Of a stretch of 64,000 nucleotides of DNA, positions 1 to 64,000 are shown in pieces. The stretch covers positions 806,001-870,000 of the forward strand of contig NZ_CP019698.1 of NCBI RefSeq assembly GCF_002005145.1. Reading direction: 5' to 3'. The notes below the pieces were generated by a model that did no database searches, was not told the DNA's origin, and saw only the letters and a list, made by a program, of their open reading frames with translations. The position numbers and the translations under genes are program-made. The DNA comes from Desulforamulus ferrireducens (GTDB lineage Bacteria; Bacillota; Desulfotomaculia; Desulfotomaculales; Desulfotomaculaceae). Position 1 is the first letter of the stretch; the number at the start of each line of letters is the position of its first letter.

Positions 1-797
1 TTGATCCCTCTAAAGATAAGGTTGCCTATGAAAAATTACCCGAACTGGATCGGGTAGCCCTAATGGAGCTGCATAAGCTAATTAAGCGGGTACTAAAAGC
101 TTACGAGAACTATGAATTCCATGTGGTTTACCATGCTATACACAATTTCTGCGTGGTGGATCTCAGTGCCTTCTATCTGGATATTATTAAGGATCGTCTC
201 TATACCGCTCCTCCGGCTTCTCTGGAACGTCGGGCTGCTCAGACCGTGATTTACGAAGCACTGGATGCCTTAGTAAGACTGTTGACTCCGGTACTGGCCT
301 TTACCACCGAGGAAATCTACAGCCATATGCCTGTGGTGGGTGAGAGATTAGCCAGTGTGCAATTGCTGGATATGCCCGAGGTAAACGAATCCTATATTGA
401 TTTGGATTTGGAGAAAAAGTGGGATAAAATTCAAGAGATCCGCAAAGAAGTACTGAGATCTTTGGAAATGGCCCGTCAGAGCAAAGTTATTGGTAACTCC
501 TTGGAAGCCAAGGTAGAACTTTTTGTAGATGGTGAAGTGGCTGCCCTCTTGCAACCAATGTCAGAGGAACTAACCACCCTGTTTATTGTTTCCCAGGTTA
601 GCCTGCAACCTCTCAAAGAGGCACCTGCTGAGGCGACCAAGGCAGAGGAGTTGCCATTGGCTGTCCTGGTGGCACCGGCCACAGGCGGCAAATGCGAGCG
701 CTGCTGGATGTACCACGAGGCAGTGGGGCAAGATGCCGAACACACCACCCTATGCCCCCGCTGTGCCGGTGTGGTAAAGGAGCACCATAACGTATAA
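1..797 (+). CDS. ileS: Isoleucyl-tRNA synthetase, C-terminal part (5' end outside window)
   Basis: The reading frame is open from base 3, upstream of the first ATG, so this is the 3' end (about 265 codons) of a longer gene. It covers the anticodon-binding helical domain of class Ia IleRS, with the family stretch YEFHVVY, then DLSAFYLDIIKDRLYT, and FTTEEIY. It ends in the zinc-finger-like tail CERCWM...CPRC, which is typical of bacterial IleRS and is needed for aminoacylation in characterised enzymes. The product charges tRNA-Ile in the cytoplasm. The gene ends 36 bp before a strong intrinsic terminator. The catalytic domain lies outside the window and cannot be assessed. Confidence 0.95.
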   Translation, partial: DPSKDKVAYEKLPELDRVALMELHKLIKRVLKAYENYEFHVVYHAIHNFCVVDLSAFYLDIIKDRLYTAPPASLERRAAQTVIYEALDALVRLLTPVLAFTTEEIYSHMPVVGERLASVQLLDMPEVNESYIDLDLEKKWDKIQEIRKEVLRSLEMARQSKVIGNSLEAKVELFVDGEVAALLQPMSEELTTLFIVSQVSLQPLKEAPAEATKAEELPLAVLVAPATGGKCERCWMYHEAVGQDAEHTTLCPRCAGVVKEHHNV

Positions 798-832
798 GGT
801 TATCAAGGTAACAGAGATTTCTAAACTTAAGA

Positions 833-877
833 AGGGGAGTGTTGCAATACTACGTTTATGCGACACTTCCCTTTTTT
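833..877 (+). terminator. Intrinsic terminator of ileS, GTGTCGCA hairpin family copy 1
   Basis: The stem GGGAGTGTTGCA pairs with TGCGACACTTCCC around a TACTACGTTTA loop and is followed by six T. The same stem sequence recurs at 3876, 22047, 27942 and 37662, so this is one member of a repeated terminator family. The heptad-flanked repeat element begins at the base after the T-tract. Confidence 0.85.
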
Positions 878-1158
878 GGCCATCGGCCCTCAGCCTTCGG
901 CCGTCGGCTAATATATTGGCCCTTGGCCTTTGGCCGTTAGCCACTGGCTTAGTTGGATTAAGCCTGGTAATCGTAGCACATTCCCATGGAGAAGGAACTT
1001 TATTGGAACCCCTCGCGAGGGCTCGGGGGCTGCTTGGCACGCAGCGACTGGGGGAGTTTTTTTAACTCCCTCCGGCGGCTGCGCCGCCACCTCTCCCAAA
1101 GAGGGAGGTCAAAAAAGGCCTAAGGGCCAAAAGCCGATGGCTGATGGCCGACGGCCGG
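878..1158 (+). repeat. Heptad-flanked interspersed element, copy A
   Basis: The left side is GGCC-type heptads (ggccatc, ggccctc, agccttc, ggccgtc, then ttggccc, ttggcct, ttggccg). The core starts at about 950 with GTTGGATTAAGCCTGGT, passes through CGTAGCACATTCCC, a CCCTCGCGAGGG palindrome and a CCTCCGGCGGCTGCGCCGCC segment, and ends with AGAGGGAGGTC. The right side is inverted heptads (gggccaa, aagccgatggctgatggcc). Copies at 22103 and 37728 are in the same orientation and one at 10451 is inverted. Open frames inside it lack ribosome binding sites and I regard them as non-coding. Confidence 0.8.
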
Positions 1159-1438
1159 TTCGTATTATCCTTCCATTGTGCAACAAATCCTGCTCGTTTA
1201 AACTATTGTTTTATCCTTGCTGTGATGATATAGTTTATATGAATTTATCAAGAAATTTCTTCCTGTACAAAAACTACTCAGATTATTCTTGAAATTATGG
1301 AAGAAGAATGATAATATTTTATTTAGTCTACTAGACAAGTTTAGACAGTTTACATACAGTTTATATTAGACTAGTTGTTTGGTTATGGTATTTTATGTGT
1401 CGATATAATAAAAGATTTAACAGGGGGAGATAGTTAGT
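1159..1438 (+). promoter_or_regulatory. AT-rich upstream region of the first amino-acid ABC operon
   Basis: About 280 bp without a gene. A good -10 box TATAAT lies at 1404-1409 with only a weak -35 (GTTATG, 1382-1387, 16 bp spacing). Upstream are repeated TAGACA units and an inverted pair TAGTCTA (1324-1330) / TAGACTA (1367-1373), which could be an operator. The ribosome binding site GGGGGAG is at 1423-1429. No riboswitch or T-box signature was seen. Confidence 0.4.
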
Positions 1439-2287
1439 ATGAAAAGAAAGTTTACACTTCTGTTAGCATTGTCTTTAGCAATGCTTATCCTAGTAACGGG
1501 GTGCGGCTCAAAGGAAAGTGCGGAAAAGTCAAACGAGCCGGCAGAAAAACAAAAGGATACCTTTAAAGTTGGTATGGAATGTGGCTATGCGCCCTTTAAC
1601 TGGACTCAAATGGATGATTCCAATGGTGCTGTTAAGATTGACGGTACTGCTGAATATGCCGGTGGCTATGATGTAGAAATTGCTAAAAGACTTGCTGAAG
1701 GTTTAGGTAAGGAACTGGTTATTGTGAAAACCGAATGGGATGGTCTGGTACCGGCTTTAACCTCAGGTAAGATTGATGCCATTATTGCAGGTATGTCCCC
1801 CACAGCAGAGCGTAAACAAACCATTGATTTTTCTGATAACTACTATAAATCAGATTTAGTCATGGTTGTTAAAAAGGGGAGCAAATATGAAAATGCTACC
1901 TCCATCCATGATTTTAAAGGTGCTAAAGTAACTGCCCAGTTAAATACCTTCCACTATTCAGTAATCAAACAAATTGACGGTGTGTTGCAACAACCGGCTA
2001 TGGACAATTTCCCGGCCATGCGGGTTGCCCTTGAATCAGGTGTTATTGATGGTTATGTATCCGAACGTCCGGAGGGTGTCAGTGCCTCCGCTGCCAACCC
2101 TAACTTTGCCATGGTAGAATTTGAAGAAGGATTTACGACCACCGATGATGATACAGCCATTGCCGTGGGTCTTGCCAAGGGTAGTGAGCTAACTGAACAA
2201 ATCAATAAGATTCTGGCAGGTATTTCCGAGGATGAGCGGAAAGCTATTATGGATACCGCCATTAAAAATCAACCGGCAGCTAAATAA
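1439..2287 (+). CDS. Polar amino-acid ABC transporter, substrate-binding lipoprotein
   Basis: Family 3 solute-binding protein of 282 aa. A lipoprotein signal peptide runs over residues 1-22 with lipobox VTGC, so the protein should be lipid-anchored on the outer face of the membrane. The mature part has the family features GMECGYAPFNW near the N-terminus, GGYDVEIAKRLAEGLG, and the hinge segment IDAIIAGMSPTAERKQTIDFSDNYY. It should bind one amino acid and deliver it to the permease and ATPase encoded just downstream. The sequence does not fix the ligand; arginine, lysine, glutamine or cystine are all possible. An intrinsic hairpin follows, which would make binding protein more abundant than the membrane components. 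Confidence 0.9.
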   Translation: MKRKFTLLLALSLAMLILVTGCGSKESAEKSNEPAEKQKDTFKVGMECGYAPFNWTQMDDSNGAVKIDGTAEYAGGYDVEIAKRLAEGLGKELVIVKTEWDGLVPALTSGKIDAIIAGMSPTAERKQTIDFSDNYYKSDLVMVVKKGSKYENATSIHDFKGAKVTAQLNTFHYSVIKQIDGVLQQPAMDNFPAMRVALESGVIDGYVSERPEGVSASAANPNFAMVEFEEGFTTTDDDTAIAVGLAKGSELTEQINKILAGISEDERKAIMDTAIKNQPAAK

Positions 2288-2300
2288 CGGAAGAAATGAA

Positions 2301-2330
2301 ACCGGGTGTATGGATATGCACCCGGTTTTT
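2301..2330 (+). terminator. Intercistronic hairpin between binding protein and permease
   Basis: ACCGGGTG pairs with CACCCGGT around a 10-nt loop and is followed by TTTT. The permease lacks an obvious promoter of its own, so this is best read as a leaky terminator or mRNA-stabilising hairpin that sets the ratio of binding protein to transporter. Confidence 0.7.
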
Positions 2331-2353
2331 AGGCTTATTAAAGGAGGAACAAG

Positions 2354-3121
2354 ATGAGCTTAGAATGGATAATTAAGATCGTGGTAGAATACGGACCAAT
2401 GTTCATACGCGGTGCCGGTATAACGCTGCTAATCTCTATTATTGGTACCATCATTGGATCGCTTATCGGTTTGGTCATAGGTGTTATTCGTACAATTCCT
2501 CTGCCTGAGCGGGGGGCTAAAAGGATTACTCTTAAAATTGTTAATACCATACTTTCTGCCTATGTTGAATTCTTCCGTGGCACACCTATGATTGTGCAAG
2601 CAATGGTAATTTATTATGGCTCAGCTTTGGCCTTTGGTGTTGATATGAACCGTTTAGCTGCTGCGATTTTTATTGTTTCTATTAACACTGGTGCCTATAT
2701 GGCAGAAATTGTGCGGGGTGGCATTATTTCTATTGATAAGGGACAATTTGAGGCAGCCCACGCCATTGGCATGAACCATGTACAAACCATGCTCTATGTG
2801 GTATTGCCACAGGTAGTACGCAACATTTTACCAGCAACGGGTAATGAATTTATTATTAACATTAAGGATACCTCGGTGCTTAACGTCATTTCAGTATCAG
2901 AATTGTTCTTCACCACCAAAACAGTGGCAGGAGTTAACTTCCACTATTTCGAATCCTTTTTCGTGGCCTGTATCATTTACTTCATCATGACCTATACAGT
3001 GACCAGGATATTACGTTATTTTGAAAAGAAACTAGATGGCCCAGAGGATTATATCCTTTTAGGTAATCAAATGCAGTTAGAAAGACCGGAAGATAAGCTG
3101 CGTAAAACACAAAATAATTAG
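2354..3121 (+). CDS. Polar amino-acid ABC transporter, permease
   Basis: Membrane protein of 255 aa of the His/Glu/Gln/Arg family, with about five transmembrane helices. The N-terminal helix is followed by a loop, then FFRGTPMIVQ (the family's E-F-F-R-G-T/S-P motif) and the cytoplasmic EAA loop EAAHAIGMNHVQTMLYVVLPQ, which contacts the ATPase. ATG start, ribosome binding site AAGGAGG. It lies 15 bp upstream of the ATPase gene and 66 bp after the binding-protein gene, forming one operon. A single permease gene suggests a homodimeric membrane channel. Confidence 0.9.
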   Translation: MSLEWIIKIVVEYGPMFIRGAGITLLISIIGTIIGSLIGLVIGVIRTIPLPERGAKRITLKIVNTILSAYVEFFRGTPMIVQAMVIYYGSALAFGVDMNRLAAAIFIVSINTGAYMAEIVRGGIISIDKGQFEAAHAIGMNHVQTMLYVVLPQVVRNILPATGNEFIINIKDTSVLNVISVSELFFTTKTVAGVNFHYFESFFVACIIYFIMTYTVTRILRYFEKKLDGPEDYILLGNQMQLERPEDKLRKTQNN

Positions 3122-3136
3122 AGGAGGAGGGGGAAG

Positions 3137-3865
3137 ATGGAAAAGATAATTGAGGTTCAACACCTAAGTAAATCCTTTGGTAACCACGAAGTTTTGAAAG
3201 ACATTGATTTTTCAGTTAGCAAAGGAGAAGTGGTTTGTATCATTGGTTCATCTGGCTCTGGTAAATCAACTCTCCTTCGCTGTATCAATCTTCTGGAAAG
3301 GCCCAGCGGTGGTCGGATCATCTACAAGGGTGAAAATATCCTGGACGATAAGCACGATGTCTATGCCTATCGCACCAAGTTGGGCATGGTGTTCCAACAG
3401 TTTAACCTGTTTAATAATCATAATGTACTTGGTAACTGTGTTGTGGGACAAATGAAAGTATTAAAACGTTCCAGGGAAGAAGCTGAAAAAGTAGCGATGA
3501 AATATCTGCAAGTGGTTGGTATGGATCAATATATTAACGCCAAACCCAGACAGTTATCCGGTGGCCAAAAACAACGGGTGGCCATTGCCAGAGCCCTTTC
3601 CATGGAACCTGATGTGATGTTGTTTGATGAACCAACCTCAGCCCTTGACCCGGAGATGGTGGGAGAGGTACTCAAGGTAATGAAGGAATTGGCCGAATCA
3701 GGTCTGACCATGTTGATCGTAACCCATGAAATGGGCTTTGCCAGAGAAGTATCCGATCGGGTGGTCTTTATGGATAAAGGGGTTATCGCCGAGGAAGGAA
3801 CTCCTGAGCAAATTTTCAATAACCCTATCCAGGCACGGACGAGAGAATTTTTAAAACGCATTTAA
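3137..3865 (+). CDS. Polar amino-acid ABC transporter, ATP-binding protein
   Basis: ABC ATPase of 242 aa in the GlnQ/HisP/ArtP group, of normal full length. Walker [10 protein letters not shown] is near residue 37, the Q-loop is VFQQFNLF, the signature LSGGQKQR and Walker [14 protein letters not shown] follow, and the switch histidine lies in VTHEMGFA. It powers uptake of the ligand bound by the lipoprotein encoded at 1439. Last gene of the operon, followed by a GTGTCGCA-family terminator 10 bp after the stop. Confidence 0.93.
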
Positions 3866-3875
3866 AGTTAGCCCC

Positions 3876-3915
3876 AAGTGTCGCGTAATTACGGTTATGC
3901 GGCACTTTATTTTTT
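3876..3915 (+). terminator. Intrinsic terminator, GTGTCGCA hairpin family copy 2
   Basis: AAGTGTCGCGTAA pairs with TTATGCGGCACTT and is followed by a T-rich tract. Same stem as copies at 833, 22047, 27942 and 37662. It is followed by a short GGCCATTGGC remnant of the heptad repeat but no element core. Confidence 0.8.
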
Positions 3916-3988
3916 GGCCATTGGCTTTTAGTGGTTATAGAAGATAAGGTATAGCAAATAACTAATAAAGATGAAAAAGACCGGGAGG

Positions 3989-4225
3989 TTAACTCTCCCG
4001 CAGGGCAGCTAAATCAATTAAGCCCTTTTTGGCTCGCTGGGTAATAATACCACCAATGCGACCGGATTCGGCTGAGGTTAAACCGCCCCAACCCACCTGC
4101 TTGATTTTTTCGCTTAGGCCAAGTTCTGAAGCGATTTCAAGTTTTAATAAATCCATGGGTGTAGGTTTCTTTTCCTTTTTGCCAGCACCCTTTGATCTTG
4201 TACCGGGTTTTGCCCCTTTGCTCAT
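3989..4225 (-). CDS. Small acid-soluble spore protein, alpha/beta type
   Basis: A 78-aa protein. After a lysine-rich N-terminus comes LLKLEIASELGLSEKIKQVGW, then LTSAESGRIGGIITQRAKKG, matching the two conserved blocks of alpha/beta SASPs of the SspF-like subgroup (E-I-A-x-E-L-G-L and G-R-I-G-G). These proteins coat and protect DNA in dormant spores. ATG start with GGAGG eight bases or so upstream. It is transcribed against its neighbours and has a long structured leader with a candidate forespore promoter, which fits sporulation-specific expression. The N-terminal basic stretch is somewhat longer than in Bacillus homologues. Confidence 0.85.
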   Translation of the reverse strand: MSKGAKPGTRSKGAGKKEKKPTPMDLLKLEIASELGLSEKIKQVGWGGLTSAESGRIGGIITQRAKKGLIDLAALRES

Positions 4226-4250
4226 TTCCGCCTTACCTCCTTAGGAACAA

Positions 4251-4375
4251 GAAACCCCCCGGTTGGGAGGTTTCTTTACCAGGTTAGCACCATGGAACCG
4301 CCAAGGAACCTTAGCCTTCTCAGACCCACAGAGAGTGACTGGTTACCGGGTCAAGTTTACCGGTGCTAACTCTGG
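4251..4375 (-). promoter_or_regulatory. Structured 5' leader of the spore-protein gene (unknown RNA fold)
   Basis: Read on the minus strand, GTTAGCACC (4370-4362) pairs perfectly with GGTGCTAAC (4291-4283) and encloses about 70 nt with internal stems (GACCC/GGGTC and AAGG/CCTT). This is followed by a second hairpin GAAACCTCCC/GGGGGGTTTC (4274-4251) and then the ribosome binding site. The layout of closed multi-stem domain, hairpin, then RBS resembles a riboswitch or regulatory leader. I compared it from memory with glycine, TPP, SAM, guanidine, fluoride, cobalamin, ydaO and c-di-GMP classes and found no match. Confidence 0.5.
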
Positions 4376-4382
4376 CTAAGAT

Positions 4383-4411
4383 CATTATGCCCCACTTTGA
4401 CAAAAATATTT
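4383..4411 (-). promoter_or_regulatory. Candidate sigma-F/sigma-G type promoter of the spore-protein gene
   Basis: On the minus strand, AAATA (4411-4407) is followed after 17 bp by CATAATG (4389-4383), preceded by GGGG. The -10 region fits the forespore consensus GGNNANAHTR as GGGCATAATG. Transcription would start within a few bases of the leader stem at 4370. The -35 is imperfect. Confidence 0.4.
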
Positions 4412-4545
4412 ATCTAATTTGTCTTTCTGTAACATAAGATAGCATAGGGCAAAATTGAAGGAACAATCTGAAAAAAATTTAGTGCAGATAAAGGATTTTT
4501 TTGTTTATAACAGAAATCATATTTAAACAATAAAATACTAACGGA

Positions 4546-4747
4546 TGATGGTTGTGGGAGAGACCTTTTAAGAGGCGCCGAAGGAGCAAAACGGTTAACC
4601 TATGCTGCGGTAACCGCTCAAACTCTCAGGCAAAAGGACTGCAACCTGACGTACTCTGGAGAGTTTTCACCTGCCTAGTGGGGTGGAACACCAAAGGGGA
4701 AGCCTCTAAATAAAGAGGTCATCTTTCAGGTTAAAGGGACAGAGTTA
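4546..4747 (+). ncRNA. Tandem glycine riboswitch
   Basis: Two glycine aptamers in a row. The first runs from about 4550 with GGGAGAGACC, GCGCCGAAGGAGCAAA and AACTCTCAGGCAAAAGGACTG. The second has ACTCTGGAGAG, CACCAAAGGGGAAGCC and CTTTCAGGTTAAAGGGACAGAGT. These are the conserved gcvT-motif blocks, and the gene set downstream degrades glycine. The second aptamer's 3' strand runs directly into a terminator hairpin, so glycine binding should permit transcription of the gcv operon. Confidence 0.95.
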
Positions 4748-4777
4748 TACCAGCATGGTATAGCCCTGTCTTTTTTA
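4738..4777 (+). terminator. Expression-platform terminator of the glycine riboswitch
   Basis: GACAGAGTTATACCA pairs with TGGTATAGCCCTGTC, followed by TTTTTT. The 5' strand of the stem includes the ACAGAGT end of the second aptamer, giving a clear mutually exclusive switch. Confidence 0.85.
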
Positions 4778-4831
4778 TTCTATTAAGGAAAGGCAACCCG
4801 GAACATAATATTACCAAAGGAGGTGGAGTGT

Positions 4832-5932
4832 GTGTCTTTGCTAAAGCGTACACCTCTCTACGATACTCATCTGGCCGCTGGAGCTAAAATGGTTGAATTT
4901 GGCGGCTGGCTCATGCCGGTGCAGTATGAAGGGATACTGAAGGAACACCAGGCTGTGAGGACAGCTGCAGGTTTATTTGATGTTTCCCACATGGGAGAAA
5001 TTGAAATCTCCGGGCCAGGTGCCAGAAATTTTCTGCAAGGGCTAATTCCCAATGATGTGAATCGGCTTAAGCCAGGATGTGCCATTTATTCGCCCCTCTG
5101 TAACCCGGCTGGGGGTATCATTGATGATTTGCTGGTATACCAATTAGAGGAAAATCAATATCTTTTAGTAGTCAATGCCTCGAACATCGATAAGGATTAC
5201 CGTTGGATTGAGACCCAGGCTGAGGGGCAAGGGGATATCACCATTAAGAATGTATCTGAGGTAACCGGCCAGTTAGCTCTGCAAGGGCCGGTTGCGGAAA
5301 AGGTATTACAAAAACTCACGGCCATTAACCTCAGTGAAATAAAATATTTCTGTTTTGTCTATGGTCAGGTGGAAGGTGTGCAGTGTCTTATTTCCCGTAC
5401 AGGCTACACTGGGGAAGATGGGTTTGAATTGTATTTCCCTGCCGAACATGCAACAGCCCTCTGGAACGCCATCCTGGCTGCGGGACAGCTGGAAGGTGTG
5501 CAGCCGGCAGGTTTGGGAGCCAGGGATACCCTGCGCTTTGAAGCTTGTTTACCTCTTTATGGACATGAATTAACCGATGAAATTTCCCCCCTTATGGCCG
5601 GGTTGGGCTGGACTGTAAAGTTCAACAAGCCAGATTTTATAGGCAGGGAAGCCCTAAGTAAAGAGAAAGAAGCAGGGGTAAGTCACAAACTGGTGGGTTT
5701 AGAAATGATTGAGAGGGGTATTCCCCGCCAGGGTTATCCTGTCCAAAGGGAGGGGCAGGAAATAGGCTGGATAACCTCCGGTACCTTTGCTCCAACACTC
5801 AATAAAAATCTCGGCTTGGCCTATGTATTGGTACAGTACGCAGAAATTGGCAGCGAACTGGATGTCATGGTTCGTAATAAGCCAGTTAAAGCGCGTGTGG
5901 TACCAAAACCATTTTATAAACGGGAGGTATAA
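4832..5932 (+). CDS. gcvT: Glycine cleavage system T protein (aminomethyltransferase)
   Basis: T protein of about 366 aa. It transfers the aminomethyl carbon from lipoyl-H-protein to tetrahydrofolate, releasing ammonia. Features: [21 protein letters not shown] near the N-terminus, the catalytic-Asp region [24 protein letters not shown], and [21 protein letters not shown] chose the GTG at 4832, which lies eight bases after AAAGGAGG; a GTG at 4823 overlaps the ribosome binding site. First gene of the gcvT-gcvH-gcvPA-gcvPB operon, directly behind the glycine riboswitch. Confidence 0.97.
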
Positions 5933-5935
5933 ATA

Positions 5936-6319
5936 ATGAAATTTGCAGCGGGTTTAAAGTACAGTAAAGAACACGAATGGGTAAGAGTAGAAGGAAACAG
6001 AGCAGTGATTGGTATAACAGACTTTGCTCAGGATTCCTTAGGAGATATCGTCTTTGTTGAACTGCCTTCTGTTGGAGACAGCCTGGAGGCGGATGATACC
6101 TTTGGGGTGGTAGAATCTGTGAAGACAGCCAGCGATCTCTATGCACCGGTAAGTGGTAAAGTGGTAGAAGTGAACGAAGCCTTAGCCGATGCACCGGAAA
6201 TGGTTAACCAGGACCCCTATGGTCAGGGTTGGATGATTATTGTAGAAATGTCCGATGAAACTCAACTTGACAACCTTTTGGATGTGGAGCAATACCAAAA
6301 GATGGTGGAAGAAGCCTAA
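5936..6319 (+). CDS. gcvH: Glycine cleavage system H protein
   Basis: Lipoyl carrier protein of 127 aa. The lipoylated lysine is K63 in [10 protein letters not shown], the typical attachment motif. It shuttles the methylamine intermediate among P, T and L proteins. It starts four bases after gcvT with GGGAGGT as ribosome binding site. No L-protein or lipoate-ligase gene is present in the window, so dihydrolipoamide dehydrogenase must be encoded elsewhere. Confidence 0.97.
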
Positions 6320-6337
6320 GGGAAGAAGGTTATTAAC

Positions 6338-7678
6338 ATGAGATTCATTCCCCATACCGATGCTGAAAAACAACAAATGCTGGAGTTCCTTGGCCTTGAG
6401 CAGACAGACCAGTTATTTCAAGATATTCCTCAGGATATCAGACTAAACCGTGAACTCAAGGTAAGCGGGGGTCTGTCGGAACTGGAACTAACCAGGCATA
6501 TGGCCTCCCTGGCCAAGCAAAACACAGGGGTGGAGGAAACCATTTGTTTTTTAGGGGCGGGAGCCTACGATCATTATATCCCCAGTGCCGTCAAGCACAT
6601 CCTGGGACGGGCAGAATTTTACACCGCCTATACCCCTTACCAGCCGGAAATTAGCCAGGGGGTACTGCAGTCTATTTATGAATATCAAAGTATGATTCGC
6701 CTGCTCACCGGCATGGATGCTGCCAATGCTTCCATGTATGATGGAGCCAGTGCCTTAGCTGAAGGGGCGCTCATGGCCTGTGCTGCCACCAGGCGGGAGA
6801 GGGTGGTGATCTCGGGGGCCGTTCACCCGGAATATCGCGAGGTTGTGAAAACCTATCTTTACGGCCCCAAGATCCAACTGGTGGAAGCCCCTTACCGGGA
6901 TGGTATCACTTCTTTAGAAGACACAGCAGCCTTATTGGATAAAAATACCGCTGCTTTATTAGTACAGTATCCCAACTTCTTTGGTAGTATCGAAGACCTG
7001 AGCCAACTGGCAGAGGCAGCCCACTCAGTGGGGGCGTTGCTGGTGGTTTGTGCCGACCCCATTGCCCTGGGATTGCTCAAAGCCCCCGGTGCCTGTGGGG
7101 CAGATATTGTGGTGGGGGAAGGTCAGGGCTTGGGCCTGCCTCTGTCCTATGGTGGCCCTTACCTGGGTTTTCTGGCCTGCAAAGAAAAATATCTCAGGAA
7201 AATGCCCGGGCGTATCGTAGGTCAAACGGTGGATGTGGATGGGAAAAGAGCCTTTGTCTTAACCTTGCAAGCCAGGGAGCAGCATATTCGGCGGGATAAG
7301 GCCACTTCTAACATTTGTTCCAACCAGGCCCTTTGTGCTTTGGCCGCCACTGTTTATCTAAGCCTCCTGGGCAGGAAGGGATTAACTAAGGTGGCAGAGT
7401 TATGTGTGCAGAAAACTAATTATGCCAAAGGCCTGCTGGCTCAGTTGCCGGGCTATGAACTGCCTTGGCCAGGGCCAACCTTCAAGGAATTTGTCATTAA
7501 GACTCCCCTACCTCCCGCTAAAATTAACCAAGAATTGCTGCAGCATAACATCCTGGGCGGCTTAGATTTGGGACGTTACTACCCCGAGCTGACTGGCCAT
7601 ATGCTGCTGTGTGTAACCGAGAAAAGAAGCCGGCAGGAAATAGAACTGCTGGTGGATCGATTGGGGGCGATGGCATGA
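6338..7678 (+). CDS. gcvPA: Glycine dehydrogenase (decarboxylating) subunit 1
   Basis: N-terminal half of the split P protein, 446 aa, as in other Firmicutes and archaea. It has the start region [21 protein letters not shown], the segment [20 protein letters not shown], and [19 protein letters not shown]. It has the PLP-enzyme fold but lacks the PLP lysine, which is in subunit 2. With GcvPB it decarboxylates glycine and loads methylamine on H protein. Its stop codon overlaps the start of gcvPB (ATGA), so the two subunits are translationally coupled. Confidence 0.97.
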
Positions 7679-9129
7679 CCGAAAAACTAATTTTTGAGCT
7701 GGGTGCGCCCGGTCGCCAGGGGGTTACCCTGCCGGATAATGATGTGCCGGAATTATCCTTAGAGGAAATTTTGCCCCAACAATATCTGCGGGAGCAACCG
7801 GTGCCGTTGCCGGAAGTTAGCGAATTGGATGCTGTCCGCCACTTTGTGCGGTTATCCCGCTTGAATTTTGGCGTGGATGTGGGCTTTTACCCCCTGGGTT
7901 CCTGCACCATGAAATACAATGCCAAGGTAGCCGAAGATGCAGCGGCCTTGAGCGGCTTTACCAATTTGCATCCCTACCAACCGGAAGAACTATCCCAGGG
8001 TGCACTGCAACTCATGTATGAAATTCAGCAGGATTTAGCTGAAATTACCGGTATGGATGCCTTTACCCTACAGCCTGCCGCCGGTGCCCACGGTGAAATG
8101 ACCGGCATGCTAATTATTAAGGCTTATTTGGAGAGTAAAGGGGAAACCGGCCGTACCAAGGTGATTGTGCCGGATTCCGCCCATGGTACCAACCCGGCCA
8201 GCGCCACCCTGTGCGGTTTTCAAGTGGTGGAGGTAAAGTCCGATGAGCGTGGTAACGTAGATATTGAAGCCTTAAAACAGGTGCTTGGTCCCGATGTGGC
8301 GGCCCTGATGTTAACCAACCCCAGCACCCTGGGTTTGTTTGAAGATAATATTAAGGCCATTGCCGACTTAATGCATCAGGCCGGAGGCCTACTCTATTAC
8401 GATGGAGCTAACCTCAATGCGATCATGGGCTATGCCCGCCCCGGTGACATGGGTTTTGACGTGGTCCATGTAAACCTGCATAAAACCTTTGGCACACCCC
8501 ACGGCGGTGGCGGCCCCGGTGCCGGTCCGGTGGGTGTTAAAGCAGCTCTTGCTCCCTTCTTGCCGAAACCGATAGTGATAAAGTCGGAGGAAGGCTATCG
8601 GCTGGATGATCACCGACCCCAGTCCATTGGTCGTGTGAAGGCATTTTACGGCAATTTTTCTGTGCTGGTTAAGGCCTACACCTATATCCGTGCCCTGGGC
8701 GGCAAAGGGCTCAAGGAAGTTTCTGAATATGCGGTGCTAAATGCCAACTATCTTATGAAACGTCTGGCTAACCATGTAAGAATCCCCTATGAGAGGGTGT
8801 GTATGCACGAATTTGTCGCTTCACCCCCCAGCGAACTAAAGGAACTGGGTGTCAAAACCCTGGATATTGCCAAACGTCTGCTGGATTACGGCTACCATCC
8901 GCCCACGGTCTACTTCCCTCTCATTGTGGAGGAAGCTATGATGCTGGAACCAACGGAAACCGAGGGTAAAGAAACCCTGGATGAGTTTGCCGATAATTTT
9001 ATCAGGGTCTTGGCAGAGGCCAAAGAAAACCCCGCCATGTTAAAACAAGCTCCCTATACCACCCCGGTGCGTCGGCTAGATGAAGTAACAGCGGCCAGAA
9101 AACCGGTTTTGGGTTGGTTGCCGGAGTAA
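7675..9129 (+). CDS. gcvPB: Glycine dehydrogenase (decarboxylating) subunit 2
   Basis: PLP-carrying half of P protein, 484 aa. Seen are [14 protein letters not shown], the block [26 protein letters not shown] and the PLP site [18 protein letters not shown], with the Schiff-base lysine at K270. The ATG at 7675 overlaps the gcvPA stop; the longer open frame from 7609 runs inside gcvPA and is not the real start. Last gene of the operon. I see no strong terminator hairpin immediately after it. Confidence 0.97.
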
Positions 9130-9207
9130 GGTTAATCTACCTCTTTTCATTAAAGATAGGACAGTAGTTACAGCGAAAGTCTCCGATAATAAAAGACGAG
9201 CACCCGG

Positions 9208-9237
9208 TTGATTAAAAAAGCCCCGCTGTGATATACT
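9208..9237 (+). promoter_or_regulatory. Sigma-A-like promoter of the cation-efflux transcript
   Basis: TTGATT (9208-9213), 18 bp, TATACT (9232-9237). The predicted start at about 9244 coincides with the first conserved bases of the riboswitch-like RNA. Confidence 0.5.
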
Positions 9238-9242
9238 GTGAC

Positions 9243-9337
9243 CGTCAGGCCACTGTAAAAGGCCGGGCCTTATTGGCAGCGGATAAATCCCCCGCGGGAC
9301 TTCATCTGACCCTCGAAGATGAGGCCGCGGGGGTTTT
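9243..9337 (+). ncRNA. Probable NiCo (czcD) riboswitch with terminator
   Basis: The blocks CAGGCC, GGCCGGGCC, TTGGCAGCGG and CCGCGGGAC occur in the order and spacing I associate with the NiCo riboswitch found in front of CDF metal exporters. A terminator formed by CCCCCGCGG (9288-9296) and CCGCGGGGG (9324-9332) plus TTTTC would break the last aptamer stem, so metal binding should switch the gene on. The outer P1 stem looks short (GTCAG with CTGAC at 9306-9310), so the class call needs a covariance-model check. Confidence 0.6.
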
Positions 9338-9443
9338 CTTATACCTAGAAAGTATAAGTGATGAAAGTATGAGAAAAACTAAGGCTTCCACCTGCGTCCT
9401 AAGGGACTTGGCGTAAGCCAAGTTTTTCTAAGGAGGGCTGTTA

Positions 9444-10415
9444 ATGAATCAGGTTCAAGAAACCAAAATAAAGGTGGCACGCCTTTCCATCATTTCTAAT
9501 ACCTGCTTAACCACGGGAAAACTAATAGTGGGATTGGCCATGGGTTCGGTGGGGGTAATATCCGAGGCAGTGCACTCCGGCTTGGACCTCATTGCCTCTT
9601 TAATAGCCTTTGCGGCAGTTCGCCACTCCGGTAAGCCGGCGGATAAAGAGCATCCCTATGGTCATGGCAAGTTTGAAAACTTGGCGGGTATTTTGGAGGC
9701 GTTGCTTATTATGCTGGCAGCCCTTGGTATTTTTGCCCATGCCATACCCAAAATTATCCAGGGCGGGGGAGAAATAGAATCTCTGGGTTGGGGTGCTTTA
9801 GTAATGGGCATTTCAGCAGTGGTTAACTTTGTGATATCTCAAAAATTAATCAAGGTTGGCAAAGCAACTGATTCTCCTGCCCTGGTGGCGGATGGTTGGC
9901 ACCTGCGCACCGATGTTTATACCTCGGCGGGAGTATTAATAGGGCTAGCTGCCATTTATCTAACCGGTTATACCATCATAGACCCAATCATCGCTGTGGG
10001 AGTAGGCTTACTGATTATTAAAGCAAGTATTGACCTAATTAAAGAGTCTATGGGTGTGATGCTGGATGTCAGATTGCCCTTGGAAGAGGAAGAGGCCATT
10101 AAAGGAGTTTTGCAAAGACATTCCAATCAGTTTCTGGAATACCACGGCCTGCGTACCCGTAAATCAGGTCCCTATCGCTACGTTGATCTGCACTTAGTGG
10201 TTTCCCGTCATATTTCTGTTGGTTCAGCCCATCTGCTCTGTGACCGCATTGAAGCGGAAATAGAACAGGAACTGCCCGGGGTGCAAGTATTAATACACTG
10301 TGAACCCTGCGAAGCCGCGGAAGAACCGCAGGAAAACGTTAATTGTAGCAGTACCTCCTGTCAAACCTCTGGCTGTCCCAAGGCACTTTGTCCGCTCAAG
10401 GAAGAAGAAACATAA
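9444..10415 (+). CDS. Cation diffusion facilitator family metal exporter
   Basis: CDF transporter of 323 aa with six predicted helices and a cytoplasmic C-terminal domain. Helix II has SEAVHSGLDLIAS and helix V region has DGWHLRTDVYTS, with metal-site residues H45/D49-type and H/D positions as in the ZitB/CzcD/MamB group. It should export a divalent cation (Zn, Co, Ni, Fe or Mn) in exchange for protons. After the conserved domain comes a cysteine-rich tail (HCEPCEA...NCSSTSCQTSGCPKALC), about eight cysteines, which is not general in CDF proteins and may bind metal. The probable Ni/Co riboswitch upstream points to Ni or Co as inducer. Confidence 0.9.
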   Translation: MNQVQETKIKVARLSIISNTCLTTGKLIVGLAMGSVGVISEAVHSGLDLIASLIAFAAVRHSGKPADKEHPYGHGKFENLAGILEALLIMLAALGIFAHAIPKIIQGGGEIESLGWGALVMGISAVVNFVISQKLIKVGKATDSPALVADGWHLRTDVYTSAGVLIGLAAIYLTGYTIIDPIIAVGVGLLIIKASIDLIKESMGVMLDVRLPLEEEEAIKGVLQRHSNQFLEYHGLRTRKSGPYRYVDLHLVVSRHISVGSAHLLCDRIEAEIEQELPGVQVLIHCEPCEAAEEPQENVNCSSTSCQTSGCPKALCPLKEEET

Positions 10416-10450
10416 AGGGGTTGTTGTACAATTAAGTGATGATGCGTATT

Positions 10451-10710
10451 GGCCGTCGGCCATCGGCCATCAGCCATCGGCTTTAAAAGATTGGCCGTAG
10501 GCCTTAAGCCATAGGCCATAAGCCTTTTAGAACCTCCTTGCCGAGGTGGTGACGCAGCCGACGGAGGAAGTTGGCATAAAATCCTGCAAACTTCCCCCTT
10601 CGCGCCACGCCCCCCTCGGCGAGGGGTCTCTTAGAATACTTCTCCAGGGGAATGAGCTACGAGTACCGGGTTTAAGCCAACCAAGCCGATGACCTAAGGC
10701 CCAAAGGTTA
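10451..10710 (-). repeat. Heptad-flanked interspersed element, copy B (inverted)
   Basis: Read on the minus strand it has GGTTGGCTTAAACCCGGTACTCGTAGC, CATTCCCCTGGAGAAG, CCCTCGCCGAGGG, GGCGTGGCGCGAAGGGGG, then GGATTTTATGCCAACTTCC and a GGCTGCGTCACCACCTC segment, collinear with copies A, C and D. The plus-strand left end is a clean heptad run (ggccgtc ggccatc ggccatc agccatc ggc). Its head end (right side here) faces the terminator hairpin at 10735. Confidence 0.8.
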
Positions 10711-10734
10711 ATAGCTAAAGCTGACTACAAAAAA

Positions 10735-10765
10735 GGAAGTATCAGCAAGTGATACTTCCTTTTTT
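10735..10765. terminator. Bidirectional intrinsic terminator
   Basis: GGAAGTATCA pairs with TGATACTTCC around a GCAAG loop, with six A before and six T after. It separates the CDF transcript (plus) from the minus-strand genes at 10782 and 11024. It is a different stem from the GTGTCGCA family. Confidence 0.8.
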
Positions 10766-10781
10766 CATGGTAGTACAACGA

Positions 10782-10856
10782 TTAGGCCCGATCTACGGCT
10801 AAAATGACAAAGGGCATGCACAGGATATAAAGCAACATTAGGATTCCAGCGTCCAC
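10782..10856 (-). CDS. Possible 24-residue membrane peptide
   Basis: Below the length of usual gene calls. A GTG at 10854-10856 lies nine bases after a strong GGGGAGGTG and opens a 24-codon frame that is almost entirely hydrophobic (LMLLYILCMPFVILAV), ending in a charged DRA. It therefore looks like a single transmembrane helix. An ATG four bases closer to the RBS (10858-10860) opens another frame of 31 codons with no recognisable character. It ends 17 bp from a terminator and may be cotranscribed with the EamA gene. Function unknown, and coding status is uncertain. Confidence 0.35.
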   Translation of the reverse strand: MDAGILMLLYILCMPFVILAVDRA

Positions 10857-11023
10857 GCATAGTCACCTCCCCGCCACAGCCTATTTTCAGCCACCGCAAG
10901 TAGTTATATTTTTAATTCTATTCCACTGGGGTAATTCCTTTCGTAAAAAGTTTTAAATACATGAAGATAATCTGAGTAAAAAATGAAAAACACTATTATG
11001 AAAATATGCATATTCATGCACCC

Positions 11024-11920
11024 TTAGCCGGTTCCCTTCACTTCTTCGGTACCTGATGTTCCCAGGCTGTCCTTCAGTTCGGCCACCAACATTCCTGTGA
11101 GAATCAGCAGGCAGCCTATCCACTGTCTGGTGGTAAGGATTTCTCCGGCCCACAGCCAGCCTGTGGCAGCGGCAAATACCGGCTCCATAATAAAGATGAT
11201 GGCAGTGTGAGTAGGGGAGGTAAAACGCTGCACCTTGTTTTGTATTAGAAAAGCCAGGGCAGTGGCAGGGATAGCGGTGATGAAAAGACCCAGCCAGACC
11301 GGACGGGTAAACTGCTCAGGTAGAGTCTCCAAGGTTACAGCACATATTATACTAACCGCTGCCACCACGCCAATTTGCAGGATGGCCAGCAGTACCGGAT
11401 CATGACGGGGAGCATATTTGCCCACTAAGAGAATGTGTCCGGCATAGGAAAGGGCACAAAAGAAAGTTAAGATATCACCATAGTTCACCTTGAAATCGTT
11501 GTTTAATGAAAGCAAGGCCAGACCTATGGTAGCACTGCTAATACCCAATATAGCTGCAATTCCCGGCAGTTTCTTGGACAAAAGAGCCGAGATAAGGGGC
11601 ACCAGCACCACTGCCAGTCCCGTAATAAATCCTGCGTTGGAAGCTGTGGTATATTGTAAGCCCACAGTCTGAAAGGCATAGCCGGCAAAGAGTACTACGC
11701 CGATAAGTAATCCGGCCTTTAAAGTATCCCTGTTGAGAAGGGTAAAACGCCGCCAGTAGATGAAAGCTAAAAAGGCAAAGGCCAGGGTAAATCTTATGCC
11801 CAGAAAATAATAAGGGCCAATGCCCTCTAAGGCATCCTGTACGACCACAAAGGTAATCCCCCAGACAAAGGTTACCCCCAGCAGTGCCAAGTCTGCTTGT
11901 ATTTGTTTAAGATTAGTCAT
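11024..11920 (-). CDS. EamA/DMT-family transporter
   Basis: Integral membrane protein of 298 aa with about ten helices made of two EamA repeats. The first repeat contains LLGVTFVWGITFVVVQDALEG and FLGIRFTLAFAFLAF; the second contains GYAGHILLVGKYA-like and HTAIIFIMEPVFAAATGWLWAGE. Members export metabolites or amino acids (RhaT/YdcZ/YedA relatives); the substrate cannot be read from sequence. The gene is divergent from the amino-acid ABC operon at 12167, with the palindrome at 11992 in the shared upstream region. Polar C-terminal tail of about 15 residues. Confidence 0.88.
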   Translation of the reverse strand: MTNLKQIQADLALLGVTFVWGITFVVVQDALEGIGPYYFLGIRFTLAFAFLAFIYWRRFTLLNRDTLKAGLLIGVVLFAGYAFQTVGLQYTTASNAGFITGLAVVLVPLISALLSKKLPGIAAILGISSATIGLALLSLNNDFKVNYGDILTFFCALSYAGHILLVGKYAPRHDPVLLAILQIGVVAAVSIICAVTLETLPEQFTRPVWLGLFITAIPATALAFLIQNKVQRFTSPTHTAIIFIMEPVFAAATGWLWAGEILTTRQWIGCLLILTGMLVAELKDSLGTSGTEEVKGTG

Positions 11921-11991
11921 GCAGCAAAGCCACCTTCACCAGTCAGTCAATAATTGATATTTTCTCACTGAATGGTTTAGGTGTCAAACTT

Positions 11992-12011
11992 TGTCCAAGT
12001 GATTTTGGACA
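11992..12011. promoter_or_regulatory. Palindromic candidate operator
   Basis: TGTCCAA, six bases, TTGGACA: a perfect 7-bp inverted repeat between the divergent EamA gene and the ABC operon. The symmetry suggests a dimeric repressor site, but no -35/-10 pair close by is convincing. Confidence 0.35.
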
Positions 12012-12166
12012 TAATTTTTCTTAAAATTTATTTGCTGACGGGAGGAATTTGTAGATGATGGGCGAATTTAAAAATATAAATTGTATTAAGTAATTATGCG
12101 TTAATGGCAAATATTTGCACATGATTTGCCACAGGGCTAATTACTTGTATTTAAGGAGGAGTATCT

Positions 12167-12979
12167 GTGAAAAAGGCCTTTAAATTTGTCCTGCTCGCTA
12201 TGATGGTATTATCCCTGGCAGTGGCAGCGGTGGGTTGCGGTGGTAAAGAAGCCGCCAAGGAACCTGCTCAGGAACCAGCAAAACAAGAGGCTGCAGCAAA
12301 AACCAAGTTGGTTGTAGGTGCTGACGCCACCTTTGCTCCCTTTGAGTTTACCGATCCTGCTACAGGTAAGTACACCGGCTTTGATGTGGAATTAATTGAA
12401 GCTATCTGTGAAGAGGCAGGTTATGAGCTTGACTTCCGCAGCATGGGCTTTGATGGTCTAATCGCTGCTTTGCAAACCAATCAAATTGATGCTGTTATCT
12501 CTGGTATGACCATTACCGAGGAGCGTCAAAAGGTAGTGGACTTCAGTGAGCCCTACTATAAGTCCGGTTTAGTGGTTGCCGTGCAAGCAAAGAACAATGA
12601 CATCAAGAGCTTTGAAGATCTCAAAGGCAAGAAGATTGCTGTTCAAAGCGGTACCACCGGTGCTCTGCATGCTGAAAAAGCTACCGATAAGGATAAAATC
12701 ACCTATTTCACCAGCAGTGACCAAGCTATGTTAGAGCTGAAAAACGGTGCTGTGGACGCAGTGGTCATGGACTATCCCGTAACTGCTTACTTTATCCAGC
12801 AAGGTAACGATGATGTTAAAATGGTAGGCGAAATTCTGTCTGCCGAAGAATATGGTATTGCTGTTCCCAAGGGTAAAACTGAGACTTTAGAAAAAATTAA
12901 CGCCGCTCTGAAAACTTTAAAAGAAAATGGTAAGTACGCTGAAATTTACAAGAAATGGTTTGGTGAAGAACCTAAATAG
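12167..12979 (+). CDS. Amino-acid ABC transporter, substrate-binding lipoprotein (glutamine-type)
   Basis: Solute-binding protein of 270 aa with GTG start and AAGGAGGAG ribosome binding site. Signal peptide of about 23 residues with lipobox AVGC, then an alanine/lysine/glutamate linker. The mature domain has LVVGADATFAPFEF, TGFDVELIEAICEEAG, IDAVISGMTITEERQKVVDFSEPYY, and IAVQSGTTGALHAE, typical of GlnH-like proteins. It likely binds glutamine or a related polar amino acid. It shares the hairpin-separated operon layout with the transporter at 1439 but is clearly a different paralogue. Confidence 0.9.
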   Translation: MKKAFKFVLLAMMVLSLAVAAVGCGGKEAAKEPAQEPAKQEAAAKTKLVVGADATFAPFEFTDPATGKYTGFDVELIEAICEEAGYELDFRSMGFDGLIAALQTNQIDAVISGMTITEERQKVVDFSEPYYKSGLVVAVQAKNNDIKSFEDLKGKKIAVQSGTTGALHAEKATDKDKITYFTSSDQAMLELKNGAVDAVVMDYPVTAYFIQQGNDDVKMVGEILSAEEYGIAVPKGKTETLEKINAALKTLKENGKYAEIYKKWFGEEPK

Positions 12980-13018
12980 AGGGGTCGACTGACAACTCGA
13001 TATCATGTACAATAGAGT

Positions 13019-13048
13019 ATGCGTAACATTAAAGTGTTACGCATATTT
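13019..13048 (+). terminator. Intercistronic hairpin between binding protein and permease
   Basis: ATGCGTAAC pairs with GTTACGCAT around ATTAAAGT, followed by ATTTTAT. It lies 40 bp after the binding-protein stop, matching the layout of the first ABC operon (2301-2330). An upstream in-frame ATG for the permease lies inside this stem, which argues against that start. Confidence 0.65.
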
Positions 13049-13078
13049 TATGCCATTAACTTCTTAGGTGGTGATAAG

Positions 13079-13744
13079 GTGAGAGTGTTTGAAATTTGGG
13101 CAGCGGCTTTACCCGTCCTCTTAAAGGGTCTGGAGTTAACCATAGAGTTAACTACTTTAGCGGTATTATTTGGTTGTATTATAGGATTGTTTGTGGCTTT
13201 GGGTAAGATGAGCCGTATGCTGCTGCTTAAAATTCCTTCCATTATTTATGTAGAGTTTTTTCGAGGCTCACCACTATTGGTGCAGATCTTTTTAGTTTAC
13301 TTTGGTTTGCCTCAGTTGGTGGGACATCCCCTAGATCCCTTTTGGTCATCGGTGGCGGTGCTAAGTTTAAACAGCGGTGCCTACTGTGCGGAAATTTTTC
13401 GAGCCGGTATTCAGTCCATTGAGAGGGGACAGATGGAAGCGGCCCGTTCCCTGGGTATGAGCCATACCCAGGCCATGCGGTATGTAATTTTACCCCAGGC
13501 CTTTAAACGGGTTATTCCTCCCCTGGGTAATGAGTTTATTGCCATGATGAAAGATACTTCCCTGGTCTCGGTTATTGGTTTGGTGGAGCTAGCTCGCTCA
13601 GGTCAGTTAATTATTTCCACCACTTATACAGCCATTGAAATTTGGTTCCTGGTGGCTATTTTCTATATCGTCATGACAGTTTTGATCTCGGAATTCTTTG
13701 TTAACCGCATGGAAAGGAGGCTGAAGGTCGGTGATCGTAGCTAA
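13079..13744 (+). CDS. Amino-acid ABC transporter, permease
   Basis: Permease of about 221 aa in the GlnP/HisM group, five predicted helices. It shows the conserved [12 protein letters not shown] near the centre and the EAA loop [22 protein letters not shown] take the GTG at 13079 as start because AGGTGG lies eight bases upstream and the alternative ATG at 13019 is buried in a hairpin. Its 3' end overlaps the ATPase gene by 14 bases, implying translational coupling. Confidence 0.9.
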
Positions 13745-14453
13745 AAATATTCACAAAACCTTTGGCCAACTGGAAGTCCTCCGGGGTATTGATTTGCATG
13801 TCAAGGAACAGGAAGTGGTGGTTATTATCGGACCCTCAGGTTCCGGTAAAAGTACCTTTCTGCGTTGTTTAAATTTGCTGGAAGAACCTACCTCCGGTGA
13901 GATTACCATTGATGGCATGTGCTTAACAGACAAGAAATCTGATATCGACAAAATTCGCCAAAATGTAGGCATGGTGTTCCAACGTTTTAATCTATTTCCT
14001 CATAAAACGGCTTTAGAAAACATCACCTTGTCCCCCATCAAGGTGAAAGGCCTTTCTGAACAGGAAGCCAATGCCATCGCCATGGATTTGTTGGCCAAGG
14101 TGGGGTTGTCCGATAAAGCAAATGTTTATCCGGACCAACTTTCCGGCGGTCAGCAGCAGCGGGTGGCCATTGCCAGGGCGTTAGCCATGAAGCCCAAGGT
14201 GATGCTGTTTGATGAGCCTACCTCTGCATTAGATCCGGAAATGGTAGGTGAGGTGCTCGCCGTTATGAAAGATTTGGCTCGTGAAGGTATGACTATGGTG
14301 GTGGTGACCCACGAAATGGGCTTTGCCCGGGAAGTGGGCGACCGGGTACTGTTTATTGATGAGGGAAGAGTAATAGAGGCAGGTACGCCGGAGCAAATCT
14401 TTGGTAATCCCCAAAACGAAAGAACCAAAGCCTTTTTGAATAAGATACTCTAA
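13731..14453 (+). CDS. Amino-acid ABC transporter, ATP-binding protein (GlnQ-type)
   Basis: ABC ATPase of 240 aa. Walker [11 protein letters not shown]-loop [10 protein letters not shown], signature LSGGQQQR, Walker [14 protein letters not shown], switch [11 protein letters not shown] start with AAAGGAGG upstream inside the permease gene. About 60 percent of residues appear shared with the ATPase at 3137, so the two operons are related paralogues. Followed by a strong bidirectional terminator. Confidence 0.93.
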
Positions 14454-14458
14454 TAGTA

Positions 14459-14489
14459 AAGGCCCCGCCAAAATCTTGGCGGGGCCTTC
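14459..14489. terminator. Bidirectional terminator
   Basis: AAGGCCCCGCC pairs with GGCGGGGCCTT around AAAATCTT. It ends the plus-strand ABC operon and lies seven bases from the stop of the minus-strand gene at 14496. Confidence 0.8.
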
Positions 14490-14495
14490 ATATGC

Positions 14496-14771
14496 TTAAA
14501 TAGCTTCTTTCATTAAATTCAGATAATCTTCACCTAACTTGGTGAGGGAACAAATTTTACTTTTTCCTTCGGAAGTAACCTCCACCAGACCTAAGGCAAA
14601 GAGTTGCATAACCACATGGTCTAAAACAGCCCTTTTTACCTTGGCGGTTAGGGACAGTTCTTCCTTGTTCATTTTGCCTTCGTCAATGAGGGCGCGCAGA
14701 ACCCGTTCTGCTTCCACCGGTAGTCGATTATTCACTTCCCTAAAATATTGTGACATAGTCAGATCCTTCAT
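14496..14771 (-). CDS. Small winged-helix-like protein, unknown function
   Basis: A 91-aa soluble protein. The predicted order is helix, helix, helix, then two short strands: RVLRALIDEG, KEELSLTAKVKRAVLDHVVMQLFALGLVEV, KICSLTKLGEDYLNLM. This resembles the winged helix of MarR/PadR-type DNA-binding domains, without an effector domain. Start is ATG at 14771 (AAAGGGG nine bases upstream) or ATG at 14756. Not assigned to a named family. Confidence 0.6.
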   Translation of the reverse strand: MKDLTMSQYFREVNNRLPVEAERVLRALIDEGKMNKEELSLTAKVKRAVLDHVVMQLFALGLVEVTSEGKSKICSLTKLGEDYLNLMKEAI

Positions 14772-14969
14772 TAATTACAACCCCTTTGCTAAAAAACTAG
14801 TGAATATTAGTAAAATTATTGACAAAAGTTCAAGTGTTTATTCGTTAGTTTATAAAATTTTTTGTATGTTTTAGATTGGTTGAGGTAATCCAGGTGCTTT
14901 TCCTTTACCTCAAGGGGCTGCTGTCTTATAATTTATACTATAATTTGTGAAATTTATCGGGGGATACAC

Positions 14970-17633
14970 ATGCATAGATCAAAGGTATGGCGTGTCAAAG
15001 CGCCGAATCCTGCCTTACAACAGATTCTTTCCTGGGAAGTTGGCATTTCCAAGGTGCTTGCTCAATTGCTAATTAACCGGGGAATATATACAGTTGATCA
15101 AGCCAAAGCCTTTTTAGGCAGTGAACTGGATAGAATGTTTAGCCCATGGTTAATGAAAGACATGGACAAGGCCGTAGAACGGGTTTTAGCTGCCAAAGCT
15201 AAGGGTGAGCAGATCCTTGTCTACGGTGACTATGATGTTGATGGTATCACAGGCACCAGTGTTTTAGTGCTGGCCTTGCGGCAACTGGGTTGCCGGGTGA
15301 ATTATTTTATACCCTTGCGCTTAGAAGAGGGCTATGGTTTGAATAAAGATGCCCTGGAAAGGGCGGTGGAGCAAGGGGTTTCCCTAATAGTAACTGTAGA
15401 TTGCGGTATTAGTGGCGCAGAAGAAGTGGCTGCGGCCAAGGCTTTGGGTTTGGACGTGCTGATTACCGACCATCACGAACCACCCACAGAGCTGCCCCAG
15501 GCGGTGGCGGTGGTAAATCCCAAAAGAAGGGATTGTAGCTACCCCTTTAAGGAACTGGCGGGGGTGGGGGTGGCCCTTAAACTAATACAGGCTTTATATC
15601 AGCGGGCTGGTTTGGCTCAGAGTCACTGGGAAGAGTATTTGGATCTGGTTTGTCTGGGTACTGTGGCCGATATTGTGCCTCTGCAAGGGGAAAATCGTAT
15701 ACTGGTGAAGCATGGTTTAAATAAGATCATTAACACTAAACGCCCCGGTTTGCAGGCTCTTATAAAAGTATCCGGCATTAAGTCAGAAAACATCGGCACC
15801 AGGGAGTTGGGCTTTGGTTTGGCACCCCGGCTAAACGCTGCCGGTCGTATGGGTGATGCCTCCCTGGGGGTGGAACTTTTGTTAACCTCCGATCCCACAG
15901 TGGCCGAGCAATTAGCCGAACAATTAAATAAAGGGAATCAGGAAAGACAACAGGTGGAGGCGGGGGTTTTGACTGAGGCCTTGGCCATGGTGGAAGCTGA
16001 TCCTCAGTTAGCTAACTCGAAAGTTTTAGTCTTGGCATCGGAAAATTGGCATCCGGGGGTCATTGGCATTGTTGCCTCACGGTTGGTGGATCGGTTTTAC
16101 CGCCCGGTTTTTATGATTAGTCTGGAAGAAGGTAAAGGAAAGGGTTCGGCCAGAAGTATACCTGGCTTTAATTTGTATCAGGCTATGGTTAGTTGTCAGG
16201 ATTATTTTGACCAGTTCGGTGGTCATGCCATGGCAGCGGGCTTTAGCATTCCGGAAAACAAAATCGCTGACTTTCGGCAGGCCCTAAACCAACTGGCCGA
16301 GGAGATTTTAACAGAGGAACATCTAACTCCCAACCTGGATTTAGATGCCCTAATCAGCCTCAATGAGCTGTCCATAGATACAGTTCAAGAGCTTGATCAG
16401 CTGTCCCCCTATGGCCACGCCAACCCCGGACCTATACTGGGTTGCTGCGAAGCAACAGTGTTGAACTGCCGGGAAGTGGGTAAAAACGGGGGGCACCTCA
16501 AAATGAGGGTGCGGGAGGAACAGGTTGTCTTAGATGGCATCGGTTTTAACCTGGCTTCCTATAGTGAGATGTTAGCCACCCAAGATACCGTTGACCTGGC
16601 TTTTATTCCCTCCATTAATGTTTGGAACGGACGTTCCTCGGTTCAACTGGAAGTGAAGGAATTTAAAGAGGTGGGAGAGGTTGCTACCTTACAGGAAGAG
16701 GTAGAGTCCTGTCAGGAACTGCACCAACTCCTGAACAAGACACTACAATTACCGGAACAAGAGGTTCTCGGCAGTTTAGTGCCCCAGGGTATCCTTAATC
16801 TCTACCGACCAGCCGAAAGTGTTTGTCTAACACCCAATGACCATGCTAATATGGAAATAAATGTTGAGCTGGAGGATTATAGAAATTACCCCGACCGCAT
16901 GGCCCAACTGATGCAGCTGTTAGACCGGCAAGTGTCCAGTCTAATTCTGGTGGAAAGTACAGCCCAGGCCATTCAAATTGGTACCAAGCTGAGCAAGACA
17001 ACCCTGGTCAGTGATGGCTTCGCTGTCTATCATCCTCTCTTAGGGGTGCAAGAAGTTAAACAGTTGTCGGAGCAATTACAAACCGGCAAAATTAAGGTAT
17101 TGGTTTCTACCTCGCCGGCACCCTGTAATTACTATCAATTTGCACAAGTAATCATGTTTTACCTGCCCTATCAGCCCAAGGAATGCTGGTTAAGGAATCC
17201 GGGACAGACCAAGCTGGTGCTGCTGGGAGGCCCGTCCCTGGCGGCGGAAGCTGCGGAACAATTACAAGCCCTGGCCCCGGAACGTGAACTGCTAGGAGAG
17301 TTATTTAAACTAATCAAGGCGAAAATTGATGCCCAAGGGAAGGGACAGATTACTTTAGAGGAATTATGTCTCCCTTTAAGGACCTTTTCGCCCCGTATTG
17401 CCAGCCACACGGTTGAACTTGCCCTAACCATCTTTCAGGAATTGGGTATTGTCCAATATAGTAAGCAAGGGAATGTTATATCCTATCAAATAGACCTGAG
17501 CGTCAGGTCCGATTTAAGGAATTCCCAAACCTATCAATGGGCTTTACATACTAAAGAAGAGTGTTTACGCTTTCAAAGGGAATATTTAAGTGCAAAACCG
17601 GAAAAATTATTGCAGCTCTTTACCAGGTCTTAA
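14970..17633 (+). CDS. recJ: Single-stranded-DNA-specific exonuclease RecJ
   Basis: RecJ of 887 aa, longer than the ~570-aa E. coli form and like the extended Firmicute form. The DHH domain has VYGDYDVDGITGTSVL, DCGISG and LITDHHEPP (the DHH motif); the DHHA1 domain has SARSIPGFNLY and GGHAMAAGFSI. An OB-type region follows (about 460-570), and a C-terminal extension to 887 ends in a winged-helix-like segment. It degrades ssDNA 5' to 3' in recombination and mismatch repair. It starts the recJ-apt-relA group; apt follows 12 bp after. Confidence 0.95.
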   Translation: MHRSKVWRVKAPNPALQQILSWEVGISKVLAQLLINRGIYTVDQAKAFLGSELDRMFSPWLMKDMDKAVERVLAAKAKGEQILVYGDYDVDGITGTSVLVLALRQLGCRVNYFIPLRLEEGYGLNKDALERAVEQGVSLIVTVDCGISGAEEVAAAKALGLDVLITDHHEPPTELPQAVAVVNPKRRDCSYPFKELAGVGVALKLIQALYQRAGLAQSHWEEYLDLVCLGTVADIVPLQGENRILVKHGLNKIINTKRPGLQALIKVSGIKSENIGTRELGFGLAPRLNAAGRMGDASLGVELLLTSDPTVAEQLAEQLNKGNQERQQVEAGVLTEALAMVEADPQLANSKVLVLASENWHPGVIGIVASRLVDRFYRPVFMISLEEGKGKGSARSIPGFNLYQAMVSCQDYFDQFGGHAMAAGFSIPENKIADFRQALNQLAEEILTEEHLTPNLDLDALISLNELSIDTVQELDQLSPYGHANPGPILGCCEATVLNCREVGKNGGHLKMRVREEQVVLDGIGFNLASYSEMLATQDTVDLAFIPSINVWNGRSSVQLEVKEFKEVGEVATLQEEVESCQELHQLLNKTLQLPEQEVLGSLVPQGILNLYRPAESVCLTPNDHANMEINVELEDYRNYPDRMAQLMQLLDRQVSSLILVESTAQAIQIGTKLSKTTLVSDGFAVYHPLLGVQEVKQLSEQLQTGKIKVLVSTSPAPCNYYQFAQVIMFYLPYQPKECWLRNPGQTKLVLLGGPSLAAEAAEQLQALAPERELLGELFKLIKAKIDAQGKGQITLEELCLPLRTFSPRIASHTVELALTIFQELGIVQYSKQGNVISYQIDLSVRSDLRNSQTYQWALHTKEECLRFQREYLSAKPEKLLQLFTRS

Positions 17634-17645
17634 GGAGGCATTTTC

Positions 17646-18164
17646 ATGGACTTAGCTAACAAGGTTCGACTGATTAAAGATTTTCCCAAGCCGGGCATTA
17701 ATTTTCGGGACATTACTACCCTGCTTCAGGATGGGGAGGCCTTTCAACAGGCCGTCAATGATATCCTGGCCCTGTGTGGGGATTGGGAAGTGGATCTAAT
17801 TGCCTGTCCCGAGTCCCGTGGGTTTGTCCTGGGGGCTCCCATGGCCTATGCTCTGGGTAAAGGTCTGGTACTGTTAAGAAAACCGGGCAAATTACCTGGT
17901 AAAACAGTCCGGCATGAATATAATTTGGAGTATGGAACTGATGCCTTGGAAGTGCATGAAGGAGCCATCTTACCTGGACAAAGGGTGTTGTTGGTAGATG
18001 ATGTGTTGGCCACTGGAGGAACTATGTTTGCCGCGGCGGAATTGGTGAAAAAGTCCGGTGGACAAGTGGCAGGAATGGTGTTTTTAATTGAACTGGTGGG
18101 TTTAGAAGCCCGGCAAAAACTAAGTGAATATCCTATAGTAACACTAATGCAATTAGAGGCATAA
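17646..18164 (+). CDS. apt: Adenine phosphoribosyltransferase
   Basis: Purine salvage enzyme of 172 aa making AMP from adenine and PRPP. It has the start region IKDFPKPGINFRDITTLL, the block CPESRGFVLGAPMAYALG and the PRPP loop LLVDDVLATGGTM. Usual length for the family. AAGGAGG ribosome binding site. It lies between recJ and relA as in Bacillus, linking purine salvage and (p)ppGpp metabolism in one locus. Confidence 0.97.
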   Translation: MDLANKVRLIKDFPKPGINFRDITTLLQDGEAFQQAVNDILALCGDWEVDLIACPESRGFVLGAPMAYALGKGLVLLRKPGKLPGKTVRHEYNLEYGTDALEVHEGAILPGQRVLLVDDVLATGGTMFAAAELVKKSGGQVAGMVFLIELVGLEARQKLSEYPIVTLMQLEA

Positions 18165-18253
18165 ATTAGAAACCACTAAAGGTAAACAAGTAAACTGGCT
18201 GTGCCCTAAGCTAAAGGGTTAAAATCCTTAAGGCCAAAAGGAGGAGGTGAAGC

Positions 18254-20425
18254 ATGTCTTCATTATTTGAACTGGAACAAAAGGTGTTACTCTATAATCC
18301 TGCGGCGGACATCGCTTTCCTCCGGCGCGCCTATAATTATGCAGAAAACGCCCATAAAGGACAGAAACGCATTTCCGGTGAAGACTACATTGTCCATCCA
18401 TTGGCCATTGCCATCATTTTGGCAGAGTTGCAGCTAGATGAGCAGACGGTGGCTGCCGGGCTTTTGCATGATGTGGTGGAGGACACCGGCATTACTTTGC
18501 AAGATATTGAGGAGAATTTTGGTCCGGAAGTTTCTACCATGGTGGATGGGGTGACCAAATTAGGTAAACTCCAATTTCAAACTAAGGAGGAACGACAAGC
18601 CGAGAACCTGCGGAAAATGTTCCTGGCCATGGCCAAGGACATCCGGGTTATTTTAATCAAACTGGCTGATCGTTTGCATAATTTACGGACCTTACAGTTT
18701 CAATCGGAACGCAAGCAGAAGGAAGTAGCCGAAGAAACCCTCCACTTTTTCTCACCCATGGCCCATCGCCTGGGGATATATAAGATTAAGTGGGAATTGG
18801 AGGATCTTTCCTTCCGTTATTTGGAACCGGAAAAGTACCAGCATTTGAAAACACAAATTGCCAAATCCCGGGCCAAACGTGAAGAATATATTCAAGAGGT
18901 CATCAAGGAACTGGCCCAAAGATTGGCAGCAGTTAATATCAAGGCAGAAATTCAAGGACGTCCCAAAAACCTTTACTCCATTTATCAGAAAATGGTGGAG
19001 CAACAAAAGGAATTAAAGGATATCTTTGATGTCCAGGCCGTACGTGTCTTGGTAAATTCGGTTAAAGACTGTTATGGAGCCTTGGGTATTGCCCATACTT
19101 TGTGGAAGCCTATTCCAGGCAGGTTTAAAGACTATATTGCCATGCCCAAGTCCAATATGTATCAATCCTTGCATACTACAGTTATTGGACCCAATGGTGA
19201 GCCGGTGGAAATACAAATTCGCACCTGGGATATGCACCGAGTGGCGGAATATGGTATCGCAGCCCACTGGCGCTATAAGGAAGGCGCTCAAGGGGAAAAG
19301 GATTTTGATAAAAAACTGGCTTGGATCAGGCAGATGCTGGATGCCCAGCACGATGCCAGGGATGCCAAGGAATTTATGGAAAACTTGAAGATCGACCTGT
19401 TTTCCCAATCGGTCTTTGTTTTCACCCCCAAGGGTGATGTTATGGAACTGCCGGCGGGAGCGGTGCCTTTGGATTTTGCTTACCGCATTCACACCGATGT
19501 GGGACACCGGACGGTGGGAGCAAAGGTTAACGGTCGCATTGTACCCTTGGACTACAAATTAAAGAACGGTAATATTGTTGAGATTATTACTTCCAAGGCC
19601 AGCACTGGTCCCAGTAGGGACTGGTTGAATATCGTCAAGACACCCCAAGCCAAGAACCGTATTCGGAACTGGTTTAAAAAGGAACGTCGGGAGGAGAATA
19701 TTAACCGGGGTAAAGATGCTCTGGAAAAAGAGGCTCGTAAACAGGGGTTAGAACTGGAGCTTGTACGTGGTGAAAGACTACAGGAATATGCCCGTAAGCT
19801 GGTGCAGGCTTCCATTGATGATTTGTATGCCGCCATTGGTGACGGCCAACTAATTCCCAGTCAAATAGTGACCAAGATTAGGGATGATTACCGCGCTGAG
19901 AAGGAACGTCGTCCTCTGGCCGAAGAAATGATGAAAAAGGCCGAGGGAAAAACGGCGGAATGGGGTAAACCTACCCAGGGCATCAGGGTAAAGGGCATAG
20001 ATAACCTGCTCATACGTCTGGCTCACTGTTGCAACCCGGTACCCGGTGATCCTATAGTGGGTTATATTACCCGGGGGAGAGGGGTTTCTATCCACCGGAC
20101 AGATTGCCTTAATATCCAGCCCATTCAAAGTGAAGAGCCGGAAAGAATTGTGGAAGTGGCCTGGGACAAGGACTTCCAGTCTCCCTTCCAGGTGAAATTA
20201 GAAATTACCGGTCTGGATCGTCCGGGTTTCTTGAATGAGGTACTAAACGTACTGCTAGATTTAAAAATTAATGCCAGCCGAGTTAACGCTCGCTCCAAAA
20301 AGGATCAAGTGGCCAGTGTCGAATTGGCCTTGCAGGTACGTAACATCGAGCAACTGGATTATTTGGTTAACCGGATTAACAAAATAAAAGATACCTATGG
20401 AGTGAGAAGGGTGTCGACAGGTTAA
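18254..20425 (+). CDS. relA: Bifunctional (p)ppGpp synthetase/hydrolase
   Basis: Rel protein of 723 aa. The HD hydrolase domain has YIVHPLAIAIILAEL and LLHDVVEDTG, and is apparently intact. The synthetase domain has GRPKNLYSIYQKM, DIFDVQAVRVLV and SNMYQSLHTTVIGPNGEPVEIQIRT. TGS domain starts near VFVFTPKGDVMELPAGAVPLDFAY. A conserved HCCNPVPGD segment precedes the C-terminal ACT domain. It sets the stringent response by making and degrading (p)ppGpp at the ribosome. ATG start with AGGAGGTGA. Single long Rel form, as usual in Firmicutes. Confidence 0.97.
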   Translation: MSSLFELEQKVLLYNPAADIAFLRRAYNYAENAHKGQKRISGEDYIVHPLAIAIILAELQLDEQTVAAGLLHDVVEDTGITLQDIEENFGPEVSTMVDGVTKLGKLQFQTKEERQAENLRKMFLAMAKDIRVILIKLADRLHNLRTLQFQSERKQKEVAEETLHFFSPMAHRLGIYKIKWELEDLSFRYLEPEKYQHLKTQIAKSRAKREEYIQEVIKELAQRLAAVNIKAEIQGRPKNLYSIYQKMVEQQKELKDIFDVQAVRVLVNSVKDCYGALGIAHTLWKPIPGRFKDYIAMPKSNMYQSLHTTVIGPNGEPVEIQIRTWDMHRVAEYGIAAHWRYKEGAQGEKDFDKKLAWIRQMLDAQHDARDAKEFMENLKIDLFSQSVFVFTPKGDVMELPAGAVPLDFAYRIHTDVGHRTVGAKVNGRIVPLDYKLKNGNIVEIITSKASTGPSRDWLNIVKTPQAKNRIRNWFKKERREENINRGKDALEKEARKQGLELELVRGERLQEYARKLVQASIDDLYAAIGDGQLIPSQIVTKIRDDYRAEKERRPLAEEMMKKAEGKTAEWGKPTQGIRVKGIDNLLIRLAHCCNPVPGDPIVGYITRGRGVSIHRTDCLNIQPIQSEEPERIVEVAWDKDFQSPFQVKLEITGLDRPGFLNEVLNVLLDLKINASRVNARSKKDQVASVELALQVRNIEQLDYLVNRINKIKDTYGVRRVSTG

Positions 20426-20450
20426 ACTTTGGGGTATTCCTTTGGGGTCA

Positions 20451-20610
20451 GGCCGTCAGCCGTCGGCCATCGGTTTTGGGTCTTTCCTATATTCCAGGGC
20501 TATTAAGGGTTAAAGAATAGTGTTAAGGTTAAAGTTAAGTATGAGATTTGTTAATCAGTTTTGTATTAAGGCAAAAAAGGCCGATGGCTGATGGCCGACA
20601 GCCGACGGCC
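20451..20610 (+). repeat. Heptad arrays without core (element relic, copy E)
   Basis: A left array (ggccgtc agccgtc ggccatc gg) and a right inverted array (ggccgatggctgatggcc gacagccgacggcc) flank about 100 bp that does not match the core of copies A-D. It could be an internally deleted element or a precursor site. It fills most of the relA-dtd gap and ends 20 bp before the dtd start codon. Confidence 0.65.
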
Positions 20611-20630
20611 AATAATGCGGAGGTGCGGTT

Positions 20631-21080
20631 TTGCGAGCAGTTGTCCAGCGTGTGCAAAGAGGATCTGTTACAGTTAACGACACCATCGTTGGCCAGATCG
20701 ATAAAGGGTTGGTGGTGCTACTGGGGGTAGGGCAGGGGGATACGGTTGAAGATGCCCGCTACCTGGCAGATAAAATAACTCAATTACGGATTTTTAGTGA
20801 CGAACAGGATAAACTAAATCTCTCGGTACAGGATGTAGGTGGCAGTGTGCTGGCCATATCTCAGTTCACTTTATATGGCGACTGCCGCAAAGGGAGAAGA
20901 CCCGGCTATTCTCAGGCAGCTCCTCCTGGGGAAGCCAAGGAATTATATGAGTGTTTTGTCCAAAGACTCAAATGTAACGGGTTACCCACTGCCACCGGTG
21001 TGTTTCAAGAGCATATGGTGGTGGAAATTATTAATGACGGACCGGTTACACTACTTTTAGATAGTAAGAAGAATTTTTAA
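20631..21080 (+). CDS. dtd: D-aminoacyl-tRNA deacylase
   Basis: DTD of 149 aa, which hydrolyses D-amino acids from mischarged tRNA. The catalytic block [21 protein letters not shown] and the Gly-cisPro region [11 protein letters not shown] are present; the N-terminus [13 protein letters not shown] is standard. TTG start at 20631 with CGGAGGTG eight bases upstream. It follows relA as in Bacillus. Confidence 0.97.
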
Positions 21081-21101
21081 TAAATTTCGGAGGGCGATCC
21101 T

Positions 21102-21719
21102 TTGCTAATCAAAAAATTACCTGTGGGGAATTTAGAAGCCAACTGTTACATTATCGGTTGTCCGGCCACCGGTCAAGCAGCGGTGCTGGATCCCGGTGAT
21201 GAGGCGGGACGAATTCTGGAGCAATTAAAGCAAGCCCAATTAACGGTGAGTGCCATTATCTTAACCCACGGCCACGCAGATCATATTGGTGCTGTGGGTG
21301 AACTGAAAAAAGCCACCGGAGCACCGGTGATGATTCATGCCCAGGATGCGGAAGCGCTGACGAATCCTGCCGTTAACCTTTCTGCTTGGTTAGGAGAGAT
21401 TCTTGAATTTAAGCCTGCTGATAGGTTGCTACAGGATGGTGATACCATTACCGTTGGTGAGGTAACCCTGGAAGTTATCCATACCCCTGGTCATACTCTG
21501 GGAGGCATTTGTGTAAAGACAGGTAATGTATTGTTTACAGGAGATACGCTGTTTGCCCAGTCCGTAGGACGCAGTGACTTTCCCGGGGGTAACCATACTA
21601 CATTGATTCAATCCATCAAGCAGAAGTTGCTGGTACTGCCTGAGGAGACCGTTGTTTATCCAGGACATGGCGGTGCCACCACCATTGGGCAGGAGAAAGC
21701 TCACAACCCCTATTTATAA
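21102..21719 (+). CDS. Metallo-beta-lactamase-fold hydrolase, glyoxalase II-like
   Basis: MBL-fold protein of 205 aa related to YcbL/GloB2. Metal ligands are visible in THGHADHIG, HTPGHTLGG, FTGDTLFAQSVGR and VYPGHGGATTIG. It has the size of one-domain hydroxyacylglutathione-hydrolase-like enzymes that lack the glutathione-binding C-terminal domain; the substrate is unknown. TTG start, ribosome binding site GGAGGGCG. It sits in the relA-dtd cluster, as in other Clostridia. Confidence 0.88.
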   Translation: MLIKKLPVGNLEANCYIIGCPATGQAAVLDPGDEAGRILEQLKQAQLTVSAIILTHGHADHIGAVGELKKATGAPVMIHAQDAEALTNPAVNLSAWLGEILEFKPADRLLQDGDTITVGEVTLEVIHTPGHTLGGICVKTGNVLFTGDTLFAQSVGRSDFPGGNHTTLIQSIKQKLLVLPEETVVYPGHGGATTIGQEKAHNPYL

Positions 21720-21728
21720 GAAAGGAAA

Positions 21729-21751
21729 ACGCCACAGGCTGGCGTTTTTTT
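21729..21751 (+). terminator. Intrinsic terminator of the relA-dtd-MBL group
   Basis: ACGCCA pairs with TGGCGT around CAGGC, then seven T. Confidence 0.75.
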
Positions 21752-21857
21752 AATGGGCAAAATTTTTAATTAATGGTAAAATGCTAACAAACCAAGCTGT
21801 CTTGCTTTAGCTTATCGGTAAATATTTGTCAGGAGTTATAAAGGGGGATATAAATAA

Positions 21858-22043
21858 TTGCTAAACCGTACTAAAACCAGTGCCGATGTAGAACTAATCA
21901 TTGACTTATATGAACGGGAAAAAGCCTCATTAACAGCTATGATTGTGAACATCCGTGAAATTTTATTACTTCATCAAGATGATGCGCAGGCCACAGTAGA
22001 AAAAATTAAGGCCTATCTTAAAGAGCAAGGGGTAGAGGTCTAG
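21858..22043 (+). CDS. Small hypothetical protein, helical
   Basis: A 61-aa protein with TTG start nine bases after GGGGGA. It is predicted to be mostly alpha-helical with two amphipathic segments (DVELIIDLYEREKASLTAMI and TVEKIKAYLKEQG). No signal peptide or membrane helix. I do not recognise it. It is an isolated transcription unit ending four bases before a GTGTCGCA terminator. Confidence 0.55.
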   Translation: MLNRTKTSADVELIIDLYEREKASLTAMIVNIREILLLHQDDAQATVEKIKAYLKEQGVEV

Positions 22044-22046
22044 TTA

Positions 22047-22089
22047 GTGAGTGTCGCAGAACTACGGTTTTGCGACACTCACTTATTTG
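22047..22089 (+). terminator. Intrinsic terminator, GTGTCGCA hairpin family copy 3
   Basis: GTGAGTGTCGCA pairs perfectly with TGCGACACTCAC around GAACTACGGTTT, then TTATTT. A heptad-flanked element (copy C) starts 14 bases later. Confidence 0.85.
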
Positions 22090-22102
22090 TCGTCAGCTTT
22101 AT

Positions 22103-22369
22103 TGGCCATCGGCCATCAGCCATCGGTCGTCGGCTCGGTTGGATTAAACCTGGTTCTCGTAGCATATTCCCCTGGAAAGGGAATTATAAAAAGCCCTCAC
22201 GTTGAGGGGTCGGGGGTCGTGGCGCGCAGCGCCTGGGGGTTTGTAGGGTTTTATGCCAACTACCTCTGGCGGTTACGCCAACACCTACACGATAGGGAGG
22301 CTCTTGAAAAGCCAATGACCAAAGGCTAAAGGCCAAAGGCCAAAAGCTTATGGCTTAGGGCCTAAGGCC
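22103..22369 (+). repeat. Heptad-flanked interspersed element, copy C
   Basis: Left heptads ggccatc ggccatc agccatc ggtcgtc ggc; core from GGTTGGATTAAACCTGG through CTCGTAGCATATTCCCCTGG, TCGTGGCGCGCAGCGCC, GGGTTTTATGCCAACTACC and GGCGGTTACGCC; right heptads ggctaaa ggccaaa ggccaaa agcttat ggcttag ggcctaa ggcc. The open frame across it starts inside the preceding terminator and is rejected as coding. Confidence 0.8.
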
Positions 22370-22396
22370 ATATCTTATAAAACTGACAACTAACGG

Positions 22397-23185
22397 CTAC
22401 TTCACATTTCTATCGCACAACAGCCCCTGTTTATTTCCTCTTAATAAAGTAACCATGGGGATCGATTTCCTCCCGAATAAGTCTGAGTTCCTCCTCTGTG
22501 GGAGGTGGAAATTCATATACTTCCTCGTCCACCAGCAACTCAAAGCCGCAGCCAAGGCAATTTCCGGACAGGTAAATAACGGCCCTTCGATTCTGCAATT
22601 ACCGTAGATATCCGCCTCTTGCACGTGAATTAAAGCTACCTGGGGGTGGCAGGCGGGAACCAGAGCAATGGGTTGCCCGGTAAAGGGACAATCAATTATT
22701 TTAGCACGATTAGCTTTGATTACGTCGGTGCCCAGGGGACTGCGACAGGGCAAGAAGGGGAGCCCCATAGCCGCTGCCTTAAAGCGTGCGGACATATTAA
22801 AGTTACTCCAATCCTCCAACTCCACCAGACCATTTTCTGCAAGATAGCGCAGCATTGAAGAAATACCAAATAATTCAATACCCATATAGGCAAATTCCAG
22901 GCGTTTAAGGCTGAGATATTGTTGGGCCATAGCTCCGGCCAGGTATTCCACAGCTAAACCCGCTGAATGAAAGACAAGAATTAAATTCTGTTTGCCCTGC
23001 CTGATGATTTCATGAACCGTTGCCACAGGTTGACGGCTGTTCACAAAACCACCAATACCAAGGGTGTAGCCATCTTGCACAAAGGTAGCAACAGCTTCGG
23101 ACAGGGACATGCGTTTGTCTCTTTTGGCCTTATCCTTTTGCACCAAAAGACTTCTTGCTTCCTCTGGGGATAAACCAGTCCACAT
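22397..23185 (-). pseudogene. CoA-transferase family I, subunit A-like, probable frameshift
   Basis: The N-terminal ~220 residues match GctA-type acyl-CoA transferase alpha subunits: KRMSLSEAVATFVQDGYTLGIGGF, VHEIIRQGKQNLILVFHS, RFKAAAMGLPFLPCRSPLGTD, IDCPFTGQPIALVPACHPQVALIHVQ and DIYGNCRIEGP. After EIALAAA the reading frame becomes unlike the family. Shifting by one base near 22540-22548 restores a plausible FELLVDEEVYEFPPPTEEEL continuation, ending at a TAA at 22431-22433. Even so the product is about 70 residues shorter than GctA. No beta subunit gene is adjacent. Either a decaying gene or a sequencing error; activity is doubtful. Confidence 0.65.
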
Positions 23186-23298
23186 TCTGCTATTTCCTCC
23201 ATTAACTAATTAATAATTAAAAGAATTATAGCATAAACATGCACAATATGTTTTTTCATTTTTGGACAGCATTAGCTTTTTTCTATTAAAGTGAACCG

Positions 23299-23465
23299 TT
23301 AGCCATTCGCCTTTGGCCATTAGCTAAAAAACAGGGATGAGCGACGGAGGCAGACAGAGGAAGGCTTAATGGAGAAAAGCAAGTTACTTTTGCCATAATT
23401 TCGAGGTGCGGAACAAAGGCTATAGACTATGGATAAAAAGCCAAAGGGTAACAGCCAATGGCCAA
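23299..23465 (+). repeat. Decayed heptad-type element (copy F)
   Basis: Left heptad-like run ttagcca ttcgcct ttggcca ttagct and right run agccaaa gggtaac agccaat ggcc flank about 110 bp with only a faint resemblance (GACGGAGGCAGA) to the core of copies A-D. It lies in an 815-bp stretch (23186-24000) that otherwise holds only the short frame at 23706. Confidence 0.4.
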
Positions 23466-23705
23466 TTGAACACTGGCTTTTAAAACAAGTAGATTTAATC
23501 CAAGGGCTGAAAGTTAGCAGGGAAGTAGACTTGCTAGTAAAGGATGGTAGTGCAGTGCAATATTGGGGGTCGGAGGGGCAGTAATACGCTTTTCTATTTT
23601 GCGTTAAGAAAATTGTGGTAAAATGGAGAAAGGTAATACGATAACAACCAAACAGGCCTCACCTGGCCGAGGATGGATACATCCACAGAAAAGGGATGAG
23701 GCGGG

Positions 23706-23792
23706 ATGCTGACGGTATCAGATGGGATGCAAATTGTAACAACAGTCATCCTTATCACCCTGGTTGTACTGATCGCCGAACGCAGGCGTTAA
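23706..23792 (+). CDS. Candidate 28-residue holin-like toxin peptide
   Basis: ATG at 23706 opens a 28-codon frame: a short polar start (LTVSDGMQ), one hydrophobic helix (IVTTVILITLVVLI) and a basic end (AERRR). This plan resembles the 'putative holin-like toxin' peptides of Firmicute type I toxin-antitoxin loci. Its RBS (GAGGCGGG) can pair with an upstream GCCTCAC, with a nested GGATG/CATCC hairpin, so translation may be hidden in the mRNA. A hairpin of CCCTTAAAC/GTTTAAGGG (23802-23829) follows. No antisense RNA promoter was established. Classification is by resemblance only. Confidence 0.45.
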   Translation: MLTVSDGMQIVTTVILITLVVLIAERRR

Positions 23793-24018
23793 ATGCGTGA
23801 TCCCTTAAACTGTTGCAGCAGTTTAAGGGGCCGTAGTTAAAACCTCTGTAGTGTGAGGTACACTAATCGTTTTGTTTATCACTCCCCACTTATATTATGG
23901 ATTTATCTTTTTTAAATGCCAAGAAATAAAGTAAAAATACGGAAAAAATCACCCGGTCTAAATGACTGGGTATTTTCAAGATTACAATTAATTTCATCTA
24001 TTGGAGGTTAGTAAACAT

Positions 24019-24927
24019 ATGGTTAAAAAGACAGCCCTTATTCTTCTGCTATTTCTGTGTCTTGCTTTTTCACCTATGGCATACGCATCCCAAAACAGTT
24101 TTATTAAGGTTGCTGAGTGTAAGTTACCGCTTCCTTCCGATGAAATACCCGGAGCTATTCATAATGTCACGCACTCTGCCCAGTTAGTCAACGAAGTTAT
24201 CCTGCAACCTGGCGAAATTTTCTCCTATAACCAAGTTGTAGGGCCAAGAACATTAGAGCGAGGTTTTGTTTGGTCAAAATCTATAGGATGGAGAGGGGGG
24301 AAGTATGTCTGGATAGACGATGTGGGTGGTGGTGTTTGCAGAACATCAACAGCTATCCATCAAGCTGTGAAAAAAGCAGACTTAAAAGTAATTGAAAGAC
24401 ACGATCATTCGTTGCCAGTCGATTATGTCGCAAAAGGTGAGGATGCTGCGGTATGGTATGGCACCTGGGATTATAAGTTTCAAAATGTTAAAAAGGTACC
24501 TATCAAGTTAAAATCATTTGTTGAAAACAACGAACTTTCAGTAGTAATCGAAGCGGTTAACCCTTATGCCATAACTGTAGATAATATTCCAGTAGAATTA
24601 AATGCTATTCCGTACATAGATAATGGAAAATTTATGATCCCATTGAGGGTTATCGCAAAATCAATGGGTGGGGAAATTGTTTGGAAGGAAAATAGTCCCA
24701 TCTATTTGGAAACTGAACACACCCAAACAATACTTAATGACTTAAAAGAAATCAATGGTATCACCTTCATAAAGGCAACAACACTGGCCCAATTAATGGG
24801 CTATCAGGTGACATGGCATGAAGATACAAAGACACTGAGTTTTTCTAAACCGATAGAACAGGATGAAAAGGAAATCGATATAGCACAGGCCACAGAGAAT
24901 GAGATTAAAGAAGAGGAAATGAGCTAA
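24019..24927 (+). CDS. VanW-family protein with copper-amine-oxidase-like N-domain
   Basis: Exported protein of about 302 aa. A signal peptide covers residues 1-24 (KKTALILLLFLCLAF...AYA). The VanW domain follows (LQPGEIFSYNQVVGPRT, DDVGGGVCRTSTAIHQAV), then a C-terminal stretch like the Cu_amine_oxidN1 stalk module (NGKFMIPLRVIAKSMGGEIVW). VanW proteins are of unclear biochemical function but are linked to the cell surface. I prefer ATG 24019, ten bases after GGAGG, over TTG 24001. A second VanW protein lies at 45916. Confidence 0.82.
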   Translation: MVKKTALILLLFLCLAFSPMAYASQNSFIKVAECKLPLPSDEIPGAIHNVTHSAQLVNEVILQPGEIFSYNQVVGPRTLERGFVWSKSIGWRGGKYVWIDDVGGGVCRTSTAIHQAVKKADLKVIERHDHSLPVDYVAKGEDAAVWYGTWDYKFQNVKKVPIKLKSFVENNELSVVIEAVNPYAITVDNIPVELNAIPYIDNGKFMIPLRVIAKSMGGEIVWKENSPIYLETEHTQTILNDLKEINGITFIKATTLAQLMGYQVTWHEDTKTLSFSKPIEQDEKEIDIAQATENEIKEEEMS

Positions 24928-25008
24928 ATGAAATTATTAAAATCTTTAAATCTTTAATTCTAGCTATTTTTCTGGAGTTTTCTATTTCCGGCATTCACCA
25001 GCCCAAAA

Positions 25009-25040
25009 AAGGCCAGTTTCACAAAAAGAAACATGGCCTT
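25009..25040. terminator. Terminator between convergent genes
   Basis: AAGGCCAGTTTC pairs with GAAACATGGCCTT around ACAAAAA. It lies between the plus-strand VanW gene and the minus-strand phosphodiesterase gene and has A/T tracts on both sides. Confidence 0.7.
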
Positions 25041-25074
25041 TTATGACAGTCTGTGTGGCGCCACTTCAGGTATG

Positions 25075-25620
25075 TTAACTCAAATTAAGTTCTTTAATGA
25101 TTTCCTGGTTTTCTATATTTATTAGCTGAATTTTATTGTCCTCAATAATGGCTGCGGAAGGTATGCTGTCCTTGGGGAGGGAAGTACTACCTGGGTTTAG
25201 TACCACTAAATCCTCCTCTTTAAATAACTCCTTCACGTGGGTATGTCCCAAAATTAAAATATCTGCTCGGTAGTCCTTGGCCATTTGCAGATATTGGCTT
25301 TTCTCTTTGGTATAACCATGGCAAACCAGGACTTTAAATTTGCCTAGCTGCAGTAACAAATAGGGGCTTTGGATGGGGTGGTTAATCACCATTTGGTCCA
25401 CATCAGCATCGCAATTGCCACGGGCAAAGAAAATATTTTGCAGCGTATTTATTTTCTCGGCTAATTCCTTGGGTTGGTAACCCTCCGGCAGGGGGTTACG
25501 GGGACCATGATACAGGACATCGCCCCCGTGGATTATATAATCGCAATTACCTAGGGCCAGTAAGGCTTGTTCAAAATATCTCAGACTGCCGTGGGTATCA
25601 CTGATAACACCGATTCTCAA
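25075..25620 (-). CDS. YfcE/MJ0936-family metallophosphoesterase
   Basis: Calcineurin-like phosphodiesterase of 181 aa. Metal-binding motifs: GVISDTHGS (DxH), IIHGGDVLYHG (GD), FARGNCDAD (GNCD), VCHGY, and ILGHTHV (GHTH). Homologues hydrolyse phosphodiesters such as bis-pNPP; the physiological substrate is unknown. TTG start with AGGAGTG upstream on the minus strand. Complete at usual family length. Confidence 0.9.
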   Translation of the reverse strand: MRIGVISDTHGSLRYFEQALLALGNCDYIIHGGDVLYHGPRNPLPEGYQPKELAEKINTLQNIFFARGNCDADVDQMVINHPIQSPYLLLQLGKFKVLVCHGYTKEKSQYLQMAKDYRADILILGHTHVKELFKEEDLVVLNPGSTSLPKDSIPSAAIIEDNKIQLINIENQEIIKELNLS

Positions 25621-25647
25621 AGTTATTCACTCCTATTTTCATTGGAC

Positions 25648-25674
25648 AACCCACTCCCCGGAAGGGAGTGGGTT
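25648..25674 (-). terminator. Hairpin downstream of the 46-aa gene
   Basis: AACCCACTCCC pairs with GGGAGTGGGTT around five bases; on the minus strand it follows the stop of the small gene at 25682 and precedes the phosphodiesterase gene, with only a short T run. Confidence 0.5.
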
Positions 25675-25681
25675 ATTTAGC

Positions 25682-25822
25682 TTAGTGTGTTTCATCATAG
25701 GATAAACGGGTGACCTTGGTATATTCACCTCTTTTTATTTCTTTTGGCGAAGCATCCTGTTCCAAAAAATCATCCATGCCAGGGGCAACAGTGGGCTGCT
25801 GTTTATTTGCTTGCTGTTTCAT
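25682..25822 (-). CDS. Small hypothetical protein (46 aa)
   Basis: ATG at 25822, eight bases after AAAGGA, opens 46 codons: a glutamine/lysine-rich start (KQQANKQQP), GMDDFLEQDAS, and a C-terminal RGEYTKVTRLSYDE. The protein is hydrophilic and probably disordered. The ending 'Y/FTKVTRL' recalls small conserved Firmicute proteins of unknown function, but I cannot name a family. An in-frame ATG at 25831 is too close to the RBS. Confidence 0.5.
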   Translation of the reverse strand: MKQQANKQQPTVAPGMDDFLEQDASPKEIKRGEYTKVTRLSYDETH

Positions 25823-25912
25823 AGCTGTCATCCTTTCTCCTTTTTAACTGGTAGTAATCCCCCGGGAGAAATTTTTTATGAAACAACCCTTGCCTTTTGA
25901 GGGGCTGATTGA

Positions 25913-27166
25913 TTAATCAGTTGTTGAGATAGTAGATCTCAGTGCACTCCACATTTCCGGGGTGACCAAACCCAAGCGCCACAGGGCAATACCCTTTAAT
26001 TGATAACGCTGAGCCAAGGCCACCTTGGTAATTAAGCTTTCCCCGGTTTCACTGGGTAGAGAAATGCCCAGGACTAGTTTTTCCGCGGGCACAACTGCCT
26101 TAGCCTGTTGAATAGCTTGCTCAACTAACGGCAGCGGTTCGGGTTTACTGCCGTAATCATAGGCCATGATAATAATTTCATCCGCCAAAGAACCTAACCT
26201 TTGATAATCATAGCCACGGTAGGCACTGTTAGGAGCATGGATAGTCAAACTGAGCTCCACCTTGTCTGCTTTTAATTTTTCCGCCAGCAGGATGACAAAA
26301 TGCACCAGGCTTTCTCTCACCTGGGTTAATTGCTCTCCTTGTTCGGAAAGACCTAAGCCTTCGAAGTTAAGGTTCACTCCCTGGTAGTTCTTAGCTTCCT
26401 CGGCTATATTAGCAACTGCCTGTGCCATGGCACCATCGTCCGCCAACAGGTTAGTTAATAACAATTTATCATCGGTTACGTGAACTACCATTTGGGTTTT
26501 TAATTGATAGTCCTTGGCCACAGCAAGAACTTCTTCATAGCTGTCGGGCCTTTGCCAACCGGTGGTGCTTTTGGTCAATAGATTACCCTCTTGGTCCAGA
26601 CTGTACCAGCCCAAGGCCAGTGTTTTTACTAAATCAGTATTACCTCTGGTTGCCTCGGGAAAGGGTGTGCCAAAAAGATTGGTCCAACTGCTGGTTTTTT
26701 GATCTCCCAGGGCATAGAAACCAATAACCTCCAGCTTACTGGGAGAGAGCAGCACTATTTCATTGGTATTTTGCTGCCAAGTAACGGTGCAGTTAAAGCT
26801 CTCACTAAAAAAGCGCAGAGGAACCAGGGTGCGCCCATTAATGATTTGGGGCGGTACATCCAGGGTTACCGGTGTGCCGTTGAGATTTGCTGTTTGATTA
26901 CCAATTTGCATAATAATTGACTTACTACCGTTGCCAGCCTGGATGGTCTGAGTGGCACTATCCCAGGTTACCCCAACATTGAGAGCTTCGGCTAAAGCCC
27001 GAAAAGGAACCAAGGTGCGGCCATTTTGCAGCACCGGCTTAACATCAAAGGATACAGGTAAGCCATTTAAGCTGACAGCAATGCCCTGGTTGGCTAAGGC
27101 TGCGCCGGGCAGTAAGAGACCGGTGGAAAAGAGCAGCAGCCAAAGCAAAAGAATGTAACGCTTCAT
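25913..27166 (-). CDS. Exported GH18-like protein with stalk domains
   Basis: About 417 aa. Signal peptide residues 1-24 (KRYILLLWLLLFSTGLLLPG). Two copper-amine-oxidase N-domain-like repeats (residues 25-130; PVLQNGRTLVPFRALAEALNV and PPQIINGRTLVPLRFFSESF). A glycoside-hydrolase-18-type barrel follows, with YQGVNLNFEGLG in the catalytic-strand position. The family motif is DGxxxDxE; here the general acid Glu is kept but the Asp two residues before is Asn, so activity may be altered. Likely a cell-wall or spore-cortex-associated protein. ATG 27166 with GAGGTG is preferred over the upstream ATG at 27208. Confidence 0.8.
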   Translation of the reverse strand: MKRYILLLWLLLFSTGLLLPGAALANQGIAVSLNGLPVSFDVKPVLQNGRTLVPFRALAEALNVGVTWDSATQTIQAGNGSKSIIMQIGNQTANLNGTPVTLDVPPQIINGRTLVPLRFFSESFNCTVTWQQNTNEIVLLSPSKLEVIGFYALGDQKTSSWTNLFGTPFPEATRGNTDLVKTLALGWYSLDQEGNLLTKSTTGWQRPDSYEEVLAVAKDYQLKTQMVVHVTDDKLLLTNLLADDGAMAQAVANIAEEAKNYQGVNLNFEGLGLSEQGEQLTQVRESLVHFVILLAEKLKADKVELSLTIHAPNSAYRGYDYQRLGSLADEIIIMAYDYGSKPEPLPLVEQAIQQAKAVVPAEKLVLGISLPSETGESLITKVALAQRYQLKGIALWRLGLVTPEMWSALRSTISTTD

Positions 27167-27250
27167 TTTTTTCACCTCTAAAAAATATGTCATAAAAATA
27201 ATTTCCACAGCTAGATAAAACTTCCCTGCCTTAAATAAGCAAAAAACTTT

Positions 27251-27322
27251 GTAAAGGGTACTTTACATTTAGGCCAAGAGATAGTAATATGTAAAGTAAG
27301 CTTTACGTTAAGTTTACTTTAC
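27251..27322. promoter_or_regulatory. Three palindromic operator-like sites upstream of the Xre gene
   Basis: GTAAAG-N4-CTTTAC at 27251-27266 and 27291-27306, and GTTAAG-N4-CTTTAC at 27307-27322. The last two abut. They lie between the divergent GH18 gene and the Xre regulator, directly before the regulator's RBS, as expected for autoregulation. Confidence 0.6.
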
Positions 27323-27343
27323 ATAAGGAGGGTGACCTTTTGG

Positions 27344-27544
27344 GTGAAAAACCGTTTAAGGGAATTAAGAAATCAATTTAATATTACCCAGGAACAACTG
27401 GCCGACAAAGTGGCTGTTTCCCGTCAAACCATTATTTCGATTGAAAATGGCAAATACAATCCCTCACTCATCTTAGCCTATAAAATTGCCAAAGTGTTTT
27501 CCTGTAGTATTGAAGAAGTTTTTGATTTTTCGGAGGTGGAATAA
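27344..27544 (+). CDS. Xre-family HTH regulator (small, YozG-like)
   Basis: A 66-aa protein consisting of one HTH_3 domain: KNRLRELRNQFNITQEQLADKVAVSRQTIISIENGKYNPSLILAYKIAK in outline, with the helix-turn-helix over QEQLADKVAVSRQTIISIE. GTG 27344 is used because AAGGAGGG precedes it by 11 bases; the frame also opens at 27332 inside the RBS. Its stop codon is followed immediately by the DUF2178 gene. Such pairs usually regulate their own operon. Three matching palindromes lie upstream. Confidence 0.85.
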   Translation: MKNRLRELRNQFNITQEQLADKVAVSRQTIISIENGKYNPSLILAYKIAKVFSCSIEEVFDFSEVE

Positions 27545-27934
27545 ATGGGCAATTCCTTTATTAAAGAGATTATGAGAATTAACAGGGTGATGCTGACTTC
27601 TGTAATTATCTTGATTTTAGCAGCCTGTTGGTATTATCAGGCTAATTGGGAGACATGGGTAAAGAGTTTATCTATGATTGGCATTATCATTATCGTTATG
27701 CTCACTAAAAAGTGGCGTATTAAGAGAATGGAGAAGGAATTGGATGAGAGGCTGCAAAGCATTACCTATTACGCTTTATCCATAGGTTTTTACAGTGTCT
27801 TTTTAGTTATTTTTTGGTTTTATATTAAGGAACTGATCATAGATGGCAATGTATCAGTGCGCACCATGGCAGAAATATTTGCAGGTTTAGCCGGCTATCT
27901 GATTTCTTATATCTATTTAAAGAGGAAGTACTAA
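27545..27934 (+). CDS. DUF2178-like membrane protein
   Basis: A 129-aa protein with four predicted transmembrane helices in two hairpins, separated by the basic/acidic loop KKWRIKRMEKELDERLQSI. The DER-x-x-x-I pattern before helix three matches DUF2178 proteins that are commonly encoded after a small Xre regulator. It begins one base after the regulator's stop and has GGAGG in the preceding codons. Function unknown. Confidence 0.75.
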   Translation: MGNSFIKEIMRINRVMLTSVIILILAACWYYQANWETWVKSLSMIGIIIIVMLTKKWRIKRMEKELDERLQSITYYALSIGFYSVFLVIFWFYIKELIIDGNVSVRTMAEIFAGLAGYLISYIYLKRKY

Positions 27935-27941
27935 TAAAAAA

Positions 27942-27975
27942 GAAGTGTCGCATTACCGTTATATGCGACACTTCC
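27942..27975. terminator. GTGTCGCA hairpin family copy 4, between convergent genes
   Basis: GAAGTGTCGCA pairs perfectly with TGCGACACTTC. On the minus strand it is followed by TTTTTTATTAG, so it is mainly the terminator of the HAD gene at 27988. Unlike copies 1, 3 and 5, it has no heptad element beside it. Confidence 0.85.
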
Positions 27976-27987
27976 CGTTAACAGAGC

Positions 27988-28707
27988 TTATTCCTTGACC
28001 TTGGGAAGAGCTTTGGCAAACTTAACGAAGTCCTCCAGTCTGCCCTCAAAATCTGTCTTGTAATCAGAGCTTCCATGATTAATCAAGTAGTCGGTAACTA
28101 GATAGGTTTTAATGCCCAATTTCCCTGCCACCAGGTCCTCGAGGGTATCGTTACCCACCATCAGTGTTTCCTCCGGTTTGGCGCCGATTCTTTCTAATAT
28201 TTCCCGGTAATAATTAGGGTTGGGTTTACAAAAGTGACAGTTTTCGTAGGTGGTCACCAATGCCCAGGGGATATCTTTAATGCCGGCCCAGGCCATGCGC
28301 TGGGAAGTGGCTACGTCGGGAAAAATGGGATTGGTAGCCAGCACCAACTGATAGCCCTTGGCCACCAGTGTTTCACACACTTCCCTGGAAAGAGGAGTGG
28401 GGTTGGTACAACTAATCAGCTCACCAAAGCTATTGTCGTAAAACTTCTCAAAAATAGGCATTAGTTCTTCCTCAGTTAGATCAAAACGGGGAACAAAATC
28501 TTCCCAAAATACTTCTTGGTTGGTCTTGTCCGGACGGCTATCTCTGATCATGGCTTCAGTGGCCGCCCAAAGATTTTTCTGCAACACCTGCGGCTCAATT
28601 ATGTGTGAGCAAGATTTGGATAATCCGCCAAAGTATTTAGCTAGAAAAAGATCGAGGTCCATGGGCAGCAGGGTACCGTCCAAGTCAAACAGGATGGTTT
28701 TCAACAT
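27988..28707 (-). CDS. HAD-superfamily hydrolase
   Basis: A 239-aa HAD hydrolase: motif I FDLDGTLLP, motif II LATNP, motif III lysine in CKPNPNYY, motif IV MVGNDTLEDLVAG. A helical cap domain lies between residues 15 and 95. Members of this group are phosphatases of small metabolites; substrate unknown. ATG start. Followed by the GTGTCGCA terminator on its own strand. Confidence 0.88.
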   Translation of the reverse strand: MLKTILFDLDGTLLPMDLDLFLAKYFGGLSKSCSHIIEPQVLQKNLWAATEAMIRDSRPDKTNQEVFWEDFVPRFDLTEEELMPIFEKFYDNSFGELISCTNPTPLSREVCETLVAKGYQLVLATNPIFPDVATSQRMAWAGIKDIPWALVTTYENCHFCKPNPNYYREILERIGAKPEETLMVGNDTLEDLVAGKLGIKTYLVTDYLINHGSSDYKTDFEGRLEDFVKFAKALPKVKE

Positions 28708-28723
28708 TTAATTTTCCCCCTTA

Positions 28724-28987
28724 TTAATGGGTATGACCTTTGGCACCGTGATGCTTGCTACCGCACCCGCAGCCACAGCCACAACCTGTTGAATTATGAT
28801 CTGGTTCATCTTCCACATACTTAATCCTGGACAAGGCATCGACAACTTGTCCCCTAATGCCCGCTAAATACTGCTGACGCAGTTTATGTTGCTCTTCCTT
28901 TTCTTCGGGGGTTAAGCCTTCGGTTCTTTGCTTACGGGCCAAGGCATTGATTTTATCAATCAATTCTTTCGTAATAATGATTATCAC
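28724..28987 (-). CDS. DUF896 protein with Cys/His-rich tail
   Basis: The DUF896 (YnzC-like) core ITKELIDKINALARKQR and LTPEEKEEQHKLRQQYLAGIRG is followed by DALSRIKYVE and an unusual tail of alternating Gly-Cys (GCGCGCGCG) and histidines (KHHGAKGHTH) that looks like a metal-binding module. Homologues usually begin M-I-[ST]-K-E-L-I. Here the codon at that methionine position (28976-28978) is ATT, six bases after GAGGTG, so the true start may be ATT. The GTG at 28985-28987 used here overlaps that RBS. DUF896 proteins are small cytoplasmic proteins of poorly known role; B. subtilis YnzC is SOS-linked by its operon. Confidence 0.8.
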   Translation of the reverse strand: MIIIITKELIDKINALARKQRTEGLTPEEKEEQHKLRQQYLAGIRGQVVDALSRIKYVEDEPDHNSTGCGCGCGCGSKHHGAKGHTH

Positions 28988-29149
28988 CTCAAAAATCAGT
29001 ATAGCATGGGTTACCTGAGGGGACAAGAAGTCACATTTAGACTCAGTATTCTGTATTATAGCACTTTTCGGCGGTTTTTAACAGTTTTAGGCAGTTCTCC
29101 AACTAATTCCTTGGGACATTGACAAATGGAGCAATATTGAATACAATAT

Positions 29150-29436
29150 CTTTCAGAGTTTATACAGAGTAAATCTATGATCAGGAGAGTAGGCTTGGTT
29201 ACTTGGTACAGGGAGGATGGAGCCTGGGACTGGAAGCTCCGCCCCGAGGACTGGGATCGAAGAACACCTGAGAGTTACCACCGAACGGATTATATCCCAG
29301 TAGGCTGGTACGGTTGACGCCGTTAACGTCTTTGAGTGGAACATTTTGTTCAATCAGGGTGGCACCACGGGAATTATCTCCCGTCCCTGGCAAATGCTTA
29401 AGCATGCCAGTGACGGGAGTTTTTAGTTTTTAATCT
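29150..29436 (+). ncRNA. T-box leader of the hisS-aspS operon
   Basis: The T-box sequence AGGGTGGCACCACGGG lies at 29356-29371 and is followed by a terminator hairpin. Stem I, with the AGAGTAGG-type region near 29190, reaches the specifier loop around GAAGAACACCTGAG. The triplets AAC (29263-29265) and CAC (29265-29267) overlap there; CAC would sense tRNA-His, as expected for hisS. The bulge TGGC predicts a tRNA discriminator base G73, whereas bacterial tRNA-His normally has C73. Uncharged tRNA should stabilise antitermination and turn on both synthetase genes. Confidence 0.88.
29377..29436 (+). terminator. T-box terminator
   Basis: CTCCCGTC...CTGGCA pairs with TGCCAG...GACGGGAG, with an internal GCTTAAGC hairpin, followed by TTTTTAGTTTTT. 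The 5' arm follows the T-box sequence, as in the standard antiterminator/terminator switch. Confidence 0.85.
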
Positions 29437-29459
29437 ATTTTTACAGGAGGGTTATGTTT

Positions 29460-30743
29460 GTGTTAACGACCAGACCCAGAGGTACCAATGATATCTTACC
29501 TGGGGAAGTGGAAAAGTGGCAATATGTTGAGCAGCTTGCCCGGGAAGTGTGCCGGGAATACGGCTATGGGGAGCTGCGTACGCCCATCTTTGAACACACT
29601 GAGCTATTCTCCCGAGGTGTGGGGGAGACCACTGATATAGTTGAAAAAGAGATGTACACCTTCACCGACAGAGGCGAACGCAGTATTACCCTAAGACCTG
29701 AAGGTACCGCTGCCGCCGTGCGGGCCTATTTGGATAACAAATTACAGGCACTACCCCAACCGGTGAAATTATATTACATGGGCCCCATGTTTCGTTACGA
29801 TAGACCCCAGGCCGGACGTTACCGGCAGTTTCACCAGTTTGGTGTGGAGGTTTTTGGTTCCCATAGCCCCTCTATAGATGCAGAAGTCATTGCCATGGCT
29901 ATGGATATTTACCGGCGCATTGGGCTAAGGGACTTGGAACTGCACATTAACAGCGTGGGTTGTCCCAAGTGCCGTCCAGGTCTGCGCCAGCGTCTGCAGG
30001 AACACTTTAAACCCCACCTGGCTAAACTCTGCCCCAATTGCCAGGGAAGGTTTGAGCGGAATCCGCTGCGTATTTTGGATTGCAAAAATGAAAGCTGTCA
30101 GGAACTGGGCCGTCATGCTCCCACCACCTTGGATGTCCTGTGTGAGGAATGTGAAACTCATTTCAATCAAGTTAAAGGTTACCTGGATACAGTGGGTGTC
30201 CCCTATATTGTCAATAACCGTTTGGTCAGGGGTTTGGATTATTATACTCACACCGCCTTTGAAATCATGGCCCAGGATATCGGTGCCCAAAGTTCCATTG
30301 GCGGCGGTGGCCGCTATAACGGCTTGATGGAAGCCTGTGGTGGTCCGGCAACACCGGGTATTGGTTTCGCACTGGGCTTGGAACGAATCTTACTGACGGC
30401 AGAACGCCAGGGTATCACCTTCCCGGTTAGCCGTGGACCGGCGGTTTTTGTGGCCACCGTTGGCAGCGAGCTGGAAAAACAGGCTTTTGCCCTGTTACAA
30501 AGCCTACGTCAACAGGGAATTGCTGCCGAGAAGGATTACCTGGCCCGTAGCCTCAAGGCACAGATGAAGTATGCCGGTAAACTAGGTGCTCGCTGGGTAG
30601 TTATTCTTGGGGAAGAAGAATTGGCCCGGGGGGTAGCTATGGTCAGGGATATGCAAGCCGGCGAACAGCAAGAAGTGGGATTGGCTGAATTGGTAAATTA
30701 TATTAGAAATACTACTAACAATAATCAATGCAGGGGGTTATAA
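29460..30743 (+). CDS. hisS: Histidyl-tRNA synthetase
   Basis: Class II synthetase of about 427 aa. N-terminus [14 protein letters not shown]; motif 2 [20 protein letters not shown]; HisA loop [15 protein letters not shown]; motif 3 [13 protein letters not shown]-terminal anticodon domain after PVFVATVG. Between residues 170 and 220 there is a cysteine-rich insertion (CPKC, CPNC, DCKNESC, CEEC), common in clostridial HisRS. The GTG at 29460 lies eight bases after GGAGGG and fits better than ATG 29454, only two bases away from it. Regulated by the T-box upstream; aspS follows in the same operon. Confidence 0.96.
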
Positions 30744-30745
30744 CA

Positions 30746-32551
30746 TTGTCCGAGTCAATGCATGGTTTACGCCGAACCTTATACTGTGGCGAATTAAGAA
30801 AAGATCATGTCGGCCAAGAAGTGGTCCTAATGGGTTGGGTACAAAGACGCCGGGACCACGGTGGCCTAATTTTCGTGGATTTAAGAGATCGCTCTGGCAT
30901 GACCCAGGTGGTATTTAGCCCAGAGGTTGCTCAAGAGGCTTTTAACAAGGCTGAAGGGGTAAGAAATGAATATGTTTTGGCGGTAACAGGTAAAGTCAAG
31001 ACACGTCCCGCCGGTTCTGAAAATCCAAACATGGCCACCGGGGAAATTGAAGTGTACGCCCATAGCCTGAGAATTTTAAACCGGGCCAAGACCCCACCCT
31101 TTTATATTGAAGATAGAATTGATGTGGATGAAAACATCCGCCTGCGCTATCGTTATCTGGACTTACGCCGTCCGGAAATGCAGCGTTCTCTAATGCTCCG
31201 TCATAAAGCATCCAAAAGCATACGTGATTTCTTAGATAACCATGGTTTCCTGGAGATTGAGACTCCCATGTTGACCAAGAGTACCCCGGAGGGGGCCAGG
31301 GACTATCTGGTGCCCAGTCGAGTCAACCCCGGTAAATTTTATGCTTTGCCCCAGTCTCCTCAGTTGTTTAAGCAAATATTAATGTTAGCAGGTATGGAAC
31401 GCTATTTCCAAATTGTACGCTGCTTCCGTGATGAGGATCTACGGGCCGACCGTCAACCGGAGTTTACCCAAATAGACTTAGAAATGTCCTTTGTGGATGC
31501 AGATGATGTCATGGGTTTAATGGAAAAAATGATTGCCCAGGTCTGCAAAGAAACCATGGGTCTGGAAATACCTTTACCCATGCCTCGCCTGTCCTACCAG
31601 GAGGCCATGGATCGCTTTGGTTCCGATAAACCGGACACCCGTTTTGGTCTGGAACTGCGGGATATCACTTCCATTGCTGCTCAGTGTGGTTTTAAAGTCT
31701 TCAACAGCACAGCAGCATCCGGCGGCCAAGTGAAGGGTATCAACGCTAAAGGCTGTGCCACCTTCTCCCGCAAAGAAATTGATGATCTAACTGCCTTTGC
31801 GGCTGTTTACAAAGCCAAAGGGTTAGCCTACATGATGATTAATGAAGATGGCTCGGTGAAATCTCCCATTGCCAAATTCTTTACTCCCGAGGAATTAGAA
31901 GCCATCAAGGATAAATTAGAGGCTCAGCCCTGCGACTTGCTGCTCTTTGTGGCTGATACACCCTCTGTGGTGGCGGCTTCTCTGGGAGCTCTGCGTGTAC
32001 ACCTGGCTGAACGTCTAAACCTGATTCCAGAGGGCATGTGGAATTTCCTCTGGGTAACCGATTTCCCACTGTTGGAGTTTGATCCGGAATCTGGCCGTTA
32101 TTTTGCCATGCACCACCCCTTCACCTCACCGGTGGAGGAAGATATTCCGTTGTTAGAAACCGATCCTGGTAAGGTACGGGCCAGGGCCTATGATATGGTG
32201 CTTAACGGTGTGGAAGTAGGCGGCGGTAGTATTCGTATTCACCGCCGGGATGTCCAGGAAATGATGTTTAAGGCGTTGGGTATGAGTATTGAGGAAGCAA
32301 AAGAAAAGTTTGGTTTTATGCTGGAAGCCTTTGAATATGGCGCACCTCCCCACGGAGGTATTGCCTTTGGCTTTGACCGCTTGGTGATGCTGCTGGCAGG
32401 TAAGGATAGCATCCGTGATGTCATTGCCTTCCCCAAAACCGCCAGTGCCACCTGCTTAATGACCCAAGCACCGGATGTGGTGGACCCCGCTCAATTAGCA
32501 GAATTGCATATCCGCAGTACCGTGATACAGAAGACCAATCAGGTTAAATAG
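30746..32551 (+). CDS. aspS: Aspartyl-tRNA synthetase
   Basis: Bacterial-type AspRS of about 601 aa: OB anticodon-binding domain ([22 protein letters not shown]), class II motif 2 [18 protein letters not shown], a GAD insertion domain (residues ~290-420), motif 3 [18 protein letters not shown] 30746, eight bases after GGGGG, gives a better start than the ATG at 30728 that lies inside hisS. Whether it charges only tRNA-Asp or also tRNA-Asn cannot be decided by eye; no asnS or gatCAB is in the window. The T-box specifier makes that question relevant. Confidence 0.96.
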
Positions 32552-32560
32552 GTATTTGAG

Positions 32561-32609
32561 AATCCCCAAGGCCGGTAGCCTTTCAGCGCTACGGGCTTTG
32601 GGGATTTCT
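32561..32609 (+). terminator. Terminator of hisS-aspS
   Basis: AATCCCCAAGGCCGGTAGC pairs with GCTACGGGCTTTGGGGATT; only a short T run follows (TTTCT), but the stem is very stable. Confidence 0.75.
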
Positions 32610-32657
32610 ATGGAACCTCAACCATTCGCCATTTTTAAACTTTTCCGGTAGAGAATG

Positions 32658-32686
32658 CTGACAACTGATGGCATTTTTTATATAAT
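32658..32686 (+). promoter_or_regulatory. Promoter upstream of the 6S region
   Basis: CTGACA (32658-32663), 17 bp, TATAAT (32681-32686). A transcript from here would begin near 32693 and start with the hairpin GTTCTC/GAGAAC (32703-32725) before the 6S-like RNA. Confidence 0.55.
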
Positions 32687-32747
32687 GTTGGTAAAAATAG
32701 GGGTTCTCGGCCGCCAGCTGAGAACTTGCATACAGACTTCGGGTGTG

Positions 32748-32775
32748 TTAACATAAGACATAATAAGTTAATAAT
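32748..32775 (+). promoter_or_regulatory. Candidate promoter of 6S RNA
   Basis: TTAACA (32748-32753), 16 bp, AATAAT (32770-32775). The predicted start near 32783 fits the beginning of the 6S closing stem at 32787. Confidence 0.4.
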
Positions 32776-32784
32776 TTAACAATA

Positions 32785-32975
32785 ATCACCCTGCTTTGTG
32801 CGTGAAATACCTGAAGTTTTGAGCCAACAGATGTTGAAAAGGGAGCTTACTTTCTTGCAAGGGAATGTAGACCTTACTTGTATAAGGAAACAGGAAGCTG
32901 CAGAAGGGCACCCACCTGTGTGAGAGCAGGTTCAACAAACTTTGGGTACGGACACGGCACGGTGGGGTTTTCTTT
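32785..32975 (+). ncRNA. ssrS: 6S RNA
   Basis: About 185 nt closing on itself as an interrupted rod: CACC (32787) with GGTG (32961), GTGC and GTG with CAC and GCAC, ACC with GGT, AAGTTTT with AAACTTT, leaving a large internal bubble and an irregular distal stem, as in 6S RNA. It lies between aspS and tcdA, the same place as bsrA in Bacillus subtilis. 6S RNA mimics an open promoter and binds the housekeeping RNA polymerase. Ends in GGTGGGGTTTTC; a stronger terminator follows at 32999. Identification rests on structure and context, not on a profile search. Confidence 0.75.
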
Positions 32976-32998
32976 GGTTTAATTAGGTTCCTGTATAA

Positions 32999-33027
32999 AC
33001 ATCTCTCTTTAGAGAGGTGTTTTTTTT
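32999..33027 (+). terminator. Intrinsic terminator after 6S RNA
   Basis: ACATCTCTC pairs with GAGAGGTGT around TTTA, followed by eight T. Confidence 0.85.
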
Positions 33028-33115
33028 GGCCCACTGCTAATGACAGATTAGCCGGGACATTTTATACTAATACTATTAAAATCAATATGTTGAAACACTA
33101 TCTAGGGAGGTTCCC

Positions 33116-33829
33116 GTGACTAAGCATCGATTTGCCAGGACAGAGATGTTAATTGGTGAGGAAGGGCTGGCCAAGCTCCGGGCTGCCAAAGTAATTGTTT
33201 TTGGTGTGGGGGGCGTTGGCTCTTATACCGTAGAGGCCTTAGCCCGGGCAGGCATTGGTGAGCTGACATTAGTGGACTTTGATACGGTGGATATCACTAA
33301 TATAAACCGTCAATTGCATGCCCTGGACAATACTGTTGGCCAATACAAAGTGGATTTAATGGCAGCAAGGATAAAGAATATTAATCCTGAGGCCAGAGTT
33401 AATCCCATTAGGGCCTTCTACTCGCCGCAAAATGGGGATGAACTGCTCAACACCGATTATTCCTATGTGGTGGATGCCATTGATAATGTAACGGGTAAAC
33501 TGGATATTATTAAAAGGTGCTACTTCCAGGGCATACCTATTATCTCCAGCATGGGGGCGGGCAATAAATTGGACCCTGCTGCCTTTCGGGTGGCAGACAT
33601 CTCGGAAACCTCGGTGGACCCCCTGGCCAGAGTTATTCGCCGGGAACTAAGGAAAGCTTCCATTGAAAAAGGGGTTAAAGTAGTTTTCTCACTGGAACCT
33701 CCCATTACTCCCAGGAAACAAATGCCTAAGGTGGAGGAGGGGAAATCTCTGGCTCCTGGCAGTATCTCCTTTGTTCCTGCTGCAGCGGGACTGGTATTGG
33801 CAGGAGCAGTGGTAAGGGATTTGCTTTAA
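33116..33829 (+). CDS. tcdA: tRNA threonylcarbamoyladenosine dehydratase (TcdA/CsdL)
   Basis: E1-like enzyme of 237 aa. ATP-binding GVGGVGSYTVEALARAG, then TLVDFDTVDITNINRQLHA, and YVVDAIDNVTGKLDII; the C-terminus SISFVPAAAGLVLAGAVVRDL is typical. It cyclises t6A37 in tRNAs reading ANN codons, using ATP. GTG start after GGGAGG. Position next to 6S RNA matches Bacillus yrvM. In E. coli it works with the CsdA-CsdE sulfur relay; iscS lies 1.1 kb downstream here. Confidence 0.93.
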   Translation: MTKHRFARTEMLIGEEGLAKLRAAKVIVFGVGGVGSYTVEALARAGIGELTLVDFDTVDITNINRQLHALDNTVGQYKVDLMAARIKNINPEARVNPIRAFYSPQNGDELLNTDYSYVVDAIDNVTGKLDIIKRCYFQGIPIISSMGAGNKLDPAAFRVADISETSVDPLARVIRRELRKASIEKGVKVVFSLEPPITPRKQMPKVEEGKSLAPGSISFVPAAAGLVLAGAVVRDLL

Positions 33830-33905
33830 ATTGACAAGGGTAGCAGCCTAGCATATAATGTAAACACCAAAGGCTTAAGTCAATTAATTGGGAGGTTTGT
33901 TTAGC

Positions 33906-34232
33906 ATGGTCGAAAACATACTGATCCTAGATGACGATAACTTCCAGGAAACTATTTTAAACACAAAAATTCCCGTATTAGTTGACTTTTGGGCTAACTG
34001 GTGTGGTCCCTGTATGATGCTGGCTCCCGAAATAAATAGGCTGGCAGCAGAGTTAAAGGGTCAGATACAAGTTTGTAAAATTAATGTTGATGACAATCGT
34101 GATACCGCCGATAGGTTGGGCATTATCAGTATTCCTACCCTGATGGTCTTTAAGGAAGGTAAGGAAGTAGAAAGGACTACAGGTTTTCGTAAAAAGGAAG
34201 AACTGTTAATCATGATGCAAAAGCATCTGTAA
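33906..34232 (+). CDS. Thioredoxin
   Basis: Thioredoxin of about 108 aa with active site FWANWCGPCMML and cis-proline segment ISIPTLMVFKEG. It reduces protein disulfides in the cytoplasm. ATG 33906, ten bases after GGGAGG, is used; the ATG at 33888 precedes that RBS. It differs from the second thioredoxin at 57355 (N-W-C-G-P-C against A-W-C-G-P-C and an acidic N-terminus) and may serve a different partner. No thioredoxin reductase is in the window. Confidence 0.92.
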   Translation: MVENILILDDDNFQETILNTKIPVLVDFWANWCGPCMMLAPEINRLAAELKGQIQVCKINVDDNRDTADRLGIISIPTLMVFKEGKEVERTTGFRKKEELLIMMQKHL

Positions 34233-34276
34233 CCTAATAGCATAATCTCAATAGAAAAAATGGGTTTTCTGTATAG

Positions 34277-34302
34277 TACCACCCCTTTGGTGGTATTTTT
34301 TT
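34277..34302 (+). terminator. Terminator of thioredoxin gene
   Basis: TACCACC pairs with GGTGGTA around CCTTT, then seven T. Confidence 0.85.
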
Positions 34303-34329
34303 ATATTAGATTTTCTTTGTATTAATCTT

Positions 34330-34415
34330 GAGTGGTTTGCTCGGAATTAGCATTGACATAGGATTATAAGCGTGATATTCTACTCCTAGAAAACCGAGTG
34401 GTTTACTTGGGATTA
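34330..34415 (+). promoter_or_regulatory. Promoter of the Rrf2-isc-mnmA operon with flanking direct repeats
   Basis: TTGACA (34353-34358), 17 bp, TATTCT (34376-34381) is a strong housekeeping promoter. Identical-orientation 20-mers GAGTGGTTTGCTCGGAATTA (34330-34349) and GAGTGGTTTACTTGGGATTA (34396-34415), 17 of 20 identical, lie on either side, 66 bp apart. They are candidate binding sites for the Rrf2 regulator encoded just downstream. Confidence 0.65.
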
Positions 34416-34431
34416 AAAAGGGGGTGGTGTT

Positions 34432-34884
34432 TTGCGGTTGTCCACAAAGGGACATTATGGCCTCAAGGCAATGTTTGATCTGGCCATGCATTATGGGTCT
34501 GAGCCCATTCCCCTCAAGGTGATAGCAGAGAGGCAAGGGATATCCGAGCACTACCTGGAACAACTAATTGCCGTTTTAAGAAAGATTGGCTTGGTGAAAA
34601 GTGTGCGGGGAGCTCAGGGAGGTTACATCCTGGCCAAGCCACCTGCACAGATTAAGGTGGGGGATGTGGTACGTGCCTTGGAGGGACCCATTGCCCCCTT
34701 GGATTGTGTCAGTGAGTTAGAACCAACCGCCTGTGAGAAGGAACACTACTGTATTTCCAGGGATATCTGGGCCAGGGTGAGGGATAGTATTGCAGAGGTG
34801 CTGGACTCCATTACACTGGAAGATATGTGCCGAGATGCGGCGAAAACAGCCCAAACTACTAGGGTAGAGTCAGAGATAACTTAA
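34432..34884 (+). CDS. Rrf2-family regulator, IscR-like
   Basis: A 150-aa regulator. Winged helix: RLSTKGHYGLKAMFDLA, LKVIAERQGISEHYLEQLI and the wing VRGAQGGYILAKP. Three cysteines in LDCVSELEPTACEKEHYC are spaced like the Fe-S ligands of IscR, so it probably binds a cluster; the cysteine-metabolism repressor CymR lacks these. TTG start after GGGGGTGG. First gene before iscS-iscU-mnmA, pointing to feedback control of Fe-S assembly. Direct repeats flank its promoter. Confidence 0.88.
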   Translation: MRLSTKGHYGLKAMFDLAMHYGSEPIPLKVIAERQGISEHYLEQLIAVLRKIGLVKSVRGAQGGYILAKPPAQIKVGDVVRALEGPIAPLDCVSELEPTACEKEHYCISRDIWARVRDSIAEVLDSITLEDMCRDAAKTAQTTRVESEIT

Positions 34885-34896
34885 GGAGGAGCAAGT

Positions 34897-36141
34897 ATGA
34901 GAAAAGTTTATTTTGACCATTCGGCAACAACTCCGGTGGATCCCGCCGTTGTCGAGGAAATGCTAAAATACTTAACTGAACATTATGGCAATCCCTCCAG
35001 CATTCATGCCTTTGGTAGAGAAGCCCGCAAAGCGGTGGAGAAGGCTAGACAACAGGTAGCCACGGCTATTGGTGCCTCCAGTGTGGGCGAAATTTGCTTT
35101 ACCGGTAGCGGCACCGAAGCAGATAACATGGCTATCCGTGGGGTTGCCTATGCTAACCGTCAAAAGGGCAATCATATCATTACCTCTGCAGCAGAACACA
35201 GCGCGGTCTTAAACTGCTGTAAGCAGTTGGAGCGGGAAGGCTTTGCCGTCACTGTTTTACCATTGGATGAATATGGACGAGTTACTGCCCAACAGGTAGC
35301 TGATGCCATTACTGATAAGACCATCTTAATTACTATTATGCACGCCAATAATGAAATTGGCACCATTATGCCCATCCGGGAAATTTCTGAGGTGGCCCGG
35401 GCCAATAAGATAATTTTTCATACCGATGCGGTGCAAAGTGTGGGCAAGATCCCGGTTAATGTTGATGAACTAGGTGTGGATCTGTTGACCCTCTCAGGCC
35501 ATAAAATCTATGGTCCCAAGGGTGTGGGGGCCATGTATATCCGCAAAGGAACCTTCTGGCAGCCAATTCTCTATGGTGGTGGCCAGGAACGCCGCCGCCG
35601 GCCGGGCACTGAGAATGTGGCCGCCATTGTGGGTTTAGGTAAAGCCATTGAATTGGCTGTCCAAAATATGCACGCTGAGGCCGAACGTCTGAGCAAATAC
35701 CGTGATCGTATCATTAAAGAGGTTCTGGAGAAAATCCCTAACACCATTCTCACAGGTCATCCTGAGCAGCGTTTACCCGGTCATGTTAGTTTTTGCTTCC
35801 GCTTTATTGAGGGTGAATCTATGCTGCTGATGCTGGATATGAAGGGCATAGCCATCTCCAGTGGGTCAGCCTGTACTTCCGGTTCTTTGGAACCTTCCCA
35901 TGTCTTAACAGCCATTGGTTTGAGTAAAGAAGTAGCCCATGGCTCTTTGCGCCTTACCATGGGTAAGATTAATACCGAAGAAGATGTTGAGTATTTCTTG
36001 GAAGTTCTGCCTCCTATTATAGAGAGATTAAGGGCCATGTCCCCCTTAAGCGAAGGATGCAATCCCTGTGCTTGCAGCACTTGTACAGTGCATGATGAGG
36101 ACCATCATCACCACGGGGAATTTGACGAGGATGAATATTAA
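34897..36141 (+). CDS. iscS: Cysteine desulfurase
   Basis: Class V PLP enzyme of 414 aa. FDHSATTPVDP at the start, PLP lysine K203 in LSGHKIYGPKG, catalytic cysteine C326 in SSGSACTSGS. It takes sulfur from cysteine for Fe-S clusters on IscU and for MnmA. The C-terminus beyond residue 385 is unusual: CNPCACSTC followed by HDEDHHHHGEFDEDEY, a Cys- and His-rich acidic tail that may bind metal. In the Rrf2-iscS-iscU-mnmA operon; ribosome binding site AAGGAGG. Confidence 0.95.
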   Translation: MRKVYFDHSATTPVDPAVVEEMLKYLTEHYGNPSSIHAFGREARKAVEKARQQVATAIGASSVGEICFTGSGTEADNMAIRGVAYANRQKGNHIITSAAEHSAVLNCCKQLEREGFAVTVLPLDEYGRVTAQQVADAITDKTILITIMHANNEIGTIMPIREISEVARANKIIFHTDAVQSVGKIPVNVDELGVDLLTLSGHKIYGPKGVGAMYIRKGTFWQPILYGGGQERRRRPGTENVAAIVGLGKAIELAVQNMHAEAERLSKYRDRIIKEVLEKIPNTILTGHPEQRLPGHVSFCFRFIEGESMLLMLDMKGIAISSGSACTSGSLEPSHVLTAIGLSKEVAHGSLRLTMGKINTEEDVEYFLEVLPPIIERLRAMSPLSEGCNPCACSTCTVHDEDHHHHGEFDEDEY

Positions 36142-36171
36142 AAGTAGATAAGGGATTGAGGAGGTTATTTT

Positions 36172-36543
36172 ATGTATTCTGAAAAGGTGATGGACCATTT
36201 CACCAACCCCCGTAACGTGGGAGAAATTGAAAATCCGGACGGAGCAGGTCAAGTTGGTAACCCCAGTTGTGGCGACATTATGAGAATTACCCTGAAGGTG
36301 GAAGACAATATTATTAAAGATATTAAGTTTAAAACCTTTGGTTGTGGTGCAGCGGTGGCCACCAGCAGCATGGTTACCGAAATGGCCATGGGTAAGACCA
36401 TTGAGGAAGCTCTGAAAATCACCAATAAAGCTGTGGCTGAAGCATTAGAAGGACTACCTCCGGCCAAGATGCACTGTTCTAACCTGGCAGCGGATGCCTT
36501 AAAAGCAGCTATTGAAGACTATCTGAAAAAACAAAACGCGTAG
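36172..36543 (+). CDS. iscU: Iron-sulfur cluster scaffold protein (IscU/NifU N-terminal type)
   Basis: Scaffold of 123 aa with the three cluster cysteines C33 (GNPSCGD), C58 (FKTFGCGAAVA) and C102 (KMHCSNLAADAL) plus the conserved D35. It receives sulfur from the desulfurase upstream and assembles [2Fe-2S]/[4Fe-4S] clusters. No HscA/HscB or ferredoxin genes follow, so this is the short clostridial arrangement. AGGAGG ribosome binding site. Confidence 0.95.
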   Translation: MYSEKVMDHFTNPRNVGEIENPDGAGQVGNPSCGDIMRITLKVEDNIIKDIKFKTFGCGAAVATSSMVTEMAMGKTIEEALKITNKAVAEALEGLPPAKMHCSNLAADALKAAIEDYLKKQNA

Positions 36544-36553
36544 GTGAAGCCTT

Positions 36554-37657
36554 TTGGCAACCAAGGAAAAAGTATTAGTAGCCATGAGCGGCGGGGTGGA
36601 CAGTTCTGTCACCGCCGCCCTTTTACAGCAACAGGGATATGAGGTTGTCGGAGTAACCATGCAGATATGGGACCCGGACGTTACCGTGGTGGACAACGAC
36701 TATGTTGGCTGCTGTTCCCTAACCGCCGTGGATGACGCCCGGCGGGTGGCGGATGTACTGGGTATACCCTATTATGTTCTTAACTTCCGTGAGCTGTTTA
36801 CCGAAAAGGTAATCCAATATTTTGTGGATGAGTATTTGCAAGGACGTACGCCAAACCCCTGTATTGCCTGTAACCGCTTTGTCAAGTTTGAGGCATTATT
36901 GCAGAAAGCCAGACAAATGGGCTTTGATTACATTGCCACCGGTCACTATGCCCGACTGGGGTACAGTGAACAATATGGTCGCTGGACAGTACGGAAGGCT
37001 TTGGACGAGAGGAAAGACCAGACCTATGTACTGTACAGCTTTACCCAGGATCAAATTGCCCACACTCTAATGCCTCTGGCTGAATATACCAAGGAGCAGG
37101 TGCGGCAAATGGCCAAGGAGTGGGGGTTACCCACCCACTCAAAACCAGAAAGCCAAGAGATTTGCTTTGTGCACGATAACAATTATCGTAATTTCTTGGA
37201 CGAGCGTTCCCAGGGCGGTATTCAGCCCGGTCCCTTTCTGGATTTGCAGGGCAAGGTGATAGGCCAGCACAAAGGAGTTCCCTTTTATACCATTGGCCAG
37301 CGTCGTGGTTTGGGTTTGGCCACCGGGGAACGGGTTTATGTGGTGGATATTAATGTGGAGAATAATACAGTAACCGTAGGGCCGGAAGAGGCCATTTGGG
37401 GTACTGAACTTTTGGCCTCGGACAATAATTTTATTCTCTTTGAGGAACTAACAGGACCTAGAGAAGTGACAGCCCAGGTCCGTTATAACAGTAAGCCTTC
37501 CCCGGCGGTGATTGAGCCCTTAGAAAAGGGAATGGTTAAGGTTACCTTCAAGTATCCCCAACGTTCCATCACACCGGGACAAGCGGTGGTGTATTACCAG
37601 GACGACTACCTGGTGGGCGGGGGAACCATTGAAAAAGCTATTAAGAATTATAAGTAG
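36554..37657 (+). CDS. mnmA: tRNA-specific 2-thiouridylase
   Basis: MnmA of 367 aa. PP-loop AMSGGVDSSV; catalytic cysteines in PNPCIACNRFVKF and SQEICFVHDNNY; C-terminal GPREVTAQVRYN and a beta domain. It thiolates U34 of tRNA-Lys, -Glu and -Gln with sulfur from the desulfurase in the same operon. TTG start, AGGTGAAG upstream. Ends five bases before a GTGTCGCA-family terminator. Confidence 0.97.
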   Translation: MATKEKVLVAMSGGVDSSVTAALLQQQGYEVVGVTMQIWDPDVTVVDNDYVGCCSLTAVDDARRVADVLGIPYYVLNFRELFTEKVIQYFVDEYLQGRTPNPCIACNRFVKFEALLQKARQMGFDYIATGHYARLGYSEQYGRWTVRKALDERKDQTYVLYSFTQDQIAHTLMPLAEYTKEQVRQMAKEWGLPTHSKPESQEICFVHDNNYRNFLDERSQGGIQPGPFLDLQGKVIGQHKGVPFYTIGQRRGLGLATGERVYVVDINVENNTVTVGPEEAIWGTELLASDNNFILFEELTGPREVTAQVRYNSKPSPAVIEPLEKGMVKVTFKYPQRSITPGQAVVYYQDDYLVGGGTIEKAIKNYK

Positions 37658-37661
37658 TGTA

Positions 37662-37700
37662 GAGGGAGTGTCGCAGAGTTTTGCGACGCTCCCTTATTTG
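37662..37700 (+). terminator. Intrinsic terminator, GTGTCGCA hairpin family copy 5
   Basis: GAGGGAGTGTCGCA pairs with TGCGACGCTCCCTT around GAGTTT, then TATTTGTT. The heptad element copy D begins 28 bases later. Confidence 0.85.
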
Positions 37701-37727
37701 TTGTCAGCCTACTGTTATTAGCTTTTG

Positions 37728-37969
37728 GGCCGTTTAGCCATCGGCCATCAGCCATCAGCCGTCGGCTTAGTTGGATTACACTGGGTAGTCGTAACAATTC
37801 CTAAGGAGAGGGGATTATTAGAGCCCTCGCGAGGGGGCGTGACGCGAAGGTGGTCGTTGATATTGGGTCCAACTACCTCCGGCGACTGTGCCGCAACCTC
37901 AGAGGTCTTCAAAAGGTCCAATGGCCAAAGGCCAAAAGCCAAAAAGCCGAAGGCTGAGGGCCGACGGCC
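37728..37969 (+). repeat. Heptad-flanked interspersed element, copy D
   Basis: Left heptads tagccatc ggccatc agccatc agccgtc ggc; core TTAGTTGGATTACACTGGGT, GTCGTAACAATTCC, CCCTCGCGAGGGGGCGTGACGCG, CAACTACCTCCGGCGACTGTGCCGC, AGAGGTC; right run atggcca aaggcca aaagcca aaaagccgaaggctgagggccgacggcc. Shorter than A and C by about 25-40 bp, mainly in the middle of the core. Confidence 0.8.
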
Positions 37970-38047
37970 AATATTTGCATGCATTTTTTGCAAAAATCCT
38001 GGTCATAATACCATACAGTAGATTTTCTTAAGGAGGCTCCCTATTTC

Positions 38048-38221
38048 ATGAACTGCCCAGTTTGTGGAGGTAAAGCCACCGGCAAGGTTGGCATTGATCA
38101 ATATTATTGCTGGGATTGCTGTGTGGAATACCGTTTAAACAAGGAAGGCGTAGATGTTTTTGAAGTGGCTGAAGATGGTAGCTTAGTTTCCTTTGACCCG
38201 CATAACACAAGCTTATACTAG
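38048..38221 (+). CDS. Small zinc-ribbon-like protein (57 aa)
   Basis: ATG 38048, 12 bases after AAGGAGG. Two Cys pairs, CPVCGG near the N-terminus and CWDCC 15 residues later, form a likely zinc ribbon. The C-terminal half is acidic (EGVDVFEVAEDGSLVSFD). Unknown function; found beside a YtxH-like protein and an AI-2E permease, so possibly part of one operon. Confidence 0.75.
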   Translation: MNCPVCGGKATGKVGIDQYYCWDCCVEYRLNKEGVDVFEVAEDGSLVSFDPHNTSLY

Positions 38222-38241
38222 CCCTTGGGAGGTGAAGGGAT

Positions 38242-38418
38242 ATGGGTTTCTGGAGAGGAATCATTACAGGCAGTCTGCTGGGAGCGGCTGTTAGTATGTT
38301 TCTCAAGCCGCAAAGAAAGCCTGAGCGGATGATTATGAATACCACCCGGCAAGCTGGAAAAAGAGCTCAAAAAATGATGAAAGGTATGACCCGCAGGGTT
38401 AATGAAATGATCAAGTAA
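38242..38418 (+). CDS. YtxH-like small membrane-anchored protein (58 aa)
   Basis: ATG 38242 after GGGAGGTG. One N-terminal hydrophobic segment with glycine spacing (GIITGSLLGAAVSMFL), followed by a basic amphipathic helix (KRAQKMMKGMTRRVNEMI). This is the layout of YtxH/gas-vesicle-like stress proteins but much shorter. It begins 20 bp after the zinc-ribbon gene and is followed by a terminator. Confidence 0.7.
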   Translation: MGFWRGIITGSLLGAAVSMFLKPQRKPERMIMNTTRQAGKRAQKMMKGMTRRVNEMIK

Positions 38419-38426
38419 ATTTAAGG

Positions 38427-38453
38427 AGTGGGGACACTTGTCCTCACTTTTTT
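38427..38453 (+). terminator. Terminator after the two small genes
   Basis: AGTGGGGACA pairs with TGTCCTCACT around CT, followed by six T. Confidence 0.8.
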
Positions 38454-38505
38454 ATCTGATAACAAATAACACAGATACCGAGTCTTTTCTTAGGAGAGAT
38501 TTCTT

Positions 38506-39537
38506 GTGTGCTGGTGGAAGGAAAAGCGTACCTACAGGTATCTTTTTGTTGCTTCTTTAATAGGGCTGGTGGTTTATTTTCTCTATCTGTTACGGGGGCT
38601 TATGTTGCCCTTTGTGTTGGCTGTGGTCCTGGTCTACTTATTAAACCCCATGGTGGATCGTATGGAGAAGCGTGGCTCATCCAGGGTGGCTGCCATTCTA
38701 ATTCTCTACTTGGGAGTTATTATTGTGGTGTCCAGTCTCTTAATGTATGGTGTACCCCGGATGGTTAATCAACTGGAAAAACTGGTTGAGACCATTCCGG
38801 CCTATACCGATCAAGTGGAAAATACGGTAACCCAAATACAACGGCATTTTGCGGATAGTGACATGCCCCCCGGCGTGCAGCAAATATTAGATGAACGTAT
38901 TACTTGGGTGGAGCAAAGGCTAATGGAGGTTGTCCGGCAAGCCATTGATCTACTGCTGGGCATAATCAGCAATTTACTATACATTGCCTTGGCGCCGGTG
39001 CTAGCCTTTTACATTATGAAAGATATAAAGGAGCTAAAAAAATGGGCAATTGCCCAGTTTCCTCAGCGGTGCAGTGCGGATGTCCTGCGATTGGCCCGGC
39101 AAATTGATCAGGTGTTTGCCAGTTTCGTGCGCGGTCATTTGACTGTGGTGATGATTGTCAGTGTGTTAACCAGTCTGGTTTTTGTTTTAATTGGTTTGGA
39201 ATTTGGTGTTATGCTAGGCATTATTGCGGGCCTGGCAGAACTAATTCCTTACTTTGGGCCTCTGATTGGGGCAGTGCCGGCGGTGGCTATGGCCCTGTTA
39301 CAATCAAAGTGGCTAGCCCTGAAGGTAATTATTGCCGTAACAATTATTCAACAACTGGAGGGCAATATCATTTCACCTAAAATATTGGGAGACAGTGTGG
39401 GCTTACATCCCTTGGCTATTATTGCCTCCCTGCTGGCCGGTGGTCATCTCTTTGGTATTGCAGGGATGCTTTTAGCGGTTCCGATGGCGGCCATAGCGAG
39501 AATTGTGGTGAGCTTTATCTGGGAAAAGTTGTGCTAA
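38506..39537 (+). CDS. AI-2E/PerM-family membrane protein
   Basis: A 343-aa protein with about eight transmembrane helices in the usual pattern: two N-terminal helices, a periplasmic/extracellular helical region (NQLEKLVETIPAYTDQVENT), then the C-terminal bundle with GIIAGLAELIPYFGPLIGAVPA and QQLEGNIISPKILGDSVGLHP, the family signature. Members act as efflux or exchange permeases (for example TqsA and Na+/H+ antiporters); substrate unknown. GTG start eight bases after AGGAGAG. It lies directly upstream of alaS as yrrI does in Bacillus. Confidence 0.9.
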   Translation: MCWWKEKRTYRYLFVASLIGLVVYFLYLLRGLMLPFVLAVVLVYLLNPMVDRMEKRGSSRVAAILILYLGVIIVVSSLLMYGVPRMVNQLEKLVETIPAYTDQVENTVTQIQRHFADSDMPPGVQQILDERITWVEQRLMEVVRQAIDLLLGIISNLLYIALAPVLAFYIMKDIKELKKWAIAQFPQRCSADVLRLARQIDQVFASFVRGHLTVVMIVSVLTSLVFVLIGLEFGVMLGIIAGLAELIPYFGPLIGAVPAVAMALLQSKWLALKVIIAVTIIQQLEGNIISPKILGDSVGLHPLAIIASLLAGGHLFGIAGMLLAVPMAAIARIVVSFIWEKLC

Positions 39538-39637
39538 GAAGGAATTCCTTGGGAGTTAGTCTCTGCCATTAGTTTTTTGTAAATCAATGACTGACGGCTG
39601 AGAACCGGCTCCCCAAGAAATACCCCAAAGGGTTAGC

Positions 39638-39666
39638 TTGACCACCTCTTACCATTGCTATAAAAT
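39638..39666 (+). promoter_or_regulatory. Promoter of alaS
   Basis: TTGACC (39638-39643), 17 bp, TAAAAT (39661-39666). No T-box sequence (AGGGTGGNACCGCG) is present in the 75-base leader, so alaS seems not to be under T-box control here. Confidence 0.55.
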
Positions 39667-39740
39667 ATAAATATTTGAAGAATATGTATGATTAACTCGT
39701 ATTTATGGTGAATTCACCAACTAGGAGGTAATATCCATTG

Positions 39741-42374
39741 ATGACCGGCAGAGAAATCAGGGAAAAATATTTAAAATTTTTTGAGGAGCGGGGTCACCAG
39801 ATTCTCCCCAGTGCATCATTGATCCCCCATAACGATCCCAGTATTCTCTGGACAGCGGCTGGTATGGTACCCTTTAAGCCTTTTTTTACCGGACAAGCTG
39901 TATCAGAATATAAGCGAGTAACCACTTGCCAAAAATGTATTCGTACTCCCGATATCGAAGTGGTTGGTCGCACAGCCAGACACCATACTTTCTTTGAAAT
40001 GTTAGGTAACTTCTCCTTTGGAGATTATTTTAAGGAAAAAGCCATTCCCTGGGCCTGGGAATTTGTCACCGAACATCTCGGTCTGCCCAAAGAAAAACTT
40101 TGGATCACTATCTATCTGGATGATGATGAAGCCTTTGAGATTTGGCATAAGGTGGTAGGGGTTCCCGCCGAGAGAATTGTTCGCATGGGAAAAGACACCA
40201 ACTTTTGGGAAATTGGTGTTGGTCCTTGCGGCCCTTGCTCGGAAATTTATGTTGACCTGGGTGAAGCCAGGGGCTGCGGTTCTCCGGATTGCCGGGTAGG
40301 CTGCGATTGTGACCGTTTCTTGGAAATTTGGAACCTGGTGTTTATCCAGTTCTTCCGCGATGAAGAGGGTAACTATTCTCCTTTAAAAAATAAGGGTATT
40401 GATACCGGTATGGGTTTAGAGAGGGTTGCTTCGGTCTTACAAAATGTAGCATCCAACTTTGATACCGATTTGTTCCGGGAAATCATGGATTATACCGCCG
40501 ATTTGGCTGGCCAAAAATACGGTCAAAATGAGAATATTGATTTAGCTCTCAAGGTTATTGCCGATCACTGCCGGGCAGTTACCTTTGCTGTAGGCGATGG
40601 AGCACTGCCCGGTAACGAAGGAAGGGGCTATGTTATTCGCCGTTTGCTGCGTCGGGCGGTGCGCTTTGGCCGGGTACTGGGTGTAAAGGAACCCTTCCTC
40701 TATAAAGTATCCCAGGCAGTTATCCAGCAGATGCAAACTGCTTACCCTGAATTAAAGCAAAAGGCTGAACATATTCTGCGGGTTATCAGTACCGAGGAAG
40801 AAAGATTTTTGGAAACCCTGGCAGCGGGCAGTGACATTTTATCAGCCCTCATTAGCGAAGCAAAGGCTGCCGGAGCCAGTGAAATTTCCGGCGATGATGC
40901 CTTTAAATTATATGACACCTTTGGTTTCCCGCTGGAGCTAACCCAGGAGATTGCCGGCGAACAAGGTTTAGGCGTGGATGTTGATGGCTTTGCTGCGGCC
41001 ATGGAAGAACAACGCAAGCGGGCTCGCAGTGCCCGTCAGGAGACTGAGTATTTATCCGAAAAAGGCGTGATGTATAAAGCCCTGCGGGAAGAACTGGGCG
41101 AGAACAGATTCATGGGTTATGGTACTTTAACTACAGATTCCAATGTTTTAGCCCTGCTTAAAGACGGACTGCAGGAAATATCCGCTGAGGCCGGGGAAGA
41201 GGTGGAAATTATTCTTGATGTAACCCCCTGTTATGCGGAATCCGGCGGTCAGGTGGCAGATATTGCTGTCTTACGTGGCAAAGATGTGGAAGTGGAGATT
41301 ACCTCGGTCAGCCGTCCTGTGGAAGGTCTCATTGTCCACCGGGGCAAGGTGCTCTCAGGCGTTCTCAAGCGGCATGATGCTGTTAAGGTGGAAGTAGCAA
41401 AGGTGCGGCGGCAGGATATTGCCCGTAACCACTCTGCCACCCACTTGCTGCACAAGGCTCTCAAGGAAGTGCTGGGCGAGCATGTAAATCAGGCCGGCTC
41501 CCTGGTGGAACCTGATCGTCTGCGTTTTGACTTTACTCACTACGCCGCTGTCACCCCGGAGGAACTGGCTCGCATTGAAGCGTTGGTCAATGAGGCAGTG
41601 CTGGCTAATTTGCCCATCGAAGTTTTTGAAACCTCGCTGGCCAAGGCCAAGGAGATGGGGGCAGCCGCCTTGTTTGGCGAAAAGTACGGTAAGCAGGTAC
41701 GGGTAGTTAAAATGGGTGAGTTCAGTATGGAGCTTTGTGGAGGCACACACCTTACCTCCACGGCAGAGGTGGGACTGTTTAAGATTGTCAATGAAACCAG
41801 TGTGGGTGCCGGGCTGCGCCGTATCGAGGCGGTCACAGGCTTAGGTGTGCTCAGGCATTTAGCGGCTAAAGAAGCACAATTGCAAGAGGTAGCCGCTGTG
41901 ATTAAGAGTCCCATCCACGAGTTAGTGCGCCGGGCAGAGGGATTGGTACAGCACAACAAAGCTTTAGAACAGGAAATAGAAAACCTGCGTAATAAACTGG
42001 CCAAATCAGAAGTGCAAGAAATTCTGGGTCAGGTGCAACAAATTAAAGGGGTTCCGGTCTTAGCTGCGGTGGTGGCCGCGCCGGATATGGATAATCTGCG
42101 CGGCATGGTAGATATGCTGCGGGATAAGCTGGGCAGCGGTGTAATTTTACTGGGTAGTGCTGCCGGAGAGAAGGTCAACCTGGTGGCTGCTGTAACTAAG
42201 GATCTACTGAGCCGTGGTCTGCATGCGGGTAATTTAGTCAAGGAAATTGCCAAAGTAGTAGGCGGCGGTGGCGGCGGCAGACCGGATATGGCCCAAGCCG
42301 GTGGTAAAGAACCAGCTAAATTGCAGGAGGCCATTACAAAAGTTGCCTCTGTGGTAGAAGCGCAAATCAAGTAA
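39741..42374 (+). CDS. alaS: Alanyl-tRNA synthetase
   Basis: AlaRS of 877 aa, full bacterial length. Catalytic core MTGREIREKYLKFFEERGH, RTPDIEVVGRTARHHTFFEMLGNFSFGDYFK in outline; editing domain HSATHLLHKAL with the zinc cysteine in ELCGGTHL; C-Ala/DHHA1 domain at the end with GGGGGGRPDMAQAGG. It charges tRNA-Ala and clears Ser/Gly mischarging. The ATG at 39741 is used; a TTG immediately before it (39738) is better spaced from AGGAGG and is also possible. Confidence 0.97.
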   Translation: MTGREIREKYLKFFEERGHQILPSASLIPHNDPSILWTAAGMVPFKPFFTGQAVSEYKRVTTCQKCIRTPDIEVVGRTARHHTFFEMLGNFSFGDYFKEKAIPWAWEFVTEHLGLPKEKLWITIYLDDDEAFEIWHKVVGVPAERIVRMGKDTNFWEIGVGPCGPCSEIYVDLGEARGCGSPDCRVGCDCDRFLEIWNLVFIQFFRDEEGNYSPLKNKGIDTGMGLERVASVLQNVASNFDTDLFREIMDYTADLAGQKYGQNENIDLALKVIADHCRAVTFAVGDGALPGNEGRGYVIRRLLRRAVRFGRVLGVKEPFLYKVSQAVIQQMQTAYPELKQKAEHILRVISTEEERFLETLAAGSDILSALISEAKAAGASEISGDDAFKLYDTFGFPLELTQEIAGEQGLGVDVDGFAAAMEEQRKRARSARQETEYLSEKGVMYKALREELGENRFMGYGTLTTDSNVLALLKDGLQEISAEAGEEVEIILDVTPCYAESGGQVADIAVLRGKDVEVEITSVSRPVEGLIVHRGKVLSGVLKRHDAVKVEVAKVRRQDIARNHSATHLLHKALKEVLGEHVNQAGSLVEPDRLRFDFTHYAAVTPEELARIEALVNEAVLANLPIEVFETSLAKAKEMGAAALFGEKYGKQVRVVKMGEFSMELCGGTHLTSTAEVGLFKIVNETSVGAGLRRIEAVTGLGVLRHLAAKEAQLQEVAAVIKSPIHELVRRAEGLVQHNKALEQEIENLRNKLAKSEVQEILGQVQQIKGVPVLAAVVAAPDMDNLRGMVDMLRDKLGSGVILLGSAAGEKVNLVAAVTKDLLSRGLHAGNLVKEIAKVVGGGGGGRPDMAQAGGKEPAKLQEAITKVASVVEAQIK

Positions 42375-42379
42375 AACAA

Positions 42380-42416
42380 AAGGGAGAGGGTGCTAACACA
42401 CCATCTCCCTTTTTTG
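42380..42416 (+). terminator. Terminator of alaS
   Basis: AAGGGAGAGGGTG pairs with CACCATCTCCCTT and is followed by TTTTTG. The next 80 bp contain a twice-repeated CAGACCTAC but no gene. Confidence 0.85.
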
Positions 42417-42500
42417 TTACGTCTCCAAATTAATAGCGGTAGCCGGTACAGGTATGGACAGACCTACCCCTTAGACAGGTCCAGACCTACTCCCACCAGA

Positions 42501-43088
42501 CTAGATTTCTATTTTAGCACCCAGTAGTTCAACAAATTTTCTTAACCATTCCGGGTGACCGGGCCAAGCGGCGGCAGTTACTAAATTACCGTCCACATAG
42601 GCATTGGAAAAGGTATCATTAATTTCACCCCAGCGTGCCCCGGCACCTAACAAATCAGGTTTTACTGCGGGATATGCTGTGCAGAGTTTGCCTGACACAA
42701 CACCGGCGGCCACCAGCACTTGCTGGCCGTGACAAACTGCCGCGATGGGTTTATTGGCAGTGGCAAATTCTTTGACAATGCTGATTACTCTTTCGTTCAG
42801 ACGGATATACTCCGGTGCTCTACCTCCGGGGATAACTAAACCTATATAATCTTCTACTTTAACCTGGTCAAAATCGTAGGTGATAGCAAAGTTATGGCCG
42901 GGTTTTTCACTGTAGGTCTGATCACCTTCAAAATCGTGAATGGCTGTACGAACGGTTTCCCCTGCTTTTTTGCCCGGACATACGCTGTGGACAGTGTAGC
43001 CCAGCATACTTAAGCACTGAAAAGGTACCATGGCCTCATAATCTTCCACATAATCTCCCACTAACATTAGTAGTTTCTTATCGGACAT
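42501..43088 (-). CDS. DJ-1/PfpI-family protein
   Basis: A 195-aa protein with class-I glutamine-amidotransferase-like fold. Nucleophile elbow [10 protein letters not shown] with the reactive cysteine, and [12 protein letters not shown] with the partner region. Homologues act as deglycases, chaperones or proteases; the sequence does not decide among them. ATG start. It interrupts the otherwise conserved alaS-ireB-yqgF order on the opposite strand, so it is probably an insertion relative to the ancestral order. Confidence 0.88.
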
Positions 43089-43279
43089 AGTTCATCCCCC
43101 TTTATTTAATGTTAGCCCGTAATATACGACACTTGTTATAATTTTCCTGCTTGTTTTCCAATAATCAACAACCAAAAACTAACAACCTAGTTTTCTATAA
43201 CTGTAACCTAATGTAGCCATTGTTCATATGATGTACAATCAGAAATCTTTCTCTGGTTATTGGGAAGGAGGTTAGCGTA

Positions 43280-43651
43280 ATGTTTTTATATCCGCCCAAA
43301 AAGCCCGGTAATACCAAGAGTATGCCTGCCATGCCTGGTTTGTTACCAGGGTTGAATTTACAACTGGACGCGGATCATCTGCAACTTCTAGGGACTTTTG
43401 TGATGATGGGATTAAGTCGTCGGCCGGGGTTTAAAGAAGAAATGGAGCAGATGATGGCATTCCTTACCAGAATGCAGGAAGCTGCAGAGGCCATCTCTGT
43501 TCACATGGAAACTGTGCAAAAGGAGTTTCAAAAGGTAAAAGCCAAGATGGCCGAACGGCCACCCAGAGCAATTTCCCAGGAAGGCAGAAAGGAAGGGATG
43601 CCTCCCCATCTAAACCCACTGCTGCAGCATCTTTTTAGACTAATGTCCTAA
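43280..43651 (+). CDS. Hypothetical protein with central coiled coil
   Basis: A 123-aa protein, ATG start after AAGGAGG. Proline/methionine-rich N-terminus (MPAMPGLLPGL), a helical stretch likely to form a coiled coil (EEMEQMMAFLTRMQEAAEAI...QKEFQKVKAKM), and a basic C-terminus. No signal peptide or membrane helix. Not recognised. Followed at once by a strong terminator, so it is a monocistronic unit. Confidence 0.65.
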   Translation: MFLYPPKKPGNTKSMPAMPGLLPGLNLQLDADHLQLLGTFVMMGLSRRPGFKEEMEQMMAFLTRMQEAAEAISVHMETVQKEFQKVKAKMAERPPRAISQEGRKEGMPPHLNPLLQHLFRLMS

Positions 43652-43677
43652 AAGGCACCACATCGGTGCCTTTTTTT
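43651..43677 (+). terminator. Terminator
   Basis: AAAGGCACC pairs with GGTGCCTTT around ACATC, then T-tract. It overlaps the stop codon region of the gene at 43280. Confidence 0.85.
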
Positions 43678-43775
43678 CTTAAAAGGTATTTTCTCAAAAA
43701 AATAGAGGGAAATGGAAAAACGTGTTGAATTAATATTTAAGTTATAGGAAATATTAGGACTGGGAGGTCTTTGCC

Positions 43776-44042
43776 ATGGCTAATGATTTTTCTCAAGAAA
43801 CAGTTATGTTTAAAGTCCAGGCGGAAGAAATTAACCAGGCCCGTGAAATATTACTAGCCGTCTATGCAGCCCTTAAGGAAAAGGGTTATAATCCCATAAA
43901 CCAATTGGTGGGCTATTTGTTATCCGGGGATCCGGCCTACATCACCAGCCACGGCAATGCCCGTAGCCTTATCCGTAGGTTGGAAAGAGATGAACTACTG
44001 GAAGAATTAGTAAAAAATTATTTGGAACAAAATAAGAGCTGA
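43776..44042 (+). CDS. ireB: IreB family regulatory protein (UPF0297/DUF965)
   Basis: An 88-aa protein matching UPF0297: [39 protein letters not shown] in outline, [22 protein letters not shown]. In Enterococcus IreB is phosphorylated by the kinase IreK and affects cephalosporin resistance. It normally sits between alaS and yqgF, as here apart from inserted genes. ATG start after GGGAGGT. Confidence 0.93.
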
Positions 44043-44061
44043 TGATTTTGGAGTCTATAAC

Positions 44062-45009
44062 ATGGAATATAGAGTCTTAGGGGACACAGGCATTAAAGTG
44101 TCCCGTTTGTGTTTTGGGGCTTTAACCATTGGCCCGTTGCAGGCAAACTTAACAATTGCCGAAGGAGCTGCCGTAATTTCCCGGGCGCTGGATCAGGGAG
44201 TTAATTTTATTGACACAGCCGAACTGTACCGCACCTATCCCTATATTCAACGGGCCATCCAGGGTCGTCGGCAGGATGTAGTTATATGTAGTAAGTGTTA
44301 CGCTTATACCAGGGAAGGGATGCAAGAAAGTTTGGAGGCAGCCCTGAGGGGGATTCAGAGGGACTACATAGATATCTTTATGTTGCACGAACAAGAGTCT
44401 TTATTAACCCTTAAGGGACACTGGGAAGCACTGGAATACCTTTTTGAAGCCAAGAAGAAGGGACAGGTGCGGGCGGTGGGTATTTCCACCCATCATGTGG
44501 CGGCGGTACAAGCAGCGGCAGAAATACCCGAGATAGAGGTTATCCATCCCATCATTAATATAGCTGGTATTGGTATTGCCGATGGTGGTGTGGAGGATAT
44601 GCTGGCAGCTATCCGCCGGGCTCACCAAGCGGGCAAAGGTATTTACGGCATGAAAGCCTTAGGGGGTGGCAACCTGCTGCCCAGGTCTCAGGAGGCTTTG
44701 GACTATGTACTGGGGCTTCCTGAATTAGCCTCCATAGCAGTGGGTATGCAGAATTTTGCTGAGGTTGATTATAATATTAGGTATTTTAGTAAAGCTTATA
44801 TACCGGAGGAACTATCCCAAAGGGTAGCCCAACAGGCCCGGCGACTGCATATTGAGGAATGGTGCCAGGGTTGTGGGGCTTGTGTGGACAGATGTGGGGC
44901 AAAGGCACTTTTCCTGGCGGGGGAACGAGTTAGGGTTAAGACTGAACTCTGTCGTCTTTGTGGTTACTGTGGAGCGGTTTGCCCGATGTTTGCCATCAAA
45001 GTTATTTAA
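44062..45009 (+). CDS. Aldo/keto reductase with C-terminal 4Fe-4S domain
   Basis: A 315-aa protein. AKR barrel in residues 1-250, with DTAELYR (catalytic Asp-Tyr), [12 protein letters not shown] (the conserved lysine) and FMLHEQE (histidine), and NADPH-site-like [13 protein letters not shown]. The C-terminus holds two clusters of cysteines ([11 protein letters not shown] and [12 protein letters not shown]), forming a 2[4Fe-4S] ferredoxin-like module. Electron donor could therefore be ferredoxin-linked. It lies between ireB and yqgF, 16 bp from each, so it belongs to that operon. Confidence 0.9.
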
Positions 45010-45025
45010 GATTAGGAGTAAAGTA

Positions 45026-45439
45026 ATGCGTATAATGGGTTTGGATGTGGGAGATAAAACCATAGGGGTAGCTCTAAGCGATCCCATGGGATGGACAGCC
45101 CAGGGGTTGGAAGTAATTAGACGGGAAAGTATCGACAAAGACCTTACTCGCTTGGGGGAAATCATTCAGGAGTATGGCGTGGAGAAAATTCTTGTGGGTC
45201 TACCCAAAAACATGAATGCCACCATTGGTCCGCAGGGGGAAAAGGTACTGGCCTTTGTTGAAAAATTAAAAGAGAGATTTGCTCTGCCCATCAAAACCTG
45301 GGATGAGCGACTTAGTACCGTAGCCGCGGAAAGAATGCTAATCCAAGCAGATGTTAGCCGCAGTAAGCGCAAAAAGGTGATTGACAAAATGGCCGCGGCG
45401 GTAATTCTGCAAGGTTACCTGGATGCCGGTGCCAAGTAA
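45026..45439 (+). CDS. ruvX: Holliday junction resolvase-like protein YqgF/RuvX
   Basis: A 137-aa RNase H-fold protein: [49 protein letters not shown] and [17 protein letters not shown] with the acidic catalytic residues. It is linked to 16S rRNA 5' processing. I use ATG 45026 with TAGGAG upstream; the longer open frame from 44852 runs within the aldo/keto reductase gene. Together with ireB and DUF1292 this forms the conserved trio. Confidence 0.94.
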
Positions 45440-45457
45440 GGCCGGAAAGAGAATTTC

Positions 45458-45486
45458 TTGACAGAAAGGAATTTTTTAAGTACAAT
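45458..45486 (+). promoter_or_regulatory. Promoter of the DUF1292 gene
   Basis: TTGACA (45458-45463), 17 bp, TACAAT (45481-45486): near-consensus sigma-A promoter. The apparent earlier TTG start of the DUF1292 frame at 45458 is this -35 box, which settles the start codon at 45518. Confidence 0.75.
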
Positions 45487-45517
45487 ACAGACAATCTTTG
45501 GAAATGAGGTGCAAAAT

Positions 45518-45784
45518 ATGGCAGAACAAGATGAAGTAATCACATTGATTGATGAGGATGGTGCAGAACACGATTTTACAGTGATTGACGTAATAGAGGT
45601 AGAAGGTTCTGAGTATGCCATTTTACTTCCCGTAGCAGACGATTCCGATGAAGCTGTGATTCTGAAATTTGCTAATGATGAAGACGGTAACGAAATCCTA
45701 GTGGACATCGAAAGCGATGAAGAGTGGGAAAAGGTTGCCGATGCCTGGGAAGAAATGGTGACCAAAGAGGAAGACGAAGAATAA
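45518..45784 (+). CDS. DUF1292 protein (YrzB-like)
   Basis: An 88-aa, strongly acidic protein: DEVITLIDEDGAEHDF, VIEVEGSEYAILLPVADD, VILKFANDEDGNEILVDIESDEEWEKV. Matches DUF1292/UPF0473, which follows yqgF in Bacillus. Function unknown. ATG 45518 after GAGGTG. It has its own promoter in addition to any read-through from yqgF. Confidence 0.92.
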   Translation: MAEQDEVITLIDEDGAEHDFTVIDVIEVEGSEYAILLPVADDSDEAVILKFANDEDGNEILVDIESDEEWEKVADAWEEMVTKEEDEE

Positions 45785-45796
45785 GCAAGAAACTAC

Positions 45797-45825
45797 GCCG
45801 GATGGGAATTTCCTATCCGGTTTTT
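45797..45825 (+). terminator. Terminator of the ireB-yqgF-DUF1292 group
   Basis: GCCGGAT and ATCCGG pair around GGGAATTTCCT, followed by TTTTTC. Confidence 0.75.
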
Positions 45826-45915
45826 CTTATGCCTCCCTTTAGCGGAATTTTGGCATAGCTGCAGCCTGTCCCTAGTAAGATATAGCTAGAACAAAGTTCG
45901 GGAGGGGGCCTTGGC

Positions 45916-47325
45916 TTGAAAAAGACAAAATATATTGCCTTGTCTTTGGGGCTGCTGCTTATTGCTGTGGTTTATCTGGCCTCACAAATGAGTTTTGGTG
46001 CCACAGGAAAAATTCTGCCCGGTGTCTACCTGCTTAATATTGATTTATCAGGGTTAAACGAAGAACAAGCTTTGGCCGCCGCCAAAAGGTTAGAGCAAAG
46101 CTTTCAACAACCTATCATGGTTACATATAGGGATTACAGTTGGTCATTGCCCCTCAATCGCGTGGATTTAAGAATTGACTGCGAAAAAGAAGTACAACGG
46201 GCCATGCAGATTGGCAGAACAGGCTCCCTTTGGCAGCGCTACCAAGAGCGTCGCCAGGCCCACGAGGGGCTACGGCTGATTCCTGTTATTTTTCTGGATA
46301 TTCGCTTGCTGGAACAGGTGGTGAGTGAAGCAGCAGAGGTAATTATGCTGCCTCCCAAGGATGCAGGTCTGATTATCAATGCGGATAATACGGTGGAAAT
46401 ATCCCCTGGCAGTAGTGGACGCCTGGTGGAAATTGGCCAGTTGGAACAGGATATCAAACAAGCCTTATTAACTAACAGCAAAAAGCCTATTGAACTTAAA
46501 CTCATTGAGGTGCCGCCTGCCCGTACCACCGAGTCAGTCAAGGCCATGGGAGTGGATACACTGCTAGGCTCATATAGCACAGAATTTGATCCGAATAAGG
46601 TTAACAGAGCCTACAATGTTAGCGTTGCTGCCGCTGCCATAGATGGATTGATCGTGAGCCCCCAAGAGGTTATCTCCTTCAATGAGGTGGTGGGGCCCAG
46701 GAGTACCGAGGCTGGCTATAAGAATGCTCCCATTATTGTAAATAATGAATTGGTAGACGGCTTGGGGGGAGGGGTTTGCCAGGTATCCACTACCCTCTAT
46801 AATGCAGTATTGCTAGCCAATCTAGAGGTGGTAGAGAGAACCAACCACTCTATACCTATTCCCTATGTACCCATTGGCCGAGATGCCACGGTGGTCTTTG
46901 ATGCCATCGATTTTAAGTTTAAAAATAATACTGACCACTGGCTATACATCCAATCCATTGTTAGGGGAGGTCGTTTAACGGTAAAGATCTTTGGCAACAG
47001 TAAATATAAAAGAGATGTCATTATTCGCAGTTGGGTTGATGAAACCTACCATCCGGAAACTGTGGTAGAAAAGGATTACGGTATTAAAATGGGTGAGTGG
47101 GTAGTTAAACAAAAGGGTGCCCAGGGTTATAAAGCAGTGGCAGAAAGAATTGTCATGCAGGATGGTAAGGTGATCAAGGTAGAAAAACTGCCAACCAGTA
47201 TCTACAAGGCCAGGAATCAGATCATTTCCCAGGGCATGGCCCCACCCGGTTCCATTCTTAAGACCCCGGAAGTTCCGGTGGAAAAAGAGCTGATAGAGGA
47301 ATTATCAAGCGAAGAAGATGGGTAA
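45916..47325 (+). CDS. YoaR-like exported VanW protein
   Basis: A 469-aa protein. N-terminal membrane anchor (IALSLGLLLIAVVYLAS), then a PG_binding_4-like domain (residues ~45-190, PGVYLLNIDLSGLNEEQA), VanW domain (VISFNEVVGPRSTEAGYKNAP, GLGGGVCQVSTTLYNAV), and a basic C-terminal region that may resemble a G5 domain followed by a glutamate-rich tail. Likely a wall-associated protein; VanW is an accessory in vancomycin-resistance clusters but biochemical role is unknown. TTG start after GGAGGGGG. Larger paralogue of the protein at 24019. Confidence 0.85.
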   Translation: MKKTKYIALSLGLLLIAVVYLASQMSFGATGKILPGVYLLNIDLSGLNEEQALAAAKRLEQSFQQPIMVTYRDYSWSLPLNRVDLRIDCEKEVQRAMQIGRTGSLWQRYQERRQAHEGLRLIPVIFLDIRLLEQVVSEAAEVIMLPPKDAGLIINADNTVEISPGSSGRLVEIGQLEQDIKQALLTNSKKPIELKLIEVPPARTTESVKAMGVDTLLGSYSTEFDPNKVNRAYNVSVAAAAIDGLIVSPQEVISFNEVVGPRSTEAGYKNAPIIVNNELVDGLGGGVCQVSTTLYNAVLLANLEVVERTNHSIPIPYVPIGRDATVVFDAIDFKFKNNTDHWLYIQSIVRGGRLTVKIFGNSKYKRDVIIRSWVDETYHPETVVEKDYGIKMGEWVVKQKGAQGYKAVAERIVMQDGKVIKVEKLPTSIYKARNQIISQGMAPPGSILKTPEVPVEKELIEELSSEEDG

Positions 47326-47343
47326 ATTTTACCCGTCTTTTTT
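47318..47343 (+). terminator. Terminator overlapping the VanW stop codon
   Basis: GATGGGTAAA pairs with TTTACCCGTC, then six T; the stop codon TAA lies in the 5' arm. Confidence 0.75.
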
Positions 47344-47414
47344 CATTTAAAAGCAGGAATTGTTTAAAAATTGGGAAATTATACAGGTAGATAAAGAAAA
47401 GTGAGGGGATTTCT

Positions 47415-48989
47415 ATGGAGATTATTAATAAATCAGTTAAGAGGCAAATGGCTGCTACCATTATAATTTCCTTACTTTTATTATCAGCGATATTGCTCTT
47501 GTTATCATACAATCATGTTAAATCCCAAGTGATTGCTGCCAGTGAGGAAAAGGTGAGAAGTGATCTATTAACCGGGGAAGCTATTATTAATGCGATGTAC
47601 CCAGGTGACTGGGAAGTAAGAGGGGATAAGCTGTATAAGGGTGATCAACTTATTAACGAAAATTACCAGTTAGTAGATTATATCTCCAGCTTAACCCAGG
47701 ATACTTGTACCATTTTCCTGGGAGATACCAGGGTAACTACCAATGTGAAAAAGGACAATGGAGAGAGAGCCATAGGTACCAAGGTATCCGAGCAGGTAAA
47801 GCAAGTGGTGTTGGACCAGGGAAAAATCTATACAGGTCAGGCCATAGTGGTGAATAAACCTTATCAAACAGCCTATATGCCCATCAAAGATAAAACAGGA
47901 AAGCCTGTGGGAATGTTCTATGTGGGTGTTCCGATAGAACATTATGAGCTGGCCATCCAAAAGAACTTTTATCTCCAGGTGTTTATCTCCCTCCTGGTCA
48001 TGGCAATGGTTGCCCTGTTATTCAGATATATTGTTGGCAGAATCATTTTACAGCCTGTGGAAAGCCTTAAGGGTGCCTTTCAGGCTTTAGAAAATGGCGA
48101 CCTCAGTTTTCGGCTGCAGCCCAAGGGTAATAATGAAATGACCCAGTTAGCCAAGGGAGTTAATCAAATGGCCAGCTCTCTGGATAATATATTATCCCAG
48201 GTGTCACAACATAGTTCTACACTGGCTGCCCAGAGCCAGGAAACAGCCGCTGCCGCCCAGCAAATCAGTGCTATGTTAGAGCAAATCACCAGTAATACCA
48301 CTGAAGTGGCAGCCACTGCGGAGCAAGGTTCTGCCACTGCCAACTATGCAGTGGAGCAGGTAGCCAAGGTTGAGCAGAACGCCTTGCAAGGCAGTGAGGC
48401 TGTTCAACAGACGGTAGACAAGATGGATGCCATCCAAAAATCTGTGCAGGCTACAGCAGATTCCATTGGAATTCTCAACGACCGCTGTCAAAGTATTGGT
48501 CAAATTATAGAGGTTATTAAAAACATTGCCGAACAAACTAACCTGTTGGCTCTCAATGCTGCCATTGAGGCAGCCAGGGCTGGGGAAAGCGGTAGGGGTT
48601 TTGCTGTGGTAGCGGAAGAGGTCCGGAAACTGGCAGAGCAATCGGCCAAGGCTGCCGATGACATCACCGACCTTATTGTGCGTGTACAACGCCGGGCCAC
48701 CGCAGCAGTGAAAGATATGGGTCAGAGTGCCAAAGAAGTGAATGAGGGAGTGGAAATTGTTTACCGGGCAGGTAGTTCCTTAGAGGTAATAATGGAACAA
48801 ATTACTGAGATGTCCCGCATGATTAAAGAAATTACTGTTGGTATCAATGCTACCAGTGAGAGTACTCAACAGTTGGCAGCCCATAGTGACCAAATTAATA
48901 CCTCTATCCAGCATCTTGCTACGGCCAGTCAAAATTTGGCCCAGCTGGCCCAAGACATGGAAAATTCCCTAAAGGAATTTAAACGATAA
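47415..48989 (+). CDS. Methyl-accepting chemotaxis protein
   Basis: A 524-aa chemoreceptor. TM1 about residues 12-32, an extracellular single-Cache-like domain ([40 protein letters not shown]) to residue ~180, TM2 about 188-210, HAMP ([21 protein letters not shown]), then the cytoplasmic signalling helices with the hairpin tip [20 protein letters not shown]. The ligand is unknown; the Cache domain resembles sCache_3 sensors of small organic acids. No che genes are nearby. Confidence 0.93.
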
Positions 48990-49003
48990 ATTGGGAGGCA
49001 ACA

Positions 49004-49249
49004 ATGGACGGACAAGAATTTCTTAAGAAAACCCTTTTACAGGCAGAGTTAAACCGACTGCGCCATGGGAATCCCGAGGCAGATGCAACCAGGTTGCCTT
49101 TGGAATGGGGTTTAATTGCCGGAGAACACTTTGGTCATCTAATGGCCGCCCTGCGACATCAGGATAAGGATGCCATAGAAAAAGAGGTACTGCATGTCTC
49201 TGCTGTATTGCTGGAACTACATGATGCGCTGCATAAACATGGAAAGTAA
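49004..49249 (+). CDS. Small hypothetical helical protein
   Basis: An 81-aa protein 14 bp after the chemoreceptor gene, with GGGAGG upstream, so probably cotranscribed with it. It is helical with several histidines (GEHFGHLMAALRH, LHVSAVLLELHDALHKH). The E..H and H..E spacing might bind metal, but I recognise no family. A strong hairpin follows at 49285. Confidence 0.6.
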   Translation: MDGQEFLKKTLLQAELNRLRHGNPEADATRLPLEWGLIAGEHFGHLMAALRHQDKDAIEKEVLHVSAVLLELHDALHKHGK

Positions 49250-49284
49250 GCAAAAGAACAATATATAAGTGACGCAAAACAATT

Positions 49285-49312
49285 AAAATGGCTAAGACAT
49301 CTTAGCCATTTT
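49285..49312. terminator. Bidirectional hairpin terminator
   Basis: AAAATGGCTAAGA pairs perfectly with TCTTAGCCATTTT around CA. Confidence 0.8.
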
Positions 49313-49609
49313 ATGACTTTAAATAAGATTTTTCGAGTTTCTTTTACAATAATCTATTATTTTCTAAACTGACGCAGGAGAACGCCAATAAATAAAGTAT
49401 ATATAAAGAGGCTCCTTTGAGACAAATCACACAGGGAGGCTCGTTTATTTTGGATTTAGTAACCCTTTTCTTTCTAAAAAATGGTCGGAGAACTTTGTGA
49501 TTATTTTCTTTTGCTATGCCGTTTTGGCAATCAAGCCGGACTTAAATGAAGATTCATTGCTTGCGGTAATCCAGGCATTGTAGATAATGATTCTTTTTGA
49601 TAGTGTATA
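49313..49609. other. Intergenic region without gene
   Basis: About 300 bp of AT-rich sequence. The only features are a direct repeat GAGGCTC (near 49410 and 49437) and short open frames of under 25 codons without ribosome binding sites. No known RNA family was recognised in it. Confidence 0.5.
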
Positions 49610-49699
49610 TAGTGTTCGGTAAGCAAAGAGTTCTATAGGTTCGGTTAGAACAGACAAAAGCATGGGCTAGCCTAAAGCTATCCGAACACTTTTTTTATA
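49610..49699 (+). promoter_or_regulatory. Branched hairpin with U-tract before the GGDEF/HD-GYP gene
   Basis: AGTGTTCGG plus AGC (49611-49624) pairs with GCT plus CCGAACACT (49676-49691), enclosing two hairpins: GTTCTA/TAGAAC (about 49631-49652) and a GGCTAGCC-type stem (about 49663-49670). Seven T follow. It is shaped like a three-way-junction aptamer fused to a terminator. The c-di-GMP-I and -II consensus blocks are absent. The gene 36 bp downstream makes and/or breaks c-di-GMP. Confidence 0.5.
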
Positions 49700-49735
49700 A
49701 CTAGCATATGAAACCTATACATCGAGAGTGATAAC

Positions 49736-51388
49736 ATGAATGACTGGCATAATAATAGGGATGAGGATTACCGAAATTTATATATAAATCTTTATACTTA
49801 CTGTATTATTGTTTTAACTATAGCAGTAATATTTAAATTTAATTGGGATTATGTTAAGGTTCCCCCAAAGGATCTATTAATAATTTACCAACAAATGATT
49901 CCAATTCTTATATTTCTCTTGGCATCCCTTCTAGGGTGTTTTTTAATTATTCGCTTTAAAGCAATGCTACCAAGTATTTTAGTATTAGTAGTTTTTGTTT
50001 TTATCTTTATCATAATCTATCACGATATTTACTTAAAGACCTTGCTGATTATCCCAGTGGCTTTGGCCTCTTTTTTTAGAAACAAAACCTTTGGGTTAAT
50101 CGTTTCCCTGGGTTGTGGTGTATTACTTATTGTTACCGACTTGTACCTATATGGCTCTGATTATAACAAATATATAGAATCGGATATTATTTTTACAGGC
50201 GTAATGTTCATTTTCGCCTGGCTTACCGGAGGTATTGCCAGTATTGAGAAAACAACCAGGAATGTTTTGCTGGATATGGCCAATCGTGATGGTCTATCCG
50301 GTGTGTATAATCACAGATATTTTCAAGTTTATCTAAAGACTAGCCTGGAAGAGGCCAAAAAAAACAATGGTTCACTCAGCCTAATTATTTTTGATTTAGA
50401 CTACTTTAAGTATTATAACGACACCTTCGGTCATATTGCCGGGGATCAGATATTAAAAGATGTCGGTCAAGTATTATCAGAGGAAATTGCCTCTCCGGCC
50501 ATTGCTGCCCGTTACGGTGGTGATGAATTTTGTATATTGCTGCCGGGTTATAATACAGCCGCTGTCTATTCAACGGCTAAGAAACTAAAAAGTAAAATAG
50601 AAAGCTTTGCCTTAAATAATGCCAAGGAACTGCCCACAGGTAAAATGACAGTTTCCATAGGAGTGGCCAACTACCCGGAACACACAAAATCAGGCGAGGA
50701 TTTATTGGAATTAGCTGACCATGCCCTCTATAAAGCGAAAAAGACTAGCAAAAATAAAATAGAACTGTATTTCAATGTTTTGGATTCACTTAAAACCACC
50801 TGCACTCAATCTGAGACGGAATTACTTAGTTCTATAAAAACTCTCTTAAGTATTATTAATGCCAAAGACCGCTATACATACGGTCATTCCGAACGGGTGT
50901 TAGAATACGCAACCCTGTTGGCTAAAAATTGTAGTTTATCCGAAGAAGAGGTTAGGTTTATTCAATATGGAGCATATTTACACGATATTGGTAAAATTGA
51001 AGTAGATATTGATATCCTAAATTCAACTAATAAACTTACGGAAAGTGAATGGGACATTTTAAAGCAGCACCCATATTGGGGTAGTGAGATTATTCGCCCC
51101 ATTAAGTCGCTAGATAAGGTAGCCCCTTTTATCTTGCATCACCATGAAAACTATGATGGTACCGGTTATCCTCTGGGTATTAGCGGTGAAGCTATACCAC
51201 TGGGGGCTAGGATCATTAGAATTGCCGATAGTTTTGATGCTATGGTGACCGATAGACCTTATAAAAAGGGGATGTCACCCCAAGAGGCTTGTAATGAGTT
51301 AATGGCCTTAGCAGGAACTCACTATGATCCGGAACTGTGTACTGTCTTTGTCAAACAAATAGAATCACAAGCGGCAAATACCTTGTAG
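49736..51388 (+). CDS. Membrane GGDEF + HD-GYP protein
   Basis: A 550-aa protein with both c-di-GMP domains. About six transmembrane helices in residues 20-175; GGDEF domain 185-335 with intact RYGGDEF and the magnesium site DLDYFKYYND; HD-GYP domain 350-540 with HDIGK, HHHENYDGTGYPLG and a complete HD signature. Both enzyme sites look intact, so it could synthesise and hydrolyse c-di-GMP. No separate ligand-binding domain is seen beyond the membrane part. It is preceded by a branched hairpin leader. Confidence 0.92.
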   Translation: MNDWHNNRDEDYRNLYINLYTYCIIVLTIAVIFKFNWDYVKVPPKDLLIIYQQMIPILIFLLASLLGCFLIIRFKAMLPSILVLVVFVFIFIIIYHDIYLKTLLIIPVALASFFRNKTFGLIVSLGCGVLLIVTDLYLYGSDYNKYIESDIIFTGVMFIFAWLTGGIASIEKTTRNVLLDMANRDGLSGVYNHRYFQVYLKTSLEEAKKNNGSLSLIIFDLDYFKYYNDTFGHIAGDQILKDVGQVLSEEIASPAIAARYGGDEFCILLPGYNTAAVYSTAKKLKSKIESFALNNAKELPTGKMTVSIGVANYPEHTKSGEDLLELADHALYKAKKTSKNKIELYFNVLDSLKTTCTQSETELLSSIKTLLSIINAKDRYTYGHSERVLEYATLLAKNCSLSEEEVRFIQYGAYLHDIGKIEVDIDILNSTNKLTESEWDILKQHPYWGSEIIRPIKSLDKVAPFILHHHENYDGTGYPLGISGEAIPLGARIIRIADSFDAMVTDRPYKKGMSPQEACNELMALAGTHYDPELCTVFVKQIESQAANTL

Positions 51389-51490
51389 TTATAACTATTA
51401 AGCTATAAAATTAAAATATGTGGAAAATTTACGGCCCCTCGCACATATAAATCTACCTAAGGATATTTGTGGTCAAGGAGGGGGGCCCCA

Positions 51491-52234
51491 GTGAAAAAAA
51501 TAGTTGTTTGTGGTCGTAATGATGGCGGAAAATCCACCATCCTGGGTGAACTGTATAAAGGCTTAAAAAACCGCAACTTTCAGCCCCTGGCAGTGGGATC
51601 AGGGGTGCAGGATGAAAAACCTTATCTTCTTAAGGGAATTGAACCCAGTTATTTAACCATCGCTGTACCGGAACCGGGCAGAGATATTGCTTCGGATATA
51701 GAAAGGGTTATCCGTAATGCCATTAACCAAATTAAAGAAAAGAACAAGCTCATAGAAGGCGCCCGCAGGGCATTGGAGGAACTAAATAAGGTCAGGTCGG
51801 TACTGGAACTGGGTAACCTATCTCAAAAGGATATACCTAAAACTGCCGCTCTACCCAATGTGGTCTTAATCGAGGCGGTTGGCATTAATGATGGTTACAA
51901 AGCTGAAGAGTGCCGTAAATTAGCCGATGTATTGGTAACCATTATTCCAGCCGGTCTGAAAAGCGAAATTATCATGGAACCGGGCAATTTTTTGCTGGAT
52001 GAGGCGGACATTTTAGTGGTTACCAAAGTGGATGAAACCCCCCGGGATGTAACCTCCACCACCTTAAAATTACTACAACGAATTTACCGTACCAAACCGA
52101 TTATCCCAGTGGTGGCCACTAAAGGTGTACACATGAATTTAGTACTGGATGAAGTTGTCAAAGGTTTGGCTGATCCCATGATACTATTTGATGCGGTGCT
52201 GCCGGAAGAACAGGGATTAAATAAGGTAAACTAA
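51491..52234 (+). CDS. P-loop GTPase-like protein, unknown
   Basis: About 247 aa. Walker A GRNDGGKST at residues 8-16, a long helical insertion (residues 70-115, ERVIRNAINQIKEKNKLIEGARRALEEL in outline), LPNVVLIEAVGIN in the Walker B position, and VTKVDE as the guanine-specificity motif. The plan recalls the SIMIBI class (UreG, HypB, CobW relatives), but cysteine or histidine metal motifs of those proteins are absent. GTG start after AAGGAGGGG. It lies alone between the GGDEF gene and mltG. I cannot name the family. Confidence 0.7.
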   Translation: MKKIVVCGRNDGGKSTILGELYKGLKNRNFQPLAVGSGVQDEKPYLLKGIEPSYLTIAVPEPGRDIASDIERVIRNAINQIKEKNKLIEGARRALEELNKVRSVLELGNLSQKDIPKTAALPNVVLIEAVGINDGYKAEECRKLADVLVTIIPAGLKSEIIMEPGNFLLDEADILVVTKVDETPRDVTSTTLKLLQRIYRTKPIIPVVATKGVHMNLVLDEVVKGLADPMILFDAVLPEEQGLNKVN

Positions 52235-52240
52235 CCTATT

Positions 52241-52268
52241 AAGCATCTCTCCAGTCGAGGGATGCTTT
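52241..52268 (+). terminator. Terminator of the P-loop gene
   Basis: AAGCATC pairs with GATGCTT with a partly paired middle, followed by TATTATT. Confidence 0.6.
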
Positions 52269-52284
52269 ATTATTCACTGGCTTA

Positions 52285-52314
52285 TTGTCCATACTGTCAT
52301 AAAAATGGTATAAT
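52285..52314 (+). promoter_or_regulatory. Promoter of mltG
   Basis: TTGTCC (52285-52290), 18 bp, TATAAT (52309-52314). Confidence 0.6.
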
Positions 52315-52335
52315 TGGTCTAATTTACTAAAGGTT

Positions 52336-53364
52336 GTGTTGTACTTGGCACGAAAATACAAGTCCAATAAAAAAATATTTTTGCTATTGCTATTCGTTAT
52401 CTTTGGTCTACTTTGGCAGTATGCATTTTCTCTGTTGGAGCCGCTGGACACCTCAGGACAAGCACCGGATGTATTGTTCCAGGTGTCTCCTAAGAGCTAT
52501 ACAGTGGAAATTGCCCAAAAGCTGGAGCAGCAGAAAATTATCCGTAGTGCCAAGGCCTTCCGCCTTTATGCCCGTTATCACGGACTGGATAATCAGATAA
52601 AAGCAGGTTATTATTTGCTTAACCCGGCAATGTCAGTAGAAGAAATTCTCAATCATTTGGTGCGAGGGAAAACCGCCACCAAAACCTTTACCATCCCCGA
52701 AGGATATACCCTAAAACAAATAACCAACACTTTGGCCAATAAAGGGTTCATTCGGGAGGAATTGTTTACTGATCTACTTATAGATGGTGAATTCAATTAT
52801 TCTTTTCTTCAGGGACTCCCCAGAGGTGAAAGGCGCCTGGAGGGCTACCTGTTCCCGGAAACCTATAGTATAGCTTTGGATAGTACGGAAAAAGACATTA
52901 TCAATGTTATGTTAGCTGGCATGGACCGACAAATTAAGGAGTTAAAACTGGAAGAAAAGGCCAAGGCGCAAAATCTTACCTTACACCAGGCCATTACCAT
53001 AGCCTCTATGATCGAGCGGGAAGCGCGCAAGGACGAAGACCGTGCACTTATTTCCAGTGTCATTCACAATCGCTTAAAGATTGGGATGCTGCTGCAAATT
53101 GATGCCACGGTGGAGTATGCCCTGGGGGGACATAGGGAGAAAATATATTACAGGGATTTAGAGATTGATTCTCCCTATAATACCTATAAGTATAAAGGGC
53201 TGCCGCCGGGACCCATTGCGGCTCCGGGTAGAGAGTCTTTGCTGGCCGCAGTGACCCCTGCCCAAACCAAATATCTATATTATGTGGCCAAACCCGACGG
53301 CTATCACGCCTTTGCTGAGACCTATGAAGAACATCTACGAAACAAAGCTAAATATCTGAATTAA
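52336..53364 (+). CDS. mltG: Endolytic transglycosylase MltG
   Basis: YceG-type protein of up to 342 aa. One membrane anchor (IFLLLLFVIFGLLWQYAFSLL), a LysM-like segment (SYTVEIAQKLEQQKIIRS...GYYLL), then the catalytic domain with IASMIEREARKDED holding the glutamate, SVIHNRLKIGMLLQIDATVEY and YNTYKYKGLPPGPIAAPG. It cuts nascent peptidoglycan strands and helps set glycan length. Start is GTG 52336 or TTG 52345; the RBS AAAGG is weak for both. It precedes a U32 gene, as in Bacillus yrrL-yrrN. Confidence 0.92.
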   Translation: MLYLARKYKSNKKIFLLLLFVIFGLLWQYAFSLLEPLDTSGQAPDVLFQVSPKSYTVEIAQKLEQQKIIRSAKAFRLYARYHGLDNQIKAGYYLLNPAMSVEEILNHLVRGKTATKTFTIPEGYTLKQITNTLANKGFIREELFTDLLIDGEFNYSFLQGLPRGERRLEGYLFPETYSIALDSTEKDIINVMLAGMDRQIKELKLEEKAKAQNLTLHQAITIASMIEREARKDEDRALISSVIHNRLKIGMLLQIDATVEYALGGHREKIYYRDLEIDSPYNTYKYKGLPPGPIAAPGRESLLAAVTPAQTKYLYYVAKPDGYHAFAETYEEHLRNKAKYLN

Positions 53365-53403
53365 TAAAAATGAAGATAGAAGTTATCAAAAGAGGTGCTT
53401 ACA

Positions 53404-54627
53404 TTGCGTAATCTAGAACTCCTGGCTCCTGCCGGAGATTTAGAAAAGCTCAGGATTGCCGTCCTCTACGGGGCAGATGCTGTCTACCTGGGGGGGCGGC
53501 AGTTTAGTCTACGTGCCGGTGCAGGCAATTTTGATGACCAGGAACTGCTGGCGGGCATAGATTTTGCCCATCGTCACAATGTCAAGGTATATGTGGCCGT
53601 TAATATCTATGCCCACAACCAGGATCTGGACAAGCTGCCGGACTACCTGGATTTTATTGCTCAGGCCGGGGCCGATGCTGTCATTGCCAGTGATCCCGGA
53701 GTAATTGATATGGTGCTGCGGTTGCAGCCTAAGTTAGCCGTTCATCTGAGTACCCAGGCCAATACCACCAACTGGGCCAGTGCTGCCTTTTGGCAACGGT
53801 TGGGAGTGCAAAGAATTGTTTTGGCCAGGGAGTTATCCCTGCCCGAAATAAAAGGGATTGGCGAACGGGTGGATATTGAGTTGGAGTCTTTTGTCCACGG
53901 AGCCATGTGCATGTCCTATTCCGGTCGCTGCCTGTTAAGCAACTTTATGACCGGGCGGGATGCCAATCGGGGGGATTGTGCCCAGTCCTGCCGTTGGCGC
54001 TACCACTTGGTGGAAGAGAAAAGGCCGGGACAGTATTTTCCGGTGGAAGAGGATGAACGGGGTACCTACTTTATGAGCAGCAAAGACCTCTGCTTACTGG
54101 AATACATACCGCAATTGGCAGAGGCTGGTATCAGTAGTTTTAAAATTGAAGGACGCATGAAAAGTATTCACTATTTAGCTACGGTGGTTAAGGTGTATCG
54201 TCAAGCCCTGGATGCCTATTTAACAAATCCCCAGGGCTACAGTGTCAAACCAGAGTGGCTGGCAGAGATTAAAAAAGTAAGCCACCGGGAATACACCACT
54301 GGCTTTTTACTGGGGGATCAAGGCCAAACCGCCACTGTGGAACGTAACGCTAACTCCTATACCCGCCTGGCTGCCTTTGTGGGGTTAGTGCAGAACTATG
54401 ACCAAGAGACCGGCAGAATCATTGTGGAGCAGCGTAATAATTTTCGGTTGGGAGAAACACTGGAGGTGCTTACCGCCAAGGGTGATAACCTAACCATCAC
54501 AATTAATGAAATGTACGATGGGGTAACCGGGGAACCCATAGAAGTGGCACCCCATCCCCAGCAAATTGTGCAAATCACCGTGCAGCAACCAATCCCTCCT
54601 ATGTCCATGTTAAGGAGGCTGGGTTAG
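53404..54627 (+). CDS. U32-family protein (tRNA hydroxylation protein TrhP-like)
   Basis: About 407 aa. LLAPAGDLEKLRIAVLYGADAVYLGG at the start, then the signature ESFVHGAMCMSYSGRCLLSNF and CAQSCRW with cysteines likely to bind a cluster, and FKIEGRMKSIHYLATVVKVYRQALD. Characterised relatives (TrhP/YrrN-YrrO, RlhA) hydroxylate RNA using prephenate and an Fe-S cluster; older annotations call them peptidase U32. TTG 53404 is six bases after AGAGGTG. It follows mltG by 40 bp, as in Bacillus. Confidence 0.9.
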   Translation: MRNLELLAPAGDLEKLRIAVLYGADAVYLGGRQFSLRAGAGNFDDQELLAGIDFAHRHNVKVYVAVNIYAHNQDLDKLPDYLDFIAQAGADAVIASDPGVIDMVLRLQPKLAVHLSTQANTTNWASAAFWQRLGVQRIVLARELSLPEIKGIGERVDIELESFVHGAMCMSYSGRCLLSNFMTGRDANRGDCAQSCRWRYHLVEEKRPGQYFPVEEDERGTYFMSSKDLCLLEYIPQLAEAGISSFKIEGRMKSIHYLATVVKVYRQALDAYLTNPQGYSVKPEWLAEIKKVSHREYTTGFLLGDQGQTATVERNANSYTRLAAFVGLVQNYDQETGRIIVEQRNNFRLGETLEVLTAKGDNLTITINEMYDGVTGEPIEVAPHPQQIVQITVQQPIPPMSMLRRLG

Positions 54628-54693
54628 GATTAAACATTCCATAATTTGGTGAGAATAATGATGTTGATCTTACCAAAAAGGAATGTTTTCCTG

Positions 54694-56391
54694 ATGAATT
54701 ACTTTCAACAAAAAAGGTTGGTCAAAACCTTTTACTTAATAGCCATATTTTTTGCGACACTACTGGTACATTTGGCTGTTATTCAGTTAATTCATGGTGC
54801 AGACTACAACCAAAGGGCTTTAGAGCAGCGGACGCTGCAGGTGTCCTTAGAGGAAATTCCCCGGGGGCAAATTCTGGATAGAACCGGTGTACAAGCTTTA
54901 ACCATGGGTAAAAGGGAACCAAGGATTATTCTTTTCCCCCAAATAATTCAAGATAAACAAACGGCAGCCAACAAATTAGCCAGGATTTTAGGGCGAGAGA
55001 CCGAGGAGTTGCTGACTTTCTTTAACAGTAGGCAGCAATTTTTACCTTACCCGTTGACAGAGAGTCAGGTTAGGCAAATTAAAGACCTCCGCATACCGGG
55101 AGTCCTGATAGAGGAAATTTATTTGCGCTATGGCAGCGTGCCCTTGGCTGCCCATGTGATAGGTCACCTGGGACCTATCTCCCAGGGTACCAACCTGGAA
55201 GAACTTAATCAACTTAACGGGAAAAAATATAAGATTTCTGATTTAGTAGGTAGCAGTGGGTTGGAGTACTTTTATGAAAAAGAACTGAAAGCCCAACAGC
55301 CTACTACTTTTGCCAGGGCCTATGTGGATGTTTACCGGCAGTTAATCCGAGGTTTGGGGATAACAACCGAAGAACAACCGGATAAGGGCCGCCAAGATCT
55401 AATTACAACTTTGGATTGGCAGATCCAAGCCACTGTGGAAAGCATTATGGATGAGAAAGTGCAGCGGGGAGCGGTGGTGGTGATGGACGCCCGCACCGGT
55501 GACCTGTTGGCCATGGCCAGCAGACCCAACTTTCATCCGGGTAATATTGCTTTATCCTTGGACGGTGGCAGTGATACTTTTTTGGACCACTGTACCGCTT
55601 TATACCAACCAGGTTCAATTTTTAAGGTAGTGGTGGCAGCAGCGGCTTTGGAGGAAGGTCTGGTAAAGGCAACGGATAGCTTTGTTTGTTTAGGGGAGCA
55701 GGAGCAATATATCAGTTGCTGGCATAAACCGGGACACGGACCTATTACCTTTGAAGAAGCCTTTGCCCAGTCCTGTAATCCGGTTTTTGCAGAATTGGCC
55801 ATAAAGCTGGGGCCCCAGAAAATAATTGAGTATGCCAGGGCCTTTGGACTGGAATCGCAACATATTATTGGCTACCCGCTGCCCAGGGATAAAAGACAAG
55901 ATTTAGAGCTCATTGGCCAGCCATATAACCTGGTGAACAGCAGTATTGGTCAGGGACCGGTTTTGGCCACACCGGTACAACTTAGTGCCATGCTAAATGT
56001 TATCGTTAATAACGGTGTGTACATCGAACCAAGGTTGGTCAAGGGGCTAAGGAATGAACAGGGAAAAATGACCCGGCTTTTTCCCCTGGGCAATAGCCGC
56101 AAGGTTATAGCCAGCGAAACTGCCAAGGAACTAAAAAGACTACTATTGCTGGTAACCGAAAAGGGTGTGGGTAAGGAGGCCATGGTGGCCGGCTATCTTA
56201 GCGCGGGGAAAACCGGTTCTGCCGAAATTGGCAACGGTAAGGAAACGGTAAATGCTTGGTTTTCCGGTTTTGCGCCCTACGACAAGCCCAGGTATGTAGT
56301 AACGGTGTTGGTGGAGGAGGGTATTAGTGGTGGCGTAACCGCAGCCCCAATATTTAGGGAAATCGTCCAGAGTATTTTGTTGCCACATTGA
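54694..56391 (+). CDS. Penicillin-binding protein, class B transpeptidase
   Basis: About 565 aa. N-terminal membrane anchor (YLIAIFFATLLVHLAVIQL), a class B dimerisation domain (PRGQILDRTGVQAL), then the transpeptidase domain with the active-site serine in QPGSIFKVVVAAA (SxxK), SCNPVFAEL (SxN) and AGKTGSAEIG (KTG). It resembles the SpoVD/PBP2/FtsI group; absence of a C-terminal PASTA domain argues against DivIB-linked PBP2x. It may serve spore or septal wall synthesis. Start is uncertain: ATG 54694 (AAAGGA) or ATG 54658. Confidence 0.88.
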   Translation: MNYFQQKRLVKTFYLIAIFFATLLVHLAVIQLIHGADYNQRALEQRTLQVSLEEIPRGQILDRTGVQALTMGKREPRIILFPQIIQDKQTAANKLARILGRETEELLTFFNSRQQFLPYPLTESQVRQIKDLRIPGVLIEEIYLRYGSVPLAAHVIGHLGPISQGTNLEELNQLNGKKYKISDLVGSSGLEYFYEKELKAQQPTTFARAYVDVYRQLIRGLGITTEEQPDKGRQDLITTLDWQIQATVESIMDEKVQRGAVVVMDARTGDLLAMASRPNFHPGNIALSLDGGSDTFLDHCTALYQPGSIFKVVVAAAALEEGLVKATDSFVCLGEQEQYISCWHKPGHGPITFEEAFAQSCNPVFAELAIKLGPQKIIEYARAFGLESQHIIGYPLPRDKRQDLELIGQPYNLVNSSIGQGPVLATPVQLSAMLNVIVNNGVYIEPRLVKGLRNEQGKMTRLFPLGNSRKVIASETAKELKRLLLLVTEKGVGKEAMVAGYLSAGKTGSAEIGNGKETVNAWFSGFAPYDKPRYVVTVLVEEGISGGVTAAPIFREIVQSILLPH

Positions 56392-56451
56392 CGGGCTTTT
56401 ATAATTATCGTACAATGATAGTATATTTTGTTTTCTATGGGGGATATTGTC

Positions 56452-57219
56452 ATGATAGTGCGGGGGGATCAAATTCGCGCCTTAAGAGAAGAAAGAGGCT
56501 ATACACTGCAAGATCTGGCACGCCGTGCAAAATTGTCCTTATCCTACTTAAGTGAAATAGAGAGGGGTTCCAAAAGACCCTCTTTAAAGACCATTGACAA
56601 ATTAGCGGCTGCTCTTAACGTATCAAAAACACAACTGGTTGAAGGTGAAATTACCGATTCCGGTCTGGGACTAGGTGAAAAGATACGGATTATCAGAAAT
56701 GAAAATGGCCTTTCCTTACAAGAACTGGCAGACAAAATTGGCATTTCCCTTTCCTATCTCAGTGAGATTGAAAGGGGCACCGTTTATCCTGCACTGAACA
56801 CCCTCAAACGAATCTCCGAGGGACTGGGGGTTCCAGCCACCGCTTTAATGGGGCATGAAGGCTCTTTGGGGTATAAATTGAAGCACCTGAGAGAAGAATA
56901 TGGTCTGACTCAGGCTCAATTAGCCAATTTAGCTGGTGTTACCGCAGGATTAATTGGACAAATTGAACAGGGTAAGGTACAGCCATCCCTTAAGACATTA
57001 GAAAAGTTATCCGAAGTAATGGGGGTTTCTCCTTGTTATTTTATTATGGAGCCTGGAGCTGTTGACCAAATGGTCAGCTTGATGAACCCCGAACTGAGGG
57101 AACTATTGATTCACCCTAATGTGCAGGCTGTGCTTAGCTTGGTGTGTAACCTTAACGAAAAGGAATTGCAATTTATTTTAAACTTTATTCAATTATTTAA
57201 GAGATCAGAGTTGTCGTAA
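56452..57219 (+). CDS. Transcriptional regulator with three tandem Xre HTH domains
   Basis: About 255 aa. Three cro/C1-type domains follow one another: residues ~8-62 (LREERGYTLQDLARRAKLSLSYLSEIERG), ~77-131 (IRNENGLSLQELADKIGISLSYLSEIERG) and ~145-199 (LREEYGLTQAQLANLAGVTAGLIGQIEQG). The first two are near-identical in the recognition-helix region and the third diverges. A C-terminal helical part (LNPELRELL...FILNFIQLF) has no cupin. ATG 56452 with GGGGGAT. It may bind extended or looped operators; targets unknown. Confidence 0.88.
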   Translation: MIVRGDQIRALREERGYTLQDLARRAKLSLSYLSEIERGSKRPSLKTIDKLAAALNVSKTQLVEGEITDSGLGLGEKIRIIRNENGLSLQELADKIGISLSYLSEIERGTVYPALNTLKRISEGLGVPATALMGHEGSLGYKLKHLREEYGLTQAQLANLAGVTAGLIGQIEQGKVQPSLKTLEKLSEVMGVSPCYFIMEPGAVDQMVSLMNPELRELLIHPNVQAVLSLVCNLNEKELQFILNFIQLFKRSELS

Positions 57220-57354
57220 TTTGTTAAAAAATTATTTCCTGAGGCTATTGCTAGCGAACTAAAAATCTAGTATTATGATTTTGCGTAAAGACTTTGTGAG
57301 GCCATATATGCCAAGAGTAAAATTTATAGTATCTTCAAGGAGGCGGGTTAAAAC

Positions 57355-57672
57355 ATGGCTTTAGAATTAAATGGTGCTAACTTTGAAAATGAGGTATTGA
57401 AGTCCGACATTCCCGTGTTGGTAGACTTTTGGGCTGCTTGGTGTGGTCCTTGCCGTGCTATTGCTCCCATTATCGAGCAACTTTCCACTGAATATGCCGG
57501 TAAAGTTAAAATCGCTAAAGTAAACGTTGATGACAACAGGGATTTAGCGCAACAATTTGGTGTTATGAGTATTCCTACCTTAATTATGTTTAAGGATGGT
57601 CAAAAGGTAGACCAGGTAATTGGCTTCACTAGCAAAGCTGACTTGGAAAAGAAACTGGAAGCTTTACTATAA
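57355..57672 (+). CDS. trxA: Thioredoxin
   Basis: Canonical thioredoxin of 105 aa, active site FWAAWCGPCRAIAP and cis-proline MSIPTLIMF. ATG start after AAGGAGG. Closer to standard TrxA than the one at 33906. Single gene followed by a terminator hairpin. Confidence 0.95.
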   Translation: MALELNGANFENEVLKSDIPVLVDFWAAWCGPCRAIAPIIEQLSTEYAGKVKIAKVNVDDNRDLAQQFGVMSIPTLIMFKDGQKVDQVIGFTSKADLEKKLEALL

Positions 57673-57684
57673 TAAATAATAGAT

Positions 57685-57713
57685 AAATCCTCCGTACTAA
57701 CGGGGGATTTATT
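57685..57713 (+). terminator. Terminator of trxA
   Basis: AAATCCTCCG pairs with CGGGGGATTT around TACTAA, then ATTC. Confidence 0.7.
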
Positions 57714-57801
57714 CATATGGTGGATGCTTAACACCAATTAGTTTACATAAAGTTTCAAGAATGAAGATATATTTAGCATTACTTAATCTCAAAGGGACGG
57801 A

Positions 57802-58575
57802 GTGGATTCATTGCATCAAATATTGTTTTATCTTGGAGATTGGCCCATACGCTCCTTTGGTGTAATGCTTTCCTTGGGAATTTTGGCCGGCTTGTTAGTG
57901 TCATATTTAGTGGCCAGGTCCCAAGGACGTTATGAAGAAGAGGTTTTAGACCTGGCCTTCTATGCCATTTTAGGAGGTTTGGTGGGAGCGAGACTTTGGG
58001 AAGTAATGTTTAGCTGGGATTATTATGGTAACCACCCGCTGGAAATCCCCGCCATCTGGAATGGTGGTATTTCCGTACAAGGTTCAGTACTGGGTGGTTT
58101 GCTGGCGGTTATCTGGTATTGCCGGAAAAGGAGAATTGCCATTTGGCCCATGATGGATACGTTGGCCCCCGGTGTTCTGGTAGGACAGGCTTTGGGACGA
58201 CTGGGTTGTTTTTTAAATGGTTGTTGTTTTGGCATTCCGCACAAGCATTTCGGCGTTATTTATCCCGCGGGAACCGACGCTTATTATGTCTATGGTGCTC
58301 AACCACTGTTTCCGGCTGTTCTTTTGGAAGCCGCCTGGGATATCCTGGTTTTAATTGTCTTGCTGGCCATTTACAGGCGCAAGCCTTTCCACGGGTTCAT
58401 TGCCCTAAGTTATTTTATACTTTATTCTCTGGGCAGGTTTATCCTGGAGTTTTGGCGGGGAGATAGTCTAAGGACCTTTATGGACTTAAAAGCTGCGCAA
58501 TTTTCTTCGGTGGTGACTATTTTGGTAGCCTTAGCGTTAATGTATTATTTATATGAGCCTTTTGCAATTTTGTAA
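57802..58575 (+). CDS. lgt: Prolipoprotein diacylglyceryl transferase
   Basis: A 257-aa membrane enzyme, about seven helices. Family blocks: WPIRSFGVMLSLGILAG, VGARLWEV, WNGGISVQGSVLGG, and GRLGCFLNGCCFG, followed by FILYSLGRFILEFWRGD. It attaches diacylglycerol to lipobox cysteines, such as those of the two substrate-binding lipoproteins here. GTG at 57802 or TTG at 57811. The gene is immediately upstream of the IS element but intact. Confidence 0.95.
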   Translation: MDSLHQILFYLGDWPIRSFGVMLSLGILAGLLVSYLVARSQGRYEEEVLDLAFYAILGGLVGARLWEVMFSWDYYGNHPLEIPAIWNGGISVQGSVLGGLLAVIWYCRKRRIAIWPMMDTLAPGVLVGQALGRLGCFLNGCCFGIPHKHFGVIYPAGTDAYYVYGAQPLFPAVLLEAAWDILVLIVLLAIYRRKPFHGFIALSYFILYSLGRFILEFWRGDSLRTFMDLKAAQFSSVVTILVALALMYYLYEPFAIL

Positions 58576-58623
58576 TCCCGTAAATACCAAGGTTTCTAGG
58601 AGCATAAAAAAGGACTTCACCCC

Positions 58624-59938
58624 AAATACGGAGAATTTTCCAAGTGACCAAACCCGAAAAATCCATAAAAGGAAGTGAAGTCACTTTGTATATTCTCCAA
58701 CAAAACCTATTTTCCTTTGAACAATGGTTGGAAATTGAATCAGAATACCGGCTAGAACCTTTTTTTAGTGTATTGGACTTACGTCCGTATTCTCAAGCGC
58801 TTTGCTCTGATACGAAACGGGGAAGAAAGCCCGAGAACCGAGAGGCTATTCTTAGAGCGCTCCTCGTAGCACCTTTCGAAAATATCTCAGAATTCACCGC
58901 CCTTCGAGATCGCCTGGTCAGCGATATTCGTTTTCGGTATCAGTGTGGTTTCGAACTCGCTAAGCGGGTTCCTTCAATCTCTACATTCAGTCGGGTATTT
59001 GGTCAGATTATGGAAAAAGAAATAGCCCAAAAGTTATTTAATGACTTAGTACAACAGTGTTTAGACGAAAAGATTATAGTGGCTGATACCATTGCAATTG
59101 ACAGTACGGCAATTGATGCTTATGAGAAAAAGCAACCCAAGTCTAAAAGCCAAGAAACAGGTAATGCAACTTGGGGAGCCAAATACGATACGTTTAGAAA
59201 CAAAATTACCTGGTTTGGCTACAAGATTCATTTAGCTGTTGATACATCAAGCGAATTACCTATAGCCCTTGAGGTTACGCCTGCAAATATTAATGACGGC
59301 GATATGGGGCCTACGCTGATTGAGAAAGTAGCGGCACAAATCCCTGAAGGAAGGTTAAAATATGTCATTGAGGATTCAGGCTACGATCAACAAAAGAACT
59401 ATGAAGCTGCGAAAGCCCAGAGAGCGCAGGCAATTATCCCTTTAAACTTAAGGAATGCCCAGGAACCACCGGAAGGGTTTTCATTTAATGGAACTCCCAA
59501 GTGCTCTATGGGTTATGAAATGGTATATTGGGGTTGCGATAAAAACTTCCTTAAGTTTCGATGTCCACATGCACTGGGTAAAGTGGATTGTCCCAATGGA
59601 ATGGCTTGGTGCTCCTCTTCAAACTATGGGATGGTTGTAAAGATAAACGTAAAGGACGATCTAAGGCGTTTTTCCCTGCCCCATAGAGGAACTAAGCGAT
59701 GGGAAGAGCTATATGACAAAAGAACTTCTGTGGAACGTTGCAATTCTAGGCTTAAGGAGAATCTTACTGCGAATGACCTCCATATAAGGGGAATTAAAAA
59801 GGTTACGGCATATATTTACCTTAATGCCATAGTGCTATTAGCAACGGCTTTAGCATCCAAAAAAATAAACTGCTCACCCCAACAAAAAGTAGCTTAAAGC
59901 ACTTAAAAAATCGGGTCGATCCAAAAATTCTGTACGTC
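58624..59938 (+). mobile_element. Insertion sequence with DDE transposase (IS1182-like)
   Basis: Imperfect terminal inverted repeats are suggested: TACGGAGAATTTTCCAAGTGACC on the left (about 58626-58648) and its counterpart GGGTCGATCCAAAAATTCTGTAC on the right (about 59913-59935). About 1.3 kb, one transposase gene, intact. The 5' region holds inverted pairs GACTTCAC/GTGAAGTC and GGAGAAT/ATTCTCC around the start codon, which could form hairpins that limit translation from outside transcripts. A target duplication could not be fixed by eye. Confidence 0.7.
58686..59897 (+). CDS. IS transposase, DDE type
   Basis: Transposase of about 403 aa from TTG 58686 (417 aa if GTG 58644 is used). DUF772-type N-terminal domain (NREAILRALLVAP...TALRDRLVSDIRFRYQCGF), catalytic acidic residues in IAIDSTAIDAYEKK, YVIEDSGYDQQ and the glutamate of RTSVERCNSRLKE. 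The zinc-like cysteine segment KFRCPHALGKVDCPNGMAWC lies in the C-terminal half. No frameshift or stop is seen, so it may be active. It resembles IS1182/ISL-type elements of clostridia. Confidence 0.9.
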   Translation: MYILQQNLFSFEQWLEIESEYRLEPFFSVLDLRPYSQALCSDTKRGRKPENREAILRALLVAPFENISEFTALRDRLVSDIRFRYQCGFELAKRVPSISTFSRVFGQIMEKEIAQKLFNDLVQQCLDEKIIVADTIAIDSTAIDAYEKKQPKSKSQETGNATWGAKYDTFRNKITWFGYKIHLAVDTSSELPIALEVTPANINDGDMGPTLIEKVAAQIPEGRLKYVIEDSGYDQQKNYEAAKAQRAQAIIPLNLRNAQEPPEGFSFNGTPKCSMGYEMVYWGCDKNFLKFRCPHALGKVDCPNGMAWCSSSNYGMVVKINVKDDLRRFSLPHRGTKRWEELYDKRTSVERCNSRLKENLTANDLHIRGIKKVTAYIYLNAIVLLATALASKKINCSPQQKVA

Positions 59939-60114
59939 TAACCATTCATTTGGAATAAAATGTAAATAGGGTTAGGGACAGGTCATTTTTTAATAAAAAC
60001 CAAACAAAAGTGTCTTTAGATTGCCTTGTTTTTTTAAAAAAAAGCCAATTATGCAAAAGGCTCATATAACAAAACCAATGAAAAAAAGATAAACTTCTGA
60101 AGTGAAAATTAATT
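59939..60114. other. AT-rich region after the IS
   Basis: No gene seen. It contains runs of T and A and several short frames without RBS. A terminator hairpin (AAGAGG/CCTCTT, then seven T) is at 60115-60137, upstream of the DUF3243 gene. Confidence 0.5.
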
Positions 60115-60204
60115 AAGAGGAGACATCCTCTTTTTTTGTTTGCCAAAAAAGGGCAAGAATTTGATTTTCTTCGGCCGGATAAAATAACTGCAGGAGGTGA
60201 AGGT

Positions 60205-60465
60205 ATGGAAATAGGACATAACTGGCATAAATGGAAGGAAATCTTAGGAGATGCAGTGGGCTTGGGAGAAAGGGTTGGTATGGACCCCGAGACTATCAAC
60301 AACGCTGCCTATCGTTTGGGTGATTTCTTTGCTAGCAAATTGGACCCTGCCAATGACGAACAAAGATTATTGAAGGAGTTATGGGAGGAAGGAAATGAGG
60401 AAGAAAGGAAAACCCTTGCTTCTCTCATGGCCCGGGCGGCCCATAAAGCCAGTACAAAACATTAA
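60205..60465 (+). CDS. DUF3243 protein (YmfJ-like)
   Basis: An 86-aa protein: WHKWKEILGDAVGLGERVGMDPETINNAAYRLGDFF and LDPANDEQRLLKELWEEGNEEERKTLASLMARAA in outline, the DUF3243 pattern of spore-forming Firmicutes. Helical, no membrane segment. ATG 60205 after AGGAGGTG; the frame opens earlier at 60136 inside a terminator and that part is not used. Function unknown. Confidence 0.88.
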   Translation: MEIGHNWHKWKEILGDAVGLGERVGMDPETINNAAYRLGDFFASKLDPANDEQRLLKELWEEGNEEERKTLASLMARAAHKASTKH

Positions 60466-60495
60466 GAGGGGGAGCGACTGCTCCCCCTCTTTTTT
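60464..60495. terminator. Bidirectional terminator
   Basis: AAGAGGGGGAGC pairs with GCTCCCCCTCTT around GACT, followed by T run. It closes the DUF3243 gene and the minus-strand DUF3892 gene. Confidence 0.85.
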
Positions 60496-60703
60496 ATGTA
60501 AATCTTGGCAATTGATGCAGGTCCATACCGTTAGCGGTATGAGAAATATATTCCTCACCGTTTTCCCGGGTGGCTATGGTTACATCCTTAAGTTTACCTT
60601 CTTTAGCCAGTTTGACAGCCTGCTCCATACTGTAGGTATTGCCATTAATCATAACATCTGTAATTTCGCCGGCAGCGTTTTCCTTAACCTCCATGATATG
60701 CAC
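60494..60703 (-). CDS. DUF3892 protein
   Basis: A 69-aa protein: MEVKENAAGEITDVMINGNTYSMEQAVKLAKEG...LKDVTIATRENGEEYISHTANG, matching DUF3892. GTG start at 60703 with AAGGGGTGA upstream on the minus strand. Its stop codon lies in the shared terminator. Function unknown. It is upstream-adjacent to the GGDEF gene, 32 bp away, on the same strand and may be cotranscribed. Confidence 0.82.
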   Translation of the reverse strand: MHIMEVKENAAGEITDVMINGNTYSMEQAVKLAKEGKLKDVTIATRENGEEYISHTANGMDLHQLPRFT

Positions 60704-60735
60704 GCAAGTATCACCCCTTCGTTGTACTGGTACTA

Positions 60736-61941
60736 TTATTTGTTAAAATACTTGACATAATGCATAACTCTGTTACGACCGGCCCTTTTGGCACTATATA
60801 GAGCATCATCAGCTTCGGCAATCAACTTTTCGGGATTATTGTACTGTACAGGCATGGTAGAAGATAGGCCTATACTAACAGTTACATAATCAGCCACCGC
60901 TGATTTAGCATGGGGTATACGCAGGTTTTCAATTTCCCTACGTAATTTTTCCGCTACCAGCATGGCACCACGGCAATCTGTATCCGGTAAGATAACAGCA
61001 AATTCTTCCCCACCGTAGCGAGCGACAAAATCACTGGAACGATTTAAGGAAGCGTGCAGGGCAGAAGCTACTTCGGCTAGACAACGGTCACCGGCTTGAT
61101 GTCCATAAGTATCGTTAAAGTTTTTAAAAAAATCTATATCTATCAAAATAAGAGAAAGCCAGGAAGAACTTATGACGGCTCCTTCCCATTCCTTGGCTAG
61201 ATGTTGGTCAAAGAAACGCCGATTGGCAATACCCGTGAGACTATCATAGGAAGAGAGCACCTGCAATTGGTTATTATAGTTACGCAATTGTGAAGTCTCC
61301 TTATAGACATGACGCACCAGCGGACGAAAAATAAAGAGAGCTTCAAACAAGAGAAGCATGAGTGTTAGACTTACAATAATGATCTCAAGGAATTGAAGTC
61401 TTTTAATATGTTGTTGCGCTTCCAGTTCGTATTGTTTTACCACACTATCCAAAGATTTTAGTAATTCTCCCCTGGCGGCATTTTGCAGGTAGACCAGATG
61501 AGGGTTATTATATGTGAGTTTCTGTCCTGGCTCCTTTAACAAAGAATCAATATGACTGATAAAAGTGCGGATTTGTTGGTCCAATAATACTGGCGAGCTA
61601 AAATAAAGGGCCTGGATTTCCTTGGATGGTTTGCCCGGCAAATTCAGAGCAGCATTACCGGAAATTAGTCCTTTATGGGATATTTCCAGGAGGGTTTTGA
61701 CTTCATATAGTTGGTTACGTATTTCTATTTCTTCGGCTTCATTTTTACAATGCAGCAGTTGTGTGCCCAGCAGTGCTGCCTTCTGGGATAACATACGCTG
61801 ACGACCGCTGATATTGATTATTGAGGCATAGGTTTCCTGAGTATGAATAACCCAATAAACGATACAGAAGGCTGAAATAGATAGGGTGGCAATTAGACCA
61901 AGGGCCAGCAGGTATCTTTTGGTTAAATTAAATAGTTTCAT
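60736..61941 (-). CDS. PilJ-type sensor GGDEF protein
   Basis: About 401 aa. TM1 residues ~12-32, PilJ-like extracellular domain with NISGRQRMLSQKAALLG (the type IV pili MCP N-terminal motif) to ~175, TM2 ~190-212, a linker helix, then a GGDEF domain 240-400 with RYGGEEF and DIDFFKNFNDTYGH. Active-site residues are intact, so it should make c-di-GMP. The ligand may be nitrate-like or unknown. ATG 61941 after GATGAGG; the frame also opens at 61956. Confidence 0.9.
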   Translation of the reverse strand: MKLFNLTKRYLLALGLIATLSISAFCIVYWVIHTQETYASIINISGRQRMLSQKAALLGTQLLHCKNEAEEIEIRNQLYEVKTLLEISHKGLISGNAALNLPGKPSKEIQALYFSSPVLLDQQIRTFISHIDSLLKEPGQKLTYNNPHLVYLQNAARGELLKSLDSVVKQYELEAQQHIKRLQFLEIIIVSLTLMLLLFEALFIFRPLVRHVYKETSQLRNYNNQLQVLSSYDSLTGIANRRFFDQHLAKEWEGAVISSSWLSLILIDIDFFKNFNDTYGHQAGDRCLAEVASALHASLNRSSDFVARYGGEEFAVILPDTDCRGAMLVAEKLRREIENLRIPHAKSAVADYVTVSIGLSSTMPVQYNNPEKLIAEADDALYSAKRAGRNRVMHYVKYFNK

Positions 61942-62012
61942 AGGCAGCCTCATCAAAATGTGATATACAGTAAAATTACGACTACTTTCACATTCCTCCT
62001 GCTAAGCAATAG

Positions 62013-62042
62013 AAAAAAGATAAAGACTGCCAGAGGCAGTCT
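62013..62042 (-). terminator. Terminator of ilvA (minus strand)
   Basis: On the minus strand AGACTGCC pairs with GGCAGTCT around TCT, then TTATCTTTTTT. It lies between ilvA and the PilJ-GGDEF gene. Confidence 0.85.
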
Positions 62043-63252
62043 AAATGCGCTGAACGCAGTAACCTTTTTTAATTAGTTCATCAATGATGGTAGTTAGGTG
62101 CTCGCTATCCTGAGTTTCCAAAACCAAATCTACCCGGGCAGAGCCAAGTTCTACCTCGGAACCAATGCGATTGTGATGTACCTCCACCACATTGGCTGAT
62201 AAATCGGCAATGGTTTTTAACAAACCTTGCAACTGGCCTGGTTTATCAGGAATGATGGTGGTTAGCTCGGTTTTTCTACCGGCTTTGGCCAGGCCTTTAT
62301 CCACAATGCGGGAAAGCATATTAACATCAATATTACCGCCACTGATCACCGCTGCTAACTTTTTACCTGGTAATTTGACCTTGCCGTTAAGCAGAGCAGC
62401 CACAGGAGCTGCGCCGGCACCTTCGGCAATTAGTTTACATCTTTCCATCAATACCAAAATAGCATTGGCTAGTTCATCTTCTTCCACGGTAACAAATTCA
62501 TCAACATATTCCCTAACGATATCGTAAGTAAGTTGGCCGGGTGTTTTTACGGCAATGCCATCGGCGATGGTGCTGGCGCTGGACAGAGTAATAATTTTGC
62601 CTGCCTGGGAAGATTCCCGCATGGAAGCAGCATTGGCAGGCTCTACACCAATAATCTTTATACTTGGTTTAATGGCTTTGGCAGCAATGGCTATACCTGC
62701 CACAATACCACCGCCACCAATGGGTACTAAGATAGCATCCACATTGGGTAAATCTTCTAATATCTCCAGGGCGATGGTTCCCTGTCCGGCTATGACATAG
62801 GGATCATCAAAGGGATGAATAAAAGTTGCCCCTGTCTCCCTTTGTATTTCCATGGCCTTGGTGTAGGCATCGTCATACACGCTACCATGTAAAACTACCT
62901 CTGCACCATAACTTTTGGTGGCAGTAATTTTAGCCAGGGGCGCGCAGGTGGGCATAACAATGGTAGAACGGATGCCATAGGTGGAGGCCGCCAGGGCAAC
63001 CCCCTGGGCGTGATTGCCTGCCGAAGAGGCAATCACGCCGGCTTGTTTTTCTTCACTGGAGAGGTTGCAGATTTTATTAAAAGCGCCGCGAATCTTAAAG
63101 GAACCTGTTTTTTGGAGATTTTCTAATTTTAAATAAACATCACTGCCGGATATTTCACTAAGGGTGGTATTGGGAATCAGATCAGTATGGTGAGTAACAC
63201 CCTTCAGACATTCCCTGGCAGCGTAGATGTCGGCCAGAGTAATTTTTTGCAC
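62041..63252 (-). CDS. ilvA: Threonine ammonia-lyase with ACT domain
   Basis: A 403-aa fold-type II PLP enzyme: KLENLQKTGSFKIRGAFNK with the PLP lysine, SSAGNHAQGVALAAS, PIGGGGIVAGIAIAAKA, and a C-terminal ACT domain (LTTIIPDKPGQLQGLLKTIADL). It deaminates threonine to 2-oxobutanoate. With one ACT domain of this length it resembles the catabolic/TdcB-type or short IlvA of Clostridia. GTG start overlaps the stop codon of the upstream symporter (TAGTG), so the two are translationally coupled. Confidence 0.93.
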   Translation of the reverse strand: MQKITLADIYAARECLKGVTHHTDLIPNTTLSEISGSDVYLKLENLQKTGSFKIRGAFNKICNLSSEEKQAGVIASSAGNHAQGVALAASTYGIRSTIVMPTCAPLAKITATKSYGAEVVLHGSVYDDAYTKAMEIQRETGATFIHPFDDPYVIAGQGTIALEILEDLPNVDAILVPIGGGGIVAGIAIAAKAIKPSIKIIGVEPANAASMRESSQAGKIITLSSASTIADGIAVKTPGQLTYDIVREYVDEFVTVEEDELANAILVLMERCKLIAEGAGAAPVAALLNGKVKLPGKKLAAVISGGNIDVNMLSRIVDKGLAKAGRKTELTTIIPDKPGQLQGLLKTIADLSANVVEVHHNRIGSEVELGSARVDLVLETQDSEHLTTIIDELIKKGYCVQRI

Positions 63253-64000
63253 TATACCTCACCGCCTACGGTGCTGGTACCAGCTACAGGGGCGCTGCCT
63301 TTGGCGAATTTATCAGCCAGCAGGGCAATGGCACCGTCACCGGTTACGTTGCAGGCAGTACCAAAACTATCTTGGGTTAGGTAGAGGGCAATCATCAAGC
63401 CAAGTTGAGCTTCGGTAAAGCCCAGCATGGATTGCAGCAAACCTAAGGCTGCCATAACTGCACCACCGGGCACACCGGGAGCAGCTACCATGGTAACACC
63501 TAACATTAGAATGAAGGGGAACAATAGACCAAAGCTGGTGCTTGCTCCGGACATCATCATGACTGCCATGGCACACATGGTTAAAGTAATGGTGCTGCCG
63601 GACAGGTGAATGGTGGCACAAAGTGGTATGGCAAAGTCTGCTACGCCATCGGAAATACCGTTCTTTTTAGCGGAACGCAGGGTTACCGGGATGGTGGCTG
63701 CAGAAGACTGAGTACCGATGGCAGTAAGGTATGCAGGTATCATATTCTTCAATGCGGTAAAGGGGTTTCTGCCAGTGGCGGTACCTGCAATGGTGTATTG
63801 CAGAACAATAATAACTACGTGACAAAGGATAACAATGGCAAACACAGAACCGAAGATCTTCATTATTCTAGCTACTTCGCCAGCATAGGTCATGTTGGCA
63901 AAGATACCTGCAATGTGAATGGGTAGCAAAGGAATAATAACGTTTTGAATAACCTTTTCAATAATTTCCTGGAAGTCTTTGGTTACTTGGTATAAAGATT
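63252..64000 (-). CDS. Dicarboxylate/amino-acid:cation symporter, partial
   Basis: DAACS-family (SdcS/GltP/SstT/TcyP-like) transporter, truncated by the window edge; the frame is open to base 63998, so at least 249 residues of its C-terminal part are here. Seen are AIGTQSSAATIPVTLRSAKKNGIS (the serine-rich re-entrant loop), GSTITLTMCAMAVMM and TQDSFGTACNVTGDGAIALL. It is a sodium- or proton-driven uptake system for glutamate, aspartate, serine/threonine or C4-dicarboxylates. Coupling to ilvA suggests uptake of threonine or serine for deamination. Confidence 0.9.
   Translation of the reverse strand, partial: SLYQVTKDFQEIIEKVIQNVIIPLLPIHIAGIFANMTYAGEVARIMKIFGSVFAIVILCHVVIIVLQYTIAGTATGRNPFTALKNMIPAYLTAIGTQSSAATIPVTLRSAKKNGISDGVADFAIPLCATIHLSGSTITLTMCAMAVMMMSGASTSFGLLFPFILMLGVTMVAAPGVPGGAVMAALGLLQSMLGFTEAQLGLMIALYLTQDSFGTACNVTGDGAIALLADKFAKGSAPVAGTSTVGGEV

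What the first reader, a model, noticed from the sequence alone, without database searches (positions are those of the whole stretch)
29150..29436. hisS-aspS T-box whose specifier reads AAC and CAC
The specifier region GAAGAACACCTG contains overlapping Asn (AAC) and His (CAC) triplets, and the antiterminator bulge TGGC predicts pairing with a G73 tRNA. Bacterial tRNA-His has C73, while tRNA-Asn and tRNA-Asp have G73. The leader may therefore sense tRNA-Asn, which would make sense if aspS encodes a non-discriminating enzyme, or respond to two tRNAs. Two-codon T-boxes are known from Clostridium acetobutylicum.
Basis: partly seen in the sequence, partly recalled or inferred. Interest (0 to 1): 0.5.

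Follow-up and report, generated by a model that had tools for sequence, protein, structure and literature searches.

The report
Asparagine-reading switch ahead of hisS-aspS
A known type of RNA switch in front of two tRNA-charging enzyme genes most likely senses uncharged asparagine tRNA; the histidine codon that seems to overlap its reading triplet is, on comparative evidence, probably incidental.

Summary
The T-box is real: RF00230, E 3.9e-21, window 29168-29391, ahead of hisS-aspS. The canonical slot (GAA-N-[SSS]-N-helix) holds AAC (29263-29265); the third base of CAC (29267) is predicted to close the lower Stem I helix. In 95 hisS leaders with a readable slot it is AAC (74) or GAC (21), while a His codon in the overlapping frame is absent from 16, with at least 7 changes on a HisS tree. 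CAC also arises by context in 13 of 38 other NNC T-boxes read in this genus. The three tRNA-Asn genes have G73; the one tRNA-His has C73 with an encoded G-1, so UGGC fits Asn but does not exclude His. AspRS has a non-discriminating-type signature; asnS, two gatA and asnB-type genes are also present. Best reading: a tRNA-Asn-sensing T-box, in a family whose specifier has switched between Asp and Asn, two tRNAs that a non-discriminating AspRS would charge. Dual Asn/His sensing is not supported but not excluded. No binding was tested, and the main comparative T-box papers could not be read.

The parts
29119..29147 (+). promoter-like site TTGACA-17-TACAAT
   Evidence: 11 of 12 consensus matches; consensus match only
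29168..29391 (+). T-box leader (RF00230)
   Evidence: 92.8 bits, E 3.9e-21
29182..29185 (+). CAGG, 5' strand of the lower Stem I helix below the specifier loop
   Evidence: complementary to 29267-29270; a 4-bp match in the same place in 87 of 93 leaders tested
29188..29191 (+). AGTA, 5' side of the specifier loop
   Evidence: Rfam alignment, position
29259..29261 (+). GAA, 3' side of the specifier loop
   Evidence: Rfam alignment, position
29263..29265 (+). specifier triplet AAC (Asn)
   Evidence: register of the Rfam alignments; AAC or GAC in 95 of 95 readable leaders
29265..29267 (+). overlapping CAC (His), judged incidental
   Evidence: its third base is predicted to close the lower helix; His codon absent in 16 of 95 leaders
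29267..29270 (+). CCTG, 3' strand of the lower Stem I helix
29360..29363 (+). TGGC of the T-box bulge, complementary to a GCCA tRNA end (G73)
29378..29419 (+). terminator hairpin followed by TTTTT at 29420-29424
   Evidence: fold -28.3 kcal/mol, z -7.1; not listed by the consensus scan
29454..30743 (+). hisS, histidyl-tRNA synthetase
   Evidence: TIGR00442 529 bits
30728..32551 (+). aspS, bacterial-type aspartyl-tRNA synthetase with RRRDHGG and RPAG; overlaps hisS by 16 bases
   Evidence: TIGR00459 831 bits; best PDB sequence match 4wj3, named Aspartate--tRNA(Asp/Asn) ligase

Best explanation
It is a transcriptional T-box whose specifier is AAC. Uncharged tRNA-Asn (anticodon GUU, 3' end GCCA) pairs with AAC and with UGGC, stabilises the antiterminator and lets RNA polymerase read into hisS-aspS; charged tRNA-Asn leaves the terminator to form. 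The physiological sense is that this AspRS probably also aspartylates tRNA-Asn for GatCAB, so tRNA-Asn charging reports on it; hisS is first in the operon and would be carried along. Shown here: leader, register, predicted helix, comparative conservation, tRNA genes, gene content. Inferred: tRNA binding, termination control, non-discriminating activity, hisS as passenger.
For: The Rfam alignment puts AAC in the slot, A29266 unpaired and C29267 in the helix. In this genome the same register gives the amino acid expected from the next gene for metG, thrS, ileS, pheA, trpX, proB, pheS, valS and ilvD, 9 of 15 next frames scanned; the other 6 do not name one amino acid. The slot is AAC or GAC in 95 of 95 readable leaders, AAC in 9 of 9 same-genus leaders, one of which (L088) has AACCC and so no CAC. 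The counterpart of 29267 pairs in 88 of 93 leaders tested, as G-C in 80 and A-U in 7 of the 87 with a full 4-bp match (the script takes the best-pairing register, so the count leans towards pairing). All 3 tRNA-Asn genes have G73. Read by eye, 17 of 18 T-boxes of this genome pair UGGN with N73 of the tRNA named by the specifier by Watson-Crick rules and one (Trp) by G-U (L019, specifier unclear, and the fragment L020 left out; L012 taken as Ala). Six class members without an asnS hit at E 1e-60 have AAC and no CAC (L194, L199, L200, L202, L205, L209).
Against: The genome has its own AsnRS (505 bits; no T-box match within 25 kb of it) and asnB-type genes, so tRNA-Asn can be charged without AspRS. 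Why hisS should follow tRNA-Asn is unexplained. Ten AAC leaders have C or T where a purine usually follows the triplet. The six leaders without asnS and without CAC are one clade, hence one event; other genomes without asnS over the cut-off read GAC (L201, L249, L119, L141) or AACAC (L256). A CAY codon does overlap in 79 of 95 leaders, more than the 13 of 38 of the other NNC T-boxes, though relatedness alone could do that. The association of GAC with E/D in AspRS in Bacillales-type enzymes (9 of 9 GAC, 3 of 33 AAC) does not survive correction for relatedness (p 0.25 or more). No binding or transcription data.
Confidence: 0.82

Rival explanations
1. Two-codon T-box: the leader reads both tRNA-Asn (AAC) and tRNA-His (CAC), perhaps through alternative foldings as has been suggested for hisS-aspS leaders.
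For: CAC or CAT overlaps the slot in 79 of 95 leaders. PMC4342826 (passage; its reference 99 is Gutierrez-Preciado 2009) reports a suggestion that one hisS-aspS T-box adopts two structures and senses tRNA-His and tRNA-Asp. G-1:C73 pairing in tRNA-His means UGGC does not exclude it.
Against: Third base of CAC is predicted to lie in the helix; no His codon in 16 of 95 leaders, with at least 7 changes on the tree; the A-C context occurs in 13 of 38 other NNC T-boxes read; PMC5313534 (passage) reports that the same review took GACAC to act mainly with tRNA-Asp.
Confidence: 0.08
2. His-only T-box with CAC as specifier.
For: hisS is the first gene; the S. aureus hisS-aspS T-box is called a histidine T-box in PMC7927825 (passage).
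Against: Register, predicted helix and the missing His codons as above; none of the 95 leaders has UGGG, which is weak because of G-1:C73.
Confidence: 0.03
3. Asn plus Glu two-codon leader, as in Clostridium acetobutylicum: GAA (29262-29264) overlaps AAC.
For: The Clostridium T-box has overlapping Asn and Glu positions (PMC4052509, passage). The base before AAC is G in 9 of 9 same-genus leaders and 51 of 74 AAC leaders.
Against: All 3 tRNA-Glu genes have A73, which does not pair with UGGC; the base before AAC is A in 16 of 36 AAC leaders of the class; the two gatA genes lie elsewhere.
Confidence: 0.04

Closest known systems
T-box leaders of hisS-aspS operons with GACAC (bacilli, lactobacilli)
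   Same: same operon, same slot, same overlapping His codon; homologous leaders here also include GACAC
   Different: slot reads AAC (Asn) instead of GAC (Asp); known to me only through passages of PMC5313534 and PMC4342826
Two-codon T-box of the Clostridium acetobutylicum transamidation operon (Saad 2013)
   Same: T-box reading Asn for a tRNA-dependent transamidation route; overlapping triplets at the specifier
   Different: second codon there is Glu, and both tRNAs were reported to bind; here the second codon runs into the helix and is not conserved. Paper not held; seen as a review passage and a title in reference lists
lysK T-box of Bacillus cereus
   Same: a T-box that answers to uncharged tRNA-Asn
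   Different: it answers to tRNA-Lys as well, in a canonical manner, and the Asn response is partial (PMC2916919, abstract and passages)

Membership tests
T-box leader (RF00230) | covariance-model match at the curated score | tested here: inconclusive
   full-length match, E 3.9e-21, 92.8 bits against gathering 93; the hisS leaders of congeners G006 and G004 score 107.6 and 98.7, that of G007 90.2
T-box leader (RF00230) | specifier loop in Stem I (AGUA / GAA, triplet, helix) | tested here: met
T-box leader (RF00230) | UGGN bulge sequence and downstream terminator | tested here: met
T-box leader (RF00230) | tRNA-dependent antitermination | not testable with these tools
   needs transcription assays
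His-specific T-box | CAC in the specifier slot | tested here: not met
   slot is AAC
Two-codon T-box | both triplets free in the loop and both conserved | tested here: not met
   third base of CAC predicted paired; His codon absent in 16 of 95 leaders
Two-codon T-box | binding of two tRNAs | not testable with these tools
   no assay
Non-discriminating bacterial AspRS | H and G at two anticodon-domain positions associated with relaxed specificity (association recalled) | tested here: met
   RRRDHGG and RPAG align with RRRDHGG and RPEG of 4wj3, named tRNA(Asp/Asn) ligase; E. coli 1c0a has RRRDLGS and K there; T. thermophilus 1efw has RRRDLGG and a gap
Non-discriminating bacterial AspRS | aspartylation of tRNA-Asn | not testable with these tools
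   enzyme assay needed

The most novel reading that the evidence does not exclude
In this lineage the T-box works as an asparagine-starvation switch that calls up a non-discriminating AspRS for tRNA-dependent Asn synthesis, with HisRS as a passenger, and over evolution the specifier has changed at least ten times between GAC and AAC because either tRNA reports on the same enzyme.
Probability: 0.4. Interest if true: 0.58.

Novelty: new variant of a known kind. Interest (0 to 1): 0.4.

Why it matters
It gives a comparative answer to which tRNA a hisS-aspS T-box senses when two codons overlap, and shows that the overlapping His codon is dispensable in many homologous leaders. If the Asn reading holds, regulation and relaxed tRNA specificity of AspRS are linked, and Asp/Asn specifier changes become a natural series for testing how T-box specificity evolves.

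Tried and rejected
Absence of asnS as the reason for Asn sensing: rejected. asnS is present. Of 41 class genomes that have a counted leader and were searched for asnS (57 genomes in all, hits at E 1e-60), AAC leaders lack it in 7 of 35 and GAC leaders in 2 of 6; G002 (L103) was not searched. Of 10 genomes outside the class two lack it over the cut-off, both with GAC.

AspRS residue against specifier: raw association in Bacillales-type enzymes, not significant on the tree. UGGC as proof against tRNA-His: withdrawn because of G-1:C73. The minimum-energy fold of the whole leader was not informative (z -1.4, 16 of 200 shuffles as low; it does not show the T-box fold). The MAFFT alignment of the genome's Stem I regions misplaced several rows, so no covariance model of my own was built; slots were read from Rfam alignments and from alignments of leaders.

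Rows and counts: 168 hisS loci were examined: 9 of the genus, 77 from the capped list of 80 of genome contigs, 82 of the 88 further class genomes with a hit (100 genomes drawn; G017, G039, G064, G068, G079 and G100 were not fetched). 102 had a TGGN-like motif upstream. Dropped before counting: L204, L208, L211, L213 (motif judged not a T-box), L128 (false hit 751 bases away), L150 and L180 (slot not readable; L150 may be AAC shifted by one, L180 lacks the 3' half of Stem I). L114-L116 repeat L086-L088 and were left out. The motif search can miss divergent T-boxes, so the 66 loci without it are not counted as lacking one. First tree 82 rows (12 lost to a slip in the reading start, L103 too short), second 95 rows. 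Both are quick trees. The helix count covers 93 of the 95 leaders (L195 and L252 gave no anchor; 87 with four pairs, 3 with three, 3 with two).

The 13 of 38 control was read by eye: 5 of 13 other NNC T-boxes in this genome and 8 of 25 among 30 T-boxes of three congeners (30 of the 53 matches; L294 left out as ambiguous, L283, L286, L289 and L291 not NNC).

Downstream genes that do not name one amino acid: L001, L002, L007, L008, L012, L015; L017 and L019 were not scanned. TrpX (L009) scores below its curated cut-off (279 against 390), and its specifier follows GAA with one base less; in L011 (pheS) with one more.

Literature: ten searches of the held library showed no statement of an Asn-reading hisS-aspS T-box in the listings and passages I saw; Vitreschak 2008, Gutierrez-Preciado 2009, Saad 2012 and Saad 2013 are not held, so prior description is possible. 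Nair 2016 on Bacillus AspRS and tRNA-Asn is recalled, not seen. Supplementary tables of Wels 2008 and of PMC3766115, which list T-box specificities, were not open to me.

Full report
The window lies in a 3.24 Mb single-contig genome whose nearest named hisS relatives in genome contigs are Desulforamulus species. Rfam places a complete T-box at 29168-29391, 62 bases before hisS, which overlaps aspS by 16 bases. A promoter-like site precedes the leader and a stable terminator-type hairpin ends it.

Register. In the Rfam alignment the specifier follows GAA by one base and is followed by one unpaired base and then the lower Stem I helix. Here that is GAA-G-AAC-A-CCUG, with CCUG (29267-29270) complementary to CAGG (29182-29185). 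The genome has 19 full-length T-box matches and one 3' fragment. In the same register the triplets agree with the gene that follows for metG (AUG), thrS (ACC), ileS (AUC), pheA and pheS (UUC), trpX (UGG, one base less after GAA), proB (CCC), valS (GUA) and ilvD (tandem AUC and CUC); these are 9 of 15 next frames scanned, and the other 6 do not name one amino acid. TBDB gives priority to the bases that lie 2-4 from the end of the specifier bulge and also considers frames -1 and +1 (PMC7778990, passages); by that rule AAC is the +0 frame and CAC, two bases on, lies outside all three.

Is the overlapping CAC meaningful? Any specifier ending in C and followed by A-C contains CAC. Among other NNC T-boxes this context occurs in 5 of 13 in this genome and in 8 of 25 read from three congeners. 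Among 95 hisS leaders with a readable slot (42 of the class, 53 from genome contigs), 74 read AAC and 21 GAC; a CAY codon overlaps in 79 and is absent in 16 (AAC followed by CC in 5 and TC in 5; GAC followed by CT in 4, TT in 1 and GC in 1). On a quick HisS tree of the 95 rows presence of CAY needs at least 7 changes and AAC/GAC at least 10. In the genus AAC stands in 9 of 9 leaders, and one (L088, whose apparent twin L116 is Desulforamulus putei) has no CAC. The position after the loop pairs in 88 of 93 leaders tested, in G-C and A-U forms; this count took the best-pairing register and leans that way. The 79 of 95 is higher than 13 of 38; since the leaders are related I do not read selection for CAC into it, but it is the main fact on the side of dual reading.

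tRNAs. ARAGORN found 69 tRNA genes in the stretches around the 69 Rfam places: 3 tRNA-Asn and 3 tRNA-Asp, all G73, and one tRNA-His with C73. The base before the tRNA-His gene is G, so G-1 is encoded. UGGC is therefore what tRNA-Asn or tRNA-Asp would need; for tRNA-His the variable base says little, since TBDB leaves it out for His. tRNA-Asp cannot read AAC by Watson-Crick pairing. UGGN in the 95 leaders is C in 76, T in 17, A in 2 and never G.

Physiology. The AspRS is bacterial-type; its anticodon domain is closest in sequence to 4wj3, named tRNA(Asp/Asn) ligase, and shares with it H in RRRDHGG and G in RPxG, where E. coli and T. thermophilus AspRS differ. That these positions mark relaxed specificity is recalled. 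Of the 82 further class loci, 79 show the stretch: H in 79 of 79, G in 77 of 79. The genome has an AsnRS (430 aa, 505 bits to TIGR00457; best solved relative named asparagine--tRNA ligase), two gatA genes, three asnB-type genes over the family cut-off and no asnA hit. A tRNA-Asn sensor on an AspRS that can charge tRNA-Asn would raise the transamidation route when Asn runs short; the title of Saad 2012 points to a similar arrangement in Clostridium acetobutylicum (seen in a reference list). In 6 class genomes with no asnS hit the leader reads AAC and has no CAC, but they are one clade, and other genomes without asnS read GAC or AACAC. Draft genomes can miss a gene.

Known and new. hisS-aspS T-boxes with GACAC and their ambiguity between Asp and His are in print (passages of PMC5313534 and PMC4342826). 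Two-codon T-boxes are in print for Asn and Glu (PMC4052509, passage). I saw no statement of an Asn-reading hisS-aspS leader in ten library searches, but the main comparative papers are not held. The finding is a known kind of switch with a specifier variant; its interest is in the Asp/Asn switching and in showing that the His codon is dispensable.

Noticed in passing
window 32785-32972 (+): 6S RNA (99.3 bits) downstream of aspS.
   Followed up: no
window 4545-4651 (+): glycine riboswitch aptamer, 65.1 bits.
   Followed up: no
L014:1128-1388 and 1501-1758 (G000:C1:427541-428171): tandem T-boxes reading AUC (Ile) and CUC (Leu) ahead of ilvD.
   Followed up: partly
L007, L008, L017 of G000: Phe-reading (UUC) T-boxes whose next long frame resembles a sodium/solute symporter (L007) or a phenylacetate-CoA ligase (L008), both below the curated cut-offs; L017 has no long frame close by.
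   Followed up: partly
L132, L133, L144: Desulfosporosinus-type hisS leaders whose specifier side lacks much of the usual Stem I sequence in the alignment, with GACAC kept.
   Followed up: no
L180: a Neobacillus MAG hisS leader that seems to have lost the 3' half of Stem I; may be an assembly fault.
   Followed up: no
G000:C1:1200960-1202228: AsnRS of this genus is a short, archaeal-like form (about 500 bits to TIGR00457), while several other class genomes carry a longer form scoring about 640 bits.
   Followed up: partly
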